Part shown: one piece after another, positions 1 through 32,372 of the stretch
Layout: the number at the start of each line of letters is the position of its first letter
Position numbering within the stretch: the first letter of the stretch is position 1
From: an uncultured Marixanthomonas sp.
GTDB lineage: Bacteria; Bacteroidota; Bacteroidia; Flavobacteriales; Flavobacteriaceae
Direction of reading: 5' to 3'
DNA: 32,372 nucleotides
NCBI GenBank assembly: GCA_913057965.1
Contig: CAJXPE010000004.1
Coordinates: forward strand, 1 to 32,372
The notes under the pieces: model-generated
The model's input: only the letters and a program-made list of their open reading frames with translations
Database searches by the model: none
What the model was told of the DNA's origin: nothing
Translations under genes and position numbers: made by a program

Positions 1-102
1 AGACAGATTGTAAAGTTGTTTTTACGTAAAATAAATATTTTTTTTAACAAAGTTTAACCCTAAGAGATACCATTTCATAAATATCAAACAGTTTTTTAGC
101 AT

Positions 103-110
103 TATATTTG
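103..110 (+). promoter_or_regulatory. -7 promoter element of the VTT-family gene
   Basis: The octamer TATATTTG matches the Bacteroidota -7 consensus TAnnTTTG and lies 49 bases before the start codon at 160. I see no clear TTTG at the expected -33 distance. It predicts a transcript start near 117 and a short leader. Confidence 0.5.
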
Positions 111-159
111 CAGCTTCAAAAAAAGAAAGTGTCTATATTTAGTAAAGGAAGTACGACGC

Positions 160-777
160 ATGGAAAAGACAGAAAGAAAAAAAGAAAACGGCTTAAAGCG
201 AATGCACAAATATTATAGCCTTACAGGGTTTTATTCATTTGTGGGTAGAAGCTTAAAGAAGAGTATTATCCCAATTCTCTTATTCGTTGGGGTTTTATTT
301 TTAGTAGATTGGTTGTTAGTTGATTTTAGTGCATTTTTTACGCATGTTACCGAAACGTATCCACCGCTGAGTGTTTTATTGGTCTTTTTTGCCAGTGAGA
401 CTTTATTAGGGTTAATTCCTCCTGAAATTTTTATTGCCTGGTCCAGTAAAATGTCCGATCCTGTTATGTACCTATCTTTTTTAGCAGGCTTATCGTACCT
501 TGGTGGTATTTGCAGCTATTTTATTGGAAAATGGATTTTACAAATCCCTTCAGTTTATGAGTATGTTGAAGTACGTATGAAAAAACACTTAAAGAACGTC
601 CGTAAATGGGGTGGCTTTTTGATCATTGTAGGTGCTTTATTGCCCATACCATTCTCTATTACCAGTATGGCAGCGGGAACTATAAATTATAAATTCACAA
701 ATTACTTATTGTTTGGATTATTACGGTTTGCCCGATTTGCCATCTACGGAATTGCTATTTTCAGCCTTATGAAGTGA
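160..777 (+). CDS. VTT/DedA-like (SNARE-associated family) inner-membrane protein
   Basis: A 205-residue polytopic membrane protein with a basic N-terminus (residues 1-35) and hydrophobic segments near 36-58, 68-93, 103-127, 150-170 and 182-203. Two elements resemble the VTT/DedA fold: an acidic-Gly-Pro-Pro-Glu stretch at residues 80-89 (E80, G84, P87, P88, E89) and a Gly-x-x-x-Pro...Ala-Ala-Gly stretch at 158-173. Members of this family are linked to membrane homeostasis and lipid scrambling. The substrate here cannot be read from sequence. The ATG at 160 is preceded by a -7 promoter element. An internal Met at residue 15 is a possible alternative start. The MFS gene follows after 56 bases with its own -7 element, so cotranscription is not required. 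The family call is moderately sure. Confidence 0.65.
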   Translation: MEKTERKKENGLKRMHKYYSLTGFYSFVGRSLKKSIIPILLFVGVLFLVDWLLVDFSAFFTHVTETYPPLSVLLVFFASETLLGLIPPEIFIAWSSKMSDPVMYLSFLAGLSYLGGICSYFIGKWILQIPSVYEYVEVRMKKHLKNVRKWGGFLIIVGALLPIPFSITSMAAGTINYKFTNYLLFGLLRFARFAIYGIAIFSLMK

Positions 778-796
778 TAGGCTTCTAAAAGAATAG

Positions 797-804
797 TATT
801 TTTG
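797..804 (+). promoter_or_regulatory. -7 promoter element of the MFS gene, rules out the upstream GTG start
   Basis: TATTTTTG matches TAnnTTTG exactly. It overlaps the GTG at 804, which would otherwise extend the MFS reading frame by ten residues. A transcript starting about 7 bases downstream would not contain that GTG, so the ATG at 834 is the better start. The element also lies in an inverted repeat, AGTATTT (796-802) with AAATACT (814-820), which could be a regulator site or a leader hairpin. Confidence 0.5.
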
Positions 805-833
805 TGAATACAGAAATACTCTTATTTTCTTTT

Positions 834-2105
834 ATGCCAAAAAATGATCCTTACGCGGCGTTACGCTACCGTGAATTCAATATTTTTTTACTACTCCGTT
901 TTGCCATGGTCTTTGCTTGGACTATGCAATTTGTTGTTATAGAATGGGAAGTCTACAGTATTACCAAAGATCCACTTTCGTTAGGTATTATTGGGTTGAT
1001 GGAAGTAATCCCAGCCGTTTCCATGGCATTATTTGCAGGTCACGTAGTAGATCAAAAAGAAAAAAAGAGTTTGCTTATAAAATGCATTATAGGCTTTTCT
1101 ATAATTAGTCTTGGGTTATTTTTGATTACTTGGCCACGCATAATTAGCGGTATGGCAACCAATACCGTTTTATATTGTGTGTATTTTCTGGTTTTTCTCG
1201 GCGGGATTGTGCGCGCTTTTTTAGGTCCCACTATTTTTTCTCTCTTTTCATTAATAATCCCGAAGAAAGTATATCCCAATGCAGCTACTTGGAGTAGTTC
1301 CGTTTGGCAAGTAGGAGCCGTTTTAGGTCCCGCCCTTGGTGGTTTTGCCATTCACTGGATTGGCGTTCATTGGTCTATGTGTTTTATTTTCGGGCTTTCC
1401 TTATTGGCGTTAATTAGCTTATCTCAAATTCCGAAGAAACCTATTTTAAACCCCAATATTGGCGAACCCGTGATGAAAAGTTTAAAAGGAGGGTTGAAGT
1501 TTGTGTTTAGTAACAAAGTGATTCTTGGTGCTTTAAGCTTAGATATGATTGCCGTTTTGTTTGGTGGAGCCGTTGCATTACTGCCCATTTTTGCACAAGA
1601 TATTCTACATGTAGGATCCGAAGGCTTCGGAATTTTACGCGCCGCACCGGCAATAGGCGCTGCCATTATTATGTTTACGTCGGCCTATTTTCCGCTTAAT
1701 AAAAATGCGGGGATGAAACTTTTGGCCGCTATTTTTGGTTTCGGTTTGTGTATTATCGTATTTGGTCTTTCTACTTGGTTCTGGCTTTCTGTCTTTGCCT
1801 TGTTTATGAGCGGTGTGACCGATGGAATTTCGATGATTATTCGTCAAACGATACTGCAATTAAAAACCCCCGATGCCATGCGAGGTCGCGTGGCATCGGT
1901 GAATTCTATGTTTGTGGGGTCTTCTAATGAACTCGGTGCTTTTGAAAGCGGCTTAACGGCTAAAATAATGGGAACCGTCACCGCAGTTGTTTTTGGTGGG
2001 TGTATGACGTTAATCACGGTTGTAGGTACCGGAGCCTTACTTCCAAAGTTCAGAAAACTTGATCTGGAGGAAGACTTAAAAGAATATGAAGACGAAGAGG
2101 ATTAA
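834..2105 (+). CDS. Major facilitator superfamily exporter (EntS/MFS_3-like)
   Basis: A 423-residue, roughly 12-helix transporter starting Met-Pro-Lys-Asn-Asp-Pro-Tyr-Ala-Ala-Leu-Arg, an N-terminus common in Bacteroidota EntS-type MFS proteins. The loop between helices 2 and 3 has the expected acidic-basic pattern (GHVVDQKEKK), and a related cytoplasmic loop appears in the second half (DAMRGRVAS). The C-terminus is acidic and cytoplasmic (DLEEDLKEYEDEED). EntS-like proteins export siderophores or drugs by proton antiport. An iron-uptake operon converges directly on this gene, which makes siderophore export conceivable but unproven. The stop codon abuts the stop of the convergent PepSY gene with no bases between them. 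The start was set at 834 because a -7 element overlaps the upstream GTG at 804. Confidence 0.8.
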   Translation: MPKNDPYAALRYREFNIFLLLRFAMVFAWTMQFVVIEWEVYSITKDPLSLGIIGLMEVIPAVSMALFAGHVVDQKEKKSLLIKCIIGFSIISLGLFLITWPRIISGMATNTVLYCVYFLVFLGGIVRAFLGPTIFSLFSLIIPKKVYPNAATWSSSVWQVGAVLGPALGGFAIHWIGVHWSMCFIFGLSLLALISLSQIPKKPILNPNIGEPVMKSLKGGLKFVFSNKVILGALSLDMIAVLFGGAVALLPIFAQDILHVGSEGFGILRAAPAIGAAIIMFTSAYFPLNKNAGMKLLAAIFGFGLCIIVFGLSTWFWLSVFALFMSGVTDGISMIIRQTILQLKTPDAMRGRVASVNSMFVGSSNELGAFESGLTAKIMGTVTAVVFGGCMTLITVVGTGALLPKFRKLDLEEDLKEYEDEED

Positions 2106-4163
2106 TTAATCTTCAGAAATCAAACCTTCTTTAACTTCTTCTTTATTCCAAGTAAGAATGCTTTTAGCAAGAAATATGTTAGCCAAGACCATCATTGCTA
2201 AAATGAGTATTTCTGAAATGTTTGAGGCTTCATAAAACAGTGCTCCCAGAAAATGATATACGTTAAACAGCCCGATGACCAAAGTCCAACAAAAGGCTGT
2301 CCAACGGAACCATGATTTATTCACTTCCAATGTCAATAAAAAGAAAAGAAAGGCCAATCCTTCCAAGCCGATGCGCCACAGATGGTGGTTTAAGGGCACT
2401 TCGCCGGTAGCATCATCAAGCATTAGGCTTTCGTTGTAGTACACGCTCATAACCCCGTAAAGGTGGTGCAAAATAAACCCGATGGCCAAGAAAAGCCATA
2501 ACAATGCAGTTTTTGTTCTCATAAATTTTAAGTTATTTGTTGTTTTTGTTGAAGTGGTTTGCGTTTGTTTAATTTTTTGATTGCGTTCTTCGATTAATTC
2601 AGAATGATCAATATTTGTAACGGGTCGTTTTAATTTTAAAACAACCCATAATGAAACGATGCTCATGATAATCCAGAAAAGATCGACACAGAAAATTTCA
2701 TATTGACCTTCCGCAAAGGTGTTCCATATCCAGTTTCCGGAGGTGATTCCATTTACGATTGGGATTAAAAACCCTAAAATGCTTCCTGATAATAAGGTAT
2801 ACTTATTGGTTTTGTAGTTATCCCTCATAAAACGGAAGACAGCTGCAACGGCGATCCACCCTAAAAAGTAAACACAGTATAAAATCGTTTGGCGCGAGCT
2901 ATCCATCGATCTTGGTAATACCTTCGCAATTATAAATGAGAAAGCGGTGATAGGGTACATACTCAGGCAAATAGCCAAATAAATATGACCCACCTTTCGG
3001 TTGAATAGTTTTTGTTCAATGGGGACATTCTTTTTATTTCGGGCTTCCAGCCAAATTAATACCCCCGAAATAATGACAAAACAGGTTATCAAGGCCAATA
3101 CGAAATAAATAAACTTCAATGGCAATCCGCCAAAATCACCAAAGTGAAGCCTACGAACGGTTAATTCCACATCTTCTAAATAATCAGTATCATACGGGTT
3201 TTTTTCAGAAATAAGTTTGCCGGAAGCTACATCGTAAATAGTACGACCATTTCCTAAAAACTTGTTATCGGGATCTAACAAGCCATCAACCTGAAATTTC
3301 ATATTAGTAGCACCGTAATTACGGATATATACTTGAGCAGGGGTGAAGTTTTCCCACTTGTTAAGCGTCTTATCCATAAAAACGTTTAAGTCTGGAATAT
3401 CAGATACTTTTTCATCTGTTAGCTCATAGGTTTTTGCCATTGGGCGGAGCTCTGAAATCGTTTTATCTTGATCATTACCATAAACAAAATTAGCGGGAAG
3501 CAGTACCAAAGCCGAAAGACATAAAAAACAACTGGTAACTGCAAATACAAATTGAAACGGCAGTCCAATCATCCCTAAAACGGTATGCGCATCGGTCCAA
3601 ATGGTCTTTAATTTCTTTTTTGGTCTAAAGGTGTAAAAGTTCTGAACAATCTTTTTCCAATGGACAATCACACCGGTGACAATAGCAAATAAAAAGAAGA
3701 GCGCTATAAAGCCAGCAATGTAAATACCAATGACGGGTACCTGACTAAAAAAGTGAAGTCTGTAAATTAATTCACCAATACTATAAAAAGCATAATATTC
3801 TGAATGACTGTAATCTAAAGTATCTAAATAGAAGTAATACTTCTTGTCTTTATCATTGACAATTGTAGTGTCTTGCGACTTGCTTAATAGTACATATAAT
3901 TGCTGTTTCGCATCTGGAGCGATCATTCTTACATCTCTTCCGTAGAGATTAAAACCCTGCGCTTTAATGCTATCGATAACGCGATTGTAATCAATTTTTT
4001 CAGCTTGTTCTATATGAACTGAATCCCCTTTTTCCCAAGCGGTAATTTCATCTTTTATCAATGCAAAAGCACCTGCAAAGAAAATCACATACAAAGCAAC
4101 GCTGATAACGATGCCGCTAATAGTATGGGTGTGAAAAAATACGTTGTAATTCCGTTTGCTCAT
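2106..4163 (-). CDS. PepSY-associated inner-membrane protein (possible ferric-siderophore reductase) with extra C-terminal membrane domain
   Basis: A 685-residue protein that starts with a PepSY-type helix containing His residues (FFHTHTISG). It has a large periplasmic loop, then further helices with the family's RLHF-type motifs, seen twice (residues near 135 and near 340). FpvG of Pseudomonas, in the same family, reduces ferric siderophore in the periplasm, and this position in a siderophore operon suggests a similar job. Most relatives I know are about 500 residues. Here a polar Thr/Asn/Gln-rich linker (about 530-547) leads to a further four-helix domain starting at Met548, which contains several His residues (ILHH, LNHH, VYHF). 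This gene is last of four in the operon, 5 bases after the preceding gene. The reductase role is inference. Confidence 0.8.
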   Translation of the reverse strand: MSKRNYNVFFHTHTISGIVISVALYVIFFAGAFALIKDEITAWEKGDSVHIEQAEKIDYNRVIDSIKAQGFNLYGRDVRMIAPDAKQQLYVLLSKSQDTTIVNDKDKKYYFYLDTLDYSHSEYYAFYSIGELIYRLHFFSQVPVIGIYIAGFIALFFLFAIVTGVIVHWKKIVQNFYTFRPKKKLKTIWTDAHTVLGMIGLPFQFVFAVTSCFLCLSALVLLPANFVYGNDQDKTISELRPMAKTYELTDEKVSDIPDLNVFMDKTLNKWENFTPAQVYIRNYGATNMKFQVDGLLDPDNKFLGNGRTIYDVASGKLISEKNPYDTDYLEDVELTVRRLHFGDFGGLPLKFIYFVLALITCFVIISGVLIWLEARNKKNVPIEQKLFNRKVGHIYLAICLSMYPITAFSFIIAKVLPRSMDSSRQTILYCVYFLGWIAVAAVFRFMRDNYKTNKYTLLSGSILGFLIPIVNGITSGNWIWNTFAEGQYEIFCVDLFWIIMSIVSLWVVLKLKRPVTNIDHSELIEERNQKIKQTQTTSTKTTNNLKFMRTKTALLWLFLAIGFILHHLYGVMSVYYNESLMLDDATGEVPLNHHLWRIGLEGLAFLFFLLTLEVNKSWFRWTAFCWTLVIGLFNVYHFLGALFYEASNISEILILAMMVLANIFLAKSILTWNKEEVKEGLISED

Positions 4164-4168
4164 GGTAC

Positions 4169-4471
4169 TTAATTAATGGGATTATATATTTTTCCGAAGT
4201 AAACCAAAACGCTTAAAACAATGATAATAGCTATATAGAGCGCCCATAATTTCCATCCGTTTTTCGCTAAAAAGGATAAAATCATAATAGTAACCCACAA
4301 TATATAAAGGGTATAAACCGAAGTGATTAAAACCGTCTTTGGGTCAGGTAACCAAAACGCCAATGCGATGTGTAGCAATGCTGAAATAATATAGCCGCCA
4401 ACAATCCCTGCTGAAATTTTAGCAAAGCGCTGCCACGAAGACGTTGTTAAGTATTTTTTATTAGCTGGCAT
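4169..4471 (-). CDS. Small membrane protein, DUF3649-like, of the iron-uptake operon
   Basis: A 100-residue protein with three predicted helices (about residues 17-40, 46-66 and 72-93). The pattern of an early Gly-Gly-Tyr in helix 1 (GIVGGYIISALLH), a mid helix and a Trp-rich turn (NGWKLWALY) resembles the short DUF3649 proteins encoded beside PepSY proteins and TonB receptors in other bacteria. Such proteins form part of inner-membrane complexes that help release iron from siderophores. The start overlaps the end of the preceding gene by 11 bases, which indicates translational coupling. The family assignment is from memory of the pattern and the context. Confidence 0.6.
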   Translation of the reverse strand: MPANKKYLTTSSWQRFAKISAGIVGGYIISALLHIALAFWLPDPKTVLITSVYTLYILWVTIMILSFLAKNGWKLWALYIAIIIVLSVLVYFGKIYNPIN

Positions 4472-4802
4472 AGGTTAGGTATAATTCAAAAATGAATGAA
4501 AGGATAAAAATGATGGTCATTTGTTTGTAATTGATAATCTGTAACGGAACTACAATTACAGCAAGGCTTGCCACGATAGAGAGTATAATAAATTCTGAAA
4601 TAATACCTGAGCCAACACCCCAAAATATAGAAAGCACAACAAAAGCGGCCAATAGTAAAACAAGTCCAGAAGCTTTAAAAACGTGCGGGTTTTTTGAAGC
4701 CACTTTTTTTTCAGGGATAGCTTTAGGTATTGCGGCTCTTTTTGACGTTAAAAGCAACATATAGAAGCCTAAAATAGTAAGTAATATTGTTACAGTTATC
4801 AT
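4461..4802 (-). CDS. Small membrane protein of the iron-uptake operon, possibly DUF3325-like
   Basis: A 113-residue protein with helices near residues 2-19, 43-64, 67-89 and 94-112, and a positively charged stretch (SKRAAIPKAIPEKKVASKNP) after the first helix, probably cytoplasmic. Proteins of this size and layout (DUF3325) accompany PepSY and DUF3649 proteins in siderophore loci, and the neighbours here fit. No catalytic motif is visible. The gene begins 88 bases after the TonB receptor gene and overlaps the next gene by 11 bases, so it is probably in the same transcript. The DUF assignment is tentative and the operon membership is stronger. Confidence 0.55.
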   Translation of the reverse strand: MITVTILLTILGFYMLLLTSKRAAIPKAIPEKKVASKNPHVFKASGLVLLLAAFVVLSIFWGVGSGIISEFIILSIVASLAVIVVPLQIINYKQMTIIFILSFIFELYLTYAS

Positions 4803-4890
4803 TTAATTTATTTAAAAGCAATAACCCTGAACCATTTCAGGGCTATTGTACACTTAACAAAAAATCAATCAATTATTCAATGGTTTTATC

Positions 4891-7314
4891 TTAAAATTTA
4901 TAGGTGAAATTCGCATACAATGCCCGCGGTGTTTGCGGTGTAATGGTGGTCCAACCTTTATAATATTCTTTATTGAATACATTGTTTAGTTTTAACCCGA
5001 TGCGGTATTTATTAGCTTGGTAAAAAACAGAAGCATTCGCAATGGTATATTCTGGTAATACAAACTGACCGGCAGGACCATAGTCGATAGTTACACGTTC
5101 GCTGGCACCGTTAAATCCGGCTCCAAGCCCGAAGCCCTCTAAAGTACCTTCTTGAAATTCATAATTTGCCCAGAGGTTATATAAAGTTTCAGGACCCGCT
5201 TCGTTAGGACGGGTTCCCAATAAAATAGGGTTGTCGTTTTTTATGATTTCACTATCGTTATTACTGAAACCAGCTTTAACATTCAACCCACGGACAGGGT
5301 TGGCATTTACTTCAACTTCAAAACCTTTACTTTCTACTTCACCCCCTTGAATTTTATTGAAAGGTGAAGATGTGTCGGTAATTACTTTATCGGTTACACT
5401 GATATCATAATAACTTACGGTCACATTTAAACGGTTTTTGAAAAAGTTTGTTTTTACCCCAAACTCCAATTGATTTGCCTGTTCCGGATCGAAAGATTTT
5501 AGGGTTTGATCGCCATTCTGTGGATCACCAACCAAAGCTGGTGCAACGTTTGTAAATCCATTTTGATAGTTGGCAAATACCGAAATAACATCTCGAATAG
5601 GTTGGTATAACAAACCAAATTTTGGTGAGAACGTACTTTGGTCGTAATCATCATCAGGGTTGGTTAAATCGCCTTCATTGTCAAACACATCAAAACGAAC
5701 GCCTGCCATTGCAGAAAGCGTAGGTGTGATGTTTAAAACATCGGAAACATACGCACTGTACACGTGTGTCTTCGATTTAATATTGTTTATTGTTTGTGAT
5801 GCCAAAGCTGCATCAACTCCAGCTGTTGTTAACGGGAATGAACCTTCTTCTACTTCTTCAGTAAAAGGATTATCGCTTATGGTCTGTCCGTTAGGTCTCA
5901 CATTTCCGTAGAACGCGTAGCCAGTACTGTTATCAGTTACGGTTGAATTGTAATAATCAACACCTGCTACTAATCGGTTTCTAAGATTTCCTATTTTGAA
6001 ATCCCCAATAAAGTTTTGCTGAATATCGGTGGTGTTGGTTCGTGAATTCTGTTTATTGATCAAGCGGGTAAAAGTGGTTCCTTCCAAAATTCCGTAGTCA
6101 AACAAGTAGGAATAGTACCCATCTGTTGACGTGCTGCTTTTTGAAAGAATGGTTTGCGATTGCCAGGTATCTGATAATTTATAATCCATTTCCACACGGT
6201 AGTTAGCCGAAGGATTTTTCAACGATAAGGCGTTGCTAGTAAAGGATAATTTGTTGTTATAATTTAATTCATCCAAATTCCGAGCTCTCGAAGGTGCGGA
6301 ACGGTTTAAGAACAGAAACGTCGGGTTGGTTTGTTCAGCTTGAGTGATTTCGGCATAAAAAGAGAACGACAATCGGTTGTTTACTTTATAGGATAGGGAG
6401 GGAGCTACAAAAAACGATTTCCTAAACCCTGCATCTTGAAAGCTATCTTCGGTAGAATAGGATGTGTTTAGACGAAAATAAACATTGTTTTCTTTATCCA
6501 ATGGCGTATTTAAATCGGCTGAAAGCATATTTAAACCGTAGGTCCCCGAAGTAAATGAAACTTCACCTCCAAAGCCAACGTATGGTTTTTTGGTAACCAC
6601 GTTAATCAAACCTCCGTAGGAAGTCACGGTACTACCGAATAGCGTAGCTGAAGGACCTTTAATCACTTCAATACGTTCAATATTTGCAGCATTAATGGTA
6701 CCGTTGGTAATCCCCGGGACAGCGTTTACCAATTGTGGCTGTACCGAAAACCCTCTTAACGCGTAATATCCCGCTCCGTCACCACCACGTCCTGTGGAGG
6801 ACCAAAGTTTTTCTATACCCGTTGCGTTTTTAAGGGCATCTTCGAAGTTGGTGGTTACTTGCGATTTCAGTAAATCGGTTGTGATGGTACTGTACACCTG
6901 TGAGTTTTCAAGATCTTGTAAGGGTAATTTTGAAACGTAGGCTGTTTTTTTACGAGAGAATTTATTTCTACGTTCGCCATTAACCACTACTTCTTGTAAA
7001 ATTTCATTTCCTTCGTACATCGTGATGGGAGGAAGTTGTTTGGTTTCATTTTCTGAAAGCGTAACGGTCACTTCTTGGTTTTTAAACCCTACATATGTAA
7101 AGTTAATCGTGTACGTTCCTTTTGAAAGACCGTTGATTATAAAATGACCATCCGTGTCGGTTTGTGCTCCTTTTTGAGCATTTTTTATAAAGACGTTTAC
7201 TCCTAACAACGGCGTGTTATTTGCGTCTGTTAGCGTTCCTTCAATTTTTGCAGTTTGTGCCGTAGCTCCTGTTATGGCTACAAAAAATAGAATGAGTTGG
7301 GTTAGTTTATGCAT
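4891..7314 (-). CDS. TonB-dependent siderophore receptor
   Basis: An 807-residue outer-membrane receptor. Residues 1-20 are a signal peptide ending at Thr-Ala-Gln. Residues about 24-95 form the carboxypeptidase-like regulatory domain typical of Bacteroidota receptors (GTLTD...PLLGVNV...TDTDGHFII...YVGF). The plug follows at about 110-245, with the siderophore-receptor signature of an ATGIE segment, a YYALRGF stretch and an IERIEVIKGPSATLFG segment. A beta barrel fills the rest and ends in the expected terminal Phe (NFTYKF). It would import a ferric siderophore using TonB energy. The operon also supplies a PepSY protein and two small membrane proteins for periplasmic or inner-membrane steps. 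Two candidate operators flank its promoter. The actual siderophore cannot be told. Confidence 0.9.
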   Translation of the reverse strand: MHKLTQLILFFVAITGATAQTAKIEGTLTDANNTPLLGVNVFIKNAQKGAQTDTDGHFIINGLSKGTYTINFTYVGFKNQEVTVTLSENETKQLPPITMYEGNEILQEVVVNGERRNKFSRKKTAYVSKLPLQDLENSQVYSTITTDLLKSQVTTNFEDALKNATGIEKLWSSTGRGGDGAGYYALRGFSVQPQLVNAVPGITNGTINAANIERIEVIKGPSATLFGSTVTSYGGLINVVTKKPYVGFGGEVSFTSGTYGLNMLSADLNTPLDKENNVYFRLNTSYSTEDSFQDAGFRKSFFVAPSLSYKVNNRLSFSFYAEITQAEQTNPTFLFLNRSAPSRARNLDELNYNNKLSFTSNALSLKNPSANYRVEMDYKLSDTWQSQTILSKSSTSTDGYYSYLFDYGILEGTTFTRLINKQNSRTNTTDIQQNFIGDFKIGNLRNRLVAGVDYYNSTVTDNSTGYAFYGNVRPNGQTISDNPFTEEVEEGSFPLTTAGVDAALASQTINNIKSKTHVYSAYVSDVLNITPTLSAMAGVRFDVFDNEGDLTNPDDDYDQSTFSPKFGLLYQPIRDVISVFANYQNGFTNVAPALVGDPQNGDQTLKSFDPEQANQLEFGVKTNFFKNRLNVTVSYYDISVTDKVITDTSSPFNKIQGGEVESKGFEVEVNANPVRGLNVKAGFSNNDSEIIKNDNPILLGTRPNEAGPETLYNLWANYEFQEGTLEGFGLGAGFNGASERVTIDYGPAGQFVLPEYTIANASVFYQANKYRIGLKLNNVFNKEYYKGWTTITPQTPRALYANFTYKF

Positions 7315-7320
7315 TTATTA

Positions 7321-7342
7321 TTATTTAGACTTAATATAGATA
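7321..7342. promoter_or_regulatory. Candidate iron-responsive operator, copy 1
   Basis: A 22-base AT-rich site starting TTATTTAGACT and ending TATAGATA lies between the -7 element and the start codon of the siderophore receptor. It shares its first 11 bases with a second site at 7389-7410. The half-site TTTAGA with a degenerate inverted partner suggests a dimeric repressor such as a Fur- or DtxR-type protein. The regulator identity is inference. Confidence 0.4.
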
Positions 7343-7355
7343 GTTAATTTTGAAG

Positions 7356-7386
7356 CAAAACTAATAACCCTTTTTGATTCCACAAA
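7356..7386 (-). promoter_or_regulatory. Promoter of the siderophore receptor operon
   Basis: Read on the minus strand, TTTG (7386-7383) is followed after 19 bases by TAGTTTTG (7363-7356), a full match to the Bacteroidota -33/-7 consensus. The predicted transcript start is near 7349, giving a leader of about 35 bases. Candidate operators sit immediately upstream and downstream of it. Confidence 0.65.
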
Positions 7387-7388
7387 GG

Positions 7389-7410
7389 TTATTTAGACTA
7401 ATTTTAAATA
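7389..7410. promoter_or_regulatory. Candidate iron-responsive operator, copy 2
   Basis: This site begins with the same 11 bases as copy 1 and contains TTTAGA-N5-TTTAAA, an inverted repeat with one mismatch. It abuts the upstream edge of the -33 element of the siderophore receptor promoter, 68 bp from copy 1. Confidence 0.45.
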
Positions 7411-7524
7411 GAACAAATAAAAATGGTTGTAAATTACTTTATTATAAGGGTTTGCATTAAAAAAAAAATGATGCTGTTCCGTCTCTAAAATCTACTAAAC
7501 ACTATGATACCAGAATATAAAACG

Positions 7525-7532
7525 TACCTTTG
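7525..7532 (+). promoter_or_regulatory. -7 promoter element of the helicase operon
   Basis: TACCTTTG fits TAnnTTTG and lies 20 bases before the ATG at 7553, giving a very short leader. I see no convincing -33 TTTG. Confidence 0.5.
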
Positions 7533-7552
7533 TGCCATAAAAATTAGGCTAT

Positions 7553-8671
7553 ATGGCAACATTTCAACAACTAGGAGTTAAAAAAGAATACATTAAGGCA
7601 TTGAATGAGTTAGAAATAAAAACTCCTACTGAAATTCAGGAAGCTGTGATTCCGCTGTTATTAAAATCGAAAACCGATTTAGTAGGGCTAGCACAAACCG
7701 GTACCGGTAAAACTGCGGCATATGGCTTGCCTTTATTACATAATATAGATGCATCAAAAGCAGTGGTACAAGCATTGATTTTAGCACCTACGCGCGAATT
7801 GGTGCAACAAATCCAGAAACAACTCTTCAGATTTACCAAGTATGCTCCCGAAAAGATATTTGCTGAAGGCGTATACGGCGGAGAAAAAATTGATATACAA
7901 ATAAAAAGATTAAAACGCCCTACTCATATAATCGTGGCTACTCCAGGAAGATTGATGGATTTAATGAAACGCGGTGATATTAGTTTACAAACTATTAAAA
8001 CGCTTGTGTTAGATGAAGCTGATGAAATGTTGAGCATGGGCTTTAAACAAGACCTTAATAAAATACTGGAACAAGCAAATAAGCAACGTAATACGTGGTT
8101 GTTTTCAGCTACGATGCCTGAAGATATAAAGAAGATAGTCAAAACCTACATGGATGCCAATGCTACGAAAATTGAAGTGAATAAAAACAGCTTGGTGAAC
8201 GCTAATATTTCACATTATTACATCAAAACAGCTTTAAAAGACAAGGTTGAAACCTTGATTCAGTTAATGGATACCTTGAAAGATGATAGAGGAATCATTT
8301 TTTGCCGTACCAAAGCAGGTACTCAAAAACTTACTGATATATTAAAAGAAGATGGTTTTTCAGTAGCTGCATTAGAAGGCGATATGCAACAAAAAGAACG
8401 CGATAAAGTAATGCGCGCTTTTAAAAAGGAAAACGTACAAATACTTATTTCTACAGATGTCTCCGCAAGAGGAATAGATGTAAATAACCTCGGTTTTGTA
8501 ATTCATTACCAATTGCCCGATCAACAAGAATATTACACACACCGAAGTGGGCGTACGGCAAGAGCGGGAAAAACAGGCTCTTCCATTGCGTTGATTTTAC
8601 CAAGTGAATTGCAAGAAATCCACCAGTTACAGAAAACACTCGGCATAAAATTTAAAGAATCAATACTATAA
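7553..8671 (+). CDS. DEAD-box ATP-dependent RNA helicase
   Basis: A 372-residue helicase core with all motifs in order: the Q motif (F4...TPTEIQ), Walker A AQTGTGKT at 47-54, PTREL at 79-83, TPGR at 129-132, DEAD at 153-156, SAT at 184-186, then STDVSARGID and HRSGRTARAG near the end. It remodels RNA duplexes in the cytoplasm in ribosome assembly, mRNA decay or cold growth. The protein stops soon after motif VI, so it lacks the long basic C-terminal tail found in many flavobacterial paralogues and is close to a minimal core. The DUF1456 gene starts 6 bases later and a Crp/Fnr gene follows, so the three are probably one operon. Which paralogue (RhlE- or CsdA-like) cannot be decided. Confidence 0.93.
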   Translation: MATFQQLGVKKEYIKALNELEIKTPTEIQEAVIPLLLKSKTDLVGLAQTGTGKTAAYGLPLLHNIDASKAVVQALILAPTRELVQQIQKQLFRFTKYAPEKIFAEGVYGGEKIDIQIKRLKRPTHIIVATPGRLMDLMKRGDISLQTIKTLVLDEADEMLSMGFKQDLNKILEQANKQRNTWLFSATMPEDIKKIVKTYMDANATKIEVNKNSLVNANISHYYIKTALKDKVETLIQLMDTLKDDRGIIFCRTKAGTQKLTDILKEDGFSVAALEGDMQQKERDKVMRAFKKENVQILISTDVSARGIDVNNLGFVIHYQLPDQQEYYTHRSGRTARAGKTGSSIALILPSELQEIHQLQKTLGIKFKESIL

Positions 8672-8677
8672 AATATT

Positions 8678-8932
8678 ATGGCATTAACGAACAACGACAT
8701 CATGAAAAAACTTCGCGTAGCACATAAATTACGTGATGACGATATTGTAAAAATTTGCGCTTTGGTAGATTTTAAAGTCTCCAAAAGTGAAATGGGCGCT
8801 ATTTTCCGAAAAGAAGACCACCCAAAGTATATGGAATGTGGCGATCAATTTCTTCGGAATTTTTTAAACGGATTGGTCGTGCATTTACGTGGCCCGATGC
8901 CTCCAAAGAAAAAGAAAGAACCTTCAAAGTAA
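8678..8932 (+). CDS. DUF1456 family protein, single-repeat form
   Basis: An 84-residue protein starting with the family's Thr-Asn-Asn-Asp motif, then a charged helix (MKKLRVAHKLRDDDI). It ends in the characteristic segment with an FRKEDHPKYMEC stretch and FLNGLVV. The best-known member, E. coli YehS, has about 155 residues with two such repeats. This protein has only one, followed by a Pro/Lys-rich tail (PPKKKKEPSK). The function is unknown. The tight link with a helicase (6-base gap) and the basic tail are compatible with an RNA-related role, which is inference only. Confidence 0.8.
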   Translation: MALTNNDIMKKLRVAHKLRDDDIVKICALVDFKVSKSEMGAIFRKEDHPKYMECGDQFLRNFLNGLVVHLRGPMPPKKKKEPSK

Positions 8933-8943
8933 CAACTTTTGTT

Positions 8944-9540
8944 ATGGAGTGCGAGACGTTTCAATCATATATAATGAATAGAGGAGGGATCACCGAATCG
9001 CAATTCGATGAGTTGGTTCCCTTTTTGCGCTCCGAAACGTTTTCAAAAGGGGAAATACTGCTACAACAAGGTGAAACGTGTAAAGCGTCTATGTTTGTTG
9101 AAAAAGGATTACTTCGTGCCTATACGTTAGATGAAAACGGTAAAGAACACATTGTACAATTTGCGCCCGAAAATTGGTTTATTGGTGATAGAGGCAGTAT
9201 TTATTTTAACGATCCTTCTTATTTTATTATTGATGTAATTGAAACTGCTGAAATCGTGTTTATAACAGAAGAGTTTATTGAAAAGGCTTCAGAATTGAGT
9301 GTTTCCTTTAGAAAATTCAATAAGAAATTACTTCATAACCACATTCAACAGCTACAAAAACGAATTGATCTGTTGTTGGGCGCTTCCGCAGAAAAAAGAT
9401 ATTTAAACTTCATCAACTTATACCCAGATTTACTATTACGCGTACCACAATGGATGATTGCTTCCTACTTGGGAATTACTCCCGAAAGCCTAAGCCGAGT
9501 ACGGAAGTCGTTGGCTGATAAAAACTTTAAACCGTATTAA
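8944..9540 (+). CDS. Crp/Fnr family transcriptional regulator
   Basis: A 198-residue regulator with an N-terminal cyclic-nucleotide-binding-type beta roll (about residues 20-125; GEILLQQGETCKASMFVEKGLLRAY). It ends in a short helix-turn-helix (about 165-190; WMIASYLGITPESLSRVRK). The Arg and Ser residues that bind cAMP in Crp are not obvious, as in many Bacteroidota members, so the ligand is unknown. A longer reading frame from 8836 overlaps the DUF1456 gene almost entirely. The ATG at 8944, 11 bases after the DUF1456 stop, gives the normal family start and was chosen. The last 4 bases overlap the end of the convergent TMEM175-like gene. Confidence 0.88.
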   Translation: MECETFQSYIMNRGGITESQFDELVPFLRSETFSKGEILLQQGETCKASMFVEKGLLRAYTLDENGKEHIVQFAPENWFIGDRGSIYFNDPSYFIIDVIETAEIVFITEEFIEKASELSVSFRKFNKKLLHNHIQQLQKRIDLLLGASAEKRYLNFINLYPDLLLRVPQWMIASYLGITPESLSRVRKSLADKNFKPY

Positions 9541-10112
9541 TCGGTTAGAATCCGCTCTATCCGTTTATCAGGAATAACCCAAAGAATGGCAACGACAGAA
9601 AAGCAGGCAATTGCTATCCACACATTCACAAAAGCCAACGCAATTCCAGCTATATAAATAACAATTGAAATATTTTCTTTACTGCCCATTTTTGTCAGCT
9701 CTTTAAGGGCGGCGTTTTCATCGTGATGCTTAATCAATACCGCCTCTAATATTCGATAGGCAACAGCACTCATTAATAAAATTACACCATACAAGGCTAT
9801 GGGAAGCGGTTCGGTGTGGTTTTCATTTACCCAACTTGTTGCAAAAGGGATAAGGGATAACCAAAACAATAAATGTAGGTTTGCCCATAAAACGCCCCCA
9901 CTAACTTTCTGGGTCACCTGCATTAAATGGTGGTGATTGTTCCAGTAAATGCCTACGTAAATAAAACTTAGTACATAGCTTATAAAAATAGGAAGCACTT
10001 TTAATAACCCTTCCATACTGGTGTCTTCTGGAGCTTGCATTTCCAAGACCATGATCGTGATTATTATAGCTAATACACCATCACTAAAAGCTTCTAATCG
10101 TCCGGTTTTCAT
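9537..10112 (-). CDS. TMEM175/DUF1211 family membrane protein (putative potassium channel)
   Basis: A 191-residue protein with five to six hydrophobic helices. The first helix carries the family signature Phe-Ser-Asp at residues 9-11 (RLEAFSDGVLAIIITIMVLE), which shapes the pore in bacterial TMEM175 channels. Bacterial members have one six-helix repeat and assemble as tetramers that conduct potassium. This length fits one repeat. It is the last gene of the pirin operon, starting 15 bases after the second pirin gene, and its stop overlaps the Crp/Fnr gene from the other strand by 4 bases. The ion specificity is family knowledge and is not visible here. Confidence 0.83.
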   Translation of the reverse strand: MKTGRLEAFSDGVLAIIITIMVLEMQAPEDTSMEGLLKVLPIFISYVLSFIYVGIYWNNHHHLMQVTQKVSGGVLWANLHLLFWLSLIPFATSWVNENHTEPLPIALYGVILLMSAVAYRILEAVLIKHHDENAALKELTKMGSKENISIVIYIAGIALAFVNVWIAIACFSVVAILWVIPDKRIERILTD

Positions 10113-10127
10113 TATAGAAAATTTTGG

Positions 10128-10994
10128 TTAGTCTGGTAAAGGTACAAATTCTGTTTCTCCGGGTACCTTTGGAAATTTTTGTGCCTTCCAATCATCCCTG
10201 GCTTTTTGTATGGTTGCTTTTTCCGAAGCTACAAAATTCCAGTGTATGTGTCGTTCTTCAGGAAAAGGGTCACCTCCAAAAATATATACGGTAGAATTTT
10301 CAGCCATTTCAAATTCGCATGAGCTATCTTTTGCTACCATTATTTGTTTGGGTTCGTAGGTGTTTCCTTCGCTGTAAACGGCACCTTCCAAAATATACAA
10401 CCCGCTTTCACCAAATAAATCGTTCCCCAAGGTTATTTTTTGTTGGGAGGTGTTTTTCAACTCGATAAAATACAAATTACTGTGTACAGGTACGGGAGAT
10501 TTTTTTCCTAATACTTCTCCAGCAATAAGTTTAATAGTCACCCCATTTTCAACCCATTCAGGAATATCCTCTTTATTAATATGATGAAACGAAGGCTCCA
10601 TCGATTCTAAGTTTTTAGGAAGCGCTACCCAAATTTGTAATCCGTGTAACGTTTTGTGAGTATTCCGAAGATAATCGGGCGTACGTTCTGAGTGTACTAC
10701 GCCTTTTCCGGCCGTCATCCAATTAACGGCACCGGGTTTAATTTCTATTTCGGTTCCTAAACTATCCCGGTGCATAATTGAACCTTCAAATAAATAGGTT
10801 AAGGTAGAAAGCCCAATATGCGGATGCGGTGGTACATCAAGATTCTCTTTCTCATCCATTGCAGCGGGTCCCATATGGTCTATAAAAGCAAAAGGTCCCA
10901 CCATTCTCTTACTCCGAAAGGGAAGCAATCTGCCTACCATAAAATTACCAATGTTGGCAGCGCGTTCTGGAATAATGGTTTGTAAGTTCGACAT
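10128..10994 (-). CDS. Pirin family protein (Fe-binding bicupin), copy B
   Basis: A 288-residue bicupin. The N-terminal cupin has the pirin metal site: HPHIG with His57 and His59, and HSERT with His101 and Glu103, nearly the same numbering as human pirin. The C-terminal pirin domain covers about 165-280. Pirins bind iron, and some cleave quercetin-like flavonoids or sense redox state. The substrate here is unknown. It starts 3 bases after the DUF5996 gene. A second pirin, clearly different in sequence, lies two genes upstream in the same operon, so the two probably have distinct partners or substrates and are not a recent duplication. Confidence 0.9.
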   Translation of the reverse strand: MSNLQTIIPERAANIGNFMVGRLLPFRSKRMVGPFAFIDHMGPAAMDEKENLDVPPHPHIGLSTLTYLFEGSIMHRDSLGTEIEIKPGAVNWMTAGKGVVHSERTPDYLRNTHKTLHGLQIWVALPKNLESMEPSFHHINKEDIPEWVENGVTIKLIAGEVLGKKSPVPVHSNLYFIELKNTSQQKITLGNDLFGESGLYILEGAVYSEGNTYEPKQIMVAKDSSCEFEMAENSTVYIFGGDPFPEERHIHWNFVASEKATIQKARDDWKAQKFPKVPGETEFVPLPD

Positions 10995-10997
10995 GAT

Positions 10998-11927
10998 TTA
11001 TAATTCTTTTAAAGGTGGTACGTCTAATTTTTCTATATCCCAATTTGCTAAGGTAGCTCCAGCACGATAGCCAGACTCCATAAAAGCAAGTAACGCTTCT
11101 CTTGGGTTGTCTTTTGTAAGAAGGTCGTTGTATTTTAAAATGGCCATCGGACTTCCGTTGGCATCCATCCAGAAAGCACTATCAGGTTGTAAAGGTTTTT
11201 TATCAATCCCTTCAGGTGCAGGATAGGTGTAGGAATAAAAAGCAGGTTCTTTCATATTGTCATCCCCAGCCCAAAACCCGAAACTTATACATTCGTGGGT
11301 ATAAGCGTCTTTGTCCGATATTCGTGCATCTTTTGGCATGGGTGGAGCTTTCTTTCCTGAAAACCGGGTTACAGTTAAATCCATGGAATGCCAATACACG
11401 TGTACCGGACAGGTTTTTCCGTAAAACCGACCACTAAATTCTTTAAATACGCCATCTGTCCATTGAAAGGTCTTCCAAAGGTTTTTAGTGTATTCTTTAT
11501 TGTAATGATGGTAGTCTGTTATTTCAGAAAAATGCTTGTTTATATCTAAATCAAAAGGTTTATCCAAAATGCTTACTGAAATGTTAAAATCAGTAAGAAT
11601 TTTAATTAGGTTGTTGTAAAATTCGGCTACGGTCAAACCTTCGTGAAGCTTAAATTCTGCCGACTCTCCTTTGCTGGTGCTTATTTCTACTTGATGCGCA
11701 ACCACATTTATTGAAATAGTGAACGTGTCATTTCCTGAATTATAGAAAATAGGTCCCGTTGTAAAACCATTTGTGTCAACGTACTCGGTAATATACCACC
11801 AGTGGTTTTTTCTAGGGGTAAGCTCTAATCGTATTTTTCCTATAATTTGAAGAAATAAGTGAAGGGTTACTTTACTTTTTTCATTTCCCACATAGGGAAT
11901 TTTTGATAAATTGGCTGTATGTTTCAT
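10998..11927 (-). CDS. DUF5996 family protein
   Basis: A 309-residue, probably cytoplasmic protein with no signal peptide or helices. Family features are the LHLFLQIIGKIRL segment near residue 23, the NHWW motif near residue 40, a central FSGRFYGKTCPVHVYWHSMDL stretch split around residues 165-185, then VTRFSGKKAPP and a His-Glu...Gly-Phe-Trp-Ala-Gly segment. The C-terminus has an ALLAFMESGYRAGATLANWD stretch. Conserved His, Trp and Arg residues suggest an enzyme or binding protein, but no reaction is known to me. It lies between two pirin genes, 37 bases after one and 3 bases before the other, which suggests a shared pathway. Confidence 0.75.
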   Translation of the reverse strand: MKHTANLSKIPYVGNEKSKVTLHLFLQIIGKIRLELTPRKNHWWYITEYVDTNGFTTGPIFYNSGNDTFTISINVVAHQVEISTSKGESAEFKLHEGLTVAEFYNNLIKILTDFNISVSILDKPFDLDINKHFSEITDYHHYNKEYTKNLWKTFQWTDGVFKEFSGRFYGKTCPVHVYWHSMDLTVTRFSGKKAPPMPKDARISDKDAYTHECISFGFWAGDDNMKEPAFYSYTYPAPEGIDKKPLQPDSAFWMDANGSPMAILKYNDLLTKDNPREALLAFMESGYRAGATLANWDIEKLDVPPLKEL

Positions 11928-11964
11928 AATCGAAAGCTTTTTTAAAGTTAATCATTTCATTTTA

Positions 11965-12840
11965 CTATTCTAGATACCCGAATTTACCCATATTAAAATC
12001 ATTTATAGCTTGCATTAATTCTTGTCGGGTATTCATCACGAACGGTCCTTGTGCAGCAATGGGTTCATTAATTGGCTCACCGCTTAAAACCAATACCACA
12101 GCATCTTCCGAAGCAGATACAGTAAAGGTTTCCCCTTCAGTTTCAAACAAAACAAAATTGTCGGTTGGGACTTGCTCGGTGCCATTTACAGTTATAGAAC
12201 CCTCAATCACCAATAGACATGTGTTGAAGTTTTCAGGAAAACTAAAGTCAGCAGTTCCGCCTTTGTTCAGCTTTGCATTCATCATATGTACTGGGGTGAA
12301 CGTTGAAGCTGAGCCTTTGGTGTCTTTATACTTTCCGGCAATAACCTCCACAGTTCCCGAATTGTCTGGCAATTCATGAATGCTGATTTCTTCAGCAGAA
12401 AGTGCCTGATATTTCGGTTTCGACATTTTATCCTTTGCGGGAAGGTTTACCCACAATTGCACCATTTGAAAGTCTCCGCCGGCTTTACTGAACTCTTCTT
12501 CATGATATTCTTTATGTAATACACCCGAAGCTGCCGTCATCCATTGTACACCACCTTCACCAATTACGCCGCCGCCACCGCTACTATCGTGATGGGCTAC
12601 TTTTCCTTTGTAAGCAATGGTTACCGTTTCAAAACCACGATGCGGATGCACGCCCACGCCTCTTGGGGTATCAGTGGGAGGGAAGTAAAACTTTGAGTTA
12701 TAATCCAGCATAATAAACGGACTCATCCGTTCCATATCTAATCTAAATCCGCTGGGGATAAAGTTGTGAACTCGAAAACCGTCACCTACAAAATGTGGTG
12801 CTCTGGGTTCTGCTACTAATTCTATATTTTTTGTGCTCAT
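11965..12840 (-). CDS. Pirin family protein (Fe-binding bicupin), copy A
   Basis: A 291-residue bicupin with the metal ligands His65 and His67 in HPHRG and His109 and Glu111 in LHKEYHEEE. A Gly-rich loop (SSGGGGVIGEGG, about 86-97) is typical of the YhhW/quercetinase-like branch. The C-terminal half is a second cupin (about 170-285). It binds a metal, probably iron, and may act as a dioxygenase or redox sensor. The specific activity is not visible. Its start lies 2 bases after the GNAT gene stop, so translation is likely coupled. Confidence 0.9.
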   Translation of the reverse strand: MSTKNIELVAEPRAPHFVGDGFRVHNFIPSGFRLDMERMSPFIMLDYNSKFYFPPTDTPRGVGVHPHRGFETVTIAYKGKVAHHDSSGGGGVIGEGGVQWMTAASGVLHKEYHEEEFSKAGGDFQMVQLWVNLPAKDKMSKPKYQALSAEEISIHELPDNSGTVEVIAGKYKDTKGSASTFTPVHMMNAKLNKGGTADFSFPENFNTCLLVIEGSITVNGTEQVPTDNFVLFETEGETFTVSASEDAVVLVLSGEPINEPIAAQGPFVMNTRQELMQAINDFNMGKFGYLE

Positions 12841-12842
12841 AA

Positions 12843-13136
12843 CTATTCTTGTTTATTGTGAAATAATGAATTTTCTTGATATTCAGGGTGTCGATCTATA
12901 TATGCCTTAATAAAAGGGCAATATGGTTTCACCTTCAGCTTGTGCTCAGCAGCATAATCTAATACGCTTTTTGCGATAAAAGAACCAACGCCTTTTCCTG
13001 AAAGCTCTTTTGGAACTTCGGTATGGGTATAAGTAATTTTGTCTTTAAAAAGTTTGTAATCCACAAAAGCTACCAAGTCTTCTATGTGAACCTCAAAACG
13101 GTTCTCTTTCTCGTTGTTTATTAATTGATAGTCCAT
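12843..13136 (-). CDS. Small GNAT-like N-acetyltransferase (YidJ/Gcn5-related type)
   Basis: A 97-residue protein matching the short GNAT-like family. It has an N-terminal beta sheet (FEVHIEDLVAFVDYKL), a central acetyl-CoA-binding element of the Gln/Arg-x-x-Gly-x-Gly type (LSGKGVGSFIAKSVLDYA) and the family's C-terminal YCPFIKAYIDRHPEY. An upstream ATG at 13184 would add 16 residues, but a -7 promoter element at 13154-13161 lies inside that extension, so the ATG at 13136 is favoured. It is the first gene of the five-gene pirin operon. Its substrate, protein or small molecule, is unknown. Confidence 0.82.
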   Translation of the reverse strand: MDYQLINNEKENRFEVHIEDLVAFVDYKLFKDKITYTHTEVPKELSGKGVGSFIAKSVLDYAAEHKLKVKPYCPFIKAYIDRHPEYQENSLFHNKQE

Positions 13137-13153
13137 AACGTATTTGTTTGTAA

Positions 13154-13161
13154 CAAAGATA
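13154..13161 (-). promoter_or_regulatory. -7 promoter element of the GNAT-pirin operon
   Basis: On the minus strand this reads TATCTTTG, a full match to TAnnTTTG, 17 bases before the chosen GNAT start. The -33 region is weak. It decides the GNAT start at 13136. Confidence 0.5.
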
Positions 13162-13221
13162 AGTAGGGTTTTTAGTCTGTACATTGATGTATGATAAGAA
13201 GTGATTTTTTTCAGAAATAAG

Positions 13222-13252
13222 TTGTGAGATAATCTTATTCATCGTAATATTG
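13222..13252 (+). promoter_or_regulatory. Promoter of the arsenic operon
   Basis: TTG at 13222-13224 is followed after 20 bases by TAATATTG (13245-13252), one mismatch from the -7 consensus. The -7 element lies inside the candidate ArsR operator at 13241-13256, so bound ArsR would block it directly. Confidence 0.5.
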
Positions 13253-13256
13253 CAAT
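13241..13256. promoter_or_regulatory. Candidate ArsR operator 1
   Basis: ATCGTA-N4-TGCAAT is a degenerate 16-base inverted repeat, 15 bases before the arsR start. Its left arm and spacing equal those of the perfect copy after arsR at 13626-13643. The position over the -7 element fits autorepression released by arsenite. Confidence 0.5.
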
Positions 13257-13271
13257 ATAACAATCAATACA

Positions 13272-13607
13272 ATGGGAATTACCAAATCTGAAATATTCAC
13301 AGTAGAACAAAATCAACTGGCACAGTTTGCGAAAGCCTTTTCGCATCCTGCTAGAGTTGCCATTTTACAGTACTTGTTTAAAACTAAAAGCTGTGTTTGC
13401 GGAAGCCTTGTGGACGAAATAGGGTTGGCACAGGCCACTATTTCACAACATTTAAAGGAATTAAAAAACTTGGGGCTTATACAAGGAACTGTAGAAGGTA
13501 CCAGCGTTTGTTACTGTATCAATACAACTGTTTGGGATGAAATGAAAGCGGTGTTATCTTCTTTTTTAAACCAAGATGCAGAAACTCCTGATGCTACTTG
13601 TTGCTAA
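13272..13607 (+). CDS. arsR: ArsR/SmtB family arsenite-responsive repressor
   Basis: A 111-residue winged-helix repressor. The DNA-binding part includes AKAFSHPARVAILQYL and the recognition helix region LAQATISQHLKELKNLGLI. Cys41 and Cys43 in SCVCGSL sit at the start of helix 3, where ArsR proteins bind As(III), and Cys80, Cys82, Cys110 and Cys111 may add thiol ligands. Binding of arsenite or antimonite should release it from the operator and induce the following genes. It is the first gene of the arsenic operon, 51 bases before the DUF6428 gene. A second operator copy lies in that gap. Confidence 0.92.
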   Translation: MGITKSEIFTVEQNQLAQFAKAFSHPARVAILQYLFKTKSCVCGSLVDEIGLAQATISQHLKELKNLGLIQGTVEGTSVCYCINTTVWDEMKAVLSSFLNQDAETPDATCC

Positions 13608-13625
13608 AAAAAATTTAAATCAATC

Positions 13626-13643
13626 AATCGTATTATTACGATT
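13626..13643. promoter_or_regulatory. Candidate ArsR operator 2, internal to the operon
   Basis: AATCGTA-N4-TACGATT is a perfect inverted repeat with 7-base arms, located between arsR and the DUF6428 gene. It matches operator 1 in spacing and left arm. It could control a second internal promoter or act as a roadblock on the readthrough transcript. Confidence 0.55.
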
Positions 13644-13658
13644 ATAAAATTATACAAT

Positions 13659-14135
13659 ATGAAACTTTCTGAAATTAAAAGCATCTTAAACCAATCTGAA
13701 ACCATAGCATTTGAATTGCCTAATGGATCTTTAGTGCCAAACCACTTTCATGTGACCGAAGTAGGAAAAGTAACCAAGAACTTCATTGACTGTGGAGGAA
13801 CTGTTAGAAATGAAGAAGTAGTCAATTTTCAGTTATGGGAAGCAGATGATTATGATCACCGTTTGCATCCTGAAAAACTGGTAAATATTATTGAACTTTC
13901 TGAAAAGACACTTCAGATAGATGACTCTCTTGAAATTGAAGTAGAATATCAAGGTGCTACCATTGGAAAGTACGGATTAGATTTCAATGGAAGACATTTC
14001 ACATTAACAACCAAGCAAACCGATTGTTTGGCAAAAGAGAACTGTGGTATACCTGAAACTAAACAAAAGAAAAACCTTTCTGAATTAAAAGCAGAGCCAG
14101 CAGCTTCTTGTGATCCTAATTCGGGTTGTTGTTAA
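13659..14135 (+). CDS. DUF6428 family protein, Cys-rich tail, arsenic operon
   Basis: A 158-residue, probably cytoplasmic protein. The N-terminal part (FELPNGSLVPNHFHVTEVG, then FIDCGGTVR, then an NFQLWEADDYDHRLHPEKL stretch) is characteristic of the DUF6428 proteins found in Bacteroidota arsenic operons. The C-terminal tail carries several cysteines, including Cys151 and the final Cys157-Cys158 pair. His29, His31, Cys45 and the paired tail cysteines could bind As(III). A role as a thiol chaperone or accessory to arsenate reduction is plausible but not demonstrated. It lies between arsR and the reductase, 25 bases before the latter. Confidence 0.75.
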   Translation: MKLSEIKSILNQSETIAFELPNGSLVPNHFHVTEVGKVTKNFIDCGGTVRNEEVVNFQLWEADDYDHRLHPEKLVNIIELSEKTLQIDDSLEIEVEYQGATIGKYGLDFNGRHFTLTTKQTDCLAKENCGIPETKQKKNLSELKAEPAASCDPNSGCC

Positions 14136-14160
14136 TTCATTTTAAACAATTTTTATAGCG

Positions 14161-14778
14161 ATGCATCCTAATCTAAAACAAACCATCGAATCATTAGACA
14201 CCTCAGCGCTATCTAATGAACGAAAAGAAATTGTAAAGCCTTTAATTGAATACATTTCAGCTAAAGTAGAAAACAATGATCCTATTCGTATTGTGTTTAT
14301 TTGTACCCATAACTCAAGACGGAGTCATTTGGCACAAATATGGATGCAAACGTTAGCACATTATCACGACATCAGCTCTTTTTATAGTTACTCGGCTGGT
14401 ACAGAGAAAACAGCTGTTTATCCATCTGTAATTGATACATTGAAAAATTCAGGTTTTTTAATTGAACAATTATCTGAAGGAAAAAATCCTATTTATGCTG
14501 TAAAGTTTGATGATAACGAATCTGGAGTAAATGCTTTTTCAAAAGAACTAACTTCTGGTTTCAATCCAAAATCTGACTTTGCTGCGATTATGACCTGCTC
14601 GCAAGCCGATGAAGGCTGTCCGTTTATTGCCGGAGCAGAAAAGCGGATTCCTATTACCTATGAAGACCCAAAAGCATTTGATAATACCGATGAAGAAGAG
14701 GCAAAATACAACGAACGAAGTTTACAAATCGCAACCGAATTACAATACGTTTTTCAACAAGTAACTACTAATTTATAA
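14161..14778 (+). CDS. arsC: Arsenate reductase, low-molecular-weight phosphatase fold, thioredoxin type
   Basis: A 205-residue protein with the phosphatase P-loop C-x5-R-S as CTHNSRRS at residues 48-55 and an Asp-Pro near residue 169, the general-acid position. It also has the redox pair Cys146 and Cys153 in TCSQADEGCP, which corresponds to the second and third cysteines of Staphylococcus ArsC. The predicted reaction is reduction of arsenate to arsenite through an intramolecular disulfide cascade recycled by thioredoxin. The P-loop differs from the classical CTGNSCRS, and the N-terminus is about 40 residues longer than in the ~130-residue ArsC. The product arsenite would leave through the Acr3 exporter encoded next. 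Confidence 0.85.
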   Translation: MHPNLKQTIESLDTSALSNERKEIVKPLIEYISAKVENNDPIRIVFICTHNSRRSHLAQIWMQTLAHYHDISSFYSYSAGTEKTAVYPSVIDTLKNSGFLIEQLSEGKNPIYAVKFDDNESGVNAFSKELTSGFNPKSDFAAIMTCSQADEGCPFIAGAEKRIPITYEDPKAFDNTDEEEAKYNERSLQIATELQYVFQQVTTNL

Positions 14779-14784
14779 AACCCG

Positions 14785-14808
14785 TACCCTGAGCGAAGTC
14801 GAAGGGTA
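14785..14808. repeat. REP-like intergenic palindrome
   Basis: A 24-base element with arms TACCCT and AGGGTA around the core GAGCGAAGTCGA. CCCTGAGCGAAGTCGAAGGG-type elements recur between genes in many Bacteroidota genomes, as far as I remember. Here it lies in the 44-base gap between arsC and acr3. It could be a mobile palindromic repeat or an mRNA-processing hairpin. Confidence 0.55.
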
Positions 14809-14822
14809 TTTTCCAGACTACT

Positions 14823-15866
14823 ATGCAAAACAAAAAACTTAGCTTTTTAGACAACTATCTAACCCTTTGGATTTTTATTGCGATGGCAATAGGAGTAGGG
14901 GTTGGGTATTTTTACCCCTCTTTTCCTGAAGTGGTAGATTCATTTAGTTCTGGTAGCACTAATATCCCTATCGCTATCGGACTTATTGTGATGATGTACC
15001 CACCTCTGGCAAAAGTAAATTTTAGACTGTTGCCTAAAGTATTTAAGAATGTAAAAATACTTTCTATATCCTTGATCCTTAATTGGATTATTGGTCCTGT
15101 ATTGATGTTTGTTCTGGCAATCACGTTTTTACAAGATTACCCTGAATATATGGTAGGGCTTATTCTTATTGGTTTGGCACGATGTATTGCCATGGTATTG
15201 GTATGGAACGATCTTGCCGAAGGAAGCAGCGAATACGGAGCTGGATTAGTTGCTTTAAACAGCATTTTTCAAGTATTTGCATATAGTTTTTATGCGTGGT
15301 TGTTTATAACGATACTACCACCATACTTCGGGTTTGAAGGGGCTATCGTCGATATTTCCATTGCTACTATTGCAGAAAGCGTCGCTATTTATTTAGGAAT
15401 TCCGTTTTTAATGGGAATTTTAAGTCGGCTAATTTTAGTGAAAGTAAAAGGAGAAAAGTGGTACACAGAAACATTTATACCTACAATATCTCCGCTTACT
15501 TTAATTGCCTTACTATTTACAATTGTAGTGATGTTTTCTCTAAAGGGAGAATTAATTGTAGAAATACCTATGGACGTTTTAATCATTGCGGTTCCATTAT
15601 TAATCTACTTTGCATTAATGTTTATAATTGGTTTCTTTTTCAGCAAAGCCATGGGAGCAGACTACGATAAAAACGCTGCTATTTCGTTTACAGCTGCTGG
15701 TAATAACTTTGAACTTGCCATTGCTGTCGCCATCGCCGTATTCGGTCTTAACTCTGGGCAAGCATTTGCAGGGGTAATTGGTCCCTTGGTTGAGGTGCCT
15801 GCATTAATTTTATTGGTTCGGGTCTCTTTTTGGCTTCGGAAGAAATATTATCTCAAAACAGCTTAA
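14823..15866 (+). CDS. acr3: Acr3 family arsenite efflux transporter
   Basis: A 347-residue, about ten-helix inner-membrane protein. The family signatures are the helix-4 segment [14 protein letters not shown] with the essential cysteine at residue 121, and the late segment [20 protein letters not shown] with Glu297. It exports arsenite, probably by proton antiport. It is the last gene of the operon, 44 bases after arsC, with a palindromic repeat in the gap. No arsM or arsA is present in the window. The call is secure. Confidence 0.94.
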
Positions 15867-15874
15867 CGGTTGTT

Positions 15875-15906
15875 CTTTTTAAATTTCTGAAAAATCATTT
15901 AAAAAG
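15875..15906. terminator. AT-rich inverted repeat after acr3, possible weak terminator
   Basis: CTTTTTAAAT (15875-15884) and ATTTAAAAAG (15897-15906) form a perfect 10-base inverted repeat with a 12-base loop, just after the acr3 stop. It has no GC-rich stem and no following U run, so termination is uncertain. Confidence 0.3.
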
Positions 15907-15989
15907 TTATCATTTCTATAACTAATAAATATTTTAGAAAACCATATTTTGCAAGAGATACGTATACTTAAGAGTTATCCCCATAAAAT

Positions 15990-18900
15990 TTGGAAAAGAA
16001 CACCGAAAAAACAACAAAAAAACAGCCTAAAAATAAAGCTGGAAAGAAAAAGTACCGCATATTCCGGCGTATTGCCAGAGTGATGCTGGGGATATTGGTA
16101 TTCCTTCTGTTGCTTGTTTTGTTTATTAGAAGTCCTTGGGGGCAAGGTATTATTGTAGACAAAGTTGTTTCCTACGTTTCCGATAAAACAAAAACGAAGG
16201 TTGAAATAGAAAAGCTTTTTATCACCTTTGACGGTGACATTATGCTAAAAGGCCTGTTTCTGGAAGATAAAAAAGGGGATACACTTGTCTACTCAAAATC
16301 ACTAGAAGCAGATGTGCCGCTTTGGCCCATCATTCGCGGAAACGGGATTGGCGTGGAGTCAGTCGATTGGGAAGGACTGCGCGCCAATATCATTCGTAAA
16401 GACTCTGTTGCGGGTTATAATTTTCAATTTTTAATCGATGCCTTTACTTCGGAAGATACTACCACTGTTGCAACCGATACCACTTCGGCACCGATGAATA
16501 TTATTATTGGTGATTTAAATTTTAAAGATTTTGATATTGTTTACAATGATGCCGTTTTAGGGATTGATAGCCAGTTTATAGTCGGTGAACTAGAGCTCGA
16601 AATGGAAAAAACCGATCTGGAAAACATGGATTTCAGAGCTTCCGATGGGATTATTAAAAACAGTCGCATACAGTATATTCAAAATCCAGTACCTCCTGCA
16701 CCGCCTGCAGATGTTCCATTACCGTTTTTAGCGATAGACGAACTGACCATTGAAAACGTCTTTGCAACCTATCAAGATAATGTACAAGGATTAAGTGCAG
16801 AAGTAGACTTGGTTGATTTTTATGCCGAAGTCCCAAAAGTTGACTTGGCCAATCAAGATTTTGAAATAGGCACGTTGGAACTCAACAAATCCATCGTAGC
16901 GATTAATCTGAAGTCGAATACAGAGGAAGCAGTTGCAACAGAGGAAAACAATGTAACTTCTGAAAACGCATCTTTATGGCCTAATCTTCTTGTCGCTATA
17001 GATGAAATTGATTTTTCTGAAAATAACATCAGTTACTCGGTAGATGGCGCAAAACCCGTCCGCGGAACTTTTAATCCCGATGCTATTGCTATTTCCAATT
17101 TAGAGCTACAAGCTTCAGATATTTCGTTGAAAGATAAAACGGCCAATCTAAACTTAGAAAAGCTTTCTTTTCAAGAGGCTTCGGGGAATTCAGTACACAA
17201 AGCTGAGGTTCGTCTTGCCGTTACCGATACCAATATGAAAGTATCTGATCTTTCGGTCGCAGCAAATAACAGTAGCCTTTCGGGAAAAGCTACGCTTCAA
17301 TATGCCAGTTTAAACTCACTGATTGATTCTCCAGAAACTACAAAAGCGAATGTAACCATCCCTTCTTTCGAGGTGAACTTACAAGATGTATTTCAGTTTC
17401 AACCCGATTTAAAAAACAACGAATACTTAAAAACGGCCAGTAAACGCCCTATTTCAGGAAACATTAATGCCAACGGTGTGTTGAGCGCCTTGCAAGTTCC
17501 ATCAGCAAGAGTCAATTGGGGACAAACGACGTATGTTTCAGCCACGGCAACGGTATACAATGTAACAGACCCTGAAAAACTGTCGTTCGATGTTCCTTCA
17601 TTCAACGCAGAAACTGTTAAAAAAGATTTAGTACAGTTTGTTTCAGAAGAAGAACTAGGCGTACAATTACCAAAAGACATACTATTAAAAGGAACGGCTA
17701 GTGGAACCCCAGAAGATATTTCGGCCACTGCAAACTTAACTACCTCACAAGGAGTAGCAACTTTAGAAGGAAATTTCAAAAATACGGACGAAATTGCATT
17801 CAATGCCGATTTCAACATACAGGAATACAATATTGGCGAATTGCTACAAAACGAACAATTTGGTAAGCTATCGCTAACAGCTTCCGCGAAAGGAAAAGGA
17901 ACAACCATCAACACCTTAGATGCCACGGCTGAAGTGGTGGTGGACAGTTTTCAAATGAACGATTACAAGATTCGTGATCTTAAAATCTCAGGAAACGTAA
18001 AAAACGGAAAAGGAGATATTGTTTCAAAATACAAGGATAAAAATCTGAATTTAGATTTAAACGCTTCCGTAGTGTTGGATTCTGTTGCGCCTGAAGCAAG
18101 TTTAGACCTTCATCTAATTGGTGCAGATCTAGAAGCACTGGGGATAATGGACCGTTATGTACGTGCTGGAATGCAACTGAATGCCGATTTTGTGAGTGAC
18201 GGGGACAGCTTTGACGTCATTTCGACTATTGGAGATGGTGTAATAGTTTATGATGATAAAAGCTATTTGTTAGGTAGTCTTTTGGCTACGGCGCATGTTA
18301 GTAGCGATACTACATCTATATGGGTGGATAATAAAATGCTCAACCTAACCTTAGAGTCCAATACCGATCCACAACGATTTAGCACGGCTATTCAAAAACA
18401 TATTGGAAGTTATTTTTCTAGAAAACCGATCGATACTGATACTGTACAAAATCCTGTAGATTTAACGGTAGAAGGGACCATCCGGCAATCGCCTGTTTTA
18501 AATGAAGTGTTTTTAGTCAATGTGAAAGACATGGACACGATTGATTTATCGCTGAATTTTAAAGAAAAAGAACGAAGATTAACGGCAAATATCTTAGCCC
18601 CTCATATTAATTACGGCGGAAATGAATTGGACAGTCTTAAGGTTTCGATGGAGACTAGTCAAGATAACTTCCAGTTTAATGCAGGCTTTAACGCAATTAA
18701 TGCTGGGCCTTTGGCGATTCAGAAAACGGAAATAAAAGGTAACAAGGAGGGTGACAAACTATTGCTGGATTTCCTTTCGTATTATGAGGATGAAAAGTTA
18801 ATCCAAATTCAATCTGAAATCACAGGAACCAGTGATAAACTTCGGTTTCATGTAAATCCCGATTCGTTGATTATTCAGAAAAAACCGTGGACGACACCTG

Positions 18901-21074
18901 CTACTAACGAAATGCTTTTAAGCGAATCTAAAATTGAATTCAATGAATTCCGTTTCAGTAGAAATAATCAGTTTTTAGAAATTACAGATAAGCTTCCCAA
19001 TGAAAAAGATCACGTAGGTATTACGTTTGAAAATTTCAAATTAAGTGAATTTCTTAATTATTTAAACCCTGAAGAAACCTTAGCCACTGGAATTTTAAAT
19101 GGTCAGGTAGTATTTGAAGATATCTTTGGTAGCACAGGATTAGTGGCCGATGTTGCTATAGAACAACTCAGTTTGTTGGATGTGAATTTAGGGACATTAA
19201 GTGTTGACGCCGGTTCTACAGGCGGAAATTCCTACGATTTTAATGCAGCTTTAAAAGAAGGTGCAATCGATATGGACATAACAGGTGATTATGTTGCCAC
19301 CACTGAAACTCCTAACTTAAACCTAGACATAGCGATCAATGAATTTAAAATGAAAGCTTTGGAAGGTTTTTCACAAGGGGAAATCACACAAGCAGATGGT
19401 AGTTTTTCAGGAGCATTTACCTTAAATGGAACGTTGGACGAGCCTAAATACAAAGGAAACGTAGAGTTTTCTGATGCTGACTTTAAAATCGCGAAACTTA
19501 ATGCCGCTTTTACATTGGCAGACGAAGAATTGACGGTTGATAATAAAGGACTTGCTATGGACAACTTCACGATAGCAGATGAAAACGGTAACACATTTTC
19601 TGCATCCGGAAATGTGGGTACCGAAAATTTTATAAATCCAACATTTGACCTACAATTAAAGGCGAAGAATTTTCAAGTACTAAATGCCACGGAAGATGAT
19701 AATGACTTTCTTTACGGAATCGCAACTTTTGATGCAGACGCCAAATTGACCGGCGACCTTCAAATCCCTGTATTGAAAGGTTCACTCACGGTGGGTTCTA
19801 ACACCGATGTTACGTATATTATGCCTTCTGCTACTGTGAACATAGAAGAACGCGATGGTGTTGTAATTTTTGTAAACCGGGAGAATCCGGATGCTATTTT
19901 AACCCGAACGGAAGAACAAACCGCTACAGTTACCGGTTTTGATATTTCAGCAAACTTAAATATTGGGAAAGAGGCACAAGTAAAAATCATTATTGATCAA
20001 GAAACGGGCGATAACTTTCAGGTTTCGGGAGAAGGAGAGTTTAATTTTACTATGAACCCAAATGGAAGAATGAACCTTAGTGGCGTATATGAGGTGGCAG
20101 ACGGCCATTATGAAATGAATTTATACAACTTAGTTAACCGAAGGTTTGAGTTAGATCCGAGTAGCCGTATTACGTGGTCTGGAGACCCATTTGACGCTGA
20201 ATTGGATGTTCGGGCTATTTACGATGTAAAAGCTTCCGCTTCGCCATTAATGGCTTCACAAACCTCGGGAGCAGATCCTTCTATTAAAAACAAGTATCGG
20301 CAAGTATTACCTTTTTACGTCTACTTAAATGTTGATGGCGAATTGATGCAGCCTAAAATTTCGTTTAATTTAGATATGCCGGAAGATGAGCAAGGTTCAG
20401 TTGGCGGACAAGTGTATGGCCGTATCCAGCAGTTAAATCAGCAAGAAAACGAGCTGAATAAGCAAGTGTTTTCATTATTAGTATTGAATCGTTTTTACCC
20501 AGAGCCTGGTAGCGATGGTAGTAGAGGAGGAGCGGCGAGCATTGCACGCGATAACTTGAATGATGCACTGTCTGATCAGTTAAATGTATTTTCAGATAAA
20601 TTATTGGGCGATACTGGAGTGGAGTTAGATTTTGGGCTAGATAGTTATACCGATTATCAAGGAAACTCTCCACAAGAGCGCACCCAATTGGATATCGCTG
20701 CTAGAAAGAAGTTATTTAACGATCGTCTTATCGTAAGTGTGGGTAGTGAAGTGGATATACAAGGCAGTAGTTCTACCGGTGAACCAGCGCCTCTAATTGG
20801 AAATGTAAGTTTAGAATATATTTTAACTGAAAACGGGCGCTATCGTTTAAAAGGCTTCCGAAGAAATGAATTTGAAAATGTAATTGATGGGCAAACTATT
20901 GTAAGTGGTATTGCACTTATTTTTACACAAGAATTTAATGAGTTTAAAGATTTATGGGATGCGATGCTTCGGTCACAATCTCAAGATGAAGAGGATTCTG
21001 AAAAAGAAACTAAAGAAAAAGAGAAAGCAAACCGAACAAAAGAAACCGAAGAAGAACAAAAAGATAATAAGTAA
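15990..21074 (+). CDS. tamB: TamB, translocation and assembly module inner-membrane protein
   Basis: A 1694-residue protein. Residues 1-24 are very basic, residues about 28-47 form one membrane anchor, and the rest is periplasmic beta-rich repeats with AsmA-like and TamB domains. The conserved DUF490 part lies in the last third, with QVSGEGEFNFTMNPNGRMNLSGVYEV, YNLVNRRFELDPSSRITWSGDPF and GVELDFGLDSYTDYQG. A charged Glu/Lys tail of about 35 residues ends it. TamB spans the periplasm as a lipid-conducting or protein-assembly bridge to an Omp85 partner. The start must be the TTG at 15990, because an in-frame TAA lies two codons upstream and the next Met is already inside the anchor. The partner gene follows after 5 bases. 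Confidence 0.9.
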   Translation: MEKNTEKTTKKQPKNKAGKKKYRIFRRIARVMLGILVFLLLLVLFIRSPWGQGIIVDKVVSYVSDKTKTKVEIEKLFITFDGDIMLKGLFLEDKKGDTLVYSKSLEADVPLWPIIRGNGIGVESVDWEGLRANIIRKDSVAGYNFQFLIDAFTSEDTTTVATDTTSAPMNIIIGDLNFKDFDIVYNDAVLGIDSQFIVGELELEMEKTDLENMDFRASDGIIKNSRIQYIQNPVPPAPPADVPLPFLAIDELTIENVFATYQDNVQGLSAEVDLVDFYAEVPKVDLANQDFEIGTLELNKSIVAINLKSNTEEAVATEENNVTSENASLWPNLLVAIDEIDFSENNISYSVDGAKPVRGTFNPDAIAISNLELQASDISLKDKTANLNLEKLSFQEASGNSVHKAEVRLAVTDTNMKVSDLSVAANNSSLSGKATLQYASLNSLIDSPETTKANVTIPSFEVNLQDVFQFQPDLKNNEYLKTASKRPISGNINANGVLSALQVPSARVNWGQTTYVSATATVYNVTDPEKLSFDVPSFNAETVKKDLVQFVSEEELGVQLPKDILLKGTASGTPEDISATANLTTSQGVATLEGNFKNTDEIAFNADFNIQEYNIGELLQNEQFGKLSLTASAKGKGTTINTLDATAEVVVDSFQMNDYKIRDLKISGNVKNGKGDIVSKYKDKNLNLDLNASVVLDSVAPEASLDLHLIGADLEALGIMDRYVRAGMQLNADFVSDGDSFDVISTIGDGVIVYDDKSYLLGSLLATAHVSSDTTSIWVDNKMLNLTLESNTDPQRFSTAIQKHIGSYFSRKPIDTDTVQNPVDLTVEGTIRQSPVLNEVFLVNVKDMDTIDLSLNFKEKERRLTANILAPHINYGGNELDSLKVSMETSQDNFQFNAGFNAINAGPLAIQKTEIKGNKEGDKLLLDFLSYYEDEKLIQIQSEITGTSDKLRFHVNPDSLIIQKKPWTTPATNEMLLSESKIEFNEFRFSRNNQFLEITDKLPNEKDHVGITFENFKLSEFLNYLNPEETLATGILNGQVVFEDIFGSTGLVADVAIEQLSLLDVNLGTLSVDAGSTGGNSYDFNAALKEGAIDMDITGDYVATTETPNLNLDIAINEFKMKALEGFSQGEITQADGSFSGAFTLNGTLDEPKYKGNVEFSDADFKIAKLNAAFTLADEELTVDNKGLAMDNFTIADENGNTFSASGNVGTENFINPTFDLQLKAKNFQVLNATEDDNDFLYGIATFDADAKLTGDLQIPVLKGSLTVGSNTDVTYIMPSATVNIEERDGVVIFVNRENPDAILTRTEEQTATVTGFDISANLNIGKEAQVKIIIDQETGDNFQVSGEGEFNFTMNPNGRMNLSGVYEVADGHYEMNLYNLVNRRFELDPSSRITWSGDPFDAELDVRAIYDVKASASPLMASQTSGADPSIKNKYRQVLPFYVYLNVDGELMQPKISFNLDMPEDEQGSVGGQVYGRIQQLNQQENELNKQVFSLLVLNRFYPEPGSDGSRGGAASIARDNLNDALSDQLNVFSDKLLGDTGVELDFGLDSYTDYQGNSPQERTQLDIAARKKLFNDRLIVSVGSEVDIQGSSSTGEPAPLIGNVSLEYILTENGRYRLKGFRRNEFENVIDGQTIVSGIALIFTQEFNEFKDLWDAMLRSQSQDEEDSEKETKEKEKANRTKETEEEQKDNK

Positions 21075-21079
21075 CGACA

Positions 21080-23368
21080 GTGAAAATATTTACAACATAT
21101 AAAGAAGTAGGTGTATTACTATGCTTTATACTGCTATTACAAGCGTGTAGTGTAGAAAAATTTATACCAGAAGGAGAACGGCTTTATACCGGTGGCGAAA
21201 TAGAAATTAAGGCAGACTCTACTATTAATAATCAAGCGCAATTAAAAACCGCTTTAGAAAATACCATGCGACCAGAACCTAATAAAAAGTTTCTAGGGAT
21301 GTACCCTGGTCTCTACTATTACTATAAAGTGCAAGATTCTACACCTGGATTTTTAAACAAGTGGTTTTATAAACAAATAGGTGAAGAACCTGTTTATCAA
21401 TCTGATGTAGAGCCATACCAAGTTGAAGAAATACTATTAAATCGATTGGAAAACAGAGGGTTTTTCTACTGTACGGCTAGTTCAGAATTTACTGAAAGCG
21501 AAAACAAACCAGAGGCCTCTATAAAATATACCGTAAACGTCCCCACACCCTACAGAATTGCAACGTATCAGTTAGACAGCTTGCCGCAACCTATTTACAG
21601 TGATATGCAACGTAGTGTGGCAACCACAAAATTGACACCTGGTATGCGGTTCGATTTGTCAAATATGAAACTAGAACGTGAACGTATTGATAACGATTTA
21701 AAGAAAAAGGGATACTATAATTTTAACCCGGGTTTCCTCATTTTTGAAAGCGACACGAATCAGTATGAGAATAAGAAATTTGACTTGTTTTTAAAGCTGA
21801 AAAAAGAAGTTCCTACAAAAGGTATTATTCCGTATAAAATTTCAAAAGTAAATATTTATCCTAATAATGATGTTCAGATCGATTCCGCAGCAATGGATAC
21901 GGTTCGGTTTCAGGATAAAAACTACATACAAAAAGGAACTTTCTTTAAACCGAAATATTTAGACCCATTTGTAACTTTAGAAGAAGGAACATATTATAAT
22001 CCTGAAACTTCCCGAAATACAGCAAGGCGGTTGTCCACTATTGGCGCCTATAAATTTATCAACATTCAGTATAAAGTGAAAGATTCTTCAGCAACCGATT
22101 CGTTAGGTATTTTAGAAGCCGACATTTACTTATCACCGCTTAACAAACGTGCCATTCGAGCCGAGTTGCAAGCTGTAACAAAATCGAACAACTTTGCAGG
22201 ACCACATTTAGCCTTAACCTTTAGCAATCGTAATTTATTTAAAGGAGGTGAGACCTTAAACATTACTGCAAATGTTGGATATGAGTTCCAAGCCGGCGGT
22301 GGCAGTAATAGTTCAGGAAGAACCAGTCTGGATTTAGGATTAAAGACCGAACTTATTTTCCCTCGGGTTATATTTCCGATACAAATCGATAATGACTTTT
22401 TTGAATATGCCATTCCGAAGACCAAAACTAGTATTGGGGTTAATTATTTAAACCGAAGTAAGTTATACACCTTGCTTTCGGGTACGGCTTTATTTGGTTA
22501 TTCTTGGCAGGCAAACCGCTACGTGACCCACGATATAAACCCCATTTCAATTAACTACACCAAGCTTGCAAATACAACAGATGAGTTTGATACCATTTTA
22601 CAGGAAAACCCTTTTTTACAACGTAGTTTTGATCAAGAATTTATATCGGGATTGACGTATTCTTTTACCTATAATGGAATGGTTGATACCCAAGATACCC
22701 ATCAATTTTACCTGAATGCTACACTCGATGTAGCCGGAAATTCCATAAGTTTATTTGGGCAGACTGAAGAAACAGGCGAACCGAAAACCTTTTTAGGGTT
22801 AGAGTATGCACAATACGCCAAAGCTGATATTGATGGTAGGTATCATTTTAACTTCGGAAAAGAGCAAACCATTGCTACGCGGTTATTTGCAGGATATGGA
22901 TATGCCTACGGAAACTCGGAAGTGTTACCCTATGTAAAGCAATATTTTTCTGGTGGACCGTATAGTGTTCGGGCCTTTCAAATTCGTTCATTAGGTCCTG
23001 GAACGTATGATGGAGGTGATGATGCAGACTCATTTTTTGACCAAACCGGGAACATTCGATTAGAAGCCAATGTGGAATATCGTTTTCCCTTATTTTCCTT
23101 CTTAAAAGGCGCTGTGTTTGCCGATGCCGGAAACATTTGGAATTCGAAAGCCAATGATGCTTTAGATGGAGAAGGAAAGTTCAGTTCTAATTTTATTTCT
23201 GAATTGGGTATGGGAGCAGGTGTTGGTTTGCGTGTCGATATTCAGGGGTTTGTACTTCGTTTCGACCTTGCTGCTCCATTTCACGACCCCTCATTACCCG
23301 AGGGCGAACGTTTTGATTTTCAATTAGATAAGCCTGTATTTAATTTTGCTATTGGGTATCCATTTTAA
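21080..23368 (+). CDS. tamL: TamL, lipoprotein form of the TamA/Omp85 outer-membrane protein
   Basis: A 762-residue protein starting with GTG at 21080. Residues 1-23 are a lipoprotein signal ending in LLLQAC, with Cys23 as the predicted acylated residue. A lipid-modified TamA variant (TamL) is known in Bacteroidota. POTRA-like domains follow (about 30-330), then an Omp85 barrel with a typical strand-rich end: LPYVKQYFSGGPYSVRAF, the VRGF-like L6 motif in the form VRAF, and a final Phe in FAIGYPF. It forms the outer-membrane end of the TamB-TamL assembly. The 5-base gap after tamB indicates cotranscription. The VRAF form of the usual VRGF/Y motif is a minor variation. Confidence 0.88.
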   Translation: MKIFTTYKEVGVLLCFILLLQACSVEKFIPEGERLYTGGEIEIKADSTINNQAQLKTALENTMRPEPNKKFLGMYPGLYYYYKVQDSTPGFLNKWFYKQIGEEPVYQSDVEPYQVEEILLNRLENRGFFYCTASSEFTESENKPEASIKYTVNVPTPYRIATYQLDSLPQPIYSDMQRSVATTKLTPGMRFDLSNMKLERERIDNDLKKKGYYNFNPGFLIFESDTNQYENKKFDLFLKLKKEVPTKGIIPYKISKVNIYPNNDVQIDSAAMDTVRFQDKNYIQKGTFFKPKYLDPFVTLEEGTYYNPETSRNTARRLSTIGAYKFINIQYKVKDSSATDSLGILEADIYLSPLNKRAIRAELQAVTKSNNFAGPHLALTFSNRNLFKGGETLNITANVGYEFQAGGGSNSSGRTSLDLGLKTELIFPRVIFPIQIDNDFFEYAIPKTKTSIGVNYLNRSKLYTLLSGTALFGYSWQANRYVTHDINPISINYTKLANTTDEFDTILQENPFLQRSFDQEFISGLTYSFTYNGMVDTQDTHQFYLNATLDVAGNSISLFGQTEETGEPKTFLGLEYAQYAKADIDGRYHFNFGKEQTIATRLFAGYGYAYGNSEVLPYVKQYFSGGPYSVRAFQIRSLGPGTYDGGDDADSFFDQTGNIRLEANVEYRFPLFSFLKGAVFADAGNIWNSKANDALDGEGKFSSNFISELGMGAGVGLRVDIQGFVLRFDLAAPFHDPSLPEGERFDFQLDKPVFNFAIGYPF

Positions 23369-23403
23369 AACATTTCCGTATTTATAAACTGTATTTACTT
23401 ACT

Positions 23404-24414
23404 ATGAAACTATTTTCTGTTTTCTTTACTTTATTGCTAACCTTTAGTGTCGCTGCACAAAAAAATCAAGAACAAGATTTTTCTGCTTTTAAAGATTATT
23501 ATCCCATAGCGAAACGACCTTATTTATCAGGAGGTTTTGGAAATAATGAATACGAACAAATTCTATTCGATGCCAAACCAGTTGTTTATTACGGGCTGTA
23601 TAATGATATTCGGAAATCACTTAGTAGAGACAGCATTGTACGGGGAGATGCCTTTTACCTTACCTTGCAGCCCCAGTTACGAATGTATCAAGAAAACTCT
23701 AAACCTGTTAAAACACCTTCCTACAAAGCATTGATAGGCTGGCAATCCATATTAAGGACCAATAACAATAATTTTCTTACTATGGCTATTGAAACAGGAC
23801 ATTATAGTAATGGACAAACCGGTGCTGCTTTTAGTACCGAATTTGAAGACGAATCAGAAGAAGGGCAAGCCGTTTATGAAACCATTACCGATGACACCGA
23901 TCTTTCAGCTATTCTAAACCGTAAAAACGGAAATTTTTCTACCAACCTTTCTAGGGTATCATTTAATTATCGGGTAAATCGTTTTGATATTGAAAACAAC
24001 CCAAAACGAATTCATTCCTATACCTTTACGTATCAATTGTATCATAACAATTTTATGGGACTTTTTGATTTTGGAGGCTATAATCCAGAGGATATCGAGT
24101 TATATGGCCACCACCAGTTTGAGTTGGGCTATGAGTTTACGGACTATTATAAAAAAATGCGTTATACAATAGGGCAGGAGGTGTTTTTACATTTAGGTTC
24201 GCACCCTTCAACCGATCCGTATCGTTCTAAAACATACGGAATACTTTATCCTTGGGATACTGATTTAGGCTTTTTTGCTGATTTTACTTTTGGTTTTGAT
24301 GATTATAATTATCGTTTTGTCGATAGTTTTCCACGCTTTTCCATTGGTGTAACGTGGGATTGGTTTACGCCTTTTGTGGTAAAGCCGCCGAAAGTTACTG
24401 CCAACAAACCTTAA
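23404..24414 (+). CDS. Outer-membrane protein, possibly phospholipase A1 (PldA)-like
   Basis: A 336-residue exported protein with a signal peptide at 1-19 (ending VAAQ). It then alternates hydrophobic and polar residues as in a beta barrel, with many aromatic girdle residues (FNYRV, YTFTYQLYHNNF, FADFTFGFDDYNYRF). A segment GHYSNGQTG has His133, Ser135, Asn136 and Gly137, like the H-x-S-N-G motif of outer-membrane phospholipase A. About 40 residues later LSRVSFNYRV has Ser183-Arg184 and Asn188, like the SRSWNR part of the PldA catalytic triad. The Ser-Arg-rich segment in PldA lies only about 12 residues after the His, so an insertion would be required. The gene lies 35 bases after tamL. I would call it unknown with a possible PldA relation. 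Confidence 0.55.
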   Translation: MKLFSVFFTLLLTFSVAAQKNQEQDFSAFKDYYPIAKRPYLSGGFGNNEYEQILFDAKPVVYYGLYNDIRKSLSRDSIVRGDAFYLTLQPQLRMYQENSKPVKTPSYKALIGWQSILRTNNNNFLTMAIETGHYSNGQTGAAFSTEFEDESEEGQAVYETITDDTDLSAILNRKNGNFSTNLSRVSFNYRVNRFDIENNPKRIHSYTFTYQLYHNNFMGLFDFGGYNPEDIELYGHHQFELGYEFTDYYKKMRYTIGQEVFLHLGSHPSTDPYRSKTYGILYPWDTDLGFFADFTFGFDDYNYRFVDSFPRFSIGVTWDWFTPFVVKPPKVTANKP

Positions 24415-24421
24415 TTACAGT

Positions 24422-24907
24422 CTAATCCACACACGGTTTTTTCACTAACGGAAACTTGTCATCAAATGTTAGCGAACTTGGGTTTTTAAAACCTTGAATG
24501 GAGTCTTTCATCTCCGTAGGACCATATCCCTGCAACAAAGTGTCATTTTTAATACGAAAAGCAACTTCTCGAACACTTTTTACACCTTCCGATTCATAGG
24601 TATAATCTGCTAATAAGATACTATCCTTGATATGACCAGAGAAGGTACCGGTGTTTTTATCTTTTTCAGCTAATGCAAATAACAAGGTTCCGGTAATGGA
24701 ATCTCCTTTTTTCATTACTTGTAATGAAATAGTGGACCTATTATCATTATAAACATAACAGCCTTTTTGTAATCCTTTTGGTTTCTTTTTTTCAAGTTGG
24801 GTAACTTCCTTTTTCTTTGTTGAAGATTCTTCTTTTTTCTTTGTATTACAGCTTGTTACTGAAAGAAATAATATAGATAAGAATATTGATATGTTAATTC
24901 GGCTCAT
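24422..24907 (-). CDS. Small lipoprotein of unknown function
   Basis: A 161-residue lipoprotein. The signal peptide is MSRINISIFLSILFLSVTSC, with Cys20 as the predicted acylated residue, followed by a Lys/Glu-rich tether (NTKKKEESSTKKKEV). The mature part has a beta-rich pattern (CYVYNDNRSTISLQVMKKGD, then TGTLLFALAEKDKNTGTF, then SGHIKDSILLADY), as in lipocalin-like or DUF-type Bacteroidota lipoproteins. A longer reading frame from 24955 adds 16 non-signal residues. The promoter at 24928-24956 lies inside that extension, and the lipoprotein signal fits the ATG at 24907. Its convergent neighbour ends 7 bases away. I do not recognise the family. Confidence 0.75.
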   Translation of the reverse strand: MSRINISIFLSILFLSVTSCNTKKKEESSTKKKEVTQLEKKKPKGLQKGCYVYNDNRSTISLQVMKKGDSITGTLLFALAEKDKNTGTFSGHIKDSILLADYTYESEGVKSVREVAFRIKNDTLLQGYGPTEMKDSIQGFKNPSSLTFDDKFPLVKKPCVD

Positions 24908-24927
24908 CGTTTTTAGTTTTGTTATTT

Positions 24928-24956
24928 TAAAAGTACAAGAATCATGATGTTTCAAA
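24928..24956 (-). promoter_or_regulatory. Probable promoter of the lipoprotein gene
   Basis: On the minus strand TTTG (24956-24953) is followed after 17 bases by TACTTTTA (24935-24928), one mismatch from TAnnTTTG. The same octamer serves as the putative -7 element of the adhesin gene at 29320-29327. Confidence 0.4.
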
Positions 24957-24998
24957 CTGTAAAGAAATCATAAATTTTATTCAACATCTGTTTAAATA

Positions 24999-25031
24999 AA
25001 AAACCCGAAGGCATGATACCTTCGGGTTTTT
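24999..25031 (-). terminator. Rho-independent terminator of the adhesin gene
   Basis: The stem AAACCCGAAGG (25001-25011) with CCTTCGGGTTT (25019-25029) and a 7-base loop is flanked by A and T runs on both sides. On the minus strand the hairpin is followed by a U run, 21 bases after the adhesin stop codon. It can also act on the plus strand. Confidence 0.85.
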
Positions 25032-25052
25032 GACTATTAATATAAAAAGAGC

Positions 25053-28000
25053 TTATTCTCTAATCAACTGTTTTGTAATAGCTCCATTTTCACTGCTTAT
25101 GCGTACTAAATACGTAGCACTTGCAAGATTGGTGATATCTATTGTTTTTTCAGCACCCATTCCATTCAAGTTGATAGTGCGTATCACACGACCCGTAAGA
25201 TCATAGATAACTGCTTCTTTCAAGTTGTTTTGTAATGGATTACCAATCGTTACTTGATTATTCGCTGGGTTAGGGTATAACTGAACAGTACCTAAAGTAT
25301 CCGTGCCACCAACACCTAATTCCGGGTCAACCGTTAACTCAAAGGTACATGTACCAATGTTTCCGTTGTCATCTTCAGCGGTAAGGGTTACCGTGTACAC
25401 GCCTTCGTTCAATAAGGTTCCTGCAGCTGGTTCTTGTGAAATGATCGTTACATCACTTGTACAGTTATCGATAGCTGAAGCTTCACTTGTTGCAAAATAA
25501 TCAGGAAGTGTATAGGTTCCGCTTGAAGCTGCGATTACATTTTGGTCTGCAGGACAAGTAACTACTGGTGCTAATGTGTCAATTACAGTTACCATTGCGT
25601 AACACGTACTTAAATTTCCATTAATATCATTGACAAATACTTGCACCGTTACTGGTGTTCCTATATCGCTACAATCAAACTCAGTAATATCAACGGCTGT
25701 GGTATCAATTCCGCAGGCATCATCATTGCTGGCAATTACATCTCCTGGCAATAGGGTAGCGGTACCATCTTCTCCTAATTCTAAGGTAAAGTCAGCACAT
25801 ACTAAATCTGGCGCAATGTTATCTTCTACTGTTACCATAGCGGTACAAGTTGCTGTATTTCCGTTTACATCTGTTACAGTAAGTTCAACAGCATTTGCAC
25901 CTACGTTAGAACAATCAAAGGTATCTATATCCAGGTCGTAACTAGCAATGCCACACGCATCGGTAGAACCACCATCTACATCCATACCCGTAATGCTAAC
26001 TGTTCCACTAGCATCCAATTGAACGGTAATATCTTGACAAACTACTTCAGGAGCGGTTATATCTTCCACGGTTACGATTGCTGTACAGGTAGAGACATTT
26101 CCGTTTATATCGGTTACAGTTAAAGTTACATTGTTATCACCTACGGTAGAACAATCAAAGGTGTCTTGATCGATAGCGACTGTATCTATTCCACATACAT
26201 CGGTAGAACCGCCATCTAGATCAGTAGCGGTAATGGAAGCTGAACCAAATTCATCTAACTGAATGGTGATATTCTCACACACAGCAATTGGGGCTTCATT
26301 GTCTTCTACTGTAATGTCAAACGAACATACGCTGGTATTTCCACTAGCATCAGTAGCAGTAAACTCAATAGTGGACACACCCACAGGGAACTGACTACCT
26401 GAAGGCAAGCCTTCGGTTTGTATTACGGTCACTCCAGAACAGTTGTCTGATGCTAACGCATTTGGGAAAGAAACTGTTGCGTAGCAATCACCTGGATCGG
26501 TGTTTGCCATAGTATCCATAGTACATGTAATGGTAGGGGCAATATTATCTTCTACGGTAACAATAGTGGTACACGTACTGCTATTTCCGTTTACATCAGT
26601 TACAGTGAGTGTAACCGTATTATCTCCAACATTTGAACAATCAAAGTCAGTCACATCAATAGTAGTGGTATCTACCCCACAAGCATCAGTAGATCCATTT
26701 TCAACATCCGCAGCTGTAATAGAAGCTTCACCGTTAGCATCAAGCTGTACCGTGAATGGTGCAGCACAATTAGCTACGGGTGCTACGTTATCTTCTACCG
26801 TTACCGTAGTGGTACGTGTGCTTGAATTACCCGAAGTATCGGTTACGGTAAGGGTAACCGTGTTGTCACCAATGTTCGAGCAATCAAAATCAGTAACATC
26901 AATACTGGTTGTATCAATACTACAATTGTCAGTTGAGCCATCATTGATATCGGCTGCTGTAATAGAAGCTTGTCCGTTGGCATCTAACTGTACCGTGAAT
27001 GGTGCTATACAATTTGCAACTGGCGCAATGTTGTCTTCAACCGTTACAGTTGTGGTACAGGTTGAAGTATTTCCAGAAGTGTCTGTTACAGTTAAAGTTA
27101 CTGTATTCTCGCCTAGATTTGAACAATCAAAATCAGTAACATCAATAGAAGTTGAAGCAATTCCGCAGTTATCTGTACTTCCACCATCAACATCTGCTAC
27201 TGTAATAGAAGCTTCTCCATTAGCATCTAAGAATACAGAAAATGAATTTGCTGCAAGCGAAACATTGTCAAGTGCAAATTTTGCAGGTCCAGAAGAAGGG
27301 TCAGGAACTTGTTGCCAAAATGCAATACGTATGGTTTGACCTATATACGCCGATAAGTCTGCAGATAAACTGTCCCATACATTGTCGTTATCTATTACTC
27401 CTGATATGGCAGTTACTTGATTAACTACTTCTAATACGTTGTTACTAAGGTCTCTTATTTGTACCTCGTAAATACGATTTGAACAACCACTACAGAAACT
27501 TTGAAGGTCATAATCAATATTTTCATCCCATGTAAGTAGATTATTATTGCTTGTAATGGTGATATCTTGGTAAATAACAGCTTCATCAGGTCCTGAATTT
27601 GCATCGAATCCATTTGCCGCCATTAATGTTCCATCTGTAGGGGTAGCTTCAGGAAAAATACCTAGTCCTGTATTGCTAGCACCCACATAAAATGGAATAA
27701 AAGGCATAGTAAAATCTTCTACTGTCCAACCAGTAAAATTACCACTTTCAAAACTTCCATTTACAATTATATCATTACCTACACTACAATTAGCAACTGG
27801 CGGGATAGTATCCGTATCAGTTATTGTTACATTAGCGGTATCTGTACATCCATTGCCATCTGTAACGGTAACCGTATATGTGTCTGCACTTAGTCCGGTG
27901 GCAGTTGCATTACTCCCACCAGAAGGTGACCAAGAATAGCTGTATGGTAATGCACCACCACTAACTGAAACGGTTGCAGACCCATCGCTGCTACCCGGGC

Positions 28001-29285
28001 AGGAGGCATTTGTAGATGCTGTAATAGTAGCATTTAAAACTGCAGGTTCAGTTATTATCACATTGGCTGTATCGGTACAACCATTGTCATCAGTAATCGT
28101 TACTGTATAACTTCCTGCCGAAAGTCCCGTCGCAGTAGCGTTGTTTCCTCCAGAGGGTGCCCAAGAATAGCTGTATGGTGATGCTCCGCCACTAACTGAA
28201 ACGGTTGCAGAACCATCAGATCCTCCATTACAAGACACATTAGAATTTACACTTGCAGAAGCAACTAAAGCTGCAGGTTCAGTTATTGTCACATTGGCTG
28301 TATCGGTACAACCATTGTCATCAGTAATTGTTACAGTATAGCTTCCTGCCGAAAGCCCTGTTGCAGTAGCATTGTTTCCACCAGAAGGAGCCCAAGAATA
28401 GGAGTAGGGACTTATTCCTCCGCCAGCTGTAGCAGTAGCAGAACCATTAGAGCCCCCGTTACAAGATACATTGGTCTGTGAACTTATACTTGCATTAATA
28501 GGGGAACTTATTCGAACGGTTTCAGTAGTACTATCATTACCACCGCTATTTGATGCGGTAAGTGTTACAGTATATACTCCAGCAGTTGTATAGCTGTGTA
28601 CAGGGTTTTGGGCAGTTGATGTATTTCCATCTCCAAAATCCCAAGACCAAGCAGTAGGGCTATCAGTTGATTGATCAGTAAAAAATACCGTATGAGGTAT
28701 TGAACAGCCACTTGTTGGAGCTGCACTAAAAGCTGCTGTTGGCGGAGTACTAGCCCCTGCACCACTAATGGTAACCAAGAAGTCTTCTGTTTCTCCATTG
28801 AATCCTGTTTCACAAGGTCCTGATACAGGAGTTGTTCCATTCTTTGCAATTAATCGAACGCGTGTTGTTCCATTGGTTGCCGAATTCGGTATGGTCACTG
28901 TGGTGTTAATACTAGCAAGACCACCAGAGGCAAAAGAAATATTTCCAGAACCCGTAGTAATTGTTTCGCCAGTATCTGTAAAATCACCATCTCCATTTAA
29001 GTCAATGTAAAAGGCATAGGTATAATCTCCAGCATTGCTTCGTTCTACCCCACCTAGTAATTGGTTGGTACCGGTAGGTGTATAAGTTGCTTTCGATCCC
29101 TCTCCGGTACGGTTACTATAAGAACCTGGTCCATTAGAGGTTTCACAATTAGGAAAGTCGAAACACGACTGACCTATAAAAGCACCGCTACCAGCAGAAC
29201 CGGAAGAGGTACAGTATTGAGCGGTTAAGGTTGATAAGGGGGCTAGTATACTAATAAGTAATACTAGAAAAGTAGTTTTCTTCAT
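25053..29285 (-). CDS. Type IX secreted multidomain surface protein (adhesin-like) with GEVED, PKD, SprB and Ig-like/HYR repeats
   Basis: A 1410-residue exported protein, with approximate residue positions as follows. A signal peptide (1-23) precedes a GEVED-type domain (85-173; FYIDLNGDGDF, GETEDF) and a PKD domain (180-260; WSWDFGDGNTS). Three SprB-type repeats follow (265-340, 341-416, 417-490), then a MAM/carbohydrate-binding-like domain (503-678; NGSFESGNFTGW...FALDNVSL). Next come six or seven Cys-containing Ig-like repeats of about 80 residues with FDCSN and TVTVEDN motifs, and two HYR-type modules (914-994, 1238-1320). A T9SS type A sorting domain ends it (1335-1410; LYPNPANNQV). Such proteins act in gliding, adhesion or matrix binding outside the cell. 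Acidic Asp-rich loops suggest Ca2+ binding. The gene stands alone, with a terminator downstream and a TACGTA palindrome upstream. Confidence 0.9.
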   Translation of the reverse strand: MKKTTFLVLLISILAPLSTLTAQYCTSSGSAGSGAFIGQSCFDFPNCETSNGPGSYSNRTGEGSKATYTPTGTNQLLGGVERSNAGDYTYAFYIDLNGDGDFTDTGETITTGSGNISFASGGLASINTTVTIPNSATNGTTRVRLIAKNGTTPVSGPCETGFNGETEDFLVTISGAGASTPPTAAFSAAPTSGCSIPHTVFFTDQSTDSPTAWSWDFGDGNTSTAQNPVHSYTTAGVYTVTLTASNSGGNDSTTETVRISSPINASISSQTNVSCNGGSNGSATATAGGGISPYSYSWAPSGGNNATATGLSAGSYTVTITDDNGCTDTANVTITEPAALVASASVNSNVSCNGGSDGSATVSVSGGASPYSYSWAPSGGNNATATGLSAGSYTVTITDDNGCTDTANVIITEPAVLNATITASTNASCPGSSDGSATVSVSGGALPYSYSWSPSGGSNATATGLSADTYTVTVTDGNGCTDTANVTITDTDTIPPVANCSVGNDIIVNGSFESGNFTGWTVEDFTMPFIPFYVGASNTGLGIFPEATPTDGTLMAANGFDANSGPDEAVIYQDITITSNNNLLTWDENIDYDLQSFCSGCSNRIYEVQIRDLSNNVLEVVNQVTAISGVIDNDNVWDSLSADLSAYIGQTIRIAFWQQVPDPSSGPAKFALDNVSLAANSFSVFLDANGEASITVADVDGGSTDNCGIASTSIDVTDFDCSNLGENTVTLTVTDTSGNTSTCTTTVTVEDNIAPVANCIAPFTVQLDANGQASITAADINDGSTDNCSIDTTSIDVTDFDCSNIGDNTVTLTVTDTSGNSSTRTTTVTVEDNVAPVANCAAPFTVQLDANGEASITAADVENGSTDACGVDTTTIDVTDFDCSNVGDNTVTLTVTDVNGNSSTCTTIVTVEDNIAPTITCTMDTMANTDPGDCYATVSFPNALASDNCSGVTVIQTEGLPSGSQFPVGVSTIEFTATDASGNTSVCSFDITVEDNEAPIAVCENITIQLDEFGSASITATDLDGGSTDVCGIDTVAIDQDTFDCSTVGDNNVTLTVTDINGNVSTCTAIVTVEDITAPEVVCQDITVQLDASGTVSITGMDVDGGSTDACGIASYDLDIDTFDCSNVGANAVELTVTDVNGNTATCTAMVTVEDNIAPDLVCADFTLELGEDGTATLLPGDVIASNDDACGIDTTAVDITEFDCSDIGTPVTVQVFVNDINGNLSTCYAMVTVIDTLAPVVTCPADQNVIAASSGTYTLPDYFATSEASAIDNCTSDVTIISQEPAAGTLLNEGVYTVTLTAEDDNGNIGTCTFELTVDPELGVGGTDTLGTVQLYPNPANNQVTIGNPLQNNLKEAVIYDLTGRVIRTINLNGMGAEKTIDITNLASATYLVRISSENGAITKQLIRE
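25578..27251 (-). repeat. Ig-like/HYR repeat block within the adhesin gene
   Basis: Units of about 80 residues recur with the shared order LDANG...SIT, GSTD-x-CG, FDCS-x-(I/V/L)G, TLTVTD-x-x-GN-x-(S/A)TC and VTVEDN-x-AP. One complete HYR-type module with a different pattern interrupts them (about residues 914-994). The protein repeats are strong, but the DNA has diverged between units, which points to old expansion. Confidence 0.85.
27816..28493 (-). repeat. Three SprB-type repeats within the adhesin gene
   Basis: Three units of about 76 residues with SCNGGSDGSATVSVSGG, PYSYSWAPSGG and GLSAGSYTVTITD-type segments. At the DNA level, 28041-28097 and 28272-28328 are almost identical over 57 bases, 231 bases apart (77 codons), which indicates recent duplication or ongoing gene conversion between the first two units. 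The third unit is more diverged. Confidence 0.85.
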
Positions 29286-29319
29286 AATTTAATTTGAAAT
29301 TAAGATTTGGTTAATGCGG

Positions 29320-29327
29320 TAAAAGTA
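29320..29327 (-). promoter_or_regulatory. Putative -7 element of the adhesin gene
   Basis: On the minus strand this reads TACTTTTA, one mismatch from TAnnTTTG, with 34 bases between it and the start codon. No TTTG is present at the -33 distance. A TACGTA palindrome lies 22 bases upstream instead, so transcription may depend on an activator. Confidence 0.4.
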
Positions 29328-29349
29328 GGATATTTCCCATTTTACTTAT

Positions 29350-29367
29350 ATACGTATAACTACGTAT
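29350..29367. promoter_or_regulatory. TACGTA-N4-TACGTA palindrome upstream of the adhesin gene
   Basis: Two TACGTA hexamers (29351-29356, 29361-29366) are spaced 10 bases apart, one helical turn, inside a 7-base-arm inverted repeat. The site is 65 bases before the adhesin start and about 22 bases upstream of its putative -7 element. An equivalent site is at 32134-32153. It looks like the binding site of a dimeric regulator. Which one is unknown. Confidence 0.5.
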
Positions 29368-29504
29368 TTTTATGATTGATAGACAACTACAGCATCATTA
29401 TCTTGAAGTTAACGGATAATTTTTTTTCTTAAACAGAATATGTTTCCGAGTAAATCCTGCAATTATTTTAATATTTGTTATTCCTGTTGCGGTATATATT
29501 TTAA

Positions 29505-29708
29505 CTAGTATACTTCAAGATATTTAAAATACAAGAGGTTCTAGAAGATGGAAATTTAGTGGCCATTCATTCGCGAATTAAAACTGAAAATAAGCCGAAA
29601 TTGGCTGTTATCCATATTTTTCGATTTGAAGGTGTTAAAATTATAGGGTTATTAGATTTTGGGCAAGCCATACCTGATATTATGGTTAATCTACATGGGA
29701 TGTTTTGA
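29505..29708 (+). pseudogene. NTF2/SnoaL-like protein, 5'-truncated remnant
   Basis: A 67-codon open frame with no start codon runs from just after a TAA (29502-29504) to a TGA at 29706-29708. Its translation has DGNLVAIHSRI, AVIHIFRFEG, IIGLLDFGQAIP and a final HGMF. This resembles the C-terminal half of SnoaL-like/NTF2-fold proteins, which often end LWDVGQPVP...NGMF. Full members are about 120-130 residues, so the N-terminal half is missing, and the bases before 29500 show no matching part in another frame. It fills most of an otherwise gene-free stretch between the adhesin and the Cys-motif protein. The rest of 29286-29851 holds promoter elements and AT-rich DNA only. Confidence 0.65.
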
Positions 29709-29812
29709 AACAATCCTTTCTTTTTATAAAACAATATCCTGAGCTTATAGAATGAAGAAAATATCCTCCAATTTCTTTATCCTTTTTCTTATTTTTTACT
29801 AGCGATAAACCG

Positions 29813-29820
29813 TATTTTTG
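29813..29820 (+). promoter_or_regulatory. -7 promoter element of the Cys/Met-rich operon
   Basis: TATTTTTG fits TAnnTTTG and lies 31 bases before the ATG at 29852. Confidence 0.5.
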
Positions 29821-29851
29821 TAACTGTAAAAAGCATCTTTTTAACAAGGTT

Positions 29852-30226
29852 ATGAAGCAATTGGGCAGTTTACTTTTACTCTCTTTTTTTTGTTTTTCCA
29901 TACTGCGCCCACTTACACCTTATTTAGATTATTACCTTAACTACAACTATATTTCCAATGTACTTTGTATTAATAAAGATGAGCCTGAACTACAGTGTAA
30001 TGGAAAGTGTCATTTAACTCAAGAGCTTTCAAAAGCCAATGAAGCAACCAACCCGAATGATAAAAGCATTCCGCATATTGAATTTGATAAATTTCCTATA
30101 ATTTGTCAATCGTTTACTGGGATTACTTTTTCTACTGCTTTGGAAGAAAAATCTCTATTTCAAGCCTATCAATTTTCAGTAAAAAACTATTTCTTTCAAC
30201 CCGATACGCCCCCGCCACAAGTGTAG
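29852..30226 (+). CDS. Conserved small protein with a C-x9-CNGKC motif, possibly metal binding
   Basis: A 124-residue protein with an N-terminal hydrophobic segment (about 4-18) that is either a membrane anchor or a signal peptide. It continues with RPLTPYLDYYLNYNYISNVLC and then a CNGKCHL segment, giving Cys39, Cys49, Cys53 and His54. I remember this PYxDYxxNxxYIxxxLCxNKxxPxxxCNGKCxL pattern as widespread in Bacteroidota proteins near copper or heavy-metal genes, without an assigned function. The C-terminus is Pro-rich (FFQPDTPPPQV). The next gene encodes a Met/His-rich outer-membrane protein, 74 bases on, which supports a metal role. Binding of copper through the cysteines is inference. Confidence 0.7.
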   Translation: MKQLGSLLLLSFFCFSILRPLTPYLDYYLNYNYISNVLCINKDEPELQCNGKCHLTQELSKANEATNPNDKSIPHIEFDKFPIICQSFTGITFSTALEEKSLFQAYQFSVKNYFFQPDTPPPQV

Positions 30227-30300
30227 TAATCTATCTCACCTGTTTCCGAAGTACTACGGAAACACTACATTTTTTAATTTAATTCATTTAAAAACACACA

Positions 30301-31320
30301 ATGAAAAATATATTATTCCCAATATTGGGAACCCTATTGCTATGCGCTAAACCGGCGGTAGCACAAGACAGCTTATGGACTTCTGCCAGACCTGACGGAC
30401 ACGCTCCCATAAGCGTTATGAGCGATCATTATCACCATAAAGGAGAGTTTATGATTTCCTATCGCTATATGCCCATGTTTATGAATGGCAACCTATCAGG
30501 GAGTGATGCTATTAATAACGAAGCTATCCTCCAAAATTTTATGGCCGCACCCCAGAAGATGCACATGGATATGCATATGTTGGGCGCGATGTATGCCCCC
30601 TCTAATGGCGTAACCCTTATGGCGATGGCTAATTACATTCGTAATCGTATGGATATACGAACCAAAATGGGCGCCGACTTTACCACCGAGTCCAGCGGAT
30701 TTGGTGATGTATCGGTATCGGCTTTAATTAGACTAATGAACCAAAACCGACAGTCTATCCATGCCAATGTAGGTCTTTCTCTTCCTACAGGAAATATAGA
30801 CCAACGCGACGATACCCCAATGATGGCCAACGCTCAACTGGCATACCCTATGCAATTGGGAAGCGGTACGTTCGATCCCTTTGCTGGTGCCACCTATTTA
30901 GGACAAACCAATTTATTTTCTTGGGGGCTGCAAGCTACCTATACGTTTCGAGCAGGAGAAAATAAGGAAGACTATACACTAGGGGATCGTTTTGATGCCG
31001 TAGGTTGGGGCGCTATAAAAGCATCCGATTATCTAAGTTTCTCTACCAGCGTACAGTATTATACCATCGGCAAAATAGAGAGTATGGACGCAGATCTCAA
31101 CCCTATGATGATGCCGTTATTTAATACGGCCAACTCTGGAAGAAATCAAGTAAATTTGGGAATAGGTGGTAACCTGTATATTCCTACTGGGAACTTAAAG
31201 AACCTGCGCTTTGCTGCAGAAGTAAGATTTCCCGTGGCACAAGATGTTACTGGTATTCAAATGGAAAACCAATGGATGGGTACGTTTGGTATTCAGTATA
31301 GTTTTGGAGGACATCACTAA
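30301..31320 (+). CDS. Met/His-rich outer-membrane protein of the transporter family, possibly copper related
   Basis: A 339-residue exported protein with a signal peptide (1-21, ending AVAQ) and beta-barrel-like alternation ending in IQYSFGGHH. The mature N-terminus has PISVMSDHYHHKGEFMISYRYMPMFM, and further Met/His clusters follow (KMHMDMHMLGAMYA, DDTPMMANAQ, NPMMMPLF). Such clusters can bind Cu(I). Proteins of this pattern are annotated as transporters of the phenol meta-pathway type and often sit near copper-handling genes in flavobacteria. It follows the CNGKC protein in what is probably one operon and ends at a strong terminator (31341-31377). The copper role is inferred from composition and context. 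Confidence 0.7.
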   Translation: MKNILFPILGTLLLCAKPAVAQDSLWTSARPDGHAPISVMSDHYHHKGEFMISYRYMPMFMNGNLSGSDAINNEAILQNFMAAPQKMHMDMHMLGAMYAPSNGVTLMAMANYIRNRMDIRTKMGADFTTESSGFGDVSVSALIRLMNQNRQSIHANVGLSLPTGNIDQRDDTPMMANAQLAYPMQLGSGTFDPFAGATYLGQTNLFSWGLQATYTFRAGENKEDYTLGDRFDAVGWGAIKASDYLSFSTSVQYYTIGKIESMDADLNPMMMPLFNTANSGRNQVNLGIGGNLYIPTGNLKNLRFAAEVRFPVAQDVTGIQMENQWMGTFGIQYSFGGHH

Positions 31321-31340
31321 AGCTGTATAGCTTATTTTAT

Positions 31341-31377
31341 AAACCGCCTTGAACATTTCTTAGGGCGGTTTTTTTTT
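31341..31377 (+). terminator. Rho-independent terminator of the Cys/Met-rich operon
   Basis: AAACCGCC (31341-31348) pairs with GGCGGTTT (31364-31371), extended by wobble pairs, and a run of nine T ends the hairpin. It lies 20 bases after the stop codon of the outer-membrane protein gene. Confidence 0.9.
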
Positions 31378-31478
31378 GTAATCATAGTAAAGTGAAAATA
31401 AAATAAAGTATCCTTTATTAATGTGCCAAACGCAACCTTTTGCAGCACACTTCATCTAATGAAAAATACTATAATTGT

Positions 31479-31916
31479 ATGATGAAGAAGCTATATGTTA
31501 TCTTACTACTATCCATACCGCTATTTTCCTGCTCATCTGATTCTGATGAAACTACGACACAGCAAGCAGATTATAGCGGAACGTGGAACTTAGTTCAAAT
31601 GACTGGAAATGTTCCTAATTCTGAAACAACCGGTGCCGATATGGAGTGGCAAGAACGCTATACTTTTAAAGCCGATGGTACATTTTTAAAAACAAGAGAA
31701 CGAGAAGAAATAACTACAATAGCTTCAGGAACGTACGAGTTTAAAGAGTCTGCCAATCAAAATATGATAGAACTTACCTATACAGAAGAAAGTACTATTA
31801 TAGGCTCTTGTTATTCTGACAAAAAAGAAGAGTTGTATACCCATACAAACAGCATCCTTTTTAGTACTTGGGAATATTGTGATGGTCCCGGTTTAAAATA
31901 TATGAAAGTAAACTAG
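31479..31916 (+). CDS. Lipocalin-like small lipoprotein
   Basis: A 145-residue lipoprotein with the signal MMKKLYVILLLSIPLFSC and an acidic-polar Ser/Asp/Thr linker. A lipocalin-like beta barrel follows (YSGTWNLVQMTG near the start, WQERYTFKADGTFLKTRE, GTYEF, LFSTWEYCDGPGLKYMKV). Two mature cysteines, in GSCYSD and EYCDG, may form a disulfide. A TTG at 31440 would lengthen the frame by 13 non-signal residues and is rejected. ATG at 31479 and at 31482 are both possible. It stands alone after a terminator. The ligand is unknown. Confidence 0.75.
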   Translation: MMKKLYVILLLSIPLFSCSSDSDETTTQQADYSGTWNLVQMTGNVPNSETTGADMEWQERYTFKADGTFLKTREREEITTIASGTYEFKESANQNMIELTYTEESTIIGSCYSDKKEELYTHTNSILFSTWEYCDGPGLKYMKVN

Positions 31917-31990
31917 TTTATTTTGTTTTGGTGATTACTCTATATTTTATCTTTATAGATAGCCCTTTTCTTTGTGTTAGAAAAAGTGAC

Positions 31991-32024
31991 AAAAAAAGCC
32001 CGAAGACATCACCCTTCGAGCTTT
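31991..32024 (-). terminator. Rho-independent terminator on the minus strand
   Basis: AAAGCCCGAAG (31995-32005) and CTTCGAGCTTT (32014-32024) form an 11-base stem. On the plus strand one pair is a C-A mismatch and the U run is only three. On the minus strand that pair is a U-G wobble and the stem is followed by seven U. The hairpin therefore terminates leftward transcription better, although no long minus-strand gene precedes it. Confidence 0.65.
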
Positions 32025-32100
32025 ACCTTAAATACTAGTACTACCCAGTAACTTATAAACTGGCATTACAGCGTTTAATCAACAAAATTTATTTAACTCG
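31991..32100 (-). ncRNA. Candidate short transcript between a TACGTA palindrome and a terminator
   Basis: A degenerate -7 element on the minus strand (TAATTTAG, 32112-32105) lies 21 bases downstream of the TACGTA palindrome. A minus-strand terminator closes the unit at about 31991. The transcript would be roughly 110 bases. It contains one tiny frame, 32066 down to 32028 (12 residues, MPVYKLLGSTSI), which stops 4 bases before the hairpin. It could be a small RNA or a small-peptide message. There is no expression evidence. Confidence 0.3.
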
Positions 32101-32133
32101 TTTGCTAAATTAGACAAACAAGCCGCGTTATAC

Positions 32134-32153
32134 AATACGTACAATTACGTATT
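32134..32153. promoter_or_regulatory. TACGTA-N4-TACGTA palindrome, second copy
   Basis: A perfect inverted repeat with 8-base arms AATACGTA and TACGTATT and a 4-base spacer. The two TACGTA hexamers (32136-32141, 32146-32151) are 10 bases apart, as in the copy at 29350-29367. Confidence 0.55.
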
Positions 32154-32162
32154 TATTATAAA

Positions 32163-32306
32163 ATGAATAGAAAAAATAGCATTACGAGGGTGTTTTTCGA
32201 TTCAAAGTTTTTGAACTCTGTTTTTAAAATGAGCCAATTTCTTTTAGGACTTAAAGAAATGTTATGTAAAAGGTCTATATACAGTTACTATATCGATTTA
32301 AATTAA
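32163..32306 (+). CDS. Small open frame of 47 residues, doubtful
   Basis: ATG at 32163 to TAA at 32304-32306, product basic and hydrophobic (starts MNRKNSITRVFFDSKF, ends YSYYIDLN). It begins only 9 bases after the palindrome, leaving little room for a promoter in between, and I recognise no family. The remaining bases 31917-32331 hold only the terminator, candidate transcript and palindrome listed separately. Confidence 0.15.
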   Translation: MNRKNSITRVFFDSKFLNSVFKMSQFLLGLKEMLCKRSIYSYYIDLN

Positions 32307-32331
32307 ACGACAGCATCAAATACATCTAAAT

Positions 32332-32372
32332 CTGTCTCTTATACACATCTGACGCTGCCGACGACTCCTTAC
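32332..32372 (+). other. Nextera adapter and i5 index, non-genomic
   Basis: Bases 32332-32350 are the reverse complement of the Tn5 mosaic end (CTGTCTCTTATACACATCT). Bases 32351-32364 (GACGCTGCCGACGA) are the rest of the Nextera i5-side adapter. The final eight bases CTCCTTAC are the reverse complement of index GTAAGGAG (S505/N505). Genomic sequence ends at 32331. Confidence 0.98.

Follow-up and report, generated by a model that had tools for sequence, protein, structure and literature searches.

The window, by which we mean the whole 32,372-nucleotide stretch analysed here, is all of contig C4 of a genome of 3.05 Mb in 355 contigs (G000). Two palindromes of the form TACGTA-N4-TACGTA stand in it between genes, and they raise the question of which protein reads them and what they switch on. 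A sequence-only reading had taken them for the operator of an activator and had named LuxR/NarL-type response regulators as one candidate class. According to our analysis, the palindrome very probably serves a single conserved NarL/FixJ-type response regulator as its operator; this protein is encoded on contig C10 of the same genome and would activate a surface adhesin together with small RNAs.

Boxes and predicted promoters in the window

The genome-wide tests were performed as pattern and profile searches. The window contains exactly two matches and no third copy; both are intergenic, have hexamer starts 10 bases apart and share their orientation, with TTT to the right, just as described earlier. 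Dinucleotide shuffles give an expected count of 0.01, and none of 100 shuffles contained two copies; the lone hexamer TACGTA is not enriched in the window (12 against 7.65 expected). The window's genome has four exact boxes against none for a reversed control pattern, and six further genomes of the genus have two to five each, with zero for the control. A scan of the window's genome allowing one mismatch drowned in background (30 hits against 21 and 19 for the control), and variant sites in this genome were admitted only as zero-mismatch matches to TACGTR-N4-YRCGTA. The features of the window are:

29351..29366, no strand: predicted operator box 1, TACGTATAACTACGTA, 16 bp, 7-2-7 inverted heptamers, at about -51 to -36 of the putative adhesin promoter; conserved in G001, G004, G005 and G006
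29320..29327, minus strand: -7 element TACTTTTA, at a 23-base distance from box 1, with a start predicted near 29315
25053..29285, minus strand: T9SS-secreted surface protein (SprB, HYR, PKD, GEVED, Por_Secre_tail), likely target gene; ATG about 30 nt past the predicted start
32136..32151, no strand: predicted operator box 2, TACGTACAATTACGTA, exact match
32105..32112, minus strand: -7 element TAATTTAG, at a 23-base distance from box 2, with a start predicted near 32100
31991..32104, minus strand: candidate small RNA of about 100-110 nt, without ORF, putatively driven by box 2; homologues behind a box in G001, G002, G004 and G005
31995..32024, minus strand: intrinsic terminator of the candidate small RNA, AAAGCTCGAAG...CTTCGGGCTTTTTTT; in three of its base pairs both partners differ within a set of five sequences

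The -7-like elements lie on the minus strand at both sites, each one mismatch from TAnnTTTG, as had been noted. Their distance from the box, given before as 21-22 bases, has to be corrected, since it measures 23 at both sites (box1-N23-TACTTTTA and box2-N23-TAATTTAG). In a wider comparison too, TAnnTTT(G/A) begins at offset 23, in one reading direction, far more often than at other offsets: in 10 of 46 oriented flanks within the genus (0.14 by shuffling), 13 of 67 in genome G350 (0.29) and 9 of 64 in other genera (0.27). Because this distance is found again throughout the genus and also in distant genera, we regard it as a fixed promoter architecture whose box has its centre near -43.5. This position follows from Flavobacterium psychrophilum, where the TAnnTTTG box spans -12 to -5 (PMC9723704), so that the operator would cover -51 to -36. 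A box centred there would fill in for the missing -33 contact and would lie near the position that NarL sites have at napF and yeaR (PMC4549865). The earlier proposal of an activator that substitutes for this contact is supported by the fixed spacing and by the conservation before adhesins in five genomes. At two kinds of site the -7 element is missing from the 23-base position, the one between prfC and the adhesin (contig C15 of the window's genome) and the divergent D site described below.

Upstream of a putative envelope lipoprotein gene of the same genome, at C277:2363-2378, the variant box TACGTGTTTACACGTA shares bases with a perfect TATATTTG element, an arrangement like that of a repressor site. 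The window ends in 41 bases (32332-32372) of Nextera transposase/sequencing adapter (CTGTCTCTTATACACATCTGACGCTGCCGACGA...) that do not belong to the genome; contig C201 also starts with adapter, which there adjoins another variant box.

Conservation in place and the units behind the boxes

Box sites recur at the same places in different species of the genus:

Site A: 66-69 bp before the ATG of a SprB/HYR-type T9SS adhesin
Site A': a second box near site A
Site B: between prfC and a divergent surface-protein operon
Site C: between convergent cox1 and a peroxiredoxin-like gene
Site D: between the members of a divergent pair of hypothetical genes

In four congeners the adhesins behind the A sites share 80-89% identity with the window protein over the best-aligned regions. 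Loss of the motif before orthologous adhesin genes had been named beforehand as an argument against an operator, and these four congeners keep the box. Box 1 likely drives the T9SS adhesin in the window. The box between prfC and the surface-protein operon is kept in six genomes, and a conserved TTTGTAGGAA stretch precedes it.

The earlier reading had also placed the T9SS protein and a short unit near the contig end in one regulon. Both are retained here as predicted outputs, but a general regulon of T9SS cargo is not. What follows most boxes in relatives is a predicted small RNA, a small membrane protein or an unrelated gene, which goes against the suggested enrichment at T9SS-cargo genes. A T9SS-wide regulon was rejected for G350 as well, where by a crude test the first ORF downstream of a non-array box looks exported in only about one case in four.

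The unit at the contig end appears to be driven by box 2, as proposed, and is probably not a protein-coding one. Box 2 faces about 100 nt without an ORF, closing with a strong hairpin and a T run, and the changes on both sides of the terminator helix come from the comparison with four congeners. From these features it is most likely a small RNA of about 100 nt with an intrinsic terminator; no Rfam match was found in the window. The C site of the same genome precedes a predicted 83-nt RNA with a GUGGGGA hairpin loop and a terminator (z=-4.5). On contig C37 a variant box, in the arrangement TACGTGTATGCACGTA-N23-TATATTTG, stands before a further predicted RNA, with GUGGGGA at a hairpin and a strong terminator. 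The reading of these box-driven units as small RNAs is well supported by their predicted structures. Outside the genus, the cox1-side RNA (R2) gave only weak scattered matches of 44 bits and below, which we took as chance or terminator similarity.

The probable regulator gene and its link to the box

Among 397 genomes of the family, a single genome (G350) holds up to 41 boxes, against 0-2 for the control pattern. Nine of its boxes are arrayed in tandem units of ~139 bp that immediately follow a NarL-type response regulator gene; each unit runs from a box through N23 and TAnnTTTAC to a short RNA and its terminator. The one clear ortholog in the window's genome lies at C10:11065-11694 (52% identical to the G350 query, next paralogue 27%), adjoins sucA-sucB and is in an operon with a TPR-HisKA_3-HATPase kinase gene, which overlaps it by 4 bp. 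No HisKA_3 kinase was seen at the regulator locus in most Winogradskyella/Algibacter-type genomes. A retropepsin-like aspartyl protease is a conserved neighbour of the regulator gene (L115:7063-10289; L085:5097-8827), and the G350 locus also has a CHAT-domain (caspase-like) TPR protein.

The protein has the receiver domain (PF00072, Response_reg, E=3e-24) and the GerE/LuxR helix-turn-helix (PF00196, GerE, E=1e-15) of the NarL/FixJ type. The motifs ADDHP and LDI..P are invariant, and the helix-turn-helix residues RTVEKHRSN are conserved save for single conservative swaps. Its closest named relative is from Marixanthomonas spongiae (89%), which makes Marixanthomonas, or a genus near it, the probable origin of the window. 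It stays under the NCBIfam cutoffs both for NarL (113.7 against 250) and for UvrY/SirA/GacA (81.6 against 280). Behind the gene stands TACGTGTATCCACGTA-N23-GACATTTAC, followed by a 37-aa membrane protein. The box in this position is the variant TACGTG-N4-CACGTA within the genus, and the membrane protein is kept in each of the six regulator-bearing genomes searched in the genus, as well as in Marixanthomonas, Aequorivita and Altibacter.

In all 30 family loci that we read directly, box-like sites stand behind the regulator gene. We then counted 46 named GTDB loci with at least 50% identity, requiring a box with at most two mismatches and a -7 element at 22-24 bases. Both are found within 400 bp downstream of the regulator at 43 of the 46 loci, compared with one of 894 background windows from the same loci; the reversed control pattern has no match in the downstream windows. 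These linked loci include Belliella and Brumimicrobium.

The box and the regulator also occur together. At least one box is found in 138 of 178 genomes with the regulator and in 48 of 219 without it (p=2e-29, a value that ignores shared ancestry), and at least five boxes in 41 of 178 against 2 of 219 (p=1e-13, which overstates independence). For the control pattern there is no difference for at least one hit (p=0.91) and a weak one for at least two (p=0.02). Forty genomes with the regulator have no exact box, and those inspected show variants such as TACGTAGAAGTGCGTA. The linkage and the co-occurrence support the response-regulator class once offered as one candidate.

In the preferred reading, the phosphorylated regulator would bind, as a dimer of its C-terminal domain, the inverted heptamers TACGTAN-NN-NTACGTA centred near -43.5, and would recruit RNA polymerase to promoters with a -7 box (TAnnTTT) that lack a -33 box. 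In the window this would switch on the T9SS adhesin and the ~100-nt small RNA. Elsewhere in the genome the predicted outputs are two more small RNAs and the 37-aa membrane protein directly behind the regulator gene, a slot that in most relatives would hold tandem box-sRNA units. Binding, activation, the role of phosphorylation and the action of the small RNAs on mRNAs are all parts that we infer; the motif, its spacing and conservation, the gene linkage, the co-occurrence and the RNA structure are seen directly.

Eighteen genomes with at least three boxes lack the ortholog, and in 12 of them a box stands beside a different NarL-type gene (30-38% identical). This suggests that the box is a NarL-type operator, perhaps shared by two subfamilies, and that more than one regulator may read it. 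In this second group the boxes lie ~30 bp before the start or ~120-140 bp behind the end of the gene. The same neighbourhoods are compatible with another dimeric regulator, either a different NarL-type paralogue or a TetR/CRP-like protein, reading the box while the regulator gene is merely a target locus. The window's genome has several NarL-type paralogues, and the box stands behind and not before the regulator gene, which is not classical autoregulation. Still, we consider such a reader unlikely, as one ortholog group strongly co-occurs and is linked with the box, and the 7-2-7 geometry of the box is NarL-like.

Repression by the regulator at some sites, with the box overlapping or neighbouring the -7 element, is in our view very improbable. 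The C277 site, TACGTGTTTACACGTATATTTG, overlaps a perfect TATATTTG, and the prfC-side and D sites are without the 23-base geometry; against this, -7-like matches arise by chance in AT-rich flanks, and the activator geometry is fixed at both window sites and in most relatives. Chance palindromes or a DNA-level feature such as a terminator, replication or recombination signal, working without a regulator, can practically be dismissed. TACGTA by itself is common in AT-rich DNA, but the counts against controls in the window's genome, the congeners and the family, the in-place conservation across species, the 23-base spacing and the linkage to the regulator at 43 of 46 loci refute such a reading.

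Predicted small RNA arrays and known systems

In most relatives tandem box-sRNA units, as many as nine, come after the regulator gene, read as the source of the activator; these units have GTGCTATTAATTAGTTCTTAGGGAGAATTA and a terminator in common. In the model of this family, R1, 98% of the cells pair over 37 sequences, and 80 are changed on both sides against 21.7 expected, a number reached in none of 500 shuffles. These changes fall almost wholly in the terminator helix, the first hairpin being nearly invariant. R1 matches occur in 111 of the 397 genomes, 104 of which have the regulator. Among the 79 copies for which both the R1 and the regulator position were printed, all lie behind the regulator on the same strand, 67 of them within 200 bp (median 58 bp). 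R1 is absent from the window's genus, which has other box-driven RNAs. An Rfam search of six loci, including the nine-unit array, matched only a tRNA. CsrA (PF02599) is absent in 20 of 20 genomes tested and was found in three control genomes including E. coli; titration of CsrA/RsmA was ruled out, and for this reason the GG loops are not read as CsrA sponges.

At the operator level the system would work like NarL, which binds 16-bp 7-2-7 sites such as TACCCCTAAAGGGGTA, with sites near -44 at napF and yeaR (PMC4549865). The exact boxes fit this form, with TAC at the outer ends. Shared with the E. coli NarL/NarP operators are the 16-bp inverted heptamers, the TAC...GTA ends, a GerE-domain response regulator (here a predicted dimer) and a position near -44, here predicted to be activating (PMC4549865). 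In contrast, the heptamer core is GTA here and CCCC/YYM there, the promoters are of the Bacteroidota -7 TAnnTTTG type, and the regulator reaches only 114 bits on the NarL model.

At the output level it would rather work like LuxO-Qrr or GacA-Rsm. In Vibrio, several redundant Qrr sRNAs are under one response regulator, LuxO, a sigma-54 activator, with one copy beside the regulator gene. The multiple redundant sRNAs, the single response regulator and the adjoining copy are alike, whereas here the protein is NarL-type with a -7 promoter and the sRNA sequences are unrelated. GacA acts with a palindromic UAS and controls small RNAs (PMC2375449). GacS/GacA-RsmX/Y/Z resembles our case in its NarL-type regulator, palindromic upstream site and redundant small RNAs with GG-containing hairpin loops; it differs in that CsrA/RsmA is missing from the 20 genomes tested here, the predicted sRNA genes follow one another in tandem immediately after the regulator gene, and the regulator has 82 bits on the UvrY/SirA/GacA model. 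Rfp18 of F. psychrophilum affects secreted protease genes, has an adhesin as predicted target and at least three stem-loops (PMC9723704). Compared by description only, it is alike as a flavobacterial sRNA with an adhesin link, and unlike in its three or more stem-loops and in that the paper mentions neither a regulator nor a TACGTA box.

Tentatively, and with less than even confidence, the system could be a Bacteroidota counterpart of Gac/Rsm or LuxO/Qrr, in which a single two-component regulator controls surface adhesion by way of sRNAs amplified in tandem, which carry GGG hairpin loops and share a conserved GCUAUUAAU segment. As this branch of the phylum has no CsrA, the sRNAs might act by base pairing or by titrating another RNA-binding protein, and the array length, one to nine units, might tune the dose.

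In the open-access literature, to which the search was confined, we found no description of the regulator, the box or the sRNA family, and a Riemerella two-component paper (PMC5399024) mentions no LuxR-type protein, binding site or TPR kinase. Here a regulator gene, its putative operator, a promoter architecture and outputs are joined from sequence alone, in a large environmental family with few known regulons and small RNAs. Regulator and box accompany each other through dozens of genera and, it seems, even outside the family. The tandem arrays offer a concrete element, simple to delete, for studying surface-adhesin control in gliding, polymer-degrading bacteria.

The nine G350 units (G350:C1:1238639-1240139) are mostly near-identical, suggesting recent amplification or homogenisation. 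About 30 further G350 boxes precede unrelated, mostly hypothetical genes, with SEFIR/TIR-like and ADP-ribosylglycohydrolase-like proteins nearby; their promoter and leader stretches are almost the same, which looks like the copying of a promoter cassette to various places in the genome.
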